Shown: positions 1 through 62,907 of the stretch, in pieces
Layout: every line of letters begins with the position of its first letter
Numbering within the stretch: the first letter of the stretch is position 1
Origin: Helicobacteraceae bacterium
GTDB lineage: Bacteria > Campylobacterota > Campylobacteria > Campylobacterales > Sulfurimonadaceae
Reading direction: 5' to 3'
Assembly: GCA_027023805.1 (NCBI GenBank)
Contig: JALVUF010000070.1
Location: 1-62,907 of the forward strand
Length of the DNA stretch: 62,907 bases
The notes under the pieces: model-generated
The model's input: the letters and a program-made list of their open reading frames with translations, nothing else
What the model was told of the DNA's origin: nothing
Databases searched by the model: none
Translations under genes and position numbers: made by a program

Positions 1-133
1 AATATCGTTTTATCCCTCTTCTTGAGCCTCTATTTTGAATACTTTTTGATATACAATATGGACAGATTTTTGAACTTTTTTACAGTCATTTATAAAAAAT
101 CCTTTGTTTATTCCCAATATACCATAGCTTGAA

Positions 134-158
134 GGGTGTTTTACGCACCCATTTTTTT
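134..158 (+). terminator. Possible intrinsic terminator near the left edge
   Basis: GGGTG (134-138) and CACCC (146-150) form a short stem, followed by seven T at 152-158. The orientation fits a plus-strand transcript entering from the left. An open frame ending with TGA at 130-132 lies just before it, but that stretch is too short and too Phe-rich to call a gene. Confidence 0.4.
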
Positions 159-265
159 AATTAAGTCGAAATTGCACTTGTTTTTAGAATTGGCGAATTT
201 TATTTTTTTGAGTTTCGTATTTTAGGGAGTTTTTAGACTTTTTCGGATTTGTTTAGATTGAAAAG

Positions 266-340
266 TGGATGGGGTGGAGGGATTCGAACCCCCGAATACT
301 GGTACCAAAAACCAGTGCCTTACCGCTTGGCGACACCCCA
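266..340 (-). tRNA. tRNA-Gln (anticodon TTG)
   Basis: The reverse complement folds as a full cloverleaf. The seven-pair acceptor stem is TGGGGTG with CACCCCA, and the anticodon stem CTGGT/ACCAG encloses loop TTTTGGT with anticodon TTG. The T arm carries TTCGAAT. The 3' CCA is encoded (266-268). It lies 27 bases downstream of the initiator tRNA and is probably co-transcribed with it. Confidence 0.95.
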
Positions 341-367
341 ATAAGTATAAGACATAATAGTAAAATT

Positions 368-444
<77 letters not shown>

Positions 445-483
445 ATGATGAATAACAAGATGTTTATTTGTTATTGGGTCGGA

Positions 484-512
484 ATTATATGCAAAATATA
501 TTATTTTGTCAA
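484..512 (-). promoter_or_regulatory. Consensus sigma70 promoter of the tRNA pair
   Basis: On the minus strand a perfect TTGACA (507-512) is followed after exactly 17 bases by a perfect TATAAT (484-489). Transcription should start near 477, about 33 bases before the mature 5' end of tRNA-fMet. Most other promoters in the window lack a recognisable -35, so this one stands out as a strong stable-RNA promoter. Confidence 0.85.
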
Positions 513-525
513 GTCTTTTTGTTTT

Positions 526-531
526 TATAAT
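526..531 (+). promoter_or_regulatory. Candidate -10 element for ribB
   Basis: TATAAT at 526-531 follows a T-rich stretch and lies about 60 bases before the ribB start. A second candidate, TACAAT, lies nearer at about 552-557. No clear -35 is visible for either. Confidence 0.45.
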
Positions 532-589
532 GTTTTTTAGCTAACTTTGATTACAATGTTAAGAATATTTACAAAATAAAGAAGAATGA

Positions 590-1618
590 ATGACATCTAT
601 ACAACGAGTTTTAAGAGCGATTGAGGATATTAAAAAAGGCAAGATGGTGATTATGGTTGATGATGAGGACAGAGAAAATGAAGGTGACTTAGTTTATGCT
701 TCTGTTTTTTCTACGCCAAAACATGTAAATTTTATGGCAACGCATGCTAGAGGGCTTATATGTGTTGCTATAGATAGGAGCATTGCTTCAAGACTAGATT
801 TAAAACCTATGGTAAATTCTAACACATCAACCTATGAAACGGCATTTACAATCTCAGTAGATGCTTCTGACGCTAAAACCGGTATATCTGCAAAAGAGCG
901 TGATATGGCTATACAAGTGTTAGCAAACCCTATCAGTAATCAACATGAATTGGTGAAGCCGGGACATATCTTTCCGCTGATAGCAAAAGAGGGCGGTACT
1001 TTAGTTAGAACGGGGCACACTGAGGGGTCTGTTGATTTATGTCGGTTGGCAGGACTTCATGAATCGGCAGTTATTTGTGAAATTATAAAAGATGATGGAG
1101 AGATGGCTAGGCGAGATGATTTGGATATATTTGCCGATAAATATAATCTTAATATCGTGTATATTTCAGATATTGTAGAATATAGATTAGCCAACGAAAT
1201 ATTGGTGAAAAAAATATCACAAGAAGAGGTACTGTTTTTTGGTACTAAAGTAACAAAGTATTTATTTATGGATCATGATCACATAGAGCATACGGCAATG
1301 GTTTTTTATAATGTTAAAAAAACAGCTAATGTTCGAGTACATAATGTGATCAAAGATATTGATTTATTGTTAAATCAAACAAAATATACTCAACTTATCG
1401 AGTCTATCGAATACTTGAAGCAAAATAGCGGTGTGTTAATCTTTATAAACAAACCGTCACAGACGGACAATTCATCTATTAAAGAATTTGGCATAGGAGC
1501 TCAAATTTTAAAATTATTGGGTGTTAGCCATATTAATCTTTTAACTTCTTCAAAGCAACAGGATTTTGTCGGTCTTGGCGGCTTTGGACTTGAAATTAGC
1601 AATATTGTTGAAATATAG
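590..1618 (+). CDS. ribB: 3,4-dihydroxy-2-butanone 4-phosphate synthase with degenerate RibA-like domain
   Basis: Makes the four-carbon riboflavin precursor from ribulose 5-phosphate. The N-terminal half has the RibB signatures DDEDRENEGDL, THARGLIC and GHTEGSVDL. The C-terminal ~140 residues follow the GTP cyclohydrolase II fold, ending in the typical GIGAQILKLLGV and VGLGGFGLE segments. The zinc-binding Cys cluster and catalytic stretch of RibA are absent, so I infer only RibB activity and a separate ribA elsewhere. Such RibB-RibA' proteins are common in Campylobacterota. The start is preceded by AAAGAAG. The next gene follows after 21 bases and is probably co-transcribed. Confidence 0.9.
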   Translation: MTSIQRVLRAIEDIKKGKMVIMVDDEDRENEGDLVYASVFSTPKHVNFMATHARGLICVAIDRSIASRLDLKPMVNSNTSTYETAFTISVDASDAKTGISAKERDMAIQVLANPISNQHELVKPGHIFPLIAKEGGTLVRTGHTEGSVDLCRLAGLHESAVICEIIKDDGEMARRDDLDIFADKYNLNIVYISDIVEYRLANEILVKKISQEEVLFFGTKVTKYLFMDHDHIEHTAMVFYNVKKTANVRVHNVIKDIDLLLNQTKYTQLIESIEYLKQNSGVLIFINKPSQTDNSSIKEFGIGAQILKLLGVSHINLLTSSKQQDFVGLGGFGLEISNIVEI

Positions 1619-1639
1619 CATAAGTTATTTAACAATAAA

Positions 1640-3046
1640 ATGAAAAAAATATTAATAATTAGCGAAGGCAATATCGGTCGGCATTTTATTGATCGTGTAT
1701 TGCAAACCTATACAAGCGAAAATATATATTATATAGTTCAAACAAAAAAACAGCAGTTTGAAGATGTGAATCCTGCTAGGTTTAAATTTTATGAATTTGA
1801 TCCTACAAGTTTTTATAAACTGGCAAATCTTTTAAAAATGGAATTTATCCAGGTATTTATTGTTATGGATACTTTTTTGGATGTTGAAAATACCATTAAG
1901 AATATACGCAGCATTAAAAAGGAACTTCGTATTATTGTTTTAAACCAGTGGGATATAGATAGTGCCTATGAAAACATTGATTATATACAATATAATGAAA
2001 TACTTTCATCAAGGTTGCTTGATTATCTTCCAAATGTACCGGTAATTGCACAAAATGTCGGCTTAGGTGAGGGTGAGGTTATGGAGGTATTGGTACCCTT
2101 TGGCAGTTCTTTTGTATATAGGCATTTGGGTGCCGTGCAGCAGCGTGGATGGCGGATAGTTGCTATGTATAGAGACAGAAAGCTTTTAATGCCCTCTAGG
2201 CGACGTATGATACATCCAAATGACCTACTTCTTTTGGTGGGCGAGCCTACAGTGTTACAGTCGGTATATAAAGCTATAAAAAGAGAATTAGGACAGTTTC
2301 CCGAGCCTTTTGGCGCAAATATTTACCTATATATAGATATGCTGATAGATAATCTTGTTCATATGCAAGATATGATTCGAAGGGCGTTATATATTTACAA
2401 AAAATTTGATAAAAGGCTTTATATCAAAGTTTTTAATCCAACTAAGATTGATTTTTTAAATTATATAAAAGCCTTTGAAACAGATAATATTACCATTGAT
2501 ATTAATTATAGTCCCCAAGGTATCTTTAATATTATGCAAGAGGATATTAAACGCTATCACATAGGTCTGATTGTGACTTCAAGAGATATATTTGATAAGA
2601 AATCCAATAGAAAACTTTTGTATGATTTAAATTTACCTGTTTTAAAAATAGCACATAGATCGCTATCAAAACTTAAAGATGTTGTATTGATTTTAACACA
2701 AAATAGAAGTTTGGAAAAAATATCTACTACTATCTTTGATTTTACCTCACAAATGGGATTTAATCTAGAATTATTAAATTACATCAATGAAAAAGATGAA
2801 GAAAAAGAGCAGGTTGTAGAACATTTTACAAATTTGTCGGCTATTTTTTCTAAAACAATCAAAGTAAACCAATGTGATAATAATCCTATTTTAACTCTAA
2901 AAATGAGAGAAAATTTTCTACAAGCTTTGCCTTTAACCAAGAAAATAGTACAGAGCCGTTTCTATTCTATAATCTCTACAGATAGCGAAAAGCTGTACTA
3001 TAAACTAGATAATTTTCACCAAATCTTTATACCCTCAAGACTGTAA
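1640..3046 (+). CDS. TrkA-like protein with RCK_C-type domain
   Basis: Resembles a cytosolic TrkA/RCK-type regulator. It opens with a Rossmann-like strand (KKILIISEGNIGRHF). Around residues 135-215 there is an RCK_C-like module (VMEVLVPFGSSFVYRHLGAV ... LLMPSRRRMIHPNDLLLLVGE). The remaining 250 residues resemble a universal-stress-type or second nucleotide-binding region but I cannot assign them. It has no membrane segments, so any channel or transporter partner must be encoded elsewhere. I recall a similar uncharacterised family (COG3400) in Campylobacterota. Role in potassium or ligand sensing is inference. No Shine-Dalgarno is obvious, so translation may couple to ribB. Confidence 0.65.
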   Translation: MKKILIISEGNIGRHFIDRVLQTYTSENIYYIVQTKKQQFEDVNPARFKFYEFDPTSFYKLANLLKMEFIQVFIVMDTFLDVENTIKNIRSIKKELRIIVLNQWDIDSAYENIDYIQYNEILSSRLLDYLPNVPVIAQNVGLGEGEVMEVLVPFGSSFVYRHLGAVQQRGWRIVAMYRDRKLLMPSRRRMIHPNDLLLLVGEPTVLQSVYKAIKRELGQFPEPFGANIYLYIDMLIDNLVHMQDMIRRALYIYKKFDKRLYIKVFNPTKIDFLNYIKAFETDNITIDINYSPQGIFNIMQEDIKRYHIGLIVTSRDIFDKKSNRKLLYDLNLPVLKIAHRSLSKLKDVVLILTQNRSLEKISTTIFDFTSQMGFNLELLNYINEKDEEKEQVVEHFTNLSAIFSKTIKVNQCDNNPILTLKMRENFLQALPLTKKIVQSRFYSIISTDSEKLYYKLDNFHQIFIPSRL

Positions 3047-3047
3047 A

Positions 3048-3464
3048 TTATTTTTTTTGTAATGACATGTAGTCATTACATGCATAAATATCACCAAGTT
3101 TACATGCTTTTTTAAAAAATGATATCGCTTTAGGATGATTGACATGCACTCCATGTCCATATGCGTAAGCAAAACCTAAGCTTGTACAACTTTGAGCAAT
3201 TTTTAAGCTACATGCTTTTTGGAAATATTTTGCTGCAAGATGTAAATTTTTTGCAACACCTTGACCGGTTGTAAAAGAATTGGCAAGATTGTAACAGGCA
3301 TTACCGGAATTCAAATTACAAGCGCGTTTATATAGTTTTGAACTTAATTTGTAATGACCGACTTCAGAAACCTGAAATCCTTGATAGGTTAATATTGTAG
3401 CTTTACTAGATGCGTAAGTGGCACAGACTGCTACCGTAATATATATCAAAACTGTTTTAAACAT
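3048..3464 (-). CDS. Secreted Sel1-repeat (Hcp-like) protein
   Basis: The N-terminus is hydrophobic and looks like a signal peptide cut near residue 18-20. Three Sel1-like repeats follow, each with Cys pairs spaced C-x7-C (ACNLNSGNAC, ACSLKIAQSC, ACKLGDIYAC). This is the disulfide-linked arrangement of the Helicobacter cysteine-rich proteins. At 138 residues it is one of the short members. The protein is probably periplasmic; its binding partner is unknown. It is transcribed away from the neighbouring periplasmic chaperone-like gene and ends 1 base after the TrkA-like gene, tail to tail. Confidence 0.75.
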   Translation of the reverse strand: MFKTVLIYITVAVCATYASSKATILTYQGFQVSEVGHYKLSSKLYKRACNLNSGNACYNLANSFTTGQGVAKNLHLAAKYFQKACSLKIAQSCTSLGFAYAYGHGVHVNHPKAISFFKKACKLGDIYACNDYMSLQKK

Positions 3465-3703
3465 TTAGATCCTTTAATATTTTCATAATTGTATCATATA
3501 TTAACAGGTAGTTTACAAAGTGTTATTATAATTTTAGATGAGTTTAATAATCGATACGATATATTTTGTATAAAATGTAAAATTTTAATCGTTCTCTCAC
3601 ATAACGTATCTTGGAGCCAAAATACTCATTGAGAAGCGATTGAACTGTTGCTACATGTAGTATCTATTTATAAAAAACTCAAAATAATCTATAAGGAGTA
3701 AGC

Positions 3704-4177
3704 ATGAAAAAGCTTGTATTTGTACCAATGTTGGCTGGTTTAATTGGTATTCCTGTCTTTGCAGGGAGTGGTTATGTGTATAATTTAAATAATCAAATCA
3801 AAAACAATATACAGTTGATTAGACAATATGAAAATGCAATAGCACACCTTAAAAAGCGCAATCAATTTTTGCTTCAGCAAAAAAAATCCCATCCATTATT
3901 ATATAAAGAATTACCGGCATTTTCCACTACAAAAAAAGCATACATCTATCGTATAAAATTAAATGGTGCAAAACCACAAAATATTAACTTTAAGATAAAC
4001 AATGGAATGCTGTCTTTAAGTATGGATATGCAGCAAAAGCAAAAAAGTAAAAATAGTTTTTTTGAAAGCTCACAATACTTTTATCAAAGTTTTACGCTTC
4101 CAAAAAATATAAATATTGATGGCATAACACATAACATTATAGGCGATTACTTTGTTATAGTCATACCAAAAAAATAA
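3704..4177 (+). CDS. Exported alpha-crystallin (Hsp20)-like protein
   Basis: Residues 1-20 form a signal peptide (cut near VFA-GSG). Residues 25-62 are charged and Gln/Asn-rich and probably a coiled coil. Residues 78-157 match the layout of the alpha-crystallin domain: a strand with NGMLSLSMD, then SSQYFYQSFTLP (compare RSFTLP in IbpA-type chaperones), and a last strand GDYFVIVIPKK ending in the family's IPKK. Small heat-shock proteins are normally cytoplasmic, so I infer a periplasmic holdase. A good ribosome site (AAGGAG) lies 5 bases before ATG. The 239-base region upstream holds no gene. The family match is by pattern and not tested. Confidence 0.6.
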   Translation: MKKLVFVPMLAGLIGIPVFAGSGYVYNLNNQIKNNIQLIRQYENAIAHLKKRNQFLLQQKKSHPLLYKELPAFSTTKKAYIYRIKLNGAKPQNINFKINNGMLSLSMDMQQKQKSKNSFFESSQYFYQSFTLPKNINIDGITHNIIGDYFVIVIPKK

Positions 4178-4178
4178 C

Positions 4179-4844
4179 TTAATCTTGAAAAAGCATTGAG
4201 CCTATTCTAACCATATTTGAACCACATTTTATAGCTAGTTCAAAATCGTGGCTCATGCCCATGGAGCAGATGGTGGCTCCATTTATTTTTGAATAAATAT
4301 TATGTGTGATTTCAAAACTTTGTTGGATTATTTTCGTATCATCAGTATGTGCGCCAATACTCATAACGCCTTTTAAATTTATGCTGTTACATCTTTGTGA
4401 TATCTCATCATATATATCTAGAGCCTGTTCTGGCGCGACACCGGATTTTGTTATTTCATTTGCAGAATTGATCTGCAGCAGAGCATCTACTTGCTGCTGG
4501 TTTGCTTGAAGGTGTTTATCTAACTGTAATGCCAATGCTATATTATCGAGTGATTGTATTAAAAAAGGATTGGCTTTTACGAGATGTTTTATCTTATTTT
4601 TTTGCAGATGACCTATGAAGTGCCATTCAAGAGGAAAATCTTCAAGCTCATTCTCTTTAACAATTAAATCCTGTACTTTATTTTCTCCAAATGCACGTTG
4701 TCCGGCGTTATACATAGCTTTAATTTCTTGTACAGTCGAATATTTGCTTACCGCTATCAATTTTACTACATGATGCTCTGAAACAGATATCCTGGCATCT
4801 TCAATCTTTTGTATGACCGTATCCATTTTATCTTTATAATTCAT
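4179..4844 (-). CDS. Pyridoxal-phosphate homeostasis protein, YggS/PLPBP family
   Basis: A single-domain PLP-binding TIM barrel that buffers pyridoxal phosphate and is not known to be an enzyme. Visible family motifs are LIAVSKY with the PLP lysine (K34), AFGENKVQ, WHFIGHLQKNK, and the phosphate-binding end SMGMSHDFELAIKCGSNMVRIG. At 221 residues it has the usual length. It is the last gene of the pyrD-to-yggS minus-strand run, 5 bases after rseP. Confidence 0.92.
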   Translation of the reverse strand: MNYKDKMDTVIQKIEDARISVSEHHVVKLIAVSKYSTVQEIKAMYNAGQRAFGENKVQDLIVKENELEDFPLEWHFIGHLQKNKIKHLVKANPFLIQSLDNIALALQLDKHLQANQQQVDALLQINSANEITKSGVAPEQALDIYDEISQRCNSINLKGVMSIGAHTDDTKIIQQSFEITHNIYSKINGATICSMGMSHDFELAIKCGSNMVRIGSMLFQD

Positions 4845-4849
4845 AATTA

Positions 4850-5905
4850 TTATCCTATTAATCTTGCAATATCATTATAGAGCCCAAGACCCATAACTCC
4901 AACTAAAACTACCCATCCAGCCACTGTAAGCTTGATGAGAATAGGCTCACTAGGCGCTTTTTTGGTTATCAACTCATATAAGTTAAACATAATGTGCCCT
5001 CCGTCAAGTGCTGGAATAGGAAGAAGATTTAAGACCCCAAGATTCACAGAGACAAGAGCAGCAAAAAACAGCACTGCCATCCATCCTTGAGAAGTTGCAT
5101 CGGAAGTAATTTTTACTATTGATATAACACCGCCTAAATCTTTTGCGGGAATAGCGCCTGTTACAAGTTTTTCTACGCTTTTAAATATCATCGTTGAAGC
5201 AAATTGTGTTTGACTAGCGGCATAACGAAAAACATTTTCAAAAGTCACAGGCATTTTGTGCGTTACTCCGGCACTTTCTATTCCAATCATAGGTTTATAT
5301 ATCACCTGATTGAACATATTTTTAGCCTTATGGATTTTTGGTGTAAGGGTAATGTTTATAATTTTATTGTTCCGTTTAACTGTTATATGTAATAATCTAT
5401 TTTTATCTTTTATGATATCTTTTGAGAGTTGATTCCATGATGATACTTGAGCGTTATTGATCGATATAACCATATCTTTTGGCTTAAGCCCCGCAATATA
5501 TGCAGGCGAGTTCTTAAGTACACCGCCAATTATTGGTGATAGTATCGCAGGAGAGCCAAGCCCTATAAAAATATAAAGCACAAAAGCAAGTATAAAATTA
5601 GCTGCCGGCCCTGCTAATAAAATTAAAATTCTCTGAAGTGGTGTTTTAGCTTCATAGCTGTCTTTATCATAATTTTTATTTAGAGGATTTGTATCGTCTT
5701 GCCCTTTCATTTTAACATATCCTCCAAGAGGAATGGCTGAGAGTTGCCACTGTGTGTTAAATATTTTAAAAGATGCGATTTTCTTACCAAATCCTATACT
5801 AAAAACCTCTATATATACACCAACCGCCTTTGCTATAACATAATGACCTAACTCATGAAAAAACACTAATGCCGATAAAACTATAATCGATACAATCCAA
5901 CCCAT
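4850..5905 (-). CDS. rseP: RseP/site-2 intramembrane zinc metalloprotease
   Basis: Cuts membrane proteins within the bilayer, classically in regulated proteolysis of anti-sigma factors and remnant signal peptides. HELGH at residues 17-21 in the first membrane helix supplies zinc ligands, and PALDGGH near residue 300 supplies the Asp ligand. A PDZ domain lies at about 120-200 (VLKNSPAYIAGLKPKDMV). Four membrane segments are apparent. It follows pgsA directly with no gap, as part of the envelope-gene operon. Confidence 0.95.
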   Translation of the reverse strand: MGWIVSIIVLSALVFFHELGHYVIAKAVGVYIEVFSIGFGKKIASFKIFNTQWQLSAIPLGGYVKMKGQDDTNPLNKNYDKDSYEAKTPLQRILILLAGPAANFILAFVLYIFIGLGSPAILSPIIGGVLKNSPAYIAGLKPKDMVISINNAQVSSWNQLSKDIIKDKNRLLHITVKRNNKIINITLTPKIHKAKNMFNQVIYKPMIGIESAGVTHKMPVTFENVFRYAASQTQFASTMIFKSVEKLVTGAIPAKDLGGVISIVKITSDATSQGWMAVLFFAALVSVNLGVLNLLPIPALDGGHIMFNLYELITKKAPSEPILIKLTVAGWVVLVGVMGLGLYNDIARLIG

Positions 5906-6454
5906 TTACATCTCTTTTCTTAATGCTTGTTTAAAACCCCATACATACTGTATGCCGGAATATAATGTTAAAAAGACAGCCATCCAAAGTAAAAAAGTAG
6001 CCCAAGACCAATGCATCAATAAAAAACCTATAGCAAACATTTGTGATACAGTTTTTATTTTTCCCATAAATGATGCTTTTACACTAATATTTTGCCCAAC
6101 TGCAACTGTTCTTAATGCCGTAATAAACATCTCACGCACTATTATTATGTATATTGCCCATACGGATGCATCTCCCATTATCATAAGACCAACAAAAGCG
6201 GCAATGGTTAACATTTTATCTGCGAGTGGATCGATAATCGCTCCGGTAAGGGTAGTCTGCCCCCACTCTCTGGCTATAAATCCATCAAAAAAATCTGTAA
6301 CAGACGCGATGACAAACAGTAGCGCGGCAAGATAATAGCTCCAACTAATATCAAATCCTGCGCTTGTAAAGAATTTGGGATTTAAAATTACCCACAGCAT
6401 AATCGGTGCTATAAAAATACGCAATAACGCCAGTAGGTTTGGTAAATTTAACAA
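5906..6454 (-). CDS. pgsA: CDP-diacylglycerol--glycerol-3-phosphate 3-phosphatidyltransferase
   Basis: Catalyses the committed step of phosphatidylglycerol synthesis in the inner membrane. The CDP-alcohol phosphotransferase motif is complete: DFFDGFIARE...G...DPLADK, with all four aspartates. Four to six hydrophobic helices and 182 residues fit PgsA. It lies 19 bases after the SDR gene and touches rseP. Confidence 0.93.
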   Translation of the reverse strand: MLNLPNLLALLRIFIAPIMLWVILNPKFFTSAGFDISWSYYLAALLFVIASVTDFFDGFIAREWGQTTLTGAIIDPLADKMLTIAAFVGLMIMGDASVWAIYIIIVREMFITALRTVAVGQNISVKASFMGKIKTVSQMFAIGFLLMHWSWATFLLWMAVFLTLYSGIQYVWGFKQALRKEM

Positions 6455-6473
6455 AGATTTCCTTTACTAGCTA

Positions 6474-7244
6474 TTACTGAAATGTTGTTCCGCCATCTAC
6501 TACTATTGTCTGACCAGTCATCCATGAGGATGCATCAGAACATAAAAACAGACATGCGCCGGTTAAATCATCCACTTCACCCATGCGAGAAAGAGGACTT
6601 CTTTTTATTACTTCTTGCTTAACTTCTTCATAATTTGGAAAAGCCTTTAGAGCGTCTGTGTCTATCGGTCCTCCGCTGACGGCATTGACGCGGATACCTT
6701 GTCCGCCAAGTTCTGCTGCAGCATATTTAACCATCGTCTCCACCGCTGCTTTATTGCTACCATGACCGGCATAGTTTGGCGTATAAACGAGATTACCTGT
6801 AGAACTCATAGAGATTATACTTCCTCCACCATTATTTTTCATACGCTTTGAAGCTTCTTGCGTTCCAACTACAAAAGCGTTCACCGTGGCATTGTATATA
6901 TTGGTTAAGCCTTTTGGTTTGAGTCTCATAAATGGACCAAAGCCTCCCACAACCGAACGACCTGAGATAATTGCATTGGAGATAAAAAAATCAAGTCCAT
7001 CAAAATCATTATCATACAACGAAAATACATCTTTATAAGTACCCGGCTCTAAAATATTTAATTGGTATGCTTGTGCTTTTATGTTGTATGTTGATGTGAT
7101 ATCAGCAATTATCGTATCGGCAATTTCTTTGTTGTTGGCATATGTAAAAGCTACATTGCAACCATTTTTAGCAAAAGCATACACTATTGCCTTGCCAATA
7201 CCTCTGGTTCCACCGCTTATGAACAATGTTTTATCTTTTAGCAT
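6474..7244 (-). CDS. Short-chain dehydrogenase/reductase, FabL-like enoyl-ACP reductase candidate
   Basis: Classical SDR fold with nucleotide motif GGTRGIG (residues 11-17) and a C-terminal GQTIVVDGG. The active-site spacing is Tyr158-x6-Lys165 (YAGHGSNK), not the usual Tyr-x3-Lys; position K-4 is His161. Y-x6-K is the enoyl-ACP reductase arrangement, and NAVSGGPIDTDALKAFPN strongly resembles Bacillus FabL. The FabL-type assignment is my inference. The homologue at this place in Helicobacter is usually labelled only a short-chain alcohol dehydrogenase. Its start overlaps the dapA stop by one base. Confidence 0.7.
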   Translation of the reverse strand: MLKDKTLFISGGTRGIGKAIVYAFAKNGCNVAFTYANNKEIADTIIADITSTYNIKAQAYQLNILEPGTYKDVFSLYDNDFDGLDFFISNAIISGRSVVGGFGPFMRLKPKGLTNIYNATVNAFVVGTQEASKRMKNNGGGSIISMSSTGNLVYTPNYAGHGSNKAAVETMVKYAAAELGGQGIRVNAVSGGPIDTDALKAFPNYEEVKQEVIKRSPLSRMGEVDDLTGACLFLCSDASSWMTGQTIVVDGGTTFQ

Positions 7245-8137
7245 TATAGTCCCTTTATGTCGTAGTTTTTTATAATCTGTTCTATCTTTTTTATATTTTC
7301 CTTACTTGGGCTAACTAAAGGTAGCCTATACTCAAGAGTCGGTAAAAGACCACTCAGATACATTGCCGCTTTTATTGGTATGGGATTGGATTCGCAAAAA
7401 AGGATCTTATTTAGCGGATAAAGCTCATTGCTTATATTGCATGATTTTTTAAAATCACCATTTAGTGCACTGTGAACAAGCTGACTTTTCATATCCGGCA
7501 CTAGGTTTGCAGTGACGGAGGTGACACCCGCTCCACCGCATGCTAAAATCGGAAAATCTATAGCATCGTCTCCGCTAAAAACTTTTAGTTCCGGTCTTCT
7601 TGATAAAAGCTCTATTGTTCTCTCAACACTCCCCGTCGCTTCTTTTACGCCATAAATATTTTTTACATCGTCAAAGAGCCTTATGACAGTATCTGCTTGT
7701 ATGTCAACTCTTGTTCTGCCTGGAACGTTATATAACATAAACGGTAAATCGCTAACGGCATTTGCAATTGCCTTGTAGTGTTGGTATAAACCCTCTTGTG
7801 ACGGTTTATTATAGTATGGGCTAACGGAAAAAAGCGCATCCACACCGCATGATGCGGCATGTTTAGCGATATCTATGGCTTCATGTGTTGCGTTACTCCC
7901 AGCACCTGCTAATACTTTTACATCGCTTCCTTTACATACTTCAACGGCAATTTCTATACACCTTTTATGCTCATCATGGCTAAGAGTTGCGCTCTCTCCC
8001 GTAGTTCCTACCGGACAAACTGCATCTATACCATTATCTATTTGGCGTTGTATTAAAGATGCATATGTCTGCTCGTCTAGTTTGTTGTTTTTAAAAGGCG
8101 TTATTAGTGCCGTTGTTGCACCAGTTACTAGTGTCAT
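7244..8137 (-). CDS. dapA: 4-hydroxy-tetrahydrodipicolinate synthase
   Basis: Condenses pyruvate with aspartate semialdehyde in lysine and meso-diaminopimelate synthesis. The Schiff-base Lys165 (GVKEATGS), proton-relay Tyr136 (YNVPGRT), and the substrate loop GTTGESATL are all present. At 297 residues it has the usual length. It starts 2 bases after the M16 peptidase stop, so the two are translationally close. Confidence 0.96.
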
Positions 8138-8139
8138 AA

Positions 8140-9423
8140 TTATTTTTCTCCTTGTGATTTACTTTTTAATATAATAGTTGTCGAATGATCAAAATTAAAA
8201 TACTTTTTTGCAGCTTTTTCTATCTTGTTTGTTGTTAGGGCATTGATGTTTTTTTCATATTTTGCAAGTGGCTTTATATCTCCTCTTGCTAAATAGCCTC
8301 CAAAAAGGTTTGCTATAGATGTCGAGCTCTCTAGTGAATAGATAAAGTCCGCTTTTGTATTCATTTTTACTTTTTCAAGTTCATCGTGAGATACTTTTGT
8401 TTTTTTGAGCAGATCAATTTGATGATGGAGCTCTCTCTCAACCTTTTTTGCATCAATTCCCGGATTACATACCGCCATAAATATAAATAAGCCCGGATCG
8501 GTATTTTGCATATTATATGCATATATTTGGTTAACAAGATGTTTCTTATCGACTAAATCAGCATAAAGCCTTGAGCTTTTTCCACTGCTTAACAGTTGGC
8601 TGATTGCACTAAGGGCGACTTGGTCTTTATGTTTAAAATTCGGAATATGAAAAGCAATAGCAATCATTTGTACCTGTGTGTCTTTATAAACAGTTAAGTG
8701 CTTAGGTCCATCTTGCAGCGGTTCGATAAATTTAAATTTTGGAATTTTTTTATGATTGCGTATCTTGCCAAAGGCTTTTTTTGCATCTTTAAACACCTCT
8801 TTTGTATCAACATCTCCGCTGACAACCAATATAGCGTTTTGCGGCTGATAATAAGTTTCATGAAAATCTTTGATATCTTTAAGAGTCCATGTTTTAATAT
8901 CGTTTATAAATCCGATAGGAGTCCAGTGATACGGATGATATACATACGCATTATTAAAAAGTCGAAAGTAAAGATACCCGAGAGGGTTATTGTCTGTTCT
9001 CCAGCGTCTCTCTTCTGTTACGACATCTCTTTCGGGTTGAAATTCATCATTTTTTAGACTCAGATTTGCCATTAGTTCCGCAAACAAATTAATAGATTCT
9101 CTGAAATGCTTAGTGCTTGATTTTATATAATAGTGCGTGTAATCAAAACCGGTAGAAGCGTTATCAATACCTCCGTATCCTTTAACCTCTTTATCGAAAT
9201 CTCCAGCTTGCAGATGTTTGGTAGATTTAAAATTCATATGTTCTAACATATGCGCTATTCCACTTTTACCCATAGTCTCATTTTTACTACCCACTTTATA
9301 AAAAATATCAGTAGAAATTACCTGTGTTTGATTATGCATTGGTATAACTACAATCTGTAGACCATTATCTAGTGTTGTAGTTTCATATGATGGAAGCGGT
9401 GAATTTTTGAATGTATGAGTCAT
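8140..9423 (-). CDS. M16 family zinc peptidase (PqqE/YmxG-like)
   Basis: An insulinase-family metallopeptidase. The inverted zinc motif HMLEH is at residues 58-62, and the third ligand Glu lies about 75 residues on in the stretch VTEERRWR. The C-terminal half repeats the fold without a motif, as is normal. No signal peptide is evident. It stands between pyrD and dapA, the same order as in Helicobacter pylori, where the gene is called pqqE. Its substrate is unknown. Confidence 0.88.
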
Positions 9424-9490
9424 GATAACCTCTTGTTTTTATTTGACATATCATCTTTAGTTAAGAAGATATATATTGGTATTGAAATGC

Positions 9491-10558
9491 TCATTTTCTA
9501 TCTGCACCGATGGCTTGTGATATATGAGTATAGCCATCTTGTCTTAACAAGCCAAGCAGACCCTTATTTATCTCTTTGATGAGATTTGGACCTTTGAAGA
9601 TGAGAGCTGTATATATTTGCACCAAAGATGCTCCTGCTTTTATGCGCCTATATGCTTCTTGTGCGGAATCTATACCTCCTACTGAGACAAGAGTGGTTTT
9701 GCCAAACAACTCTTTTGAGATAGCTTCAAACATCTCAAAGCTTTTTGATTTTAACACCTCTCCGCTTAATCCGCCTGTATTATACGGGTTTTGTACTAGC
9801 GAATAGTCCGTAGTGGTATTTGTAGCTATTATACCTGCAGCACCCATCTCAACCGCAAAAGCTGATAAATCAACAGCTTCCTGAGCGCTCATATCAGGTG
9901 CAATTTTAAGTAAAACCGGCTTATTGGTTATATCTTTTGCCATGCCAAATAAGGCTTTTATAAATTCATTATTTTGTAAATCTCTAAGTCCCGGTGTGTT
10001 TGGAGAGGAGATGTTTATAGTGATATAATCGCTGTATTTATGCAATGCTTGAATAAGGATTTTGTAATCAGACAATGCATTTTGTTTTGTTGTCATTTTA
10101 TTTTTTCCAATGTTTATGCCTATGGGGATTATACATGGGTATATTTTTTTTAGTCTCCTAGCAGCTTTTAATAAACCGTCATTATTGAAGCCCATAGCAT
10201 TTTGCAAAGAATTTTCACGTACATGACGAAACATCCTTGGTTTTGGATTTCCGCTTTGCGCTTTGGGTGTAATCGTACCTACTTCAGTGAATCCAAAACC
10301 AAGCGTTTTAATACCTCGTATCATTGTGGCATTTTTATCAAAACCAGCACCTAGACCAACAGGATTTAGAAACTTTACATTAAAAATATCCTGATGAAGT
10401 TTTGGATCACTTATAAAGTTATCTTTAAATATAGCATCTAAGAAAAGCGGTGAAATATTGGGAAGCTGTAAAAAGACTTCAGCTAGATGATGTGCACTTT
10501 CCGGCTGTATTTTAAACATCCAAGATTTAAGAGTATTGTAATTAAACATAGTATCCAT
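9491..10558 (-). CDS. pyrD: Dihydroorotate dehydrogenase (quinone), class 2
   Basis: Oxidises dihydroorotate to orotate with electrons passed to the quinone pool at the inner membrane. The N-terminal ~40 residues form the amphipathic membrane-contact region (MFKIQPESAHHLAEV). Core motifs are NPVGLGAGFDKNA, NAMGFNNDG, NISSPNTPGLR, LLKIAPD and SVGGI. Class 2 enzymes use Ser in the active site, consistent with NISSPNT. First gene of the minus-strand operon; a TATAAT on the minus strand (10584-10589) may be its -10. Confidence 0.95.
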   Translation of the reverse strand: MDTMFNYNTLKSWMFKIQPESAHHLAEVFLQLPNISPLFLDAIFKDNFISDPKLHQDIFNVKFLNPVGLGAGFDKNATMIRGIKTLGFGFTEVGTITPKAQSGNPKPRMFRHVRENSLQNAMGFNNDGLLKAARRLKKIYPCIIPIGINIGKNKMTTKQNALSDYKILIQALHKYSDYITINISSPNTPGLRDLQNNEFIKALFGMAKDITNKPVLLKIAPDMSAQEAVDLSAFAVEMGAAGIIATNTTTDYSLVQNPYNTGGLSGEVLKSKSFEMFEAISKELFGKTTLVSVGGIDSAQEAYRRIKAGASLVQIYTALIFKGPNLIKEINKGLLGLLRQDGYTHISQAIGADRK

Positions 10559-10787
10559 TTTTTATAGAGTATCCTAAAAGAATATTATACAAAAAAAAGA
10601 GTAAAGTTTTAATTAATAAAAAAACATAATCATTTAGCCCTAAATACTAATTCCACGCTTAAAGTACTCTCTAAACCTTGAAAGACTGAGAGATTATTTT
10701 TAGTATTACTATTGGACACAACTTTTAGGATATGTATTCAAAATAATAGCAAATTTTTGGTACAATATATATGTTAACTAAATATCA

Positions 10788-11438
10788 CTAAATAATATAA
10801 AATAAAGTCATAAAATAATGTGCTATACTCCCTGTTAAAACAAATAGATGCCAGATAGTATGAAAATATGGCTTATCATCTTGTATATAAAAAATCACAC
10901 CAAAACTATAAAAAAGTCCTCCAGTTAAAAGAAGCCATAATCCGCCTGTCGGCATATTATGCAAAAGTGGGTGATATGCAACTACGATAAGCCAGCCCAT
11001 TATCACATATAAATATAATGATAATTTTTCAAATCTTCTAGGATATAAAAATTTTAATGCTATACCAAAAATAGCAATACCCCAGTTAATACCGAAAATA
11101 CTCCATCCCCAACCGCCTCTTAAAGTTATAAGAGTAATAGGAGTGTAAGAACCGGCAATTAAAAAATATATAGAAGCATGATCAAAAATTTGAAAAATCT
11201 TCTTTAATTTTTGATTTGTTACTGCATGATACAAAGTGGATGAACCATAAGTTACAATAAGCGCAGAGCCGTATATTGCCGATGCCACAACACCCATAAT
11301 ACTTGAATGCAACACAGCCATAACCACCAACACAACCAATCCGGCAATTCCAAGCAGTAACCCCAAGCCATGCGTAAGGGCATGCCATATCTCTTGGGCT
11401 ATAGAAAATTCATTTACATTTTTATCGGGCAATTTCAT
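10788..11438 (-). CDS. Hemolysin III / TrhA-type (PAQR) membrane protein
   Basis: Seven hydrophobic segments with the conserved PAQR residues: EIWHALTHG at the N-terminus, SSTLYH and DHASIYFLIAGSYTP in the middle, and HLFVLTGSIAHY at the C-terminus, which together supply a zinc site. Despite the family name, bacterial members are linked to membrane energetics or fluidity rather than haemolysis. It is divergent from dsbD with 57 bases between the starts. The 229 bases downstream of it (10559-10787) hold no gene I can support. Confidence 0.85.
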   Translation of the reverse strand: MKLPDKNVNEFSIAQEIWHALTHGLGLLLGIAGLVVLVVMAVLHSSIMGVVASAIYGSALIVTYGSSTLYHAVTNQKLKKIFQIFDHASIYFLIAGSYTPITLITLRGGWGWSIFGINWGIAIFGIALKFLYPRRFEKLSLYLYVIMGWLIVVAYHPLLHNMPTGGLWLLLTGGLFYSFGVIFYIQDDKPYFHTIWHLFVLTGSIAHYFMTLFYII

Positions 11439-11495
11439 CCTTCGTTAAATTTTTTAAGGTATTATAGTGTAATTCATTTAACAAAAAGACATAAT

Positions 11496-13262
11496 ATGAA
11501 AAAGATCATTCTTCTGTTGCTAGTTTACGGTATTTCGCTTTTGGCATCAACGGAGTTCTTAACAACCAATCAAGCGTTTAATTCCTCTACTAAAATAAAG
11601 AAAAATGGCATAATACAGATCACCGTAAAACTAGGCCATGAAATATATCTGCATAAAAAAGATTTTAAAATATCACTCAAACATAATAGTAGTATGTTTA
11701 TAAAAGATATAAAGCTATCTAAAAGTGTACTCTTTAGTCATGAACGGATATTTGTTCATCAAGCAAGAGCTACCGTTTTACTCGCCAAAAAACCACAAAC
11801 AAGCGGTAAAAAAAATATAACTTTAGTTTTATCGTTTATAGGATGCTCAAAAGCCGGTATTTGTTATCAGCCGCAAACAAGAATATACCATTTTACTGTC
11901 AATACAAATGATATGAGTGTACGCTCTTTAAATACCGCACAGACATTACACACAAAGCTACAGCTCTCAGAGGTAGGCAGGATAACGCAGGCTATGAGAA
12001 ATGGCAATATAATAATTATTATTTTAATGTTTTTAGGTTTTGGTATCTTACTGGCCTTTACGCCCTGTATCTTTCCTATGATACCGATACTCTCATCAAT
12101 AATTGTATCACAAGGTAAGAATATAACCACTAAATATGCTTTTTTTCTGTCATTAGTCTATGTTCTTTCAATGGCACTAGCTTATACGATTGTCGGAGTG
12201 TTAGCCGGGTTATTTGGAGAAAATCTACAAGCTTATATGCAGACACCTTGGATTATCTATGCTTTTTCTGCTATTTTTGTCATTTTATCTTTATCAATGT
12301 TTGGTCTTTATGAGATACAGATGCCAAACTTCATCCAGTCAAAAATAAATATGGCTACAAACAAATCAGGCGGCATTATCGGCGTCGCTATTATGGGGTT
12401 TTTATCTGCTTTAATCGTGGGACCATGCGTTGCCGCACCGCTTGCCGGAGCACTGGTATACATCGGTGAAACCGGTAACGCCGTCCTTGGCGGTATATCG
12501 CTGTTTGCTCTAGCTATAGGAATGGGGCTTCCACTTCTTGTTATAGGTACGGGAGCCGGTAAATTTATGCCAAAACCAGGAGTATGGATGAATATGATCA
12601 CCACTCTCTTTGGGTTTTTAATGCTCGGTGTTGCAATTTGGATGCTCTCACGTGTAATGTCCGCATATATTATCATGTTGCTTTGGGCTGCTCTTGGTAC
12701 TGGTACAGCTATATATTTGGGAGCACTTGAGCCTTTACATGTAAAAGACGGGGTAAGAGAAAATAGCTTAAAAAAGATTATAGGATTTGTAATTTTAATC
12801 TATAGTATAATTTTGTTTATCGGGGTATTTAGCGGATCTGCCAGTTATACTCATCCATTAAGTAAATTTACATCCAAATCATTGATTACAACTCATATCG
12901 ATAAACCAAAATTCCAGATTGTCTCAAATCTTACTGAATTAAATACACTTTTACAAAAATATAAAGGAAGAAAAATTATTTTAGACTTTGCTGCAAACTG
13001 GTGCGTTGCATGTAAAGAACTTGACGATAAAACTTTTTCTAACCCACAAGTTATCAATGCTATGAAAAAATTTGTTTTAATAAGAGCGGATTTAACCAAA
13101 TACACACCTGAGGTAAAAGCTCTGACTACTAAGTATGGTGTTTTTGGTCCGCCGGTAATTATATTTTTTAATAAAAATGGACAAATTATCAAAAATAAAA
13201 CGATTGTAGGGTTTGAAGGAGCAAAAGAGTTTTTAAAAGACTTAAGACAGATTACTATGTGA
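11496..13262 (+). CDS. dsbD: Thiol:disulfide interchange protein DsbD
   Basis: Moves electrons from cytoplasmic thioredoxin to periplasmic disulfide reductases. I take ATG 11496 because it opens a clear signal peptide (KKIILLLLVYG). An in-frame ATG at 11370 lies inside the divergent gene. The three modules are complete: a periplasmic alpha domain with the Cys pair in FIGCSKAGICYQP, an eight-helix beta domain with FTPCIFPMIP and GPCVAAPLAG, and a C-terminal thioredoxin domain with WCVAC. Length is 588 residues. Its last 21 bases overlap the LpxA-like gene tail to tail. Confidence 0.95.
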   Translation: MKKIILLLLVYGISLLASTEFLTTNQAFNSSTKIKKNGIIQITVKLGHEIYLHKKDFKISLKHNSSMFIKDIKLSKSVLFSHERIFVHQARATVLLAKKPQTSGKKNITLVLSFIGCSKAGICYQPQTRIYHFTVNTNDMSVRSLNTAQTLHTKLQLSEVGRITQAMRNGNIIIIILMFLGFGILLAFTPCIFPMIPILSSIIVSQGKNITTKYAFFLSLVYVLSMALAYTIVGVLAGLFGENLQAYMQTPWIIYAFSAIFVILSLSMFGLYEIQMPNFIQSKINMATNKSGGIIGVAIMGFLSALIVGPCVAAPLAGALVYIGETGNAVLGGISLFALAIGMGLPLLVIGTGAGKFMPKPGVWMNMITTLFGFLMLGVAIWMLSRVMSAYIIMLLWAALGTGTAIYLGALEPLHVKDGVRENSLKKIIGFVILIYSIILFIGVFSGSASYTHPLSKFTSKSLITTHIDKPKFQIVSNLTELNTLLQKYKGRKIILDFAANWCVACKELDDKTFSNPQVINAMKKFVLIRADLTKYTPEVKALTTKYGVFGPPVIIFFNKNGQIIKNKTIVGFEGAKEFLKDLRQITM

Positions 13263-13967
13263 TATAAAATCAGCAAACTGCTTTACATAGACATTTGAGC
13301 TTTCTTGTGATAGTTTTTTAGCTGCATTTTTATCTACTTTGCCATTTAGCAGCTTCTTATAAGCTAGCTTTATCTCATCAATAACCACAGCATCATCAAA
13401 ACGCCGTCTAAGTCCTACAAGGTTCAACCCTTTTAAGCTGGATTTGTTACCTTCAACCAAACAAAAAGGCGGTACGTCATGGCTCACATAAGATGCACCT
13501 CCGATCATAACACCATCGCCTATTTTATTACCTGACTCTATAGTGCTAAGCCCTCCGATAATCACTGAATTGCCACAACTAACGTCTTCGTTAATTCGAA
13601 CGGCATTTGTAATAGTGCACTTATCCCCTATCTCTACGCCGCCAAAAATCTGAACATAAGCCATTATAAAATTTTCATGCCCTATGTTTATCTCTTTGCT
13701 GTCATTGGCAAACGTGTCTAACTGTACAAATTCTCTAATTGTTGTATCTTGCCCTATAGTAATTTTAGAGTCATCTTGACCAATATTGGTAAAACTAAAG
13801 ATATGAACGTTTTGCAGCAAGGTTGTGTGACCCTTTAAAATAACATTGGACTCAAGAATACAGCCTGCTAAAATGATGACATCTTTGCCAATATTGCAAA
13901 ATGGACCTATAACGGCATCTTCGGCTACTACTGCATCTTGATGTATAATCGCTGTTTTATCTATCAT
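13242..13967 (-). CDS. LpxA-family hexapeptide protein lacking the catalytic histidine
   Basis: A left-handed beta-helix protein, 241 residues, colinear with UDP-GlcNAc O-acyltransferase. LpxA landmarks remain: IREFVQLDTF, FIMAY, the DVPPFCLVEGN turn and the C-terminal LNLVGLRRRF helix region. Ungapped comparison with E. coli LpxA, recalled from memory, puts Gln106, Gly109, Asp128 and Glu144 where LpxA has His122, the catalytic base His125, His144 and His160. I checked the codons CAG and GGC at 106 and 109. It should not be active by the LpxA mechanism, so a true lpxA is expected elsewhere. It overlaps the gnnA stop by 4 bases and is the last gene of the lipid A block. Confidence 0.8.
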   Translation of the reverse strand: MIDKTAIIHQDAVVAEDAVIGPFCNIGKDVIILAGCILESNVILKGHTTLLQNVHIFSFTNIGQDDSKITIGQDTTIREFVQLDTFANDSKEINIGHENFIMAYVQIFGGVEIGDKCTITNAVRINEDVSCGNSVIIGGLSTIESGNKIGDGVMIGGASYVSHDVPPFCLVEGNKSSLKGLNLVGLRRRFDDAVVIDEIKLAYKKLLNGKVDKNAAKKLSQESSNVYVKQFADFISHSNLS

Positions 13968-14860
13968 GGTAAAATTGCAATTTTTAAAGTTACTATACTG
14001 TCTTGCAGGCTTGCCAATAAACCGCGTTCACCGGTTTTTAGATACTGCACAAAGGCTTCAAGCTCTTTTATCAGAGGCTCATCTTTTTTAATATGGCATC
14101 CCCTTACAACGTAAGAATTATTGGTACTAAAAGAGGAATATTCGGTCAAACTTTGAGCTATAAGATCAGCTTCAAAATAAGAATCCTCACATGCGACCTC
14201 AATTTTACGTTTTTTAAACGGAGTCAGCCAGTTTGTCATAATATTAGCTATCACAGAATCCGTTAACTCAAAGCTAAGGACTGCATTATCTTCATGATGA
14301 TTATGGATCTTGCGAGATTTAAAAATAGCCTGATCAATAATCTCTTTATTAGTGATAAAACGAATCAAATCAATATCATGCACAGATAAATCTGTCAATA
14401 CTCCGACATCTGCTATACGAGGCGGAAATGGACCTACACGTGTCACGGCAACTGAGAAAATCTCTTTGCCTTGCAGTTCGTTTTGAAGTGCATTTACAAC
14501 GGGATTAAACCTCTCAACATGCCCCACACAACTTTTTACGCCCGATGCCTCTACGGCTTTTAATATATCTTTTGCATCTTGCACGGTAGAAGCCGCAGGT
14601 TTTTCAATAAAAATATCAATACCTCTTTCACAGCACTTCAATGCTATTTCTTTATGTAAAAAAGTCGGTACTACAATAATCACGGCATCAGGCTTAGCAC
14701 TGTCTAGCATCATGTCCACATCAGTATAAAAAGGCTCTTCGTACGGCTCATTTTGCACTACATCGCAAAGTGCGCAAACCTTGACATTGGCAAATGATTT
14801 AAAGATTCTGTAATGGTTTTTTCCCATAGAGCCTAAACCAATAATAGCTATATTAATCAT
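13964..14860 (-). CDS. gnnA: UDP-N-acetylglucosamine 3-dehydrogenase candidate (Gfo/Idh family)
   Basis: A Gfo/Idh/MocA oxidoreductase. The Rossmann motif GLGSMG opens the protein, with EKPAAS near residue 100 and VGHVERFNP shortly after. With GnnB it would convert UDP-GlcNAc to the 3-amino sugar UDP-GlcNAc3N, which gives amide-linked chains in lipid A, as known in Acidithiobacillus and Campylobacter jejuni. I chose ATG 14860 (298 residues) because it directly begins the Rossmann strand and overlaps gnnB by only 8 bases; a longer frame from 14902 adds 14 unlikely residues. Confidence 0.8.
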   Translation of the reverse strand: MINIAIIGLGSMGKNHYRIFKSFANVKVCALCDVVQNEPYEEPFYTDVDMMLDSAKPDAVIIVVPTFLHKEIALKCCERGIDIFIEKPAASTVQDAKDILKAVEASGVKSCVGHVERFNPVVNALQNELQGKEIFSVAVTRVGPFPPRIADVGVLTDLSVHDIDLIRFITNKEIIDQAIFKSRKIHNHHEDNAVLSFELTDSVIANIMTNWLTPFKKRKIEVACEDSYFEADLIAQSLTEYSSFSTNNSYVVRGCHIKKDEPLIKELEAFVQYLKTGERGLLASLQDSIVTLKIAILP

Positions 14861-15959
14861 TAATATACTCCATAATCGCATCAATAACGGCGTTTTGCTC
14901 ACTTAGACTTAAAAATGGACTCATAGGTAAAGACACTATCTCTTTACAAACCATTTCACTGATTTTAAAATCACCGATTTTATAGCCCAAATTAGCAAAA
15001 ACCTCTTGAAGATGAAGCGGTATCGGATAATGCACGGCAGTCGGGATAGATTTTTTCAAAAGAAAATCTACCAGCTTGTCTCTATCTTTAAGACGTATTG
15101 AATATTGCGCATATACACTATCTCTATCTGCTTTAATAGTCGGAGGATAAAGATTTGATATGTTTTCAAACCCTTTTAGATATCTATTTGCGTTGTCTTG
15201 GCGAAGTTTTAATTCTTTATCGAAATGACGAAGCTTAACATCCAATATGACCGCCTGAACAGTATCTAGACGACCGTTAATACCTAAATATCTGTGCTTA
15301 TAGCGCTCATTTTGCCCATGATTTAATAACATGCGCACTTTTTGTGCAAGCTCATCATTATCTGTAAAGACCGCGCCGCCGTCACCGTAAGCTCCCAAAG
15401 GCTTGGAAGGAAAAAAACTTGTGCATCCTACATGTGAAAGTGCACATGACTTTTTACCTTTATATGTTGCACCAAAACTCTGACAACCATCTTCTATAAC
15501 CATTAGATTATACTTTTGTGCAATGCTGTTTATCTCATCCATATCGGCACATTGACCATATAAAGATACCGGCATAATAGCTTTTGTTTTAGATGTTATC
15601 GCCGCTTCTATTTTAGTTGCATCAATATTGTAGCTATCTTGCTCAATATCCACAAAAATAATTTTAGCACCGACTAGGGCTATCACTTCAGCAGTTGCAA
15701 TGAATGTAAAAGGAGTGGTGATAACCTCATCGCCCTTGCCTATGCCTAAAGCCATCAAAGACAAAAGCAAAGCATCAGTACCGCTGCTACATCCTATGGC
15801 ATGTTTAACACCCACATACTTTGCAAGATTATTCTCAAAATTAGCCAGTTTTTGACCGCCTATAAAAGTTGCATCTTGAAAAACCTCAAGAACCTCTTTA
15901 TCTATCTCAGCTTTATATTCTTTATACTGAGCTTGTAAATCTATAAAATTTATTTTCAC
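14853..15959 (-). CDS. gnnB: DegT/DnrJ-type aminotransferase, UDP-GlcNAc3N-forming candidate
   Basis: A PLP-dependent sugar aminotransferase of 368 residues. Family features are the PLP-binding segment CSSGTDALLLSL, VIEDGCQSFGA with the Asp, and the Schiff-base Lys in SFFPSKPLGAYGDGG. Pairing with a GnnA-like dehydrogenase next to lpxB points to transfer of an amino group to C3 of UDP-3-keto-GlcNAc. Other DegT functions cannot be excluded from sequence alone, but the gene context is specific. Confidence 0.82.
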   Translation of the reverse strand: MKINFIDLQAQYKEYKAEIDKEVLEVFQDATFIGGQKLANFENNLAKYVGVKHAIGCSSGTDALLLSLMALGIGKGDEVITTPFTFIATAEVIALVGAKIIFVDIEQDSYNIDATKIEAAITSKTKAIMPVSLYGQCADMDEINSIAQKYNLMVIEDGCQSFGATYKGKKSCALSHVGCTSFFPSKPLGAYGDGGAVFTDNDELAQKVRMLLNHGQNERYKHRYLGINGRLDTVQAVILDVKLRHFDKELKLRQDNANRYLKGFENISNLYPPTIKADRDSVYAQYSIRLKDRDKLVDFLLKKSIPTAVHYPIPLHLQEVFANLGYKIGDFKISEMVCKEIVSLPMSPFLSLSEQNAVIDAIMEYIND

Positions 15960-15988
15960 TGTTAACCTTTTACTAATTATAGCCTATA

Positions 15989-16183
15989 TTATTTTTTGTT
16001 TCGCTTACTTAACATCACAACAAAATCCTTAATAATCAACGCTAAACAGTAAAGCCACAAAATATTGAGGATATAATTATGAGTTAAATCTTTATACATG
16101 TAAAGATAAGCAAATCCAAATACGTACGGCCATTTAAGAAAATAAAAAAACAGCACACCGCTACCATACAATTGTTTTAACAT
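15989..16183 (-). CDS. Small two-helix membrane protein of unknown function
   Basis: A 64-residue protein with two predicted membrane helices (about residues 8-28 and 37-56) and a basic tail ending SKRNKK. Its start overlaps the lpxB stop by 7 bases and it ends 29 bases before gnnB, so it belongs to the lipid A transcript. I do not recognise a family. The tight packing suggests it is real, perhaps an accessory to LpxB or to lipid handling, but this is only inference from position. Confidence 0.6.
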   Translation of the reverse strand: MLKQLYGSGVLFFYFLKWPYVFGFAYLYMYKDLTHNYILNILWLYCLALIIKDFVVMLSKRNKK

Positions 16184-17217
16184 TCTATCATCCTTGCAAC
16201 AGTTTTAGAACTTCCAAATTTAAGATACTCTCTTAACGCTTTTGAGTCTTGCACAAACAGATCTTTATCAACGCTATAAAATACATCCAATAAATTTTGT
16301 TTTGTAACATCTTTTTGGATAAATTCTTTATGCATCGGTCTATGTTTAAATTTTTCAAACATAATATTAGCAAGTCCGATATAATTTAACTTTATAAGAC
16401 GGCTTGCTAAAAAATAATCAACAGCCTTAGCAACATAAACCAACGCAAAAGGTATCCCGATAAGCGCTGCTTCAAGAGTAGCCGTTCCGCTGCAGATAAA
16501 TGCAAAATCACTGGTTGCTAAAGTATGATGAACATCTGATGTTACGATAAAACCACTTGTATCGCCGTACAATTTATCAATTTTAGCTTTTGTAAAATGT
16601 TCAGGAACAATTAAAACCGCTGCTTTATGAATATCTTCCTTTACTTGCTTAAAAATCGGCATAAGTTTTTTAATTTCCCCTTCTCTGCTTCCGGGCATAA
16701 ATACGACTTGATTGTTCGTACATGTTGTTTGTTTAAACTCTTTTATCTCATCTAGCAATGGATGTCCTACATAATTAATGGGTGCATTTTCACTGTAATA
16801 TTCTTTTTCAAACGGCAAGATAGAAGCAAGATGGGTAATTGTCTGCTGCAACACTGCTATACGTTTTTGTTTCCAAGCCCATGCTTGCGGCAAGATATAA
16901 TATATTATCTCTTTATTTGGATACATTTTTTTAATTTTCTTTGCTAAAGGCAGATTAAAACCCGATGAGTCTATGAGCAATACCTTATCTGCTTCGCCTG
17001 CTAAAGATGCCATCTGCTTATTTAGTTTGATAAAAAATCTGATTTTTTTTATGACATCTACAAAACCCATAATTGCCAATGAACTAAGATCGACATAGGG
17101 TTTACCTAGTTTTTTATCAAAAATACCAATCATCTCAACATTACCTAAAAACTCCCGTTTTAATGCCTTAAGATGAATATTTGCTGAATGTTCTAATGCG
17201 CTTACTAAAAGTTTCAA
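16177..17217 (-). CDS. lpxB: Lipid-A-disaccharide synthase
   Basis: Joins lipid X and UDP-diacylglucosamine in lipid A assembly on the inner membrane face. The first strand (KLLVSALEHSANIHL), FIDSSGF-like LLIDSSGFNLPLA, YYILPQAWAWK, FMPGSREGEI and FICSGTATLEAAL are all LpxB landmarks. I place the start at TTG 17217, which begins the conserved N-terminus and follows AAAGAG by 5 bases. The longer ATG-initiated frame to 17349 would add 44 residues without family match and run under the divergent gene. Length is 346 residues. Confidence 0.9.
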   Translation of the reverse strand: MKLLVSALEHSANIHLKALKREFLGNVEMIGIFDKKLGKPYVDLSSLAIMGFVDVIKKIRFFIKLNKQMASLAGEADKVLLIDSSGFNLPLAKKIKKMYPNKEIIYYILPQAWAWKQKRIAVLQQTITHLASILPFEKEYYSENAPINYVGHPLLDEIKEFKQTTCTNNQVVFMPGSREGEIKKLMPIFKQVKEDIHKAAVLIVPEHFTKAKIDKLYGDTSGFIVTSDVHHTLATSDFAFICSGTATLEAALIGIPFALVYVAKAVDYFLASRLIKLNYIGLANIMFEKFKHRPMHKEFIQKDVTKQNLLDVFYSVDKDLFVQDSKALREYLKFGSSKTVARMIEC

Positions 17218-17229
17218 TCTAACTCTTTT

Positions 17230-17238
17230 TGATATAAT
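17230..17238 (+). promoter_or_regulatory. Extended -10 promoter of the dihydroorotase-like gene
   Basis: TGATATAAT (TG at 17230-17231, TATAAT 17233-17238) follows a T run and lies about 32 bases before the ATG at 17270. This is the extended -10 form typical of Campylobacterota sigma70 promoters. Confidence 0.6.
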
Positions 17239-17269
17239 ATCGAAAGTATATCCAAAAAGGTACAACAAA

Positions 17270-18454
17270 ATGGTAATCTCAAATGTTAGAATAATTGATT
17301 CAGATAAAGAGATATATGCAGACGTCACTATCAAAAATAAACAAATCACAACGATAAAAGAGGTTCAGCCAAAATCCAATCACAAAAGTACAAAAATTAT
17401 AATACCCTCTTTAATCGATTTGAATGTACATATAAAAGACAATCTGTTAAACGGCAAAACAATGAACGGGGTTGCTAAAGACGCTTGCAGTGGCGGTGTT
17501 TTTGAGATTGCGCTAAGTCCTGAGTCAACGCCATCCATCGACAATGAAATAGCTCTTGAGTTCATACAGAGTCACAATAACTCTTTAGGTGGTGCGAAAT
17601 TTCACAGCATTATAAACAGCACAACAAGCGATAAAGAGTTATCAAATATTGCCATACTGCTAAAGCGCGGTGCGGTCGCAGTTTTTATGAGCACAAAGAC
17701 AGATAACATCCTCGCAACAAAAATAGCACAATATGTCAAGATGTATGATGTAACATTATTTTGCAGAGCCGAAGATAAAAGCCTAAGTCAAGACGGCGTG
17801 ATGAACGAAGGAAAAACCAGCTCCAAACTCGGGCTTCCCGGAATCTCTGCCATAGGAGAGCTTTTACATGTAAGCAGAATGATTGAAATAGCAAGATACT
17901 ACAAAATAAGGGTACTATTTCAATCAATCACGTCGCCAAAATCAATCCAACTCATTACAAAAGCAAAAAAAGAGGGTGTTAAAGTCAGATGTGAAGTTAG
18001 TATTCACCATATTTTATGTAGTGATGAGATGTGTGAAAATTTTAACACAACAGCTAAAATCTATCCTCCACTGCAATCTTTGCAGGATATGCAAACTATG
18101 CGAAAGATGCTTCAAAATGGTGAGATTGATATACTTACAACGCTCCACCATCCATCATCGGCCGTAAACAAGGAGGTTGCTTTTTCTGACGCTTCTTATG
18201 GGTGCGAAGCCATCGGGCATGCTGTACCTCTTTACTACACCAAACTTATAAAAGCAAATCTTATCTCCTTTAAAGATTTAATAAAACTATGTGTTACAAA
18301 TCCTGCTACTATGATAAATCAAACTACAAAGCCAATCACAACAGGCTCAACAAACTTTATTTTACTTGATACGCAAAAAACAGTCACAGTATATAATAAA
18401 AATTCATTATATAATCTTCAAACTTTACATGGTAAAATTAATGTCTGTAGCTAA
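17270..18454 (+). CDS. Dihydroorotase homologue lacking metal ligands (PyrC'-like)
   Basis: The amidohydrolase barrel layout of dihydroorotase is clear (IIIPSLIDLNVHIKD ... CEVSIHHILCSDE ... DASYGCEAI ... CVTNPATMI). The metal site has gone. The HxH motif is N52-V-H54, the segment that should carry a His reads FQSITSPKS, the catalytic Asp-His motif reads TTLHHPSS, and no carbamylated Lys is evident. Non-catalytic PyrC' proteins are known to assemble with aspartate transcarbamoylase (PyrB), and that is my best guess. An AAAGG ribosome site precedes the start. Confidence 0.75.
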   Translation: MVISNVRIIDSDKEIYADVTIKNKQITTIKEVQPKSNHKSTKIIIPSLIDLNVHIKDNLLNGKTMNGVAKDACSGGVFEIALSPESTPSIDNEIALEFIQSHNNSLGGAKFHSIINSTTSDKELSNIAILLKRGAVAVFMSTKTDNILATKIAQYVKMYDVTLFCRAEDKSLSQDGVMNEGKTSSKLGLPGISAIGELLHVSRMIEIARYYKIRVLFQSITSPKSIQLITKAKKEGVKVRCEVSIHHILCSDEMCENFNTTAKIYPPLQSLQDMQTMRKMLQNGEIDILTTLHHPSSAVNKEVAFSDASYGCEAIGHAVPLYYTKLIKANLISFKDLIKLCVTNPATMINQTTKPITTGSTNFILLDTQKTVTVYNKNSLYNLQTLHGKINVCS

Positions 18455-19112
18455 TATCGCTCCTTTGTGGAAAACGTATCTTAATGATGAATTTAAAAAA
18501 CCGTATATTCTAAAATTAAGTAGTTTTTTAAAAAATGAGCGGACTAATTATGAAACATATCCCTCTCAAGAAGATGTATTTAAAGCATTTGAGCTGACCG
18601 ATTTAAATGAGATAAAAGTGGTTATTCTCGGACAAGACCCATATCACGGTAAAGATCAGGCACACGGACTTGCTTTTAGTGTAAACAACAATACTCAAAC
18701 ACCGTCTCTACGCAATATTTTTAAAGAGTATGCAGATGATTTAAGATTACCGCCTCCAACTACAACAAACCTGTTGCAGTGGGCAAAACAGGGAGTTTTT
18801 TTATTAAATACAACAATGACGGTTCGGCGTGGTTTAGCTAATTCGCATAAAAACAAAGGATGGGAGATATTTACAGATAAAGTAATTCAAATTATCAGTC
18901 AATACCAACTTCATGTCGTTTTTATACTTTGGGGCGGAGATGCTCAAAAAAAATCATTATTCATTGATGCAAAGAAGCATCTTATTATAAAATCTCCTCA
19001 CCCATCACCTCTTTCGGCATATAGAGGATTTTTTGGCTCAAAACCATTTTCAACCGCAAACAAATTCTTAAAACACAATGAAATTGAGCCGGTCAATTGG
19101 AATTTAATTTAA
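18441..19112 (+). CDS. ung: Uracil-DNA glycosylase
   Basis: Removes uracil from DNA in base excision repair. The catalytic loop GQDPYHG, FLLNTTMTV, FILWGG and the DNA-intercalation loop HPSPLSAYRGFFGSKPFS are intact. I prefer ATG 18441 (223 residues), which overlaps the upstream gene by 14 bases; ATG 18429 is also possible and would add four residues. Neither has a strong ribosome site, which suggests translational coupling to the PyrC-like gene. Confidence 0.94.
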   Translation: MSVANIAPLWKTYLNDEFKKPYILKLSSFLKNERTNYETYPSQEDVFKAFELTDLNEIKVVILGQDPYHGKDQAHGLAFSVNNNTQTPSLRNIFKEYADDLRLPPPTTTNLLQWAKQGVFLLNTTMTVRRGLANSHKNKGWEIFTDKVIQIISQYQLHVVFILWGGDAQKKSLFIDAKKHLIIKSPHPSPLSAYRGFFGSKPFSTANKFLKHNEIEPVNWNLI

Positions 19113-19123
19113 GGTCAGTTACT

Positions 19124-19167
19124 ATATAATACCAAACCCAGCTAAAAAGCTGGGTTTGGTATTATAT
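19124..19167 (+). terminator. Perfect 20-bp inverted repeat between ung and serS
   Basis: The arms 19124-19143 and 19148-19167 are exact reverse complements with an AAAA loop at 19144-19147. The core is G+C-rich (ACCCAGCT/AGCTGGGT) and the outer part A+T-rich. There is no U tract directly after, so it is not a textbook intrinsic terminator, although the AT-rich lower stem could act in either direction. It starts 12 bases after the ung stop and ends 20 bases before the serS start. Confidence 0.6.
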
Positions 19168-19187
19168 ATTTAAAAAATTGGGTAAGC

Positions 19188-20432
19188 ATGTTAGATTTAA
19201 AATTGTTACAAAAAGATTTTGACATAGTTGCTGTCAAATTACAACACAAAGGTGTAGATACAAAAATACTTCAAGAGTTAAAAATTAAAAATGAAGAGTT
19301 AAAAGCTGCTAAAACAACCTTTGAGACTCTACAGGCTCTTCAAAATTCTATGAGTAAAGAATTTGGACAATACAAAAGAGAAGGAAAAGATGTATCGCAG
19401 TTGCAACAAAAAGTAAACGAGAATAAGCTTCGCATCGCTCAGGCACTAGAGATACAAAGACTAAAACAGCAAGAATTACAAGAGATTGCCATGGGTATTG
19501 CCAATATTCCCGATGACAACGTGCCCATCGGAGAGAGTGAAGATGATAATGTTGAGATTAAAAAAGTTTTAACTCCAAAAACATTTGACTTTATACCCAA
19601 AGAGCATTGGCAGCTATCAGAACAAAATGGCTGGATTGACTTTGAACGCGGTGTTAAAATTGCTAAGAGTCGTTTTAGCGTTATATGTGATACCGGTGCA
19701 AAACTTGAACGCGCTCTTATAAATTTTATGTTAGATTTTAACAAACAGCGTGGTTTTCATGAAATAAGTGTCCCACAAATTGTAAACAAGCAGTCTCTCC
19801 AAGGTACGGGACAACTTCCAAAATTTAAAGATGATTTATACAAAATAGAAGGCGATGAGCTGTATCTCATACCAACAGCGGAAGTTCCCCTTACAAATCT
19901 ATTTGCTGATGAAATCATATCTCCTAAAGAATTGCCGATAAAAATGACAGGTCATACCGCATGTTTTAGAAAAGAAGCCGGTAGCGCAGGACGTGACGTA
20001 AGAGGTATCATTAGACAACATCAGTTTCATAAGGTAGAGCTTGTATCTATCTCAATGCCCGAGCAGAGCGATAAAATTTTCGAAGAGATGGTTACATGCG
20101 CATCTGATTTATTAAGTGCGCTTAAACTGCCGCATCGATTGGTTGAACTGTGCACTGGAGACTTAGGTTTTAGTGCTGCTAGAACTATTGATCTTGAGGT
20201 ATGGCTTCCTGGGCAAAACAGCTATAGAGAAATCTCTTCTATATCAAACACGAGAGATTTTCAGGCAAGACGTGCAAAAATAAGATACAAAAATGACAAA
20301 AAAAATACTTTTGTTCATACGCTAAACGGTTCTTCACTGGCAGTAGGTCGTACGCTTGTGGCCATTATGGAAAACTTTCAAAATGCTGATGGTACAATTA
20401 CCATACCTGATATTTTACAACCTTACATGTAA
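19188..20432 (+). CDS. serS: Seryl-tRNA synthetase
   Basis: Class II aminoacyl-tRNA synthetase of 414 residues. The N-terminal two-helix coiled-coil tRNA arm spans about residues 25-105. Motif 2 is [21 protein letters not shown], here abbreviated as FRKEAG..GRD..G..RQHQF, and motif 3 is [19 protein letters not shown] 19188 is preceded by GGGTAAG. The gene is followed after 12 bases by pflB, the same order as in Campylobacter jejuni. Confidence 0.96.
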
Positions 20433-20444
20433 GGAAGATGAAGA

Positions 20445-22805
20445 ATGGCTAACGAGGAAACAAATGACGAAATTATCATTATTGAAGATTCTGAGGCCGC
20501 CAATATATCGCAAAAATCAGACAATAAACAGCAAGAAGTAGAAGAAACATTTAATAGCAGCTCTAAAAAACAAACAATACTTATTATAATCGGATCTATA
20601 CTTACACTTATTATTATAGGATCTGTTGTCATGCTTCTGTTGTATCATTCAAAACGACCCACTCCTTTGGTGCCGTCAATTTTTACTTCGCAAACCAAAC
20701 CAGGATATTCTCCAAACAGCAACATATCAAGCAAAATTGAAAAAATGATAAAAAAAGCCGGATATCTATATAACCATAATCATAAAAATGAAGCACTGAT
20801 ATTATATAAACGCATAGCAAAATATAATGAAGCATTATCAAGATACAACCTTGGGGTAGCACAGCTAAAAGCCAATAATTATAAAAAAGCATTATCGACA
20901 TTCAAGCAAGCACTTCTCAACCATGACAAAATGTGTGTCAGCGCAATAAATGCTGCAGTATGCTCTTTACATCTGCACCAAATGGCTAACTTTAAGTATT
21001 ACATCAATCTGGCTTACGCATATCTGCCAGCTGAGATAAATTCACCTCTTTATTATTACTATTATGCTTTGATTAAATATTATAAACGCGATTATATAGA
21101 GGCTTTAGCCGCTTTAAATCATCCAAATTCTAATTATTATCAAAAACCAGCATTGTTGCTAAAAAGAAAACTTGACGTATTATTTGGAAATTATAATGAT
21201 GCCATTAAAGATTATAGTGATAATTATTCGCAAAAAGATGCGCTGCCTGTCGGGCTGCTATATGCCAATATAGATAAATATAATCTTGCATCTATCTATT
21301 TAAAAAGTGCGCTAAAAAATAAAAATAACAGGCTAAAGGCACAAATGGCATTAGCTCTTGTAGATATCAAATCTCATCAATACCATTTAGCTTCTCATAA
21401 CTTAAAAGAAGTTACCGGCTTATTTCATAAGCAATCATATAGACCGTATCCTATAAAAGTTTTTCTAAAAAACACCTTTTTAAAGCAAAAAAGTGCGCAA
21501 AAATACTATAGATATCTGCTAAATAACTCTGTTTTTATGCAATATCTAGAAATTTTTCATTTTGCTCCATATAAAATATTTCATCCAACAGCTACAATAG
21601 AAAATATAAACAAAGGTAATATCAATATATATCTAAACGATATAAAAAGCGCACAAAAATATCTACGTAAAAGTCAATTTTTGTCTGCTATCAACTTCAC
21701 TATTGCCAATGCTATTGATAAAGCTATTTTATATAAAATCAGACAAGCAAATAAAATATTAAAAATAGCTCAAAATAGATACCCAAAAGATTCTATCTTG
21801 CAATATGACCTAGCATTAACATACATGCAGTTAGGCAATATTCCAATGGCATACAAACATTTCACAACCTCATATTATCTTAACTCCAACAACTATTTAG
21901 CCGGTGTTTTTTCTATGATCAGCGCAAAACTTCTACATAAAGATAATACTCAATTTAATAAGATTTTTATGACCAACATAGCTCAGGCAAATACAATCCA
22001 AAACAAACACCTTAATTTTGCTTTACTAAATCTTTTAAAACATGATTACTTAGGAGCTTCAAAATGGCTATCAGGTACTAAAAACGGCGAACCAATATTT
22101 TCAATATTAAAAATAATTATATTTAGACATATGCACAAATACAAATCAGCTTTAAGATATGCAGATACCCTTCACAAACAAGCACCGCAAGATATAGTAT
22201 CTAATTTGATATATATCAACGAAAAATTAAAAAACAACAATACTATTAATTATGCAAAGAATACATTATTTTTTATAAAAAATCATGACTTTAATTCCAA
22301 TGCTTTATATGGCGGTTCATATATAGCAAGATATTTGTACGCATATCAGTCATTATTTACCGGTACAATTTATCAATTAAACCAGATAGTAAAACATAAA
22401 TTATATAGCTCAGCAAATAACATAAAAGATATTATATATACAGTAGCCTTTACAGATTTATTGGCTCACAAATATGAACAGTCATATGTGTTGTTTAATC
22501 AACTCACTAATCAATACAACATTAATGACGATAGAACACTTTTTTTGGCAGCGATAGCGTCAATAGCAGCCGGTCATCACGCAAACGCTATAACATTATT
22601 AACGCTTGCAATACTACAAAACCCTCATAGTGCTAGAAGTCACTATGCGCTAGGGCTACTTTATCTCGAAAATAAAAATAATATAGGCGCGGCAATACAA
22701 TTTAATCTTATACCCACAATGTTTAAATCACACTATTTTGATTTTAATATCAACCACAATGCACTAAATACAAGATTAAAACAAACAATACTAAGATCCC
22801 GTTGA
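20445..22805 (+). CDS. pflB: PflB-like flagellar motor disk protein (TPR membrane protein)
   Basis: A 786-residue protein with an acidic cytoplasmic N-terminus (1-44), one membrane helix (about 45-66, TILIIIGSILTLIIIGSVVM), then a long periplasmic run of TPR-like helices (e.g. NEALILYKRIAKYNEALSRYNLGVAQL and the C-terminal HYALGLLYLENKNN, shortened here as motifs). In C. jejuni, Cj0390 next to serS is PflB, a structural protein of the enlarged flagellar motor scaffold that recruits stators. Size, topology and position agree. The sequence itself is only loosely conserved, so the symbol rests largely on synteny. Confidence 0.7.
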   Translation: MANEETNDEIIIIEDSEAANISQKSDNKQQEVEETFNSSSKKQTILIIIGSILTLIIIGSVVMLLLYHSKRPTPLVPSIFTSQTKPGYSPNSNISSKIEKMIKKAGYLYNHNHKNEALILYKRIAKYNEALSRYNLGVAQLKANNYKKALSTFKQALLNHDKMCVSAINAAVCSLHLHQMANFKYYINLAYAYLPAEINSPLYYYYYALIKYYKRDYIEALAALNHPNSNYYQKPALLLKRKLDVLFGNYNDAIKDYSDNYSQKDALPVGLLYANIDKYNLASIYLKSALKNKNNRLKAQMALALVDIKSHQYHLASHNLKEVTGLFHKQSYRPYPIKVFLKNTFLKQKSAQKYYRYLLNNSVFMQYLEIFHFAPYKIFHPTATIENINKGNINIYLNDIKSAQKYLRKSQFLSAINFTIANAIDKAILYKIRQANKILKIAQNRYPKDSILQYDLALTYMQLGNIPMAYKHFTTSYYLNSNNYLAGVFSMISAKLLHKDNTQFNKIFMTNIAQANTIQNKHLNFALLNLLKHDYLGASKWLSGTKNGEPIFSILKIIIFRHMHKYKSALRYADTLHKQAPQDIVSNLIYINEKLKNNNTINYAKNTLFFIKNHDFNSNALYGGSYIARYLYAYQSLFTGTIYQLNQIVKHKLYSSANNIKDIIYTVAFTDLLAHKYEQSYVLFNQLTNQYNINDDRTLFLAAIASIAAGHHANAITLLTLAILQNPHSARSHYALGLLYLENKNNIGAAIQFNLIPTMFKSHYFDFNINHNALNTRLKQTILRSR

Positions 22806-22841
22806 TACTGTATATTGCTTTAAAAGAGTTTTGATCTATTG

Positions 22842-24827
22842 TTATTTTAACTCTTTATCATGTTTTACCATGCTTGCATCTTCTTTAAGCTCATCTTTTA
22901 TATTATCACTAACTTCGGATAATTTACTTGGCATACCATTTTCTTTTTCAAATGCTTCTATTATAGAGCGTACATCATCGCCGGTAATATTCTCCTTATC
23001 ATAAAGCAATGCAACCATATTTTCAATAGCACCACTATACAAAGTAAGATTCTCCTTAACCATCTCGTAATGTTCATTAAGACTTTGTTTGATAAACTCA
23101 TCCATCTCTTCAGAAATCTTTTCACTAAACTCTCTTGGAGTCTGAGTAGCACCCTGCCCTAAGAATGATTGACGCTGTTTTTCCAGCACCATTAAGCCAG
23201 CCACATCACTCATGCCATAAAGCTGTACCATAGATTTTATAATATCTGTTGCCCTTTCAAGATCATTACCGGCACCTGTAGATATCTCTTTTAAAAATAC
23301 CTCTTCAGCCGCACGTCCGCCAAGAAGTACATCAACCTCAGCCCAAAGCTCATGCTTTTGAGCCATAAACTTATTTTCTTCAGGAGTATTTAAAGTATAT
23401 CCAAGAGCAGCCAAACCGCGTGGGACAATAGATACTTTTGATACTTTTTTAGCACCTTTTGTTATCTCTGCAGTCAGTGCATGACCACTTTCATGGTATG
23501 CCACTATCTTCTTCTCTTTAGGGTTGATACGACGGGATTTTTTAGCCAATCCTGCAATTGCACGCTCTACGGCTTCATACATATCGCCTTGTGAAACGGT
23601 TTTCTTATTAGAACGACCGGCTAATAGTGCAGCCTCATTGATAATATTTGCTAAATCAGCACCGGCCAATCCTGCTGTAAGTCTGGCAACTTCTCTTAGG
23701 TCAATGTCATCGGCTAATTTTACACCTTTAATATGTACTTTTAATATCTCTACACGCCCTTCAAAGTCAGGCTTATCCACCAATACTTGTCTATCAAAAC
23801 GACCAGGGCGCATCAAGGCACTATCAAGGACTTCAGGACGATTCGTAGCAGCTAAAACAATAACCGGAACATTGGCGCCAAACCCATCCATCTCTGCTAA
23901 AAGCTGATTTAGAGTCTGTTCTCTTTCATCATTACCGCCCATCATACCGCTGGCAGCACGACTTTTTCCAATCGCATCAATTTCATCTATAAATATAATA
24001 GACGGGGCATCTTTTTTAGCCTGTTCAAATAGATCTCTAACGCGAGCAGCACCGACACCGACAAACATCTCAATAAAACTTGAACCACTAACTGAAAAAA
24101 ACGGGACCTCAGCTTCGCCGGCAACAGCTCTTGCTAAAAGGGTTTTACCTACACCTGGACCCCCAACCAGAAGAACACCTTTGGGGATTTTTGCACCAAG
24201 CTCGACATATCTTCCAGGATATTTTAAAAAATCTACTATCTCCAAAACTTCCTCTTTGGCTTCCTGAGCACCGGCTACATCATCAAATTTAGTATTAGGC
24301 TTTTCTGAATTGATAAGTTTTTTAGAATTACCCATACCAAGTATTCCACCACCCATATTTTTTTGCATACGACCTGCAAAAAACATCCAAATACCCATGA
24401 TGATTAAAAATGGAAGCATCCATCCAAACATCTCCGTAAACCAATTTGATTCACTAAACCCGGTATATGTGATGTGTTCTTTATTGAGCAGAGGATATAA
24501 GGAATTATCTCCCGGAATTGCACGTGTTGTGTATAAAATTTTTGCGCCATTTTGATCCGATACTGCTTTGATCATAGTGTTACTGATTTCTACTTTTTGA
24601 ACTTGCTTGGTTTTAATTAAATTTAATAACCTAGAATACGTTATTGCCTCTGTTTTTTGTGCAGAACCCAATGATTGGCTAAGCATATTTGATGAGCTTC
24701 CGCTTCCTACAAAAATTTTAAAAATTACTATAACCACAATAGAAAAAATTACAAATGTTATCAGTGGATTTTTATTAAAAAAATTATTATTGTTGTTGTT
24801 TTTGTCATTTGAATCAGGTGTGCCCAT
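22842..24827 (-). CDS. ftsH: ATP-dependent zinc metalloprotease FtsH
   Basis: Membrane-bound AAA+ protease that degrades misassembled membrane proteins and regulators. Two membrane helices lie near residues 23-40 and 134-151, with a periplasmic domain between. Walker A is GGPGVGKT (222-229), Walker [12 protein letters not shown], the second region of homology follows at [20 protein letters not shown], and the zinc site is HESGH. At 661 residues it has the usual length. It ends the cheY-prmA-ftsH run. Confidence 0.97.
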
Positions 24828-24830
24828 GAT

Positions 24831-25661
24831 TTAGTTATCCTTTTGTAAAATGATTGTTATCCACTCATTTTGTTCTATTATTTCAACTACCCTACAAGCA
24901 CTATAAGCTTGTGATACTTGCTGTTTATACTTGTTTAATATACCTGAGATTATTAAAAATCCATCTGTTTTCACAGAAGAAATTAAATCCCCAGCGATTA
25001 ATTCTAACACATCTGCAACAATATTTGCTACTACGACATCGTATTGTTTAACGGCGGACGATACGCTACCATCCCAAATGCTATCATATATTACATTGTT
25101 TAACGCAGCATTTTTTTGTGCATTTTCAACAGATACTTTGTCAGTATCGCAACTATCGACTTGAGCACCTAACTTAAGTGCGCAAATTCCCAAAATACCG
25201 CTACCGCATCCGACATCCAGCATTAAACTCGAAGGCTTAACATATTTTACTATTGCTGTGATGCATGATGCGGTAGTAGGATGATGGCCTGTACCAAAAG
25301 CAAGTGTCGGATCTATTGTTATATTTATCGCGCCCTCTTTTGGCATGACCCATGACGGATGAATATAAAACTGATCAATTGCAATCGGAGTGATGCTATT
25401 TTGGTACTTTTTAATCCAGTCCTCATTTTTTTCTTTACTTTGTATCATATCCAACATAATGGTACTGTTTAATGCTTTTTGTAATGCCTCTTTAAACTGC
25501 TCAATACCCCAAGCTATTACATCTAAGTCATCTTCACTTCGTATAACAAAACCTTTATCGATTTCTTCAAAACCCATCGGTAAAGTATCACTTAAAAAAT
25601 CATAAAACAGTTCATAATTTGAATCAACCTCAACTACTAATTGATTATAAAACTCTCCCAT
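24831..25661 (-). CDS. prmA: Ribosomal protein L11 methyltransferase
   Basis: SAM-dependent trimethylation of ribosomal protein L11. The PrmA signature DPTLAFGTGHHPTT is followed by the SAM-binding motif DVGCGSGILGICALKLG and the NIVADVL motif. Length of 276 residues is near the usual. ATG overlaps the cheY stop by one base, and ftsH starts 3 bases after this gene ends. Confidence 0.93.
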   Translation of the reverse strand: MGEFYNQLVVEVDSNYELFYDFLSDTLPMGFEEIDKGFVIRSEDDLDVIAWGIEQFKEALQKALNSTIMLDMIQSKEKNEDWIKKYQNSITPIAIDQFYIHPSWVMPKEGAINITIDPTLAFGTGHHPTTASCITAIVKYVKPSSLMLDVGCGSGILGICALKLGAQVDSCDTDKVSVENAQKNAALNNVIYDSIWDGSVSSAVKQYDVVVANIVADVLELIAGDLISSVKTDGFLIISGILNKYKQQVSQAYSACRVVEIIEQNEWITIILQKDN

Positions 25662-26035
25662 TATTCCTCTATGCCCATAACCGCAGCTAGCTTCTCTTTT
25701 AAAACCTGAGGAGTAAAAGGTTTTACTATGTAGTTATTTACACCAGCTTTAAGAGCTGTTATAACTTCAGCCTTACCACCTTCTGTCGTAACCATGATAA
25801 TAGGTAAGTCTGCAAAGCGTTCATCTGCTCTAACTTTTTTTACAAGCTCCAAACCATTCATCTCAGGCATGTTCCAATCGGTAATTAGCATGTCAATATC
25901 GGTATTATTTTCTAACACTTCCCATCCGCGAATACCATCTTCACCCTCTAAAACATTCTTATATCCAAGTCGCGCTAGAGTATTTTTGATTATACGGCGC
26001 ATAGTAGAACTATCATCAACGACCAATAGTTTCAA
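25661..26035 (-). CDS. cheY: Chemotaxis response regulator CheY
   Basis: Single receiver domain of 124 residues. All phosphorylation-site residues are present: acidic pair D7-D8, phosphoacceptor D53, T83 and K105. Once phosphorylated by CheA it binds the flagellar switch. The first gene of cheY-prmA-ftsH, an order known from Helicobacter pylori. The upstream 97 bases are AT-rich and separate it from hisA. Confidence 0.93.
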   Translation of the reverse strand: MKLLVVDDSSTMRRIIKNTLARLGYKNVLEGEDGIRGWEVLENNTDIDMLITDWNMPEMNGLELVKKVRADERFADLPIIMVTTEGGKAEVITALKAGVNNYIVKPFTPQVLKEKLAAVMGIEE

Positions 26036-26132
26036 TTATTATCCTTTAAATTAACTGTTAAATCATAAAATTCAACTAATAATATCTAAATTTAGTTTGT
26101 ATCAAGTTTAAAAGTATATCCAAACACTTTAA

Positions 26133-26834
26133 CTAAGCAAACAGTGCTTTTAAATCTACTTTGCCCTCATAAAAAGCTTTGCCGACAATTGCGCCGTAAA
26201 CCATGTCTGTATCTTCTAGTTTCTTAATATCATCATTATCTTTGACACCGCCACTGGCGATGACATTTTTTTCACTAACACGCGCCATCTCAACCGTAAA
26301 ATCAACATTTACGCCGCCAAGAGTTCCGTCTTGACTGATATCTGTACATATTATTGCTTCTATATTACTATTTTTAAATTTTTGAGCTAAATCTGTTGCT
26401 TTTACATGACTTACATCTCCCCACCCTTCAACAGCGACCATGCCGCCAATTGCATCAATTCCTACGGCGATTGGATATTTTTCAGCCATTTTAAATACAA
26501 ACTCAGGGTCTTTAACTGCAATGGAGCCTAAAATTATTCTGTCGATGCCAATATCAAGCATTTTTTTAATACTCTCTTCATCGCGAATACCGCCACCTAA
26601 TTGCAACTTAACATTGCAATTGGCTCGAATTTTTTTAATCTGCTCAAAATTTTTAGGCTCACCCGCAAATGCACCGTTTAAATCTACCAAATGAACCCAT
26701 TTTGCTTTCATTGTCTCAAACTCTCCAACAAGCTCCCATGGCTCATCTGAATAAATCTTTGCACTACCCATAAGACCCTTTGTCAATCTAACCGCTTTAC
26801 CGTCTTTTAAGTCTATCGCCGGAAATATAATCAT
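26133..26834 (-). CDS. hisA: ProFAR isomerase (HisA)
   Basis: Isomerises ProFAR to PRFAR in histidine synthesis. A TIM barrel of 233 residues with the catalytic Asp near the N-terminus ([14 protein letters not shown]), [11 protein letters not shown], and the second acidic residue in [10 protein letters not shown]. The gene starts 8 bases after hisH ends, so the enzyme and glutaminase partners are co-transcribed. HisF is not in the window. Confidence 0.95.
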
Positions 26835-26842
26835 CCATCCAC

Positions 26843-27454
26843 CTACATATTAATAAAATTTTTTAGAATTTGAAGCCCGTTTAAATGACTTTTTTCAGGA
26901 TGAGGCTGAATACCCATAATGTTACCATGGGCAACTGCGCTCGTAAATTGATACCCATACTCACTCTCACCTATAATATCCGTTAAATCAAAACACTCAA
27001 CATGAAAAGAGTGAACAAAATAAAGATAATGATTTTTATCAAGTTTATTAAATAAAGAATGCTCTTTTGTAAATACGCGATTCCATCCCATATGTGGAAT
27101 TTTTAGGGGCTTAGAAAATTTTTGAGTGGAAAACTTAACCACCTCACCCTTAATCAGCCCAAGACCTTCATGATTGCCAAATTCACTACTTCTCTCAAAC
27201 AACAACTGCATACCCAGACAAATCCCAAGCATAAATTTTCCACTTTTAGCAAACTCTTTTACCGCTTCATCCATGCCTCTTTTTTTGAGGCTACTAACTG
27301 CATCTCCGTAAGCACCGACACCGGGTAATATAATTTTATCATACTTGCATAACTTTGCCGGGTCCGATTCTAACACTGCCTCTTGTGAGAGCTTGCTGCA
27401 AGCATTTTTTACACTTGCTAAATTACCCATATTATAATCTACAATCGCTATCAA
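26843..27454 (-). CDS. hisH: Imidazole glycerol phosphate synthase glutaminase subunit
   Basis: Supplies ammonia to HisF in histidine synthesis. Class I glutamine amidotransferase with the nucleophile in [10 protein letters not shown], the oxyanion region LPGVGAYG, and the His-Glu pair in QPHPEKS. At 203 residues it has the usual length. Its ATG overlaps the stop of the upstream membrane sensor gene by 4 bases. Confidence 0.95.
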
Positions 27455-28356
27455 TCGTCTATCCTCAACTTTGTAAACTTAATATAAATCGCCAAACTGA
27501 CAATCAATATTCCTACTCCAGCTAAAATATAAGTTGCATATATAAGCTCTGACGGAGATGAAATAGCAAACTTAAATACAAGCATTAAAGCCTCGATAGA
27601 GAGTGCAATGATGATAGAACCCAAAAATCTAACCATGGTTTTATGCGGTCCCGAGACATCACGTTCTTTTAATCTTCCCATAAACTCCTCTTCAATTAAA
27701 GTTTTAGCAAGATCGAAAATAGCCAATGATAATGTAAGCAAAATAGTTGAATTAAACATCTCTTTAATCTCAAAATGCGACGGCATAATTCCATGCTTCA
27801 TAAAGCTCTCCGTACCTTTTAAAAATAACATTAAAGCAATACCCAAAAGAGCCACGGAAAACAAAGCATATGCATATTTAAAAAAGGTATTAAACAATGT
27901 ATCTACATGATTTAATGTAGAAATCTTTAATACCTCTGCTAGCGGCATATCTAAACATGCAATATATAGTAAATTTCCATCTTTATCACATATAGGCTGC
28001 GATATGGTGATTGTCAGATTGCCGTTTATAAGCGAAGGATACGGATCAGTCATTGTGCATCGTTTCTCTTTTACGGCTCTGTAATAATAAGCTCTATCTG
28101 AGCGCATCTTACCTATATCTTCATCAATGTTACCATGAATCGTGTATGATGGTGAAACCTGAGCACCACTGTTATCAAGAACATATACACCATCACAAGT
28201 CTCAAGTTCAGATTTTATTTTAAGCAAGCCGGCACTTACCATATTAAGTGAAATAGATGGCAGTTTATTGGGTATGTTTTTAGAAAACAGGTAACAAAAA
28301 TATGCTCTAGCTTTTGTACGACTTTCAGAAAATTTTTGAATATCTAAAGCAACCAT
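27451..28356 (-). CDS. Membrane protein with Cache-like sensor domain
   Basis: Residues 1-160 resemble a PDC/Cache-type sensor fold (CDGVYVLDNSGAQVSPSY ... RAYYYRAVKEKRCTMTDPYPS ... TISQPICDKDGNLLYIACLDM). Four hydrophobic helices follow at about 165-185, 203-225, 240-265 and 270-292. There is no kinase, methyl-accepting or GGDEF output domain. The first membrane helix comes after the sensor domain, so the sensor may be cytoplasmic. It leads the hisH-hisA transcript with a 4-base overlap, suggesting co-regulation, but I can offer no function. Confidence 0.65.
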   Translation of the reverse strand: MVALDIQKFSESRTKARAYFCYLFSKNIPNKLPSISLNMVSAGLLKIKSELETCDGVYVLDNSGAQVSPSYTIHGNIDEDIGKMRSDRAYYYRAVKEKRCTMTDPYPSLINGNLTITISQPICDKDGNLLYIACLDMPLAEVLKISTLNHVDTLFNTFFKYAYALFSVALLGIALMLFLKGTESFMKHGIMPSHFEIKEMFNSTILLTLSLAIFDLAKTLIEEEFMGRLKERDVSGPHKTMVRFLGSIIIALSIEALMLVFKFAISSPSELIYATYILAGVGILIVSLAIYIKFTKLRIDD

Positions 28357-28459
28357 CTTGTAAGCACCTTTTTTTATTTGTCATTATACCAAATTATTAC
28401 TCAGACAATCTCTAACAAAACCTAAAAAAAGAGTTTTTTTGAAATTTTTTAGCTAGGAT

Positions 28460-28468
28460 TGGTATAAT
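28460..28468 (+). promoter_or_regulatory. Extended -10 promoter of waaC, probably leaderless
   Basis: TGGTATAAT lies at 28460-28468, behind a T-rich stretch. The TATAAT ends only 7 bases before the waaC ATG at 28476, so transcription should begin at or next to the start codon. No Shine-Dalgarno is visible upstream, which agrees with a leaderless message. Confidence 0.6.
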
Positions 28469-28475
28469 TACATCA

Positions 28476-29471
28476 ATGAAACATTCCTATAAACATATAG
28501 CCGTTATCAGATTATCGGCACTTGGAGATATCATAAACGCTACTGTTGTACTGCAGTTTATTAAACAGACATATCCCGATACTAAGATAGATTGGATTTG
28601 TGAAGACTCGTTTGCGCCTTTGCTTGAGACTCATCCGCTAATAAATCAAGTATATACCGTTAATCTAAAGCAGATAAAAAAACAAAAAAGTCTGAAACTT
28701 TTTATAAAATTGATATCAAAACTAAAGAAGTTGCCGACTTACGATCTGATTATAGATATGCAGGGACTTTTAAAATCATCAATTATAGCAAGAATTATAG
28801 ATAAAAACATACACGGATACAGCAGATACAGCGCGCGCGAAGCTATAGCATCTATTTTTTATCAAACACATTCAAGTATTGCATATACACAAAACATCAT
28901 TAAAAGGAATATAACGCTTATAAATGATGCGTTAAACTTACATGTAACAAAAGAGATGATAGATAACAAAGACCCGTTGCTTCAGATATACACTAAACCT
29001 GACTTTGCTCCGCAACAATATATAGTTGTAGTTACGGGTGCATCTTACAAAAATAAAATCTATCCAAAAGAAAAACTAGTTGAAGTCTGTAAAGCTTTTT
29101 CATGTAAAATATATCTAACATGGGGTACAAATAGTGAAAAAAAAGACGCCGGTTTTATTGAAGCTCATTGCAAAAATGCCACGATAACACCTAAACTAAA
29201 TCTAAACGAACTATCAGCACTTATATGTCATTCATCTTTAACCATAGGAAACGACACGGGACCAACTCATCTTGCCTGGGCGTATAACAAACCCTCCATT
29301 GTAATATTTGGGCCGACAAACGAAAGAATGATGTATGAAACAGATATTAATCTGGCAGTATGCTCTAATACAAAGGTAGATATTTCGCGTATTAATAAAA
29401 ACGATACATCTATCGACAGTATTTCACCTCAAACAATCATCAATCAAGCCATGGAGATTTTAAAATGCTGA
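28476..29471 (+). CDS. waaC: Lipopolysaccharide heptosyltransferase I
   Basis: Adds the first heptose to Kdo in the LPS inner core. A GT-B glycosyltransferase of family 9: N-terminal AVIRLSALGDIINATVVLQF, DLIIDMQGLLKS, and the donor-site region SLTIGNDTGPTHLAWAYNKPSIVIFGPT (landmarks given as separate short motifs: GNDTGPTHLA, VIFGPT). The 331-residue length is usual. It overlaps waaM by 7 bases, as in C. jejuni. Confidence 0.9.
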   Translation: MKHSYKHIAVIRLSALGDIINATVVLQFIKQTYPDTKIDWICEDSFAPLLETHPLINQVYTVNLKQIKKQKSLKLFIKLISKLKKLPTYDLIIDMQGLLKSSIIARIIDKNIHGYSRYSAREAIASIFYQTHSSIAYTQNIIKRNITLINDALNLHVTKEMIDNKDPLLQIYTKPDFAPQQYIVVVTGASYKNKIYPKEKLVEVCKAFSCKIYLTWGTNSEKKDAGFIEAHCKNATITPKLNLNELSALICHSSLTIGNDTGPTHLAWAYNKPSIVIFGPTNERMMYETDINLAVCSNTKVDISRINKNDTSIDSISPQTIINQAMEILKC

Positions 29472-30355
29472 GCTTTTATAGTTTTTTAGTTTTTGAAAAG
29501 ATAATTATGTTATTTCCAAAAACCGCAAGGAAGAAATTTTTTATAGGGATTGCAAATCTTGCATATACTCTTAGCAAAAGATATACAAAAGTGGCATCTC
29601 AAAACCTTAAATTTGTATATGGAGAGGATATAAGCAAAGAGCTTATAGAAGATATAACTAAAAGTTCATATCAAACTCTTGCTGTGAATTTTTTACATAC
29701 AATACAAGGGCATTACGAATCAGTTGATGATATTGCCAAAAATATAACCTTTAAAAATATTGGTGTAGTAAAAAAGGCCAAAGAGCAAAACAGACCTATT
29801 ATTTTTATAACAGCGCATTATGGGGCTTGGGAATTGGGTGCGCAGATGTTAAGTGCGCAAATCGTACCTTTAACCGTTGTTTATAAGAGTATGAAAAATA
29901 GATATTTCAATAACTATATTTTAAGTGCAAGGTCAAAGTGGAATATAGATTATGTCGAAAAACACGGCGCTGCAAAAAGCTTGATTAAACGCCTTAAAAA
30001 TAAACAGTCAGTGGCATTTTTAATGGATATCAATGTCAATAAAAAGGACGGACTTAAAGTTAATTTTTTAAATCATCCAACTCTTCAGACAAAAATCACA
30101 GGATATCTTGCCAGAAAATTTGATGCGGCACTCATCCCGATACTAATACATAAAACAAATCAAACAGATGAGAGTTATGTAATCGAAGCTTATGATGAGC
30201 TCATAGTACCAAAAACAGAAGATATGAATCATGATATTTTGATCTCTACACAACTACAAGCGTCCTGGCTTACAAAAGAGATATTTAAAAACCCAAAACC
30301 GTGGTTTTGGATACATAGAAGATGGAAAAATGATTATCCGCAAATCTATAAATAG
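29465..30355 (+). CDS. waaM: Lipid A late acyltransferase (HtrB/WaaM)
   Basis: Transfers a secondary acyl chain to lipid A at the inner membrane. The catalytic HxxxxE motif is HYGAWE, and VAFLMDINVNKKDGLKVNFLNHP matches the second conserved block (seen as MDINVNKKDG). An N-terminal hydrophobic segment anchors the protein. At 296 residues it fits the family. Chain specificity cannot be read from the sequence. Confidence 0.88.
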   Translation: MLSFYSFLVFEKIIMLFPKTARKKFFIGIANLAYTLSKRYTKVASQNLKFVYGEDISKELIEDITKSSYQTLAVNFLHTIQGHYESVDDIAKNITFKNIGVVKKAKEQNRPIIFITAHYGAWELGAQMLSAQIVPLTVVYKSMKNRYFNNYILSARSKWNIDYVEKHGAAKSLIKRLKNKQSVAFLMDINVNKKDGLKVNFLNHPTLQTKITGYLARKFDAALIPILIHKTNQTDESYVIEAYDELIVPKTEDMNHDILISTQLQASWLTKEIFKNPKPWFWIHRRWKNDYPQIYK

Positions 30356-30362
30356 ATACTCC

Positions 30363-31400
30363 TTATTCTATAATACTATTTGATTTAACTTCGATAAGCT
30401 TGATCAGTGCCAGAAAAAAAGATGTAATTGCCGGTCCTAAGATCATGCCCCAAAAACCAAATGAAGCCAATCCTGCAATAATAGCAAAAAAGATTATCAA
30501 TTCGTTTAGCTCTACGTTTGATTTTATTAGTCTAGTATTTATCTCTTTAATTATTATAGGTTTTATAAATGTATCGGCTATTATGGATATAACAATGATT
30601 GAATAAACAGATATAAAAATAGCTTCATTCATATGTCCCAGACTCAGTTCATAAAAAGCAAAAGGAAGCCACATAACCACACCGCCGACAACAGGTATTA
30701 AAGAGGTGAAGCCATACATTATGCCATACAAAAGCCCGTTATATCCAAGATATGTTACAGCTATCCCAAAAAGCGCTCCCTCTAAAATAGCAGTTGCTAA
30801 GATAGAATAAAAAACCGTACTCATCACGGAAGAGAGTTCATATATTATCAGACCGCTTTCGTTATCAGAAAATTTAATTATTTTTTTCGTAAACTTTACA
30901 ATAGCCTCACCATAATACTGAGCAAAAAAATAAAAAATAATAATTAAAAAAGTATTTTTTAAAAAGCCGGCACTATACACACCCACCGCTCCTGCTAACG
31001 AAAGTGCTCTGGATGCCATGTTGTTCAACTGAATATGACTTACAATATCTCCAACATACGGCTTTATAAAAGTAAGATATTGAGGTGGCTGAATTAAAAA
31101 AGCTTTAGCAGTGTGAATAGTTTTAGAAATAATCGTCGGATCCAAATGATTAAGTTCAAGTGTTAGATTAGTTAAAAAATATCCCAAAGGAACAAAAAAC
31201 AGCACTGCAAGCAAAAAAGTATTGATTATTGCTCCAAGCAATCGTGATTTTGTAAGAATCGTAAAATATGCCTGTACTTTAGCAGTTGATATAGCTAAAA
31301 GAGCCGCAATTAAAAAAGTTAGCAAAAACGGCTTATACAGCAGATACATCCAATACATTGATGAAGCAAAAAGAAGTAATAAAAAGTATTGGGGCTTCAT
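30363..31400 (-). CDS. AI-2E family (PerM/UPF0118) transporter
   Basis: A 345-residue integral membrane protein with about eight hydrophobic segments and the family pattern: a paired helix at the start, an extended soluble section around 65-140, and a C-terminal region with [17 protein letters not shown] and [14 protein letters not shown]. Members have been linked to AI-2 export or sodium/proton exchange; substrate is not predictable. The start overlaps the ruvB stop by 4 bases. Confidence 0.8.
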
Positions 31401-32404
31401 TCAAATAAGCCTTGTTGTGGATTTTCAACTTTTAAAACCTCAAAAGTTTTTTGTGTCGGCAGTCTTCCTTTGGCAGTTCTTTGGATATAACCGTTAGCTA
31501 TAAGATAAGGCTCTAAAACATCTTCGATAGTTCCTTCATCTTCACTTAAAGATGCCGCTATGGAACTAAGCCCCATAGGACGACCTTTGGCCATGACAAG
31601 CAGTTCCAATAACCGTATATCCATCTCATCAAACCCATATGAATTTATACCAAGCTCTTCAAGAGCATACAATGTTAGCCCGCGCTTTATAACACTATCA
31701 CCTCCAACCTCTGCAAAATCTCTCACACGCTTTAACAGCCTAAGAGCGATTCTGGGCGTTCCGCGACTACGTTTTGCAATCTCTAAGGCTGCATCTTTAT
31801 CTATAATCTTTTCAAGTTTTTTAGATGCTTGCATAACAATCAAAGAAAGTTCATCAGGTGAGTAGAAATTCATTCTAAAATTCATGCCAAATCTGTCACG
31901 AAGAGGATTTGAAAGCATACCCGCTCTTGTTGTCGCTCCTATGAGAGTAAAACGATGTAGATCAATTTTAACGGTTTGAGCAGCAGGACCGCTTCCTATG
32001 ATGATATCTATTCGAAAATCTTCCATAGATGAATACAAAATCTCTTCAACAGCAGGAGAGAGACGATGAATTTCATCTATAAATAAAATATCGCCCTCCT
32101 GCAGATTTGTCAAAATTGCCGCTAAATCACCACCCTTTTCAATCATTGGCGCTGCCGTGACTTTTATGTTTGCATTCATTTCATTTGCTACAATAAAAGC
32201 CAATGTTGTCTTACCAAGGCCGGGCGGTCCGAAAAAAAGCATATGATCAAGCGCTTCTTCACGTTGCTTACTGGCTTGTATAAACACAGAAAGATTTTTT
32301 TTGATCTGCTCTTGACCGACATATTGACTCCAAACATCAGGTCGTAAGGTAATTTCACCACTCTCTTCTGCCGTAAATTTCTCGATCTCTACTAAACGCT
32401 CCAT
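31397..32404 (-). CDS. ruvB: Holliday junction branch migration helicase RuvB
   Basis: AAA+ motor that drives branch migration with RuvA. Walker A is GPPGLGKTT, Walker [10 protein letters not shown], sensor 1 GATTRAGML, and the arginine-finger region LRDRFG. A C-terminal winged helix ends with the conserved [15 protein letters not shown]-type segment. Length 335 residues. It starts 9 bases after panB. Confidence 0.96.
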
Positions 32405-32413
32405 ATCGACCCT

Positions 32414-33205
32414 TTAATACGAATATTCTTGGCTTGGGAATATTCCTGAGGCAACTTCATCGGCATACTGCCTGACGGCATCTTTTATTAACTCTGCGCC
32501 GTTTAGATATTTTTTCACAAATTTTGGCGTAAACTCCTCAAACAGACCAAGCATATCCGAATAAACCAACACTTGACCGTCAACACCGCGTCCGGCACCT
32601 ATACCTACTACCGGAATATCAATATCTTGAGCTACTTTAGTGGCCACATCTGCTTTAACGCCTTCTATAACTATACAAAAAGCTCCTGCATTTTGCAATT
32701 CTCTAGCATCTTCCATTAAAGAAAGCGCACTTTTTTCATCCCTGCCTTTAACTTTATATCCGCCTTCACTTCTAACTGATTGAGGTAGCAGACCTATATG
32801 TCCGCATACCGCAATACCGTGACTAGTCAAATGCTTAACTATACCTGCTTTTGAAGCATCACCCTCAAGCTTAACGGCATCCACCTTTGTGTTTTGAAAA
32901 ATTTTAGTTGCATTTTGTAGCGCTTGTTTTTTTGAATTGTAAGTTCCAAAAGGCATATCGCATATAACAAAACTAGAAGGAGCTCCTTTACAAACGGCAT
33001 TTGCGTGATAGATCATCTGATTTAGAGTCGCACTTAGCGTATCCCCTTGACCCGCAAAACTCATGTTTAGACTATCACCTACCAATAAAATATCAACACT
33101 CTGTTCAAACAATTTTGCAAATAAAGCGTCATATGCAGTCAACATAACAAGAGGACGTTCGCCTTTAGAGTTTAAAATTTTAGTAATCGTCATTTTTTTT
33201 GTCAT
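32414..33205 (-). CDS. panB: 3-methyl-2-oxobutanoate hydroxymethyltransferase
   Basis: First committed step of pantothenate and CoA synthesis. Landmarks are MLTAYDALFAKLFEQ, LVGDSLNM, DMPFGTY, KLEGD, CGHIGLLPQSV and GIGAGRGVDGQVLVYSDMLG in parts (GIGAGRG, DGQVLV). At 263 residues it has the usual length. First gene of panB-ruvB-transporter and divergent from the Hpt gene. Confidence 0.95.
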   Translation of the reverse strand: MTKKMTITKILNSKGERPLVMLTAYDALFAKLFEQSVDILLVGDSLNMSFAGQGDTLSATLNQMIYHANAVCKGAPSSFVICDMPFGTYNSKKQALQNATKIFQNTKVDAVKLEGDASKAGIVKHLTSHGIAVCGHIGLLPQSVRSEGGYKVKGRDEKSALSLMEDARELQNAGAFCIVIEGVKADVATKVAQDIDIPVVGIGAGRGVDGQVLVYSDMLGLFEEFTPKFVKKYLNGAELIKDAVRQYADEVASGIFPSQEYSY

Positions 33206-33254
33206 TTATGTTTTCTTTTCATAACTAATCTTAACATGGATTTTAGCCAAAAAA

Positions 33255-33263
33255 TGATATAAT
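33255..33263 (+). promoter_or_regulatory. Extended -10 promoter of the Hpt gene
   Basis: TGATATAAT at 33255-33263 lies 27 bases before the ATG at 33290, with an AGGAG ribosome site between (33275-33279). Confidence 0.6.
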
Positions 33264-33289
33264 GCACATTAAATAGGAGAATATTCACT

Positions 33290-33688
33290 ATGGGTGCAAG
33301 ACAAAATCTAGAAAACAACTTTGATTTTGAGATTGTAGATGAATTTTTGGACCATTATGGCATTATGCTCGAATTGTTAGAGCCTTTAATTGCAAAGTTG
33401 GATAAAGAAGATAATTATCACGAAAATCTCAATGAGCTGTTTCGGATTTTTCATAATCTAAAATCTGCATCAAGTTTTTTGAAAATTGAACCCATAAGCC
33501 GGTTAACGTCTTTTGTAGAAAATTATTTAGATACATTGCGCAGCTACCCGGGGATGGCAAGCGAAGAAGTTATCACATGGTTATTTAAAATCCATGATAT
33601 GCTTCTTGTGTGGCACGATGATTTGCAACTGGACAAAAAGCTTAGCAAAATAGATTTCTCCCTATTAAAACTACCAGACAACGGATAA
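33290..33688 (+). CDS. Stand-alone histidine phosphotransfer (Hpt)-like protein
   Basis: A 132-residue all-helical protein. The central motif LFRIFHNLKSASSFLKI matches the Hpt signature (hydrophobic-x-x-HxLKGxA) with the phosphoacceptor His retained; Ser replaces the usual Gly. It has no kinase or receiver domain, so it would shuttle phosphate between separate partners or be related to the CheA P1 domain. It lies 3 bases upstream of trpA, an unexpected neighbour, so partner genes are probably elsewhere. Confidence 0.7.
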   Translation: MGARQNLENNFDFEIVDEFLDHYGIMLELLEPLIAKLDKEDNYHENLNELFRIFHNLKSASSFLKIEPISRLTSFVENYLDTLRSYPGMASEEVITWLFKIHDMLLVWHDDLQLDKKLSKIDFSLLKLPDNG

Positions 33689-33691
33689 ACA

Positions 33692-34432
33692 TTGAAAAAA
33701 TTAGTAGCATACATAACTTCTTGCTATCCGGAGAAATCTTTTAGTATTGATTTAGCCCTTTCATTAGCACAGCACGGAGTTGACAGCCTGGAACTAGGTG
33801 TTCCATTTTCAGATCCTGTAGCAGACGGTCCCGTTATAGAAGAAGCCAATCATTTGTCGCTGCAAAGTGGATTTAAATTTCAAGATCTTTTAGATATCTC
33901 ACGCGAAATATCACAGGAAATTGACACTTTGTGGATGGGATATTTTAATCCGTTTTATCAATACAAAATAGATAAACTGACAAAAGTAATGCAAAACCTG
34001 CATGTAAGCGGTTTAATTATACCGGATCTGCCTTTTGAAGAAGCACTGGTATATGAGACGATATTTCAAAAACATTCTATAGCAAATATCTCTTTTGTTG
34101 CACCTACCGATTCTGATGAACGTATCAAAAAGATAACCAAAAATGCGCAGAAATTTATATATATGGTAGCTTATGCCGGTATTACGGGAACTTCTGCAAG
34201 CGAGGATTTAACACCTTTTATCTCATCAATTCGAACTCATACATCCACACCTGTATATGTAGGATTTGGAGTAAACGAAACAACAGCAAAGGAAAAATCT
34301 AAAAATACCGATGGTGTTATCGTTGGATCCGCTTTTGTTAAAATACTGCTAAATGAAAATCTTAGTTACACAAATAAAATTGAGCAATGCTGCAATCTCG
34401 CAGATATTATAAAAAATGAAATAAATATATAA
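33692..34432 (+). CDS. trpA: Tryptophan synthase alpha chain
   Basis: Cleaves indole-3-glycerol phosphate in tryptophan synthesis. Catalytic Glu and Asp are visible in SLELGVPFSDPVADGPVI and in GLIIPDLPFEEA. The phosphate-binding loops VGFGV and VIVGSAFV are present. The start is TTG, 3 bases after the Hpt stop. The rest of the trp genes, including trpB, are not adjacent, and trpA is followed by the 803-base decayed region. Confidence 0.94.
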   Translation: MKKLVAYITSCYPEKSFSIDLALSLAQHGVDSLELGVPFSDPVADGPVIEEANHLSLQSGFKFQDLLDISREISQEIDTLWMGYFNPFYQYKIDKLTKVMQNLHVSGLIIPDLPFEEALVYETIFQKHSIANISFVAPTDSDERIKKITKNAQKFIYMVAYAGITGTSASEDLTPFISSIRTHTSTPVYVGFGVNETTAKEKSKNTDGVIVGSAFVKILLNENLSYTNKIEQCCNLADIIKNEINI

Positions 34433-35235
34433 CAAATCTTCCCACCACCAACATCAAACAAATCCCTATAAATAGGTACATTCAGAGATCTTAGAAATTT
34501 TTTTGATGATTACGCCTAAGAATGTTGCATTAGTAGTTTGTTTTTCTAGGGACATTAGGTACTCCTACTCTTTAGTTGGGTTGGGTTTGGTATAAGCACT
34601 CATGTGTTTTAATTAAGCCTTTTTATTAGCATTTTCGATATTTTCATCAACTTGTAATTCATCTAATGAATTAATGATTAATATAAAAGTTATCTTTATA
34701 TTTTCCATCATTCATGCTACTATTTACATAGTCTAACATTTCTGGATTTATATCAAATCCAATATATTTACGATTTAATTTTTCACATTCAAAAAGTGAT
34801 GTGCCACTTCCCATGAATGGTTATAATATTGTTTCGTTTTCTTTTGTATATCTTCTGATTAATTAGTTTGAAATTTGAGGTATGAAATTACTATCATAAA
34901 TATTTTTATGCTTACCACTTTTATCTCTTTCGTTTATCATCCAAAGAGAATCCGTATTTATATCTAGCTCTTTCCAATTTTTTAAATCTAAATCATTATG
35001 TTTCATGTTGTTATATTATCTAAAAAATTCCATGAGTTTGATAAAGTAAATTTTTAATAACAGCTAGAGTAACAACCATCGTGACCAATAATTTTCCCGC
35101 TAGGGTAAATTAGTCGTTTCTTGTGTTTGTTATACCAAAATACTTAATATTATCGCTAAACAAAGTTTGCCTTGAATCTAAACCTTTTAAGTATTGTTGA
35201 ATATGACATTTCTTATGCTCAGGCACTTATTGGCA
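34433..35235. other. 803-base region with no intact gene
   Basis: This is the longest stretch without an intact gene. On the minus strand it holds the remnant of a DNA methyltransferase (34613-35006), a 29-codon frame with an AGGAG ribosome site (34466-34555), and an unexplained 39-codon open stretch (35110-35226) with Cys and His residues. No tRNA, transposase or terminal repeat is visible. It looks like a decayed insertion between trpA and the guaB-RDD genes. Confidence 0.7.
34613..35006 (-). pseudogene. Decayed DNA methyltransferase remnant
   Basis: Reading from ATG 35006, the minus strand gives an N-terminus with DSLWMINERDKSGKH, FIPQIS, a stop (where NQLIRRYT is expected), LIRRYTKENETIL, a second stop (where Asp of DPF is expected), then PFMGSGTSLFECEKLNRKYIGFD. 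The last block is the SAM-binding motif of N4/N6 DNA methylases. After TAA at 34671-34673 the neighbouring frame continues (INSLDELQVDENIENANKKA) to a stop at 34613-34615, implying a frameshift. The catalytic PPY region is missing. It is a truncated, multiply broken gene. Confidence 0.8.
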
Positions 35236-35742
35236 TTATTTATCATATATTACACATGTTTTGGCCAATAAATCATGTATGCCGCGCTTATCATCTCTAA
35301 AGGCTATCATAACAAATCCAAAACACAAAGGCAGAGTCGAGATGATATAACCTATGAATCTAACCAATGCCTGTGATGTGCTAATAGGTTGTAATGTTTT
35401 AGCATCAACAATTTTAATTTTCATAATTTTCTTACCGGGTGTTGCGCCTCTAAAATTTTTCCAAAACACAGTTACAACAAAAGCTAACAGTGTCTCCGTA
35501 ACGACTTCCCAAAATAATGAATTATGACCATTTTGGTTAAGATAATACATTGTCATATTAACATTGCCTGCTTGGGCAGTTTTAAAAGCGTCTAATAGTG
35601 ACGCTATGTTCATATAATTTCCATTACTGATAATATATATCAAATAAACTAACGGTAAACCTACAACAACCGTATCAATCATTGAAGCTACAAAACGCAC
35701 CCAAAAACCGGCATATCTTACATGTAAATTATCTTGCGGCAT
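35236..35742 (-). CDS. RDD family membrane protein
   Basis: A 168-residue protein with three membrane helices (about 15-37, 75-95 and 125-147). The RDD features are the first-helix segment FWVRFVASMIDT with Arg and Asp, TPGKKIMKIKIVDA, and a C-terminal DDKRGIHDLLAKT. The function of the family is poorly defined; some members act as sodium/proton exchangers. It lies 14 bases downstream of guaB and probably shares its transcript. Confidence 0.85.
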   Translation of the reverse strand: MPQDNLHVRYAGFWVRFVASMIDTVVVGLPLVYLIYIISNGNYMNIASLLDAFKTAQAGNVNMTMYYLNQNGHNSLFWEVVTETLLAFVVTVFWKNFRGATPGKKIMKIKIVDAKTLQPISTSQALVRFIGYIISTLPLCFGFVMIAFRDDKRGIHDLLAKTCVIYDK

Positions 35743-35756
35743 AAAAAGTCAGACAA

Positions 35757-37229
<1,473 letters not shown>

Positions 37230-37289
37230 TTATATATTGTGTAATTGTAGCCATTATTTTGTTAAAAAAATGTAAAAATTTATTTTTTC

Positions 37290-37318
37290 TTGACTTATGT
37301 TAGAAAAATATATATAAT
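37290..37318 (+). promoter_or_regulatory. Near-consensus sigma70 promoter of the DsrE-family gene
   Basis: TTGACT (37290-37295), a 17-base spacer and TATAAT (37313-37318). The transcript would start near 37325 and carry a leader of about 60 bases before the ATG at 37384, where AAAGGA gives a ribosome site. One of only two good -35/-10 pairs noticed in the window. Confidence 0.75.
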
Positions 37319-37383
37319 ACTATTCTATTTAGCTAAATTACTAATTATATATTTAGCAATACACAAACTAAAGGATAACCATA

Positions 37384-37737
37384 ATGATCACAATCATACT
37401 TAACCATCAGCCATATGACGGAACAGATGTATCATGGAATGCGCTTAGATTAGCTAAGACCTTACATAAAAACGGTGAAAAGGTAAACATATTTCTTATG
37501 AATGATGCAGTTGATTTAGCTAGAGACATAACAAAAAAACCGGATAACTATGAGTATAATTTGGTAAATATGTTAAAAGATATGCTTAAAGACGGTATTA
37601 ATTTACAGGTGTGTGGAACTTGTAATGCACGTTGTGGTATATATAAAAATGAACCTTATTTTGATGATAACATATCTTCTACCATGCAAAAATTATCAGA
37701 ATGGGTCAGTCAAAGTCAGCAGGTGCTTACATTTTAA
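37384..37737 (+). CDS. DsrE-family cytoplasmic sulfur-relay-like protein
   Basis: A 117-residue single-domain protein of the DsrE/DsrF-like fold: ITIILNHQPYDGTDVSWNALRLA at the N-terminus (seen as NHQPYDGTD), VNIFLMNDAV, and a Cys-rich C-terminal loop VCGTCNARCGI. The three cysteines are candidates for sulfur carriage. No signal peptide, so cytoplasmic. It has a strong promoter of its own and is followed by a hairpin at its stop codon. The partner enzymes are unknown. Confidence 0.8.
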   Translation: MITIILNHQPYDGTDVSWNALRLAKTLHKNGEKVNIFLMNDAVDLARDITKKPDNYEYNLVNMLKDMLKDGINLQVCGTCNARCGIYKNEPYFDDNISSTMQKLSEWVSQSQQVLTF

Positions 37738-37757
37738 TTCTAGTATCAAACTAGAAT
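37737..37757 (+). terminator. Hairpin at the stop codon of the DsrE-family gene
   Basis: ATTCTAGT (37737-37744) pairs with ACTAGAAT (37750-37757) across a 5-base loop. There is no strict T run after it, only TTAATATTTT. It lies between convergent genes and may stop transcripts from either side. Confidence 0.45.
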
Positions 37758-37808
37758 AAATTAATATTTTAGCTTGATGCATAACAGATAAGTTTCATGG
37801 CATTACGG

Positions 37809-38147
37809 CTACCTGTTTTTTTCATAATTATCTACCATTAGCGTAAAACAAGATGATAGCTCTTTTACGACATCAATATTTGGTTCTATATATATCTTAT
37901 TTCCCTTTTTTGTCATAGTAATAATATCGGCATCTTTTAATTCTTTTAGGTGTCTTGATATTGTCGGTAATGCAAAATCAAAATGCTCGGCTATCGTTGT
38001 CACACATGTTGCTTGTGCGATAATATCTTGCTTAGTATTATCAATTGAACAGGCATAACCTCCTGTGAATATATTTTTAAAGATACTAAATCTGGTCTCA
38101 TTTCCTAAAGCTTTAAAAATCTTTACCTTTGCTTCTTGATTTAACAT
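37809..38147 (-). CDS. ArsR-family transcriptional regulator
   Basis: A 112-residue winged-helix protein. The N-terminal helix KIFKALGNETRFSIFKNIF and recognition helix FALPTISRHLKELKDADII fit ArsR/SmtB. Two cysteines (about C33 and C48) lie before the recognition helix and could bind metal or respond to thiol chemistry. It starts 9 bases after the upstream nuclease-like gene with an AAGGAG ribosome site. The convergent DsrE-family gene is a possible functional associate; target unknown. Confidence 0.8.
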   Translation of the reverse strand: MLNQEAKVKIFKALGNETRFSIFKNIFTGGYACSIDNTKQDIIAQATCVTTIAEHFDFALPTISRHLKELKDADIITMTKKGNKIYIEPNIDVVKELSSCFTLMVDNYEKNR

Positions 38148-38156
38148 TTTTCTCCT

Positions 38157-39302
38157 TTAAGTTGCCAATATAATTGATGATAACATCGACTGTACCCTTT
38201 GAATCTCACCTACTGTCAATACATATCTCTTATCCATCATTCTGGCAATATGATATACTTCAGTAGTAGTAATTCCGTATGGATCCTTTTTTTCAACTTG
38301 CATTACGTCATTTTTATCAAAAAAGAGATATTGTAATTTTTTTCTACTATATTGAATATAGTATGTTAAAACCATCACTCCCGTATGCTTCTTTTCTATG
38401 GCAACAACAACATCTTGTTTGTCGTCAATATCATAATCATATATACTGCAAAATTCTTTACCGCTCATATAACCGATATAAAATTTACTATAAAGATTAT
38501 GATAACGCTGAACAATAGGACTAACTAGAAAATCCACATCTATAACATCTTGATTTTTTAATCTTAAAGAACTGGTGATCCAAGATAAGACATTATAATA
38601 TTTAAATGGAAATATCCGTAATTCACAGGCTTCTATAAATTTTTTATTTGTAAAAATCTGTTTTGGTTTTTTTAAAGCTTTTTGTTTACTCCTTAAATAC
38701 TCTAGAACATCTTTAGCTGAAAATGGTTTTGTTATCCACACTGTGCAATATTTTGGAAGCTGCTTTACTCCCACTACGCCTTCATTTAATATAATTAAAG
38801 CTTTAATATTATAATTTGGAAAAATTATCTCTAGCAAAGCTTGTTTTTTCCGGAGTCTCTTTTTTAATTTTGCTACAGATTTAACTAGAGTAATTTCTAC
38901 AAAATAAAGATCATTTTTTGTAAACATCATAGCATCAAACTCACTAATTTCTCGTGTTTTTGTTCTATAGACTATCTGCGATTGTTCACTGATAGATAAT
39001 GTATTGTTATGATTATATTTTCTATTTTGATGGGGTCCTTTTAAAATAAACTTTTCTATATATTTATTATTTTTAGCATAAACCAATAATTTTTCATACA
39101 TAAAATTCTCAAATACCTCACCTTCAAAAGATCTATATGCGCTTACATACTTTATATCATCTTCTGAAATTTTCATTTTAATAAGTGACAGCAAATGTTT
39201 GATATTATAATTATAATATAAGAGATTATCGGCTATCTCTTGCTTATTCAAATTAACAATTGAGTCGTTAACCTCAAGCATCTGCATACTCCGTGACTGC
39301 AT
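38157..39302 (-). CDS. Unknown protein with possible PD-(D/E)XK nuclease-like core
   Basis: A 381-residue soluble protein that I do not recognise. Residues ~58-75 (FEGEVFENFMYEKLL) and ~119-140 (EFDAMMFTKNDLYFVEIT) resemble the first helix and the D...ExK strand pair of PD-(D/E)XK nucleases, with Thr where Lys would be. A basic helix (AKLKKRLRKKQALLE) follows. The C-terminal ~170 residues match nothing I know. It begins 5 bases after dusB and continues into the ArsR gene, so three genes appear co-transcribed. Start could also be at one of two further Met codons within the first eight residues. Confidence 0.6.
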   Translation of the reverse strand: MQSRSMQMLEVNDSIVNLNKQEIADNLLYYNYNIKHLLSLIKMKISEDDIKYVSAYRSFEGEVFENFMYEKLLVYAKNNKYIEKFILKGPHQNRKYNHNNTLSISEQSQIVYRTKTREISEFDAMMFTKNDLYFVEITLVKSVAKLKKRLRKKQALLEIIFPNYNIKALIILNEGVVGVKQLPKYCTVWITKPFSAKDVLEYLRSKQKALKKPKQIFTNKKFIEACELRIFPFKYYNVLSWITSSLRLKNQDVIDVDFLVSPIVQRYHNLYSKFYIGYMSGKEFCSIYDYDIDDKQDVVVAIEKKHTGVMVLTYYIQYSRKKLQYLFFDKNDVMQVEKKDPYGITTTEVYHIARMMDKRYVLTVGEIQRVQSMLSSIILAT

Positions 39303-39307
39303 TTAAA

Positions 39308-40240
39308 TTATTTAAAAAAGTTATCAAGAACATCTCTGTACTCAGCTATATCGGTAATCTTATTTACTTTGTCTCTAAGTGCCGATGCGCCACTGTAGCC
39401 CTTAGAATATACATGAGTATGTTTTCTAAACAAATTAACACCATGCTCTCCATAAAACTCAATCATGTTATCAAAATGTTCTAATATAATACGGTGTTTT
39501 ATACTGTTATCTATATCTTTAGAACCGGATTTGAGCTGATGGAATATCCATGGAGATCCCACCGCCCCACGCCCTATCATAACTCCGTCAGCTTCAGTAT
39601 AATCTAGCACACGGTTTGCTTTTTCAAATGAATCTATATCACCATTTGCTATAACAGGAATGCCAACGGCCTTTTTAATCTCTTTAATGGCACAATAATC
39701 AACTTCTGCCTTAAATTTATCTGCTCTTGTTCTCCCATGAACAGCTATAAAATCAGCTCCGCTATCCTCAATGGTTTTAGCAATTTCTATATGATTTTTC
39801 TCTTCAAAACCAAGCCTCATTTTAACGCTTGTCATGGATTTATTTGAAGTATTTTTAATAGTTTTAATAATATCTGACATTAGGGGAAGATTTAACAGCA
39901 ATGAACTGCCACTGCCATGCCCGACAACTTTTGGAACGGGGCAGCCACAATTTAGATCAATAATATCTATACCGTCTATTTCGTTTAAAACAGATACCGC
40001 TTCTTTAATTACTTCTGTGCTAGCACCTGCAATTTGTACAGAATATGGGTCTTCATTGTTACTTTTTATAAGCATCTGTTTTGTTTTTTTAGATGAATGC
40101 GCCAATGCGTTTGAGCTAATCATTTCACTAACTGTTAAATCAGCACCAAAATGTTTAACAACGCTTCTAAAAGGCAGGTCAGTAAAACCTGCAAGCGGAG
40201 CTAGAACATAAATAGGTTGATCAAAAGCTAATTTTTGCAT
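39308..40240 (-). CDS. dusB: tRNA-dihydrouridine synthase
   Basis: Flavin-dependent reduction of uridines in the tRNA D-loop. TIM barrel with LAPLAGFTDLPFR, the active-site Cys in DLNCGCPVPK, VKMRLG, VHGRTR and IANGDI, plus a short C-terminal helical domain. At 310 residues it has the usual length. The run dusB, membrane protein, dksA, rlmH matches C. jejuni Cj0123c-Cj0126c. Confidence 0.92.
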   Translation of the reverse strand: MQKLAFDQPIYVLAPLAGFTDLPFRSVVKHFGADLTVSEMISSNALAHSSKKTKQMLIKSNNEDPYSVQIAGASTEVIKEAVSVLNEIDGIDIIDLNCGCPVPKVVGHGSGSSLLLNLPLMSDIIKTIKNTSNKSMTSVKMRLGFEEKNHIEIAKTIEDSGADFIAVHGRTRADKFKAEVDYCAIKEIKKAVGIPVIANGDIDSFEKANRVLDYTEADGVMIGRGAVGSPWIFHQLKSGSKDIDNSIKHRIILEHFDNMIEFYGEHGVNLFRKHTHVYSKGYSGASALRDKVNKITDIAEYRDVLDNFFK

Positions 40241-40249
40241 AATATGCTA

Positions 40250-41260
40250 TTATACAAATAAGGAGATATCATAATTTTGATTACATTTTTTAAGTGAGCT
40301 ATATGCTTTGAATGATACATATTCATCAGGTTGGGTATTGTTTAGTATCTCATCAGCAGCGCTTAACATCTCCAAATCAAAAAGTGTAAATAAATACGCA
40401 TTCATTGCCTTTTCATGGGTTTCACTAAGAGTTTCAAACAGTTTTATTCTACTTTCCGGTGACAATTTTGTTGATAATAATTTAGACATCTCAATATATG
40501 TCTGCTCATCTGCATCAACTAAATTAATAAGCTCTTTTAGCTGATCATTTGATAATTCTAAACCGTTTTCTTCGAGATTTAAACGATCTAAAATAATAAA
40601 TAAAGCATCTTTATTCATGATTTCTTTATGTTTTAAAATAGTATCAAAAGATGCTGTTTTTACTAAATCATTATATGCCGTAATGACCAATGCATGATCG
40701 TAAGCATCTTGCTTTTTGAGTATATCCTCAGGTGATAATTGATGTGCTTTATACCTGTTAAGGTTATTGGCTATTACAAATGGATTGGTTGGATCCAAAT
40801 TATATTTTTTAAGTTCTACAACCTCACCATTTTTAATATTATGTATAATCTGTAAGATTTGATTAAGCCCTCCATGATCAATATCGGATACCTCGCCGTT
40901 AAAGTACATAGAACTATTTTGCACTAACGTGCCAAGAAGTTTATACCTATCGGTCTGATAGTTTTGCGGGGTACTATTTTGCAAATATGCATTACTCAAA
41001 GCAATCAATAACTTATCGTGATCTTTACTAAATTTTCTTAATCTAAAACTACTAATTAAAGATGCGGAACTAAAATGCAGTATGCTAAAAAGATATACAA
41101 TACCTATGAGTATTGCGATCCAAGCTGCTACGGGAAGTAATGGCAACTTCAAAGTGTATAATGTTGGTGCTAGACTACTTGAAGTAATAAACGCATATAT
41201 ATACCAACTAACAATTACGGTAAAAATAAGTACAGCAAAACTATAACGTTTAAAATACAT
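40250..41260 (-). CDS. Conserved membrane-anchored helical protein of unknown function
   Basis: A 336-residue protein with two N-terminal membrane helices (about 8-27 and 42-62), then a basic linker (SSFRLRKFSKDHD) and a predicted all-helical cytoplasmic domain with repeated short helices. The position between dusB and dksA is the same in C. jejuni. I know no function. The RBS AAGGAG lies close upstream of the start. Confidence 0.7.
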   Translation of the reverse strand: MYFKRYSFAVLIFTVIVSWYIYAFITSSSLAPTLYTLKLPLLPVAAWIAILIGIVYLFSILHFSSASLISSFRLRKFSKDHDKLLIALSNAYLQNSTPQNYQTDRYKLLGTLVQNSSMYFNGEVSDIDHGGLNQILQIIHNIKNGEVVELKKYNLDPTNPFVIANNLNRYKAHQLSPEDILKKQDAYDHALVITAYNDLVKTASFDTILKHKEIMNKDALFIILDRLNLEENGLELSNDQLKELINLVDADEQTYIEMSKLLSTKLSPESRIKLFETLSETHEKAMNAYLFTLFDLEMLSAADEILNNTQPDEYVSFKAYSSLKKCNQNYDISLFV

Positions 41261-41275
41261 AGGAACTCCTTAAAA

Positions 41276-41629
41276 TTATCTGTTTTTCTCAATTATCTCC
41301 CGGCAATCTATGCAATATGTAGCATGTGGCTTGACTTTAAGCCTGGAGATAGAAATTGGATCCTCACACATTTCACACATTCCATATGTATGATTAGCCA
41401 TTTTAGCTAATGATATCTCAATTTCTCTTAATTCATTATTTTGTTTCTCTCCAATGGCCACTTCAATCATATTATTACTATCTCTAGATGCATAATCTGC
41501 TTCATCATTTAAATCTACTTGCGTATTCTCATCAATAGACATTCTCACATTCTCAAGATTTTTTAAAATCTGTAATTTTCTTGCTTCAAGCATCTTTTTA
41601 AAATAATCTAATTCACTTTGTCTCAACAA
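41276..41629 (-). CDS. dksA: DksA/TraR-type zinc-finger RNA polymerase regulator
   Basis: A 117-residue protein with an N-terminal coiled coil (about 8-80) carrying acidic tip residues (NDEADYASRD) and a C-terminal C4 zinc finger (CEMCEDP...CIDCRE). It would bind in the secondary channel of RNA polymerase and mediate the stringent response. It is shorter than E. coli DksA (151), as usual in Campylobacterota. Confidence 0.88.
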   Translation of the reverse strand: MLRQSELDYFKKMLEARKLQILKNLENVRMSIDENTQVDLNDEADYASRDSNNMIEVAIGEKQNNELREIEISLAKMANHTYGMCEMCEDPISISRLKVKPHATYCIDCREIIEKNR

Positions 41630-41647
41630 ATATTCCTTTAATATAAA

Positions 41648-42106
41648 TTACTTATGATATGGATGTCCCGATAGAATAGAAAAACTGCGATATATCTGTT
41701 CCAATAAAACAACTTTGGCCACCTTGTGGCTCATGGTAATTTTACCTAGACTTATAACATTGTCACATTTATCTAAAAATCTATCTTCAAGCCCATAGGC
41801 GCCGCCGATAAAAAAGTTGATTGACATTTTACCATCAATTAGCTTACTAAATCCATAACTATCTACAAATCTTCCCTTAGGATGCAGTGCAATATTATAA
41901 CTTTTATCTATATATGGCATAAAAGATTGTGAGTAAGCTTTTTTTGAAGCTAATTTGCCGATATTTTGCGCAGCAGTTATCTCTTTTGAAAATATATCTT
42001 TCATCTGAATGTCTGTGAAACGTGATATCATTTTTTGCAACTCTTTATAAACAAGATCATAATCTGATCTATTTTTCTTTGCTATTGAAAAAATAGTTAT
42101 ATTCAT
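41648..42106 (-). CDS. rlmH: 23S rRNA pseudouridine-1915 methyltransferase RlmH
   Basis: SPOUT-class methyltransferase of 152 residues that modifies helix 69 of 23S rRNA. The SAM-binding knot is visible as [12 protein letters not shown], and the C-terminus has the characteristic [19 protein letters not shown], ending in YHK. It overlaps the ThiE-like gene by 4 bases. Confidence 0.94.
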
Positions 42107-42660
42107 AATAACCCACTACCTATTGCGTTATATGTAACAAATTCAAAAGTATCATCTAGCGTAACACCACCAATAGCGGCTACTTTATGAGTTGACAAGG
42201 AAGCAATATCATCTAATTCTTGACCCAATATGCTGCTAACTGATTTTGTAGAAGTTTGCCTGTATGCGCCTAGCCCTATATACTCTATATCTAGCTCATT
42301 AGACTGCATTACTTCATCTTTATTGTGTGTTGAGATACCGATAATTTTATTGTTTCCAATCATATTGCGCAACTTAACTGCTGCGCATGTGATATCTCTG
42401 TCTATCGATTTTAAATCATCTTGTCCGACATGTACACCATCACATAGATACACCAAATCAATATAATCATTGATAATTAAACATCCATTATAAGCATTTC
42501 GTAAAGCGGTCAACTGTTGTTTAATCTCATCTTTTGAAGAGTTCTTGGCTCTATATTGTAGAATTTTAATATTATACTTGGCTATTTTATTTAGATACAT
42601 CTGTATGCTAAGATGTTCTTTATCTAGCAATGACTGATCACAAAGTGCATAAATCTGCAT
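42103..42660 (-). CDS. Thiamine-phosphate synthase-like protein (ThiE/TenI)
   Basis: A small TIM barrel of 185 residues, shorter than typical ThiE (~210). Active-site segments are present: [30 protein letters not shown] (phosphate and Mg region, DGVHVGQDD), YIGLGAY with TSTK, and AIGGVT. Either thiamine phosphate synthase or a TenI paralogue is possible; the shortness and divergent segments prevent a firm choice. It lies exactly between accD and rlmH with overlaps. Confidence 0.7.
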
Positions 42661-43506
42661 TTAATGTTTTACTAATATTTCCAGCAAATCTGCTATTGTA
42701 CGCTTTAAATCATTTCTGTTGACAACCATATCTATAGAACCTTTTTCGAGCAAAAATTCAGCTTTTTGAAAACCTTCAGGCAAGTCGGTCCCTATTGTCT
42801 GTTTAATTACTCTCTGTCCTGCAAAACCTATCAAGGCACCGGGCTCAGCCATGATAATATCTCCAAGCATAGCGAAAGAAGCGCTTACGCCTCCCATAGT
42901 AGGATCTGTTAAAACAGATATATAAGGTAAACCATCTTCTGCTAATTTTGCTAGTGCAGCAGATGTTTTACTCATCTGCATCAGGGCATAGGTTGACTCT
43001 TGCATACGTGCACCGCCACTGGTATTGACAATAACGAGACCAACTCTGCTCTTAGTAGCCCTATTTACTGCACGTACTATTTTTTCACCCTCAACAGAAC
43101 CAAGAGATCCACCCATAAAAGAAAAATCAAAAAATACAATCTCTGCTTTTTGATCAAAAATCTTACATTCTCCACTAACAGCAGAAGAGCGGCGCGAAGT
43201 TTTTTTATAACCATCCTCAATTCTCTTAACATAGCTTTTTTTATCTACAAATTTCAATGGATCAACAGGTATCAAGTTAGCATCATACTCTACAAAAGTA
43301 TCCTTATCTACCAATAGTTTTATGCGGGCTTCTAAATCTATACGCAAATGAAAACCACATTTTGGACATACATAATTTTGTTTCTCCATCTCTTTATAAT
43401 ACATCAATGATTGACAAGAATCACACTTAATCCAATGAGCTGGAGCTTCTTGTTTTGTGGCTTGTTGCTTTTTAGAACTGGAGTTAAAAATGTTAAACAG
43501 GTTCAA
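42661..43506 (-). CDS. accD: Acetyl-CoA carboxylase carboxyltransferase subunit beta
   Basis: Transfers carboxyl from biotin to acetyl-CoA in fatty acid synthesis. An N-terminal C4 zinc ribbon (CDSC...CPKC) is followed by the crotonase-like core with SGGARMQE, TDPTMGGVSASFAM and GFAGQRVI. The start is TTG 43506, with AGGAG 7 bases upstream. At 281 residues the length is usual. The 181 bases upstream of accD contain no gene; an AT-rich promoter with TATAAT is likely. Confidence 0.95.
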   Translation of the reverse strand: MNLFNIFNSSSKKQQATKQEAPAHWIKCDSCQSLMYYKEMEKQNYVCPKCGFHLRIDLEARIKLLVDKDTFVEYDANLIPVDPLKFVDKKSYVKRIEDGYKKTSRRSSAVSGECKIFDQKAEIVFFDFSFMGGSLGSVEGEKIVRAVNRATKSRVGLVIVNTSGGARMQESTYALMQMSKTSAALAKLAEDGLPYISVLTDPTMGGVSASFAMLGDIIMAEPGALIGFAGQRVIKQTIGTDLPEGFQKAEFLLEKGSIDMVVNRNDLKRTIADLLEILVKH

Positions 43507-43687
43507 TATGACTCCTCTTGAGTAATTTATACAAATTATTATATATTTCGTTATAGTACCATTATTTTAATAAATCAGTAGTTTGTACGCAACATAGACA
43601 TATTGTTAAAACCCTTAAATATATAAAAATAGTATCTTTAACAGATTAATAAAATAAAAGTTTAACCTAATGGGGCATAACTTTTAA

Positions 43688-45073
43688 TTAATGTAATAAT
43701 GATTTTATAATACTTTTAGCCGCTTCACGACCATCATAAGCTGCTGTTACAACTAAATCTGCTCCACGAAAACAGTCTCCACCTGCATATACGCCGGGTG
43801 TCGTTGTCTCGTGCGTATTATTATTAATAATAATTTCACCCCACTTATTTGTCTCGATTCCATTAGCAGCTAAAAATGACGGATTGGCTGCATTAAATCC
43901 TAAAGACATAATAACAACATCTGCATTGATTCTAAACTCACTGCCTTTTACTTCCTCAATCGAGGCTCTGCCGCTGCTATCTTTACTGCTCAGAGTTGTT
44001 TTACATGCTTCAACAGCGATAGCTTCTGCTTCTTCATTTAAAATAATCCGCTTAGGAGACCCGAAAAATATAAATTCAATACCCTCTTCAACGGCATTTT
44101 CATACTCTTTTTTACTTCCCGGCATATTGTGTGAATCTCTTCTATATAAACATGTTATATTTTTTGCGCCTTCACGCTTTGCTGTTCTTAAACAATCCAT
44201 AGCCGTATCACCGCCACCGATAACAACAACATTTTTATTTAAAAAATCAAATTTTTTATCATAAGGCATCGAAAAATTTTTACGCTGAATATTTTTAAGA
44301 TAATCCATGGCTTTATAAACATTTGGTGCATTTTCTCCGACGATACCCGCTGTTTTTGCAACTGTTGCACCTATGCCTATAAAAATAGCATCATGCTCAT
44401 CAGCTATCTTATCAAAAGCTATGTCCCGACCGACTTCAGTGTTTAAAATAAGTGTCATACCCGCATCTTTTAGCTGCTCTATCCTTCTTTTAATAACTTT
44501 TTTATCAAGCTTAAAATTTGGAATACCATAAGTCATAAGACCGCCTGCTAAATCATCTCGCTCATAAACAGTTACGGCTATGCCTGCGCGCAATAAAAAT
44601 GTAGCACATGACAAACCAGCCGGTCCTGAACCGATAATGGCTACTTTTTTATCTGTTGTAATACCTGGATACTCTACTTTTAAATCTTGTCTAAAACCCT
44701 CTTCGGTAATATATGTCTCCACCGAACCGATAGTAATAGCGCCATGTCCGTCATTTAGAGTACAAGCTCCTTCACACAGCCTATCATGAGGACAAATACG
44801 ACCCATTATCTCTGGAAACGGAGAAGGCTCGTTTGATAATTTAAATGCAAATTTCAAATCTTTTTCCGCTATGCTTTTTAGCCATTGTGGAACATAATTA
44901 TGAAGTGGACATTTATTTAAACAAAACGGATCTCCACATTGTATGCATCGCTCACTCTGAGGCGTTGCATCATCCTCATCCAAACGCTTATAAATTTCTC
45001 CAAAATCTTTTACGCGTTCTACTGCTTGGCGCTTTTCCGGATCTTTGCGTTTTATATTTACAAACTCTTGCAT
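43688..45073 (-). CDS. gltD: Glutamate synthase small subunit
   Basis: Supplies NAD(P)H electrons to GltB. The N-terminal 4Fe-4S region has CIQCGDPFCLNKCPLHN and CPHDRLCEGAC, then FAD site GSGPAGLSCA and NAD(P) site VIGGGDTAMDC, with C-terminal GVYAGGDCFRGADLVVTA as the second FAD contact (AGGDC). Length 461 residues. It starts 1 base after the gltB stop. Confidence 0.95.
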   Translation of the reverse strand: MQEFVNIKRKDPEKRQAVERVKDFGEIYKRLDEDDATPQSERCIQCGDPFCLNKCPLHNYVPQWLKSIAEKDLKFAFKLSNEPSPFPEIMGRICPHDRLCEGACTLNDGHGAITIGSVETYITEEGFRQDLKVEYPGITTDKKVAIIGSGPAGLSCATFLLRAGIAVTVYERDDLAGGLMTYGIPNFKLDKKVIKRRIEQLKDAGMTLILNTEVGRDIAFDKIADEHDAIFIGIGATVAKTAGIVGENAPNVYKAMDYLKNIQRKNFSMPYDKKFDFLNKNVVVIGGGDTAMDCLRTAKREGAKNITCLYRRDSHNMPGSKKEYENAVEEGIEFIFFGSPKRIILNEEAEAIAVEACKTTLSSKDSSGRASIEEVKGSEFRINADVVIMSLGFNAANPSFLAANGIETNKWGEIIINNNTHETTTPGVYAGGDCFRGADLVVTAAYDGREAAKSIIKSLLH

Positions 45074-45074
45074 C

Positions 45075-48000
45075 TTAATCTCCTTTATCGGTTCTTAGAG
45101 GTAATGTCTTTAAGTTTTTAGCATGAACTAACCAAAAATTTCGAATATCTACACGAAAGTTTTCTAAAATAGATTTGGCAAGCTTGCTTGAGGTATGTGA
45201 CACATATTCTTTTAACAAACGCTTTAGAAAATGTCTTGCTTCATCGCCTTCATCGGTATCAATTCTATGCGCTTCTATTAGTTCGCTGTTAATATTTTCG
45301 ATAAAACCATGTTCTTTATCATACACAAAAGCTATACCGCCTGTCATGCCGGCACCGAAATTAATCCCGGTTTTACCTAAAATCACAATCGTACCGCCTG
45401 TCATATATTCACATGCATTATCCCCGGTACCTTCAACGATTGCAAGTGCACCTGAATTTCTAACAGCAAATCTCTCTCCAACATTACCGGAAATAAATAA
45501 TTTACCTCCGCTTGCACCATATAAACATGTGTTTCCGCCTGCACTAAAATTTTCGCCCTCTTGAGGCGAGGTTATAACTATCTTACCGCCATGCATGCCT
45601 TTACCTATATAATCGTTGGCAACTCCGTCTAAATACAAAGAAACGCCATTGATCAAAAATGCTCCCAATGCTTGACCTGCAATACCCGTCATTTCTATGG
45701 TAATAGTGTTGTCTTTTAGCCCATTATCGCCATAATACTGTGCAATTTCACCACTAATCATAGCGCCAAAACTTCTATTAATGTTTTGTATTGCGGTCTT
45801 GATTTTAACAGGATGATTTGGCTGTTTAATTGCAACCATTACCTCTTTTAAAATATCTTTTTCAAATTGATTATTATCAAAAGGTTTGTTATGCAGTGTT
45901 TGGTGAATATTGACACCTTCCTCACGATGCAAAATAGATGAAAAATCAAACTTTTTAGCAAAATCATTATCGGTTATTTGCAATAAATCACTTCTTCCTA
46001 TAAGCTCATCTAAAGTTGCATAACCCAACTCAGCCATAATACTACGCACATCTTCTGCTAATAATGTGAAATATCTTATTACTTCATCGACCTTGCCTTT
46101 AAAAAATTCTTCACGTAAAGTTTCATTTTGTGTGGCAATACCTACTGAACATTTATTTAGATGACAAATTCTAAGCATTTTACAACCGACAAGCGTTAAA
46201 ACACCGGTACCAAAGGCATAACTCTCAGCACCAAGCAATGCAGCTTTTATAATATCTAACCCGGTTTTTAATCCTCCATCTGTTTGAACCTCCACCAAGC
46301 TACGCAAATTATTTGCTTTTAGGGCATTATGCGCTTCGCTAAGACCAAGTTCCCAAGGATTTCCTGCAAACTTAATAGACCCAAGCGGTGCAGCACCGGT
46401 ACCTCCATCTGCACCGGAGATAATGATTTTATCGGCATATGCTTTAGCAACACCTGCGGCAATCGTCCCAACACCTGCAGTTGAAACCAGCTTAACTGCA
46501 ATTCTAGCTTTTGGATTAACCTGCTTTAGATCAAAAATCAGCTGTGCCAAATCTTCGATAGAGTAGATATCATGATGTGGAGGCGGTGATATAAGCGTTA
46601 CGCCTGCAATTGTATTTCTAAGGCGTGCAATTAACGGTGTCACCTTATGTCCCGGCAACTGTCCACCTTCGCCGGGTTTTGCACCTTGTGCAACTTTAAT
46701 CTGAATCTCTTCTGCTGAACGAAGATAAGCAGGCGTTACACCAAAGCGCCCTGATGCAACTTGTTTGATTTTAGAATTTCTATCAGTATCAAATCGTTTT
46801 GCATCTTCACCTCCCTCGCCTGAGTTTGATTGTGCGCCAATACTGTTCATAGCAACAGCTAATGTTTCATGCGCTTCAGGAGAGATGGAGCCAAGACTCA
46901 TAGCAGCTGATGAAAATCTCTTAAAGATAGATTCTTTTGGTTCAACTTCACTTATATCTATAGATTTTCTATCAGACTTAAGATTAAAAAAGTCACGGAT
47001 AAATCGCAAACCTCTGCCATTTATCAACTTTTTAACCTCATTGAAATCATCACTGCTTTTAGATTTAACAGCTTTGTGAATCGCAAGGATCACTTGTGGA
47101 GCGTAATCATGATATTCCGCATTATTGTAAAATTTATAAAACCCGCCAATTTTAAGAGGAAATATAGTATCTATGCCCGGACGGTTGAACGCTTCACTGT
47201 GATTTGCCTGCAATCTTTTATCAATATCTTCATATGTCAATCCTGGAATCAATACATATGAACTTCTAAAGCACTCCTGTGTAATGTCATGACCTAATCC
47301 TATAACATCAAACAAGCCACTGTTTCTGTATGAAGCAATCGTTGAGATACCCATCTTAGACATAATTTTTAAAAGCCCGCTATTTAAAGCCACATGTACT
47401 GACTTTAACGCCTCATGCAACTTAATCCCTTTACATCTTTCTTTATCCATTTCATGTGCGACAGTTGCAAACAGTAATCTTGGATAAATCGCACTCACTC
47501 CATAACCTAAGAGCACCGCCGCACTATGTGAATCAATCACCTCTGCCGTTAAAGCTACAATAGAAACTAAATGTCTTAATTTATGATCAAGCAATGCAAA
47601 ATTCAAACGACCAACCGCCATAGCCATAGGAATAACTTTATTTGATTCATTTAGCAGCGCATCATCAAGTATAACCAAACGAACGCCCTCTTCTCTTACA
47701 CTTTTTATGATAATTTCTAACAAAGTATCTAAAGAGTGTTTTAAATTCTCTTTATAAGCCGTTGAGAATGTTTGATTTTTATAAAAATCCTGAAAATTTG
47801 GAGATTTTGGGTCTCCGAAAGATTTAAGCACACAAAGCTTTTCATAGGTGATAATCGGTGAAACAGATTTTAATCTATGTGCATGTGAAGGAACCTCTCC
47901 TAGAATATTATGCACTTCGCCAAAGCCTGTATTTAAGCTCATCACAACTTTTTCACGAATCGGGTCTATCGGAGGATTTGTAACTTGAGCAAACTTTTGT

Positions 48001-49514
48001 TTAAAAAAATCGGTAAAGGAACGTTGTTTATTGCTAAAAGCAGCCAATGGAGTGTCATCGCCCATAGCTCCTACTGCTTCTTTTGAATCTCTCATCATCG
48101 GTTCAATAACCTGTTCAACTACCTCTTGTGTAATATTGAAATAACGCTGTTTTGCAATCAAATTATCGGTGGTTATCTTTTCAAGTTTTTTATACTGATC
48201 TTCTGCATGCTCTTGAAGATAAATCATATGCGCGTTTAACCACTTCATATAAGTATTTGAGTTTTTAAGGTAATCATTAATCTGTTCATCTTTTAAAATT
48301 TGACCATATTTTAAATCAAGTCCAATCATCTTACCGGATTGAAGTCTTCCGCGTTCTTTAATATTTTTTTCATCTATATCTAACACGCCGTATTCACTAG
48401 CGATTAAAAATACATCATCTTTGGTTATAACATATTTTGAAGGTCGCAGTCCGTTTCTATCTAGAACACAGCCAATATATCGTCCATCAGTCAGTGATAC
48501 GGCAGCAGGTCCGTCCCATGCTTCAAAAACAGTTGATTGATACTCATAAAAAGCGCGTAATTCAGGATCCATATGCGGTGAATTTTGCCAAGCACTCGGA
48601 ATAATCGCACGCGCAGCTTTAAAAAAGTCCATTCCATTTACAATCAGAAATTCAAAAAAATTATCAATACTGGCACTATCTGAAGAATCTGGCTGTAAAA
48701 TCGGTAAAATTCTAGATATCTCCTCATCTGTAAAAACATCACTTTTGATATGTTCTGATTTAATCTGCACATTAATTCTGTTTGCTCCAACTGAGTTTAT
48801 TTCACCGTTATGAGCTATGTTTCTAAATGGCTGTGCTAGTCTCCATTGAGGTAAAGTATTTGTAGAAAATCGCTGATGAAACAAAGAAAACGATATCTTA
48901 AAATCTGTATCTTGTAAATCTTTATAAAATTCTTTAATATGAGTCGGCATAACCAACCCCTTATAAGAAAGCACCGATGTAGACATAGATGCGATATAGA
49001 AATTTTTATCATCACGCATCATATGCTCACTTTCTTTTCTACTAAGATATAATAATGCATCAAAACGTCTTGAAGACACTATTGAATCAGGCACAATAAA
49101 CAATTGCATAATATGCGGTAACGTCTTTAAAGCTTCTTCACCCAATGCTTTTGTGTCAACAGGAACTTCTCTGGTCAAAATAATTCTAAGATCATTGTTT
49201 GCGCATATTTTCTCAACCGTATCTAAAGCCGATAACTCTTTGGTAAAAATAGACGCTACGCCGTACTGGGATGGTAATTCAACATTTTGTTCTCGAGCAA
49301 TTTTATACATAAAATCTCTTGGCATAGACATAAGCAATCCGCTGCCGTCACCGGTTTTACCATCTGCAGCAATTGCTCCCCTGTGCATCATTCGCTCAAG
49401 TGCGGTAATAGCATATTCCAAAGTTTTATTAGATGCCAAATTTTTAATATTAGCTACTATTCCAAATCCGCAGTTATCTTTATATGATCTTAGCAAGTCA
49501 TTATATTTATTCAT
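45075..49514 (-). CDS. gltB: Glutamate synthase large subunit
   Basis: Makes two glutamates from glutamine and 2-oxoglutarate. A 14-residue propeptide would be cleaved before Cys15 (CGFGIVA), the glutaminase nucleophile. The four domains are all present: class II amidotransferase, central domain, FMN/2-oxoglutarate barrel with the 3Fe-4S Cys set (CKMLRICHLNKCSVG), and the beta-helix GXGXG domain near the C-terminus (FGAGMTGG). Length of 1479 residues is complete. Leads gltBD; no promoter pair is obvious in the 220 bases upstream. Confidence 0.96.
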   Translation of the reverse strand: MNKYNDLLRSYKDNCGFGIVANIKNLASNKTLEYAITALERMMHRGAIAADGKTGDGSGLLMSMPRDFMYKIAREQNVELPSQYGVASIFTKELSALDTVEKICANNDLRIILTREVPVDTKALGEEALKTLPHIMQLFIVPDSIVSSRRFDALLYLSRKESEHMMRDDKNFYIASMSTSVLSYKGLVMPTHIKEFYKDLQDTDFKISFSLFHQRFSTNTLPQWRLAQPFRNIAHNGEINSVGANRINVQIKSEHIKSDVFTDEEISRILPILQPDSSDSASIDNFFEFLIVNGMDFFKAARAIIPSAWQNSPHMDPELRAFYEYQSTVFEAWDGPAAVSLTDGRYIGCVLDRNGLRPSKYVITKDDVFLIASEYGVLDIDEKNIKERGRLQSGKMIGLDLKYGQILKDEQINDYLKNSNTYMKWLNAHMIYLQEHAEDQYKKLEKITTDNLIAKQRYFNITQEVVEQVIEPMMRDSKEAVGAMGDDTPLAAFSNKQRSFTDFFKQKFAQVTNPPIDPIREKVVMSLNTGFGEVHNILGEVPSHAHRLKSVSPIITYEKLCVLKSFGDPKSPNFQDFYKNQTFSTAYKENLKHSLDTLLEIIIKSVREEGVRLVILDDALLNESNKVIPMAMAVGRLNFALLDHKLRHLVSIVALTAEVIDSHSAAVLLGYGVSAIYPRLLFATVAHEMDKERCKGIKLHEALKSVHVALNSGLLKIMSKMGISTIASYRNSGLFDVIGLGHDITQECFRSSYVLIPGLTYEDIDKRLQANHSEAFNRPGIDTIFPLKIGGFYKFYNNAEYHDYAPQVILAIHKAVKSKSSDDFNEVKKLINGRGLRFIRDFFNLKSDRKSIDISEVEPKESIFKRFSSAAMSLGSISPEAHETLAVAMNSIGAQSNSGEGGEDAKRFDTDRNSKIKQVASGRFGVTPAYLRSAEEIQIKVAQGAKPGEGGQLPGHKVTPLIARLRNTIAGVTLISPPPHHDIYSIEDLAQLIFDLKQVNPKARIAVKLVSTAGVGTIAAGVAKAYADKIIISGADGGTGAAPLGSIKFAGNPWELGLSEAHNALKANNLRSLVEVQTDGGLKTGLDIIKAALLGAESYAFGTGVLTLVGCKMLRICHLNKCSVGIATQNETLREEFFKGKVDEVIRYFTLLAEDVRSIMAELGYATLDELIGRSDLLQITDNDFAKKFDFSSILHREEGVNIHQTLHNKPFDNNQFEKDILKEVMVAIKQPNHPVKIKTAIQNINRSFGAMISGEIAQYYGDNGLKDNTITIEMTGIAGQALGAFLINGVSLYLDGVANDYIGKGMHGGKIVITSPQEGENFSAGGNTCLYGASGGKLFISGNVGERFAVRNSGALAIVEGTGDNACEYMTGGTIVILGKTGINFGAGMTGGIAFVYDKEHGFIENINSELIEAHRIDTDEGDEARHFLKRLLKEYVSHTSSKLAKSILENFRVDIRNFWLVHAKNLKTLPLRTDKGD

Positions 49515-49734
49515 GTATAATACTCCGTTTTTACCGTAAACTAAAAAACATAGACTAAACGTTTAATAGTTTTTTATATTTACTAATAAAATCAATAATT
49601 TTAATCTCTTTTTAAAGATATTTATCCTAGTAGAGATTAGGAGCTATTATTTTAACTAAAATTGTATTAAATATACTTTTAAATATGAATATCAAATTAT
49701 ATTACAAGAAATATGTGTAAAACGGAAGCAAATT

Positions 49735-50352
49735 ATGCAGGGATATATTATCAACATCAACAGGGTACGTGATGAAGATTTGATAGTAACAGTTTTATCT
49801 AAAAACGCCTTACATACCACATATAGATTTTATGGTGCAAGACACGGAACTATAAATCTTGGATTTAAAATAGATTTCGAGCTTCAAATCTCACCGCAAA
49901 GCTCTATCGCAAGATTAAAAGATGTAATGCATATCGGTTTTCCCTGGATTTACAACCATGCTAAATTACGGATGTGGCAACAATTTAACGCATTGTTATA
50001 CAAACATTTAAAACAAACGCAAGAATTAGATGGTTTTTATTTTGAGTTGTTAGAGTATGCGGCAAAAATTATCGACAAACAAAACCCTAAAAGAGTTATA
50101 GTCGAAATTTACACAAAGCTTTTAAAACTGGAAGGCCGATTACACACCGAAAATATATGTATTTTATGTAATGATAAAATTGAAGGTGACATAGCCTACC
50201 TAAGAGCATTTTTACCGACACATCCATCTTGTTCGCATAGATTACATGTAAGAAGTAAAGCTATGAATGAATTAATGTTAAACAATTCATCATTTTTCTT
50301 ATCAAACAAAGAAATAGATATATTATGGTCAGTTATACATGAAGGATTATAA
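49735..50352 (+). CDS. recO: Recombination mediator RecO
   Basis: A short RecO of 205 residues, as is usual in Campylobacterota. The N-terminal OB fold (MQGYIININRVRDEDLIVTVLS in parts: INRVRDEDLIV) is followed by a helical domain with CILCNDKIEG and HPSC, the likely zinc site. In Campylobacterota it loads RecA with RecR in gap repair. Preceded by CGGAAG. Divergent from gltB. Confidence 0.8.
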   Translation: MQGYIININRVRDEDLIVTVLSKNALHTTYRFYGARHGTINLGFKIDFELQISPQSSIARLKDVMHIGFPWIYNHAKLRMWQQFNALLYKHLKQTQELDGFYFELLEYAAKIIDKQNPKRVIVEIYTKLLKLEGRLHTENICILCNDKIEGDIAYLRAFLPTHPSCSHRLHVRSKAMNELMLNNSSFFLSNKEIDILWSVIHEGL

Positions 50353-50356
50353 AGTA

Positions 50357-50388
50357 GTTATTAAGATAGTTTTAACTATCATAATAAC
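50357..50388 (+). terminator. Inverted repeat downstream of recO
   Basis: GTTATTA-A-GATAGT (50357-50370) pairs with ACTATC-A-TAATAAC (50375-50388) with one A-A mismatch and a 4-base loop. There is no T run. It separates recO from the response regulator gene and may be a weak terminator or processing stem. Confidence 0.4.
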
Positions 50389-50431
50389 AAATGTTAAAAA
50401 GCTAATATAATCTTATACCAAATGAGTAAAT

Positions 50432-51433
50432 ATGCAAAATGTTCATCAACAAATCTTAAAGTATTTTCCTGAGATTATCATAATAATAACTATTTTAGTA
50501 ATAGTGCTTCTGTATATAATACTAAAACAAAGAAAACAAGAATTACAATCAGAGTCAACTGATAATTATGAAACAGATACAAGCAATGCACAAAGCAAAG
50601 ACAAAGTACAGGCGGAGACTAATAAGTTCACAATTATACCGCCCAAAAGAGAGTTTGATGAATCTATCGAAGTTACAAAAAAGAGTTTTTCAATTTTTAA
50701 CGACCTAAATATCATTGTAGCAGACGATAATGCCATTAATCAAAAAGTTATCACATCGCTTTTAGCAGATTCACCGATTAAAATATACACGGCAGATAAC
50801 GGACGGGAAGTTTTTGATATTTTAAGCAGACATCTAGACATATCAATTATATTAATGGATGCGCACATGCCCGTAATGGATGGATTTGAGGCATCACAAA
50901 AGATAAGAAAACACAAAGATTATAATAATATATTAGTCGTAGCACTAAGCGGAGATACCTCCACAGATGATGTTAACAAGATGAAGCTAGCAGGCATGCA
51001 AGAATACCTGCAAAAACCGCTTCAAATAGATAAGATGTTTAAGATATTTTATATGTATGCAAACAATATCGGCGTCAAAAGTAATAAAGACGATATAGCA
51101 TCAAGCAGTATCAATCAAGAAAAAGGTTTGCAAATATCCTTAGGTGATAAAAATCTGTATAAACAGATATTGCTTGATTTTTACGCTGCTTATAAAAATA
51201 CAGATGAGTATTTATCTAAAAATTTAATATCAAACAACCTGTGCCAAAGCTCTGCTGTTTTACTCGATATTTCAGGAGTGGCAGCAAGCATTGGTGCCCA
51301 AAGATTATCAGATTTAGCAAAAGAATATAAGGCAATTGTTGACAATAACCAAGAGGTGCGTTATGCACAGATAAACCAGGACTTCAAAACAGAATTAAAT
51401 AATGTTTTAACAGAACTTCAAAACTTATCTTAG
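50432..51433 (+). CDS. Membrane-tethered response regulator with degenerate Hpt-like tail
   Basis: Residues 14-32 form one membrane helix. A linker leads to a receiver domain at about 92-212 with acidic pair D98-D99, phosphoacceptor D143 and K195. Residues 230-333 resemble an Hpt bundle, but the motif reads LLDISGVAASIGA: Leu278 replaces the phospho-His and Ser281 the usual Lys. So phosphorylation can end on D143 but not pass to the tail. Input kinase and output are unknown. The architecture, an inner-membrane receiver without DNA-binding or enzymatic output, is uncommon. Confidence 0.7.
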   Translation: MQNVHQQILKYFPEIIIIITILVIVLLYIILKQRKQELQSESTDNYETDTSNAQSKDKVQAETNKFTIIPPKREFDESIEVTKKSFSIFNDLNIIVADDNAINQKVITSLLADSPIKIYTADNGREVFDILSRHLDISIILMDAHMPVMDGFEASQKIRKHKDYNNILVVALSGDTSTDDVNKMKLAGMQEYLQKPLQIDKMFKIFYMYANNIGVKSNKDDIASSSINQEKGLQISLGDKNLYKQILLDFYAAYKNTDEYLSKNLISNNLCQSSAVLLDISGVAASIGAQRLSDLAKEYKAIVDNNQEVRYAQINQDFKTELNNVLTELQNLS

Positions 51434-51483
51434 TCAATAAGGCTCAAGTTTATTGATGATACTTGCATATATTTACATTTTTT

Positions 51484-51492
51484 TGATATACT
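51484..51492 (+). promoter_or_regulatory. Extended -10 promoter of htpG
   Basis: TGATATACT (TG 51484-51485, TATACT 51487-51492) follows a T run, 31 bases before ATG 51524. AAAAGGAAG supplies the ribosome site. No CIRCE-type inverted repeat is visible near it. Confidence 0.55.
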
Positions 51493-51523
51493 TCCACTCA
51501 ACTTATAAATAAAAGGAAGAAAC

Positions 51524-53416
51524 ATGGCAAAACATCAATTTCAAACAGAAGCAAATCAAATTTTAAACTTAATGATACACTCTTTATATTCAAATAAAGA
51601 GATTTTTTTACGTGAACTTGTATCTAATGCGTCAGATGCCTTAGATAAGCTGAATATGCTGGTTTTAACAGATGAAAAATATAAAAATATCAAATTTAAT
51701 CCCCGAATAGACATCATAGTAAACAAGGATGAAAAAACACTAACGGTTAAAGATACCGGAATCGGCATGAATGAAGAAGACTTGATTAATCATTTAGGAA
51801 CAATAGCAAAATCAGGCACAAAAGCCTTTTTAGAAAATCTAAGTGGAGATCAGAAAAAAGATTCACAATTAATAGGTCAATTCGGTGTTGGATTTTACGC
51901 AGCGTTTATGGTAGCTAAAAAAGTTGAAGTTACTACAAAAAAAGCCGGCGAAGATAAAGCATATAAATGGACAAGCGCCGGTGATGGTGAATTTGAACTA
52001 GAAGAGATTTCAAGTAATGATATCGGTACAAGCATTAAACTTTATCTAAATGACGATGAAACTGAATTTTTAGAAGAATATAGAATTACAAGCATTATTG
52101 AAAAATATTCTAATCATATTCCATTTCCAATCTTTATGAATAAAGAACATTTTACTCCAGCTAAAAAAGATGATGACGGTAAAGAGATTGAACCTGAAAA
52201 AACTGAGATAGTTAATGAGCAAATAAATAAAGCAAATGCATTATGGAGCATATCAAAATCAGAAATTAGCGATGATGAGTATAAAGATTTCTATAAAAGC
52301 ATTGCCCATGATTCAAATGAACCACTACTTTGGATGCACAACAAAGCCGAAGGTGCTATAGAATATACAACTCTGTTTTATATCCCGTCAAAAGCTCCTA
52401 TGGATATGTACCGTGTTGATTACGCGCCGGGAATCAAACTCTATATAAACAGGGTTTTCATAACCGATGACGATAAAGAACTTATGCCTACATATCTTAG
52501 ATTTTTAAGAGGTATTATAGACTCTAAGGATCTGCCACTAAATGTAAGCCGTGAAATTTTACAAAGCAATGCTGTGATGGCAAAAATTAAAAATGCTTCA
52601 GTTAAGAAAGTATTGTCAGAGCTGTCAAAACTTGCAAAAAACAATAAAGAAAAATATGATATTTTCATCAAAGAATTTGGTAATGTTTTAAAAGAGGGTC
52701 TGTACTCTGATTTTACCAATAGGGAAAAAATACTAGACTTGCTTAGATTTACAACACTTAAATCAGATGATAAAATATCTCTTACGGAGTTTGTAAAAAA
52801 TATACCGGAAGATAAAAAAGAGATATACTATATTGCTGTAAAATCATCAGTCAATATGCTAAAAAGCAATCCTGCCCTAGAGAGATTTAAAGCAAAAGAT
52901 ATTGATGTTCTTATATTAAACGAAGAGATTGACACTATTGTTTTTCCTATGGTTACAGAATACAAAGAATACAAATTTGTAAATGTAAACGATGCTAAGT
53001 TTGAAGAAAGTGAAGAGGAGAAAAAAGCCCACGAAGAAGATGCTAAAGCATGTGACGGCCTAGTTAAAGAGTTTAAAGATGCACTAGCAGACGAGATAAA
53101 AGATGTGGAAATAACTTTTGATTTAACTGATTCTGCCGTAGCAATTAAAGAAGACAAAGAAGATCCATCTTATATGATGGCTCAAATGATGAAACAGATG
53201 GGACAAAACAGTGATGTGCCTGCTATAAAACCTATCTTACAATTAAATCCAAATCATGAGTTAATCAAAAAACTGAAAGACTCTGCTGATGTGAATTTAA
53301 TCAACGATGCCGCACATGTACTGCTTGATCAGGCAAAACTGTTTAACGGCTTGGAGATTGACGATACTCCTGAGTTCATAACAAAGCTAAATCGAATTAT
53401 GCTTAAAGCGTTATAA
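51524..53416 (+). CDS. htpG: Chaperone protein HtpG (Hsp90)
   Basis: ATP-dependent chaperone of 630 residues. The GHKL ATPase site is intact: LRELVSNASDALDKL, DTGIGMNEEDL, GTIAKSGT and IGQFGVGFYA. The middle domain has RVFITDDDKELMP and the catalytic Arg region LPLNVSREILQ. The C-terminal dimerisation domain is complete. The stop codon abuts the modC stop on the other strand with no spacing. Confidence 0.96.
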   Translation: MAKHQFQTEANQILNLMIHSLYSNKEIFLRELVSNASDALDKLNMLVLTDEKYKNIKFNPRIDIIVNKDEKTLTVKDTGIGMNEEDLINHLGTIAKSGTKAFLENLSGDQKKDSQLIGQFGVGFYAAFMVAKKVEVTTKKAGEDKAYKWTSAGDGEFELEEISSNDIGTSIKLYLNDDETEFLEEYRITSIIEKYSNHIPFPIFMNKEHFTPAKKDDDGKEIEPEKTEIVNEQINKANALWSISKSEISDDEYKDFYKSIAHDSNEPLLWMHNKAEGAIEYTTLFYIPSKAPMDMYRVDYAPGIKLYINRVFITDDDKELMPTYLRFLRGIIDSKDLPLNVSREILQSNAVMAKIKNASVKKVLSELSKLAKNNKEKYDIFIKEFGNVLKEGLYSDFTNREKILDLLRFTTLKSDDKISLTEFVKNIPEDKKEIYYIAVKSSVNMLKSNPALERFKAKDIDVLILNEEIDTIVFPMVTEYKEYKFVNVNDAKFEESEEEKKAHEEDAKACDGLVKEFKDALADEIKDVEITFDLTDSAVAIKEDKEDPSYMMAQMMKQMGQNSDVPAIKPILQLNPNHELIKKLKDSADVNLINDAAHVLLDQAKLFNGLEIDDTPEFITKLNRIMLKAL

Positions 53417-54289
53417 TTATAATTTTTCAATGATAGGGTGAAATGATTTTGTAATCACGCGTACCCTATCACCGATATTTAAACCAACTATTTCATCTTT
53501 TGTAGCAATAGTTTTTATCACTTCATGTCCTACATGTAAAACCAAAATATAGATCATCTCATTTTTTGTTATCTCAAGCAGTTCCCCTATAAACTCAAAC
53601 GCGGCACTTGTTTTATGTTTAAAAAATATCTGCTTTGGAGTACCTTTGGATTTTATATGTCCATTTTCTATCCAGACAACATCACCGCAGAGCTTAAAAA
53701 TTTCGCCCACATCATGGCTTACAAGCACCGTAGTCATACCAAAGAGTTTATGAACTTCTAAAAGCTTATCTTGCAATTTTGATCTCATCTGCGCATCAAG
53801 AGCTGAGAGCGGTTCATCAAGCAATAGTATTTTTGGTTTGCAAACAACAGCACGAGCAAGTGCAACGCGTTGTTTTTGCCCGCCGGAGAGCTGATACGGG
53901 TATCTGGCGTGAAGCTCACTTAGCCCGACAACTTCCATTACTTCATCTACATAAGTTTTAGTATCCCCTTTTTTAAGAGCGTACAATAGATTTTCTTTGA
54001 CCGTCATATTTGGAAACAGAGCAAAATCTTGAAATACAAAACCCACACCTCTCTTTTGAGCCGGCTTATTTATCTTAGTGCTTGAATCAAACCATACCTC
54101 ACCGTCAACTTCTATTTTACCCTCTTTAGGAGTCTCTAATCCACTTAAAATTCTAAGAAGTGTGGTTTTGCCGGCACCTGATTGTCCATAAAAGGCAACA
54201 AAAGCACCGTCGTTTATCTTGATATCTACCTCTAAATCCATCAGACCTGATGCTAAATTTAAAGGTTTTACAATATCTATATGTATCAT
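53417..54289 (-). CDS. modC: Molybdate ABC transporter ATP-binding protein
   Basis: Drives molybdate uptake. Walker A GQSGAGKTT, signature LSGGQKQRVALARA, Walker B ILLLDEPLSALD, then a C-terminal TOBE-like domain (about 225-290) with VGLNIGDRVRVITKS. Length 290 residues. It overlaps modB by 4 bases and ends the porin-modA-TOBE-modB-modC run. Confidence 0.92.
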   Translation of the reverse strand: MIHIDIVKPLNLASGLMDLEVDIKINDGAFVAFYGQSGAGKTTLLRILSGLETPKEGKIEVDGEVWFDSSTKINKPAQKRGVGFVFQDFALFPNMTVKENLLYALKKGDTKTYVDEVMEVVGLSELHARYPYQLSGGQKQRVALARAVVCKPKILLLDEPLSALDAQMRSKLQDKLLEVHKLFGMTTVLVSHDVGEIFKLCGDVVWIENGHIKSKGTPKQIFFKHKTSAAFEFIGELLEITKNEMIYILVLHVGHEVIKTIATKDEIVGLNIGDRVRVITKSFHPIIEKL

Positions 54290-54969
54290 CTAAAACCTTT
54301 TGCAAAGTATTTTTTATTTACAATATATACAAGCAGTAAAACACAAAAAGAGATAACAAACAGCGTTAATGCATATTTATTTGCCTCGTGATAATTTAAA
54401 GATTCAACCTGATCATATACAGCAAGTGAAGCAACTCTTGTTTTTTGTGGAATATTTCCACCTATCATCAAAACAACGCCAAATTCTCCTATAGTATGTG
54501 CAAATGTTATAACCACACCCGTTAAGAGAGAGGGTTTAATATTTGGAAGTAAAATTTTAAAAAAAATATTGACTTTTGATTTTCCTAGTATTGTGGCAGC
54601 TTCTGATAGTGATTTTGGAAGTGCGGCTAGTCCATTTTGAATCGGATGAACCATAAAAGGCAAACTAAATATCACAGAACCAAAAACCAAACCGGCAAAG
54701 GTAAAGGTAAGTCTAAAACCAAAATACTCCTGCAAAAATCTGCCTAAAAAATTTTCCTGAGAAAAAGCAACCAAAAGATAAAACCCAAGAACAGTCGGAG
54801 GCAAAACAAGCGGCATACTTACAATAGTTTCAATGAGCGGCTTTACATGTGATTTGGCAACAAAGAGATAATAAGCTATACAAGTGCCCAGTATAAGTAA
54901 AATCACTGTTGTTACAAAAGCCAATTTAAAAGTAAGCAGCATTGTAGAAATAAATATTTCATTCATCAT
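54286..54969 (-). CDS. modB: Molybdate ABC transporter permease
   Basis: Inner-membrane channel of 227 residues with five to six helices. The EAA loop that contacts ModC is SEAATILGKSKVNIFFKILLPNI (key part EAATILGKSK). Family segments PLVLPPTVLGFYLL and HTIGEFGVVLMIGGNIP are typical of ModB. It overlaps the TOBE gene by 11 bases. Confidence 0.93.
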   Translation of the reverse strand: MMNEIFISTMLLTFKLAFVTTVILLILGTCIAYYLFVAKSHVKPLIETIVSMPLVLPPTVLGFYLLVAFSQENFLGRFLQEYFGFRLTFTFAGLVFGSVIFSLPFMVHPIQNGLAALPKSLSEAATILGKSKVNIFFKILLPNIKPSLLTGVVITFAHTIGEFGVVLMIGGNIPQKTRVASLAVYDQVESLNYHEANKYALTLFVISFCVLLLVYIVNKKYFAKGFR

Positions 54970-55363
54970 CTATATCCGTTACAATCATCTCGGTAGATTT
55001 TACAAGAGCCGTAACATTATCACCTACTTGTAAATCCATATTTTGAACTGCTTTCATACTTATAATTGAATCTATATAGTGATTAAAAAACGATAATCTA
55101 AGTTGCGCTAAAAGGTCGCCTTTTTGAATATCTTCTATCTTGCATGTAAACCTGTTTTGCAAACTTATCTCACCGACAAAACTTTTAGCTATGCTTACCT
55201 CTGATTCTTTAAACAAAACGACTACTTCATCATCTTTACATATAGAATCTAAATCCATCTCTATCGCAAAAGCAGTAAGAGCAATATCATCACAAAGCAT
55301 ATCTATCTTTGTTAACATGCCTGAGTTTGAAACTGATGTTACTCTACATTTTAATCTGTTCAT
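54959..55363 (-). CDS. TOBE (Mop)-domain molybdate-binding protein
   Basis: Two tandem TOBE modules (about residues 1-65 and 66-134, each with a KxTVxS/TxIxxxxxL-type core; here NRLKCRVTSVSNSGML opens the first, and VGDNVTALVKSTEMIV closes the second). Such proteins bind molybdate or tungstate and may buffer it. I chose ATG 55363 (134 residues), since it begins the first module and follows GAGGTG; the longer frame to 55396 would overlap modA. C. jejuni has the same gene between modA and modB. Confidence 0.8.
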   Translation of the reverse strand: MNRLKCRVTSVSNSGMLTKIDMLCDDIALTAFAIEMDLDSICKDDEVVVLFKESEVSIAKSFVGEISLQNRFTCKIEDIQKGDLLAQLRLSFFNHYIDSIISMKAVQNMDLQVGDNVTALVKSTEMIVTDIDDE

Positions 55364-55373
55364 ATCACCTCGT

Positions 55374-56123
55374 TTATTTAGGCAAAATATACCCAAACTG
55401 TTTGAATATGCTCCTGGCCTGTTTGCTGAATATAAAATGATAAAATTTCATAGTAGCTAATTTATTTGAAGTATCGGCGTATTTTAGCACAACTACGCCC
55501 TGTAGCAAGAAATTGTATAGCGACGGAGCTATATCCACATAATGACCTTTATCTTTCATTTTCGGCGACATCACTACAGATTTGGCGGTTATGCCTAAAT
55601 CTACGGATTTGGAATAAATATATTGATTTGTCTGGGCTATACTGTCTGCATAAATAATTTTAGATTTTACATCAGTGAATATTTTGGCATTTCTCATAGC
55701 ATCCACAGCTTGCACACCATAAGGAGCACTAGCGGGATTTGGTATAGCAACTGTCAGTATTGACGGATTTTTTAGAGTATCTATTTTATCTTTTAGACTG
55801 ACTTTTTTAAGTGTCCAAAGCACAAGTGAACCTTTTGCGTAAATCTTCGGTTTTGTTATAGCTAAATTATGTTTATACAAATACATTGGATATTTCATAT
55901 TTGCCGATAAAAAAAGATTAAACGGAGCGCCACTTTTTATCATAGCCGTTAATTTTCCAGATGAAGATACGACGCTTTGAACATAAATGCCCGTCTTTTT
56001 TGTAAACGCATGAGATAGCGCCTTCATTGCGTACTGCGCATTCGCAGCAACTGCTACTGTAATCATTCTTGCAAAGCTGTTAACGCTAAACAACAAAACT
56101 AAAATAAATATAATTTTTTTCAT
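55374..56123 (-). CDS. modA: Molybdate ABC transporter substrate-binding protein
   Basis: Periplasmic binding protein. ATG 56123 opens a clear signal peptide (KKIIFILVLLFSVNSFA), with AAAGGG upstream; a longer frame to 56219 lies within the porin. The mature part has VAVAANAQYAMKAL, VVSSSGKLTAMIKSGAPFN and NPASAPYG (short landmarks AANAQ, SSGKL, GAPFN), which contact the oxyanion in ModA. Length 249 residues. Whether molybdate or tungstate is preferred cannot be read here. Confidence 0.92.
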   Translation of the reverse strand: MKKIIFILVLLFSVNSFARMITVAVAANAQYAMKALSHAFTKKTGIYVQSVVSSSGKLTAMIKSGAPFNLFLSANMKYPMYLYKHNLAITKPKIYAKGSLVLWTLKKVSLKDKIDTLKNPSILTVAIPNPASAPYGVQAVDAMRNAKIFTDVKSKIIYADSIAQTNQYIYSKSVDLGITAKSVVMSPKMKDKGHYVDIAPSLYNFLLQGVVVLKYADTSNKLATMKFYHFIFSKQARSIFKQFGYILPK

Positions 56124-56136
56124 TTTTTCCCTTTTA

Positions 56137-57594
56137 CTAAAATAAATAATTGATTCCAAATCTGTAATCACCATAAGAGGGTGCAGATTTAATGTTGCCA
56201 AACATATCACGGGTGCCACTTTTATAACTTATGTATTCCATTCTTAACTTTAAGTACAAATTTGGCACAGAAGCAAATGTTTTTGTTAGATCCCACTCTA
56301 TAGCATTATGGTCAGCCGGAGTTCCGGGTTTATTGTTATCAAAATCTTGCACAACGTATCTGGCAAAAGTATTGATACCTATTTGCTTAAAATTATAGCC
56401 AAGTCGCAACATATATGACGCTGTATTTGCATACCAGTTATATTGAGCCATATTTCTTGTAAAACCGCCTGTAGGATAACCTCTCCAGGGAGCGATAATA
56501 TCTGCTTCATTTGCTATATATGTATATCCTAATCGTCCCAAAAAGCCACTACGTCTTAAATCCAGTCTTGCACCGTAGAGTTTACCGTTTACACTTGCTT
56601 TATTTGTGTAACCTGTTGAATCATCTTTTAAATTTGCGCCTCCTATTACGCCTGCACCCTCATCAAATTGTTGCATATATCTAAAACCGGGAATAACTGC
56701 AAAACTATCAGGCAGATATATCTTATAATATGCATCAAGCGTTATACTGCTAACTAATTTTGGTACAGATGTATAGTTAAACATTAGTCTTAAATTTCTA
56801 ATTGACTTGTTATTTATCTGTGCAATTATCAGCCTGGTTTTAATACCTTTTTGTGCTAATTTTGCCGTAGTTAGACCATGAGGCATACCGGCATCATCAT
56901 TTTGTGTCCACTGTGAGTAAGCCGCCTTATTAGAATCATCATATGCCAGCACGTCATGAAATGTTGTATGATCGCGCAGTTTTTGCCTTGTAAAATAGGC
57001 TAGTTTAATCGTTGTTTTTGAAAAGTATTTTCCAATATAACTTATACCTTCAAAAGTATTTGGTATCATTTTCGTATCATCAGATGCCGTCAATCTACTT
57101 TCAAAAATTTGACGACCTATTTTAATATCACTTTTAAATTGTTTATATTGAATGTATGCTTGAGCTAGTACGGTCATATTGAAATTGCCCGAAGTTGCAG
57201 CATCGTATCTACTAAGTGTTCCTCTGTCGCCTTTTAAATATTTTACTTCCGACTGATTAATATGCCAAGGGTTTTGTGATGTATATAACCCAGCAGTAGC
57301 TCCAAAACCCTTAAAATATGCCGTTTTATATATGATACTGCCACCAATGCCCGTTGTCCATGTACTTCTTCTTTCTTGTGTTTGTACTTGTGGTTTATTT
57401 ATGAATGAATTTGTTCGAAATCTTCCATACATTATCCCTCTACTAAACATATCTAAAAAGTTATTCACTTTTGGAGGTGACGCTTTATAAACTAACGTCA
57501 TATTACCTTTAATGACTCGTTTTATCCTCACGGTCGCATCAAGAGACAAGCTAATCATCAAAAGTAATATGATGCTTGTATTAATCTTACTCAT
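56137..57594 (-). CDS. OprD-like outer-membrane porin of the molybdate locus
   Basis: A 485-residue protein with a signal peptide (ILLLMISLSLDA) and alternating beta-strand pattern throughout, ending YRFGINYLF with the C-terminal Phe required by the BAM machinery. The N-terminal segment (NNFLDMFSRGIMYGRFR) fits the OprD family of Campylobacterota. It begins the run into modA with only 13 bases to the modA start, which makes it the first gene of the transport operon. A ModE-box-like palindrome lies just upstream. A channel for molybdate or tungstate is my inference. Confidence 0.75.
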   Translation of the reverse strand: MSKINTSIILLLMISLSLDATVRIKRVIKGNMTLVYKASPPKVNNFLDMFSRGIMYGRFRTNSFINKPQVQTQERRSTWTTGIGGSIIYKTAYFKGFGATAGLYTSQNPWHINQSEVKYLKGDRGTLSRYDAATSGNFNMTVLAQAYIQYKQFKSDIKIGRQIFESRLTASDDTKMIPNTFEGISYIGKYFSKTTIKLAYFTRQKLRDHTTFHDVLAYDDSNKAAYSQWTQNDDAGMPHGLTTAKLAQKGIKTRLIIAQINNKSIRNLRLMFNYTSVPKLVSSITLDAYYKIYLPDSFAVIPGFRYMQQFDEGAGVIGGANLKDDSTGYTNKASVNGKLYGARLDLRRSGFLGRLGYTYIANEADIIAPWRGYPTGGFTRNMAQYNWYANTASYMLRLGYNFKQIGINTFARYVVQDFDNNKPGTPADHNAIEWDLTKTFASVPNLYLKLRMEYISYKSGTRDMFGNIKSAPSYGDYRFGINYLF

Positions 57595-57600
57595 ATTTAT

Positions 57601-57624
57601 CCTTATATATTAAATTATATAACG
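57601..57624 (-). promoter_or_regulatory. ModE-box-like palindrome before the porin-mod operon
   Basis: Read on the minus strand it is CGTTATAT, an 8-base spacer, then ATATAAGG. The E. coli ModE box as I recall it is CGTTATAT-N8-ACATAACG, so the left half is identical, spacing equal, and the right half differs at two positions. It overlaps a TATAAT-like -10 and lies 7 bases before the porin ATG, where ModE-molybdate would block transcription. The modE gene is next door. Confidence 0.65.
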
Positions 57625-57660
57625 CATTGTACAAAAGGTATTCTTTATTTAATATAAAAG

Positions 57661-58440
57661 TTATATAGCTAAAATCACTTCAGAGGGTAAAAAAGTGGCA
57701 TAAGCTGTATCATTTTGCTTCAAGTCAAGACATTTTAAAAGCTCTAATGACACTATGGACACTATATCGTTACCCTCATTTGAGCGCAATATAATTTCAG
57801 CAAATCTTTTGTCATTTTTTATACTAACAACAATACCTTTAAAAACATTTAATTGATTATCTTTTTGTTTTGTTCTAGATAGATTTACCCAGCTACTTTT
57901 AATGAGCGCAAACACCTCAGAATCCACATCAATATTCATAGCTTTCGCACTTGTGTGCGTTATGATGGAGTTGATTGTCTGACCTTTTCCTATATCTATC
58001 GTTACACTAAACTCTACAGATGAGCTTTGGATATGTTGCACGGTTCCGTAATATTGATTTCTAGCACTTGTCTGAAGAGTTAAATGTTTTCTGGCATCAA
58101 TAAGCTCAGCAAACGAATTACTTTTATTATCAAGTATAACAAATAATTTAGCTTGCAATCGCTCAAGTTCATTATATATATTTATATACTCCCGACCCTT
58201 ATCGGTTAAAACAGTCCCTCCTCCCCCTTTACCGCCCGTTATACGCTCAACTATGGGCTCATCACTTAATGTATTCATCTCATTAACGGCATCCCAAGCC
58301 GCTTTGTAGCTCATCTTCATCTCTTTTGCTGCTTTTGAAATTGACCCATATTTATCTATATATTGCAATAAAACAATACGACCTTTTCCAAAATACCCAT
58401 GCTGTTCATTTTCAAACCATAGATTGCTTTTTATTTTCAT
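57661..58440 (-). CDS. modE: Molybdate-dependent transcriptional regulator ModE
   Basis: A 259-residue repressor. The N-terminal winged helix has SISKAAKEMKMSYKAAWDAV and ERITGGKGGGGTVLTDKG, near-identical to the ModE signature. The C-terminal half contains two TOBE modules (about 125-190 and 195-259) for molybdate. No ribosome site is visible, and a TATAAT ends 6 bases before the ATG, so the message may be leaderless. It is upstream of, and in the same direction as, the porin-mod operon. Confidence 0.93.
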   Translation of the reverse strand: MKIKSNLWFENEQHGYFGKGRIVLLQYIDKYGSISKAAKEMKMSYKAAWDAVNEMNTLSDEPIVERITGGKGGGGTVLTDKGREYINIYNELERLQAKLFVILDNKSNSFAELIDARKHLTLQTSARNQYYGTVQHIQSSSVEFSVTIDIGKGQTINSIITHTSAKAMNIDVDSEVFALIKSSWVNLSRTKQKDNQLNVFKGIVVSIKNDKRFAEIILRSNEGNDIVSIVSLELLKCLDLKQNDTAYATFLPSEVILAI

Positions 58441-58446
58441 GGATTA

Positions 58447-58452
58447 ATTATA
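58447..58452 (-). promoter_or_regulatory. Candidate -10 element of modE
   Basis: TATAAT on the minus strand (58447-58452) with six bases (58441-58446) before the ATG. The expected start site falls on or next to the start codon. No good -35 is visible. Confidence 0.5.
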
Positions 58453-58540
58453 ATATACAATAAGTTTATCTATACTGAAACTGCTTATAGTTTTTTTAAA
58501 ACGCTCTTGATAATTGTGTATCAATACGACGATGTGCAAC

Positions 58541-59425
58541 TTACCAATAATTGCCAAATGCCTCCTGCACATATGTTTTAAAGGTTTCAAAAAAGATACT
58601 TTGATGTTTATTTTTGTTATAAATAAGATATAATATTCTATCCATTTTTACATTTTTCAACCGAACTTGATACAATTGCTGATCTTGCATCTCTGTGGAA
58701 ACGGCAAATCTTGACAAACAAGATATCATATCGGGATTATTGCGCAATAGTATCTTTGCTTCATCTAGTTCGGCAAACTCCATAACAATATTCATATCCT
58801 TATAAATTGGTCCGAATGTTTCAAAAAAAAGCTTTCTTATGCCAGAACCTTTTTCACGCATAAGCCACTTATACTGATATAATTGATCGATATAGTAAGA
58901 ATCTTGTGATAATGCCTTATTGCTTGTTACGATAATCAGCTCATCTTGAACCAATGGCTCTTTTATAATCTCAGGCTCACTACAACTCATCTCTATAAAT
59001 CCTATATCAATCTCGCCATTTAGAACCTTTGTTATAATATTGAAAGAATTATCAATTATTTTATCTATGCTACTGTCACTATATGTCTGAAGAAAATCAT
59101 AAACTATCTGCGGGGTTACGAAGCTTCCTATCGTTTTACTTGATCCTATACGTAGCTTGCCTGCCACTTTGTCCGTTTTAAAAATATGTTCTGCATCCAC
59201 AAGAGATAAGAAATGTTTATATGTCTGCTCTTTAAATACTCTACCCCGCTCATTGAGTATTAATTTTTTACCAATTCTATCAAAAAGAGGCTCTCCTAAA
59301 CTAGTCTCCAATGATTTTAAGGCTAAAGAGATAGCAGACTGACTCATAGATATTTTTTTAGATAACTGTGAGATATGCGGATCTTCACATAAATAATAAA
59401 ACAGTTCTAGCTCTTTAAATGACAC
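58541..59425 (-). CDS. LysR-type transcriptional regulator
   Basis: A 294-residue regulator. The N-terminal winged helix-turn-helix has PHISQLSKKISMSQSAISLALKSLE (core SQSAISLALKSLE) and LFDRIGKKLILNERG. Residues ~88-294 form the periplasmic-binding-like effector domain (KLRIGSSKTIGSFVTP). It sits 30 bases downstream of a periplasmic rhodanese gene and likely shares its transcript, so an inducer linked to sulfur compounds is plausible but unproven. Confidence 0.88.
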   Translation of the reverse strand: MSFKELELFYYLCEDPHISQLSKKISMSQSAISLALKSLETSLGEPLFDRIGKKLILNERGRVFKEQTYKHFLSLVDAEHIFKTDKVAGKLRIGSSKTIGSFVTPQIVYDFLQTYSDSSIDKIIDNSFNIITKVLNGEIDIGFIEMSCSEPEIIKEPLVQDELIIVTSNKALSQDSYYIDQLYQYKWLMREKGSGIRKLFFETFGPIYKDMNIVMEFAELDEAKILLRNNPDMISCLSRFAVSTEMQDQQLYQVRLKNVKMDRILYLIYNKNKHQSIFFETFKTYVQEAFGNYW

Positions 59426-59455
59426 TACATTCCTTTCTTGTTTATTATACCATAT

Positions 59456-60373
59456 TTAAAAGGACATAGGCTCTCCTTTTTTAACGGTAAGTAAAGTTCT
59501 TGAATACTCCAACATTGAACCATCGTAATCTTTAACATTTTGTATATTATCGATGAACTTTAACACAAACCACATTCCTCTGGCGTTGTGGCCTGTATTG
59601 CAATATGTAATAATTGGTTTTTTAAGGTTAACTCCGTAACCGCCGTTAGATATTGTGGCTTTTGATATTTTTTTGGATACAAACTTATAATATCCACCTA
59701 TTTTTTTAACCTCTAGAGCAGATGAACTAAGTTTTGCAGTTGGGATTCTACCGTGTCTAGCTAACAACCTATCCGTATCTTGACCTAGAAAATAAGCAGA
59801 ATTCCTAGCGTCTAAGAGTTGAATATTTCTATGGCTATATATAGCTGTGATGACGTCAGGTAAAGAGGCTAGTATATTGTGATCAAACTTATCTATATAA
59901 AAATCTGTCCTTTTTGGCGTATATGACTTTAATGTAATTTTACCTTTATGAGCCGTCCAACTTCTAAATCCACCATCTAAGATCACACTTCTTTTAAAGC
60001 CGTATAGCCATGTATTCCAAAAACCTGCAACGGCATCACAATAATCTCTTTTTTTAATTCCGCCGCTATAAAATACAACAATACTCTTAGAGGTAACACC
60101 TGCTTTATCTAACAAGGCTTCAACTTGCTTCGGTGTATCGTACATGTGTGTGATGTTTCCGATTCTGCCTTCAAACCACTCTTCAAATGGAATATTTATA
60201 GCATGGGCTATATGACCTTTTTTAAAGACGCTAACTCTTCTAGCATCAATAATAACGATATTTTTATCATTTTTATGCTGCTGCAGCCATGCATCACTCA
60301 CTAAATGATTGTGCGGTATAATCGAACCTATAAGCAATATCGCACTTGCGATATAAAGTAGTACATGTTTCAT
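59456..60373 (-). CDS. Periplasmic two-domain rhodanese (sulfurtransferase)
   Basis: A SseA/thiosulfate sulfurtransferase-type protein of 305 residues. Residues 1-20 are a signal peptide or anchor, so it acts outside the cytoplasm. The N-terminal rhodanese domain (~24-145) lacks the Cys (loop FYSGGIKKRD), as is normal. The C-terminal domain carries active-site Cys258 in YCNTGHNARG. The donor and acceptor are unknown; thiosulfate or polysulfide are the usual candidates. It lies between the second porin and a LysR regulator. Confidence 0.85.
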   Translation of the reverse strand: MKHVLLYIASAILLIGSIIPHNHLVSDAWLQQHKNDKNIVIIDARRVSVFKKGHIAHAINIPFEEWFEGRIGNITHMYDTPKQVEALLDKAGVTSKSIVVFYSGGIKKRDYCDAVAGFWNTWLYGFKRSVILDGGFRSWTAHKGKITLKSYTPKRTDFYIDKFDHNILASLPDVITAIYSHRNIQLLDARNSAYFLGQDTDRLLARHGRIPTAKLSSSALEVKKIGGYYKFVSKKISKATISNGGYGVNLKKPIITYCNTGHNARGMWFVLKFIDNIQNVKDYDGSMLEYSRTLLTVKKGEPMSF

Positions 60374-60493
60374 TGAAATCCCCTTGTTTATTAAAATTTT
60401 ATTATTATACAGTATAAAATAATTTTAATTAAATCAAAATTATTAATAGTTTTATTTAATTAAATAGATATAGATGGATTATCAAAAAATATG

Positions 60494-60522
60494 TTTCTAA
60501 ACCTAAGTTTTAGGTTTAGAAA
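60494..60522 (-). terminator. Intrinsic terminator of the second porin gene
   Basis: TTTCTAAACCTAA and TTAGGTTTAGAAA form a 13-bp stem with a 3-base loop (arms 60494-60506 and 60510-60522). In the minus-strand RNA it is followed by CATATTTTTT. The stem begins inside the last porin codons and includes its stop codon (60516-60518), so the gene is transcribed apart from the rhodanese gene downstream. Confidence 0.8.
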
Positions 60523-61907
60523 TTATAGTTTAAAACAACTTCTTGCATAATTTGACCATTTTTACCAAAAACAAAATTTGAATTTGTCGGTGTTTGATAA
60601 GTATTTGCTATCGCATTTTTTCTAGCAAACGTATATCTGGCATGTAATCCTTTAAATGTACCGCCAAAGCTATAATAAAGGCTAAAAACAAATTGTGAAT
60701 AACTTGGAAAACCGTATTTATTTAGAACAAAATTTTTAACATCTTGATTATAATGGCGTCCATAACTTATATGAGTTCGCAAGCCTTTAAGTCCTATAAA
60801 TTTAAAATTTTGTTTATAATTTAAAACCCATGCATTAGTTCCGCCTTCACCATCGGCAGTTTCGGGGAATTGGAACGTAAATGTAGCTGGCTTTGCCCAT
60901 TCTCTCGGCATTATTAAACGACCCTGTTTGCCAGTCGTCAGTAGAGCTAACGAAAGTAAAGAGCCTTTATATCCTGCACCTATAACTCCGCCAAACGTAT
61001 GACTAATTTCACCATGTTTCATATATGCTAATTTTTGATTTGCATTACCACCGTTACCGACTGCTCTTTGATCAAAGTACTGGAGTCCTGCGAGGATAAC
61101 AGAATGAGCTATTTTTTTCTTATATTTACCTTCAAAATATGCCATATTGTAGATATTTGAAACATAATAATCCCAAGCTTTTAATACAAAATTGTGCAAT
61201 CCCATGTATCTAGCACCAACGACAAATATTCCACTACTAGACGTATTGCCATAATAATTACCTTTTACATGAGGCTTTGCAATAGGTGCACTACCGTTAC
61301 CATATCCATAGCCTAAAGAATCTCCTACACTTTTCCACCCGGGAGTATTTCTATCCCAAACCGCATTTATATAACCGAGTTGTAGAGTTAAGTGTTGTAT
61401 AGATCTATTTTTAATCCAAGCACCCTGAAAAAGCGATGGTATCATCCAACCATCTTCTGGGTTTAATAGTGGAGTCTTTAACATCATCCTACCTATAGTT
61501 GCCACTGTTTTTAAGTGATGATATTTCAAATAAAGCTGACCCACTCCGTTTACGGCCTTATTATTAGGATTTGTGCTATCGATCATTCTTATAACATATC
61601 TGGAATTTCTATTGTTAGCTGTAGGCTCTGTGCTCTGGTCGTTTACATTACCATTGATTAGATTTGTAGTATAAAATGCTACACCTGCTTGAAAATTATA
61701 AAATGAACCTGTTTGATATTTTAGATGCCCGCCTATCGCACTACCAAAATAATCCTTTAAGCCCGGTGCATTTTGTACATGCATGTGCATATAACGAACT
61801 TGCCCTGATGTTGTTCCGTTGTGTAAAGCTGAACTTAGATTTGATGAAGCAAATAATGCCGGTGCTAAAAGCATAGACATAGCTATAGTGTTTAAATTTT
61901 TTTTCAT
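60516..61907 (-). CDS. OprD-like outer-membrane porin
   Basis: A 463-residue protein with a signal peptide (MSMLLAPALFA), beta-strand periodicity and a C-terminal Phe (VVLNYNF). The N-terminus (SALHNGTTSGQVRYMHMHVQ) matches the start of OprD-type porins of Campylobacterota. The gene has its own terminator, a GGGGA ribosome site before ATG 61907 and an unusual structured leader. It lies between a periplasmic DsrE protein and a periplasmic rhodanese. Substrate unknown. Confidence 0.85.
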   Translation of the reverse strand: MKKNLNTIAMSMLLAPALFASSNLSSALHNGTTSGQVRYMHMHVQNAPGLKDYFGSAIGGHLKYQTGSFYNFQAGVAFYTTNLINGNVNDQSTEPTANNRNSRYVIRMIDSTNPNNKAVNGVGQLYLKYHHLKTVATIGRMMLKTPLLNPEDGWMIPSLFQGAWIKNRSIQHLTLQLGYINAVWDRNTPGWKSVGDSLGYGYGNGSAPIAKPHVKGNYYGNTSSSGIFVVGARYMGLHNFVLKAWDYYVSNIYNMAYFEGKYKKKIAHSVILAGLQYFDQRAVGNGGNANQKLAYMKHGEISHTFGGVIGAGYKGSLLSLALLTTGKQGRLIMPREWAKPATFTFQFPETADGEGGTNAWVLNYKQNFKFIGLKGLRTHISYGRHYNQDVKNFVLNKYGFPSYSQFVFSLYYSFGGTFKGLHARYTFARKNAIANTYQTPTNSNFVFGKNGQIMQEVVLNYNF

Positions 61908-61932
61908 ATTTTCCCCTTATGATTGTTTTAGA

Positions 61933-61992
61933 TTAGTATCCCCAAAAACCCTAGCTTGTTTCAGGAGAAACTAGGATTTTCAGGGATACTAA
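61933..61992 (-). ncRNA. Long structured hairpin in the porin leader
   Basis: In the minus-strand transcript the segment folds into a near-continuous stem of 26 pairs with a UCCU loop (61963-61966) and one 4-base bulge (CAAG). The outer stem is UUAGUAUCCC with GGGAUACUAA. Three pairs are G-U in the minus RNA, where the plus strand would have A-C mismatches. It ends about 25 bases before the porin ATG and has no U tract, so it is not an ordinary terminator. A regulatory leader or protective stem is possible. Confidence 0.6.
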
Positions 61993-62033
61993 GATTATGA
62001 TATACGCTGCTATCTAATGTTATACACTATAAT

Positions 62034-62058
62034 TTGCAGAGACAAATTATCTCCGCAA
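62034..62058 (-). ncRNA. Second hairpin upstream of the porin
   Basis: The minus-strand sequence gives UUGCGGAGA pairing with UCUCUGCAA across a 7-base loop, 9 pairs including one G-U. It lies 50 bases after the DsrE stop and 42 bases before the large leader hairpin. It may end the DsrE transcript or, if the promoter is upstream, belong to the porin leader. Confidence 0.45.
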
Positions 62059-62108
62059 CCCCACAAAGCTAAAAAGAACAATATTGAGGGGCATTTAGTC
62101 ACAATGCG

Positions 62109-62651
62109 CTATTGAACTAAAAGATAACCTTTTTGCATATAATTTAGTATTGCTATATAACCGGCAAGTGTTCTTGAGACATACTTATTAAGCTGGCCAG
62201 GTTTTTCCATATGATGCTCATTTAATGCTTGATCGCAAACAAAAAATTTCGCTCCATGTTTAACTAATGCTTTCATTACACCTATATTTGGATTATTTAC
62301 CAGAAATCTCTTTTTATAGGCTCGATTATTTAATGCTATTTTTGTAGCTGGTCCAAAAATGACACCTACCATATGAATGTGGCTTTGTGGCACACCACCC
62401 GAGCGCAACATATTTGTCATTCGCGCCATTAAAAATAATTTTGCTTCTATACCATGTCTAGTTTTAGGAGTAGTTATCCTAATAACAATATTGTAATCCT
62501 TGTTTTTATTGGGTTGATTTAAAGCATTTTTATAATACTTTATCGGCCCGTAACCGTGCACAAATGGAGTTTCCCATTTAGGACTTCCCGCTGCTAAAGC
62601 AACCTGTGAAATAACAAATAAAGCTACAATAGCTTTTAATAAACTTCTCAT
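62109..62651 (-). CDS. Periplasmic DsrE-family protein
   Basis: A 180-residue protein with a signal peptide cut near residue 20 (VALA-AGS). The DsrE-like fold is seen in YNIVIRITTP, HIHMVGVIFGPAT and GAKFFVCDQAL, with Cys139 in the conserved place. Periplasmic DsrE homologues occur with sulfur-oxidation genes, but few have a known role. It lies upstream of a porin and a periplasmic rhodanese in the same direction, which hints at a periplasmic sulfur-handling group. Confidence 0.8.
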   Translation of the reverse strand: MRSLLKAIVALFVISQVALAAGSPKWETPFVHGYGPIKYYKNALNQPNKNKDYNIVIRITTPKTRHGIEAKLFLMARMTNMLRSGGVPQSHIHMVGVIFGPATKIALNNRAYKKRFLVNNPNIGVMKALVKHGAKFFVCDQALNEHHMEKPGQLNKYVSRTLAGYIAILNYMQKGYLLVQ

Positions 62652-62763
62652 AATCTATCTCCTTTTTAGTTTAGATGTAAGAAGTATAATATAATATGAT
62701 ATTTTCACAAAATTGAATTTGTTAATTATATTGTTTTAATATTCAAATAAGTATAATTTTTTT

Positions 62764-62907
62764 TTATTTCTTAATTATCGTATCACCTCTTATTTTATCA
62801 ATATTTAACCCTAAGGCTTTAAAGTTTTTCCTAACTGTATCATATTCATGAAAATGTAAAGAATTATATTGACCTCTTATTTTGCTCATCTTTAAATGCT
62901 CTGCCAA
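62764..62907 (-). CDS. Possible partial gene at the right edge (C-terminus only)
   Basis: An open frame of 47 codons runs in from the right edge on the minus strand and ends with TAA at 62764-62766. It encodes LAEHLKMSKIRGQYNSLHF, then a mixed charged segment ending DTIIKK. The composition looks like real protein, though it is too short to assign. It ends 112 bases upstream of the DsrE start. Confidence 0.4.
   Translation of the reverse strand: MAEHLKMSKIRGQYNSLHFHEYDTVRKNFKALGLNIDKIRGDTIIKK

What the first reader, a model, noticed from the sequence alone, without database searches (positions are those of the whole stretch)
61933..61992. 26-pair RNA hairpin in the leader of the second porin
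The stem pairs almost without interruption only as minus-strand RNA: three G-U wobbles there are A-C mismatches on the other strand. This asymmetry points to selection on RNA rather than on DNA symmetry. It is not followed by a U tract and ends about 25 bases before the porin start. It does not match any leader RNA I know.
Basis: seen in the sequence. Interest (0 to 1): 0.6.

Follow-up and report, generated by a model that had tools for sequence, protein, structure and literature searches.

The report
Fossil mobile-DNA hairpin in porin leader
The hairpin just upstream of this porin gene is real, but it is an old copy of a small palindromic jumping-DNA repeat that is scattered through related sulfur bacteria, kept in the message leader of the gene where it may have been recycled as an RNA structure.

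Summary
The hairpin is real: 26 pairs in the minus-strand RNA, shuffle z = -5.5, the most stable 66-nt fold in the window, ending 25 nt before the porin ATG. One congener, G005, keeps it at the same place: loop and inner stem are almost identical, and the outer stem has changed but mostly still pairs.

It is not a porin-specific RNA by origin. A covariance model made from these two copies finds palindromes in three genomes of other families (42-50 bits); a pair-permuted control model reaches at most 24 bits in the same genomes. Those palindromes belong to a dispersed MITE-like family, (T/A)AGGGCACCTCTAAtAACCCTAG…CTAGGGTTaTTAGAGGTGCCCTT. It occurs in 47 of 228 genomes of the window's own family, and 31 of 41 surveyed copies outside that family carry perfect 4-bp target-site duplications. 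The window copy (61934-61991) has AGAT/AGAT in the same register.

Relative to the family consensus, its stem has five compensated double changes and no broken pair (P about 7e-4). A sister copy in ccoN leaders of five species covaries too. Exaptation as a leader RNA hairpin is therefore plausible but unproven.

The parts
61934..61991 (-). Palindromic MITE-like element, 58 nt (the hairpin): TAGTATCCCTGAAAATCCTAG-TTTCTCCTGAAACAAG-CTAGGGTTTTTGGGGATACTA in the porin-sense strand
   Evidence: fold and shuffles; homology to the dispersed palindrome family against a permuted control
61955..61970 (-). Apical loop region UUUCUCCUGAAACAAG, identical in G005 except for one missing U
   Evidence: alignment A3
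61930..61933 (.). AGAT, porin-proximal copy of the 4-bp direct repeat (putative target-site duplication)
   Evidence: register defined by 31 of 41 family copies; own letters printed; chance of a 4/4 match about 5% (control)
61992..61995 (.). AGAT, porin-distal copy of the 4-bp direct repeat
61913..61918 (-). Shine-Dalgarno-like AAGGGG of the porin
   Evidence: sequence
60516..61907 (-). OprD-family porin, 463 aa, the gene whose leader holds the hairpin
   Evidence: Pfam PF03573, E 1.7e-20
62109..62651 (-). DsrE-family protein, the gene upstream of the hairpin; absent at this place in G005
   Evidence: Pfam PF02635; BLAST of the locus against G005
62652..62729 (-). Block conserved with G005 (87.5%), promoter-like, upstream of dsrE here and upstream of the porin leader in G005: the likely start of the transcript that carries the hairpin
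   Evidence: promoter role is inference
59456..60373 (-). Two-domain rhodanese downstream of the porin, syntenic in G005
   Evidence: Pfam PF00581

Best explanation
The hairpin is a degenerate single copy of a palindromic MITE-like repeat that inserted, with a 4-bp target-site duplication, just upstream of the porin gene in the common ancestor of this species and G005. Because it lies inside the transcribed leader it is read into RNA as a stable 22-23 bp stem-loop. Both species keep it, and it has kept its pairing while its sequence, including the outer tips shared by the intact family copies, has drifted. The most likely present role, if it has one, is as a cis-acting leader hairpin that sets the stability or processing of porin mRNA: a stem long enough for RNase III cleavage, or a block to 5' decay, giving the porin message a different life from the upstream dsrE/tsdA part. 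Shown: fold, homology, target-site duplications in the family, orthology, pairing maintained. Inferred: transcription through it, and any effect on RNA.
For: Homology: model R1 (own and G005 only) hits G417 49.5, G115 47.4 and G348 42.5 bits in 399 genomes of the order; the pair-permuted control R3 reaches at most 23.8 bits in the same set. Dispersal: R2 finds about eight distinct copies in G417, more in G348, G115 and G520, and matches in 47 of 228 genomes of the window's own family, 12 of 18 genera. Mobility: about 264-nt versions with both terminal repeats and no evident ORF; 31 of 41 copies have perfect 4-bp direct repeats at one register against 5% in swapped flanks and at most 1 at shifted offsets; own AGAT/AGAT in that register. 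One ancestral insertion: same place in G005; absent from the porin leaders of G023 and Sulfurimonas S142. Pairing kept. Leader placing is common: 17 of 28 own-family copies have an SD-preceded start within 80 nt, against 16% of random positions. Parallel: the copy upstream of ccoN in five species has 5 compensated pairs, with 0 of 500 shuffles reaching the covariation score.
Against: Only two orthologues, both draft assemblies; no transcript data. The target-site duplication is lost in G005. Palindromes can also be kept symmetrical at DNA level by template switching, so maintained pairing does not prove RNA selection. G005 has two broken pairs, and own-against-G005 covariation alone is marginal. 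The high identity extends into the porin signal-peptide codons, so conservation is not special to the hairpin. The autonomous transposase was not identified.
Confidence: 0.8

Rival explanations
1. Neutral fossil: the same MITE-like copy, transcribed but without function, still palindromic because it is not old enough to have decayed or because template switching keeps the arms alike.
For: Single copy in two congeners; G005 has two broken pairs; own-against-G005 retention of pairs is only marginally better than chance; G-U against A-C over both is 5 to 2; leader insertions of this family are common.
Against: Own stem against family consensus has 5 double-compensated pairs and none broken (P about 7e-4); loop and inner stem almost identical although fourfold sites in the porin are 48% identical; ccoN-leader parallel with compensation.
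Confidence: 0.4
2. Porin-specific regulatory leader RNA (riboswitch-like element or sRNA/protein target) that arose as RNA, unrelated to mobile DNA.
For: Conserved loop, leader position, sense G-U pairs in own.
Against: Homology to dispersed palindromes in many contexts with target-site duplications; absent from more distant porin leaders; no Rfam family.
Confidence: 0.05
3. Loop-to-Shine-Dalgarno pseudoknot switch: loop UUUCUCCU pairs with AGGGGAAA at the ribosome site and represses porin translation.
For: Eight contiguous pairs possible in this sequence (read).
Against: Only four contiguous pairs in G005, whose SD changed while the loop did not; TCCT-containing loops occur in several family copies next to other genes, so the motif looks inherited.
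Confidence: 0.05
4. Intrinsic terminator or attenuator between dsrE and the porin.
For: Very stable stem between two genes.
Against: No U tract on either strand; the terminator scan does not list it.
Confidence: 0.03

Closest known systems
Bacterial MITEs transcribed into mRNA hairpins: Correia/NEMIS elements of Neisseria, ERIC/YPAL, RUP
   Same: No coding capacity, terminal inverted repeats, target-site duplication, insertion next to genes, fold in mRNA and can change its stability; Correia hairpins are cut by RNase III (PMC10969869, PMC3733652, PMC2649163)
   Different: The short form here is almost only two joined terminal repeats (54-62 nt), with a 4-bp duplication and a different terminal sequence; the host is Campylobacterota; no RNA effect tested
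REP/BIME and GTAG/CGTC-tagged palindromes (PMC3733652; Sulfurovum NBC37-1 is listed there)
   Same: Short dispersed extragenic palindromes, suggested roles in mRNA stabilisation
   Different: This family has terminal repeats with 4-bp target-site duplications and 264-nt versions; no GTAG or CGTC tag seen in the aligned copies; link to tyrosine transposases not tested
5' stabilising stem-loops such as the E. coli ompA leader (own knowledge)
   Same: Stable stem-loop in the leader of an outer-membrane protein mRNA
   Different: Different sequence and origin; position relative to the mRNA 5' end and any stabilising effect unknown here

Membership tests
Bacterial MITE | Dispersed copies in unrelated places of one genome | tested here: met
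   Met by the family: about eight distinct places in G417, 32 terminal-repeat matches in G417 and 51 in G368. The window genome itself holds one copy.
Bacterial MITE | Terminal inverted repeats | tested here: met
   About 33-bp ends AGGGCACCTCTAATAACCCTA(G/A)AT(G/A)CTCATAA paired about 245 nt apart; the window copy is a degenerate joined pair.
Bacterial MITE | Target-site duplication of fixed length | tested here: met
   31 of 41 copies with perfect 4-bp repeats, control 5%; own AGAT/AGAT in the same register; lost in G005.
Bacterial MITE | No transposase gene inside; mobilised by an IS with the same ends | tested here: inconclusive
   Elements are too short to code a transposase. Parent not found: a truncated IS5-type gene in G617 lies beside one matching end; an IS1182 copy is inserted into such a palindrome.
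RNase III-processed MITE (NEMIS/Correia type) | Transcript is cut at the hairpin by RNase III | not testable with these tools
   Needs RNA; the 22-23 bp stem makes it plausible.
GTAG/CGTC REP | Unpaired GTAG or CGTC tag at one end | tested here: not met
   Elements end in paired GGG...CCC followed by direct repeats; judged by eye on the aligned copies.
Any Rfam RNA family | Match at gathering score | tested here: not met
   Only two tRNAs in the window; weak hairpin look-alikes at relaxed threshold.
Intrinsic terminator | G+C-rich stem followed by a U tract | tested here: not met
   No U tract on either strand.

The most novel reading that the evidence does not exclude
In Campylobacterota a palindromic MITE family has repeatedly been domesticated as mRNA leader hairpins: at least twice, upstream of this porin and upstream of ccoN, a copy has been kept across species with compensatory changes, so mobile DNA supplies ready-made leader RNA structures.
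Probability: 0.35. Interest if true: 0.6.

Novelty: new member of a known kind. Interest (0 to 1): 0.4.

Why it matters
It replaces a one-off 'unknown leader RNA' with a testable account: a dispersed palindromic MITE-like repeat, not found described for these bacteria in the papers searched here, places ready-made 20-bp hairpins directly upstream of genes, and some copies seem to be kept with compensatory change. This gives a natural series (intact copies, 264-nt copies, solo ends, old leader copies) for asking when a mobile DNA palindrome becomes a leader RNA element. It also warns that long perfect leader hairpins and their covariation can come from mobile DNA.

Tried and rejected
Rfam at both thresholds: nothing real. 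Exact core pattern in 228 family genomes: only own and G005, which first suggested a porin-specific RNA; the covariance search overturned that. Generic pattern ACCCTAG-N-CTAGGGT: mostly unrelated hairpins. Distant porin homologues: leaders without the hairpin. Promoter directly upstream of the hairpin (CATAAT 61999-61994 in own, TATATT in G005), which would put the stem at the mRNA 5' end: possible, but the two sites do not align and the conserved promoter-like block lies further up. Loop-to-SD pseudoknot: not conserved. Parent transposase: PF01609 search; the IS1182 candidate is an insertion into a palindrome, the IS5-type candidate is truncated. Own row of the table is one base out of register; the right letters are. 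One permutation only was run as control for the covariance search.

Full report
Observation. The minus strand of 61903-62022 folds into the described hairpin at -36.7 kcal/mol, z -5.5 against dinucleotide shuffles, with no shuffle as stable. In a both-strand scan it is the most stable 66-nt fold of the window, and the porin-sense strand is 10 kcal/mol better than the other strand because of three G-U pairs. It lies in the 201-nt gap between a DsrE-family gene and an OprD-family porin and ends 25 nt before the porin ATG. There is no U tract and no Rfam family.

Orthologue. Within the genus only G005 (MAG WFMO01, Helicobacteraceae bacterium S009_32) has a close homologue of this porin (56% identity). 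It keeps the hairpin at the same place: the loop and 3' arm TTCTCCTGAAACAAGCTAGGGTTTTT are identical, the outer stem differs, and 20 of 22 main-stem pairs are kept with two double compensations. Given the transition-rich substitutions, that retention alone is only marginal evidence (P about 0.07 at a transition share of 0.8). G023 and Sulfurimonas S142, with porins 45-46% identical, lack the hairpin. The block tsdA-like cytochrome c, [dsrE only here], hairpin, porin, rhodanese is otherwise syntenic.

What it is. A covariance model of own and G005 alone (R1), searched in 399 genomes of the order, hits three genomes of two other families at 42-50 bits. The same model with its base pairs and loop positions permuted finds nothing above 23.8 bits in the same set. 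The hits are near-perfect palindromes in unrelated contexts: upstream of murG, at the 3' end of a glycosyltransferase gene, between genes. A five-sequence model (R2) shows them to be dispersed repeats: about eight distinct places in G417, further copies in G348, G115 and G520, and matches in 47 of 228 genomes of the window's own family, in 12 of 18 genera, with the consensus (A/T)AGGGCACCTCTAAAAACCCTAG...CTAGGGTTTTTAGAGGTGCCCTT. Longer versions of about 264 nt carry the same 33-bp ends as terminal inverted repeats with no evident open reading frame, up to about 26 pairs in G368. Of 41 copies from other families, 31 have a perfect 4-bp direct repeat immediately outside GGG...CCC, against 5% for swapped flanks and at most one copy at any shifted register. 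These are miniature inverted-repeat transposable elements by structure. The window copy occupies 61934-61991 and is flanked by AGAT (61930-61933) and AGAT (61992-61995) in exactly that register. The parent transposase was not found: an IS1182 element in G617 is itself inserted into such a palindrome at CTAG, and an IS5-type gene next to a matching end is truncated.

Has it been kept as RNA? Against the family consensus the own stem has 13 changes, five pairs changed on both sides, three changed to G-U and none broken out of 21. Neutral scattering of the same changes gives this with P about 7e-4 at the observed transition bias and 6e-3 if all changes were transitions. In G005 19 of 21 pairs remain. 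At two pairs G005 shows the sense G-U state between the consensus and own pairs (C-G, U-G, U-A and U-A, U-G, C-G). However, over both species sense G-U and sense A-C number 5 and 2, so a preference for the porin-sense strand is not established, and DNA-level template switching can also keep palindromes symmetrical. The high identity also runs on into the signal-peptide codons of the porin, so the conserved loop alone is not proof of selection. A helpful parallel: in five genomes of another genus of the same family (18 genera in that family were searched) a copy sits at an orthologous place about 40 nt upstream of ccoN; leader flanks are nearly invariant while the stem changes with compensation in five pairs (97.9% of cells paired, 0 of 500 shuffles reaching that or the covariation score). 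Copies near start codons are common in general: 17 of 28 own-family copies have an SD-preceded start within 80 nt, against 16% of random positions (random positions include coding sequence, whereas the copies are mostly intergenic, so this contrast overstates any preference).

How it most likely works. Transcription probably starts in the block conserved with G005, which here lies upstream of dsrE (62652-62729) and in G005 directly upstream of the porin leader, so the palindrome is read into RNA. A 22-23 bp stem about 15 nt before the Shine-Dalgarno site does not cover the ribosome site; the known behaviour of transcribed MITE hairpins is to stabilise or destabilise mRNA, in Neisseria through RNase III cleavage (PMC10969869, PMC3733652). 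Helicobacter, of the same phylum, uses RNase J and RNase Y in RNA decay (titles and abstracts of PMC7492731 and PMC11821409), for which a stem near a 5' end is a natural barrier (inference). I therefore favour a cis-acting mRNA stability or processing role, at about even odds with a neutral fossil; the stated confidence of 0.8 is for the mobile-repeat origin, not for the function.

Verdict. The literature searched here gave no description of this repeat family.

Noticed in passing
L305, L307, L308, L310, L311 (about 40 nt upstream of the 487-aa ccoN gene): Orthologous copies of the same palindromic repeat in the leader of cbb3 oxidase subunit I in five species; flanks nearly invariant, stem covarying with five compensated pairs.
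   Followed up: partly
62652-62729 and L112:2798-2877: An 87.5% conserved promoter-like block lies upstream of dsrE here but upstream of the porin leader in G005, so dsrE was gained or lost between promoter and porin. In G005 the block holds TGTAGAAA...TTTCTACA flanking the presumed -10, a possible operator.
   Followed up: partly
L230 and L235 (G617): Two copies of an IS1182-type element share the same end; in L230 it is followed by the right half of the palindrome, as if inserted at the central CTAG.
   Followed up: partly
L209-L224: Solo 20-33 nt ends of the repeat (GGGCACCTCTAATAACCCTAAATACTCATAA) stand alone, often just upstream of SD and start codon; origin (decay of one arm or another process) not resolved.
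   Followed up: no
window 60494-60522: Palindrome TTTCTAAACCTAAAACTTAGGTTTAGAAA at the porin-rhodanese junction, terminator-like on both strands and conserved in G005.
   Followed up: no
window 19123-19168: Perfect 21-bp inverted repeat with a 4-nt loop, the second most stable hairpin of the window; not examined.
   Followed up: no
window 61824-61907 (first 84 bases of the porin gene) against L112: The porin's signal-peptide codons are nearly identical between the two species (82 of 84 bases) while the whole porin gene is 65% identical at DNA level, a sharp boundary that suggests strong local constraint or recombination.
   Followed up: partly
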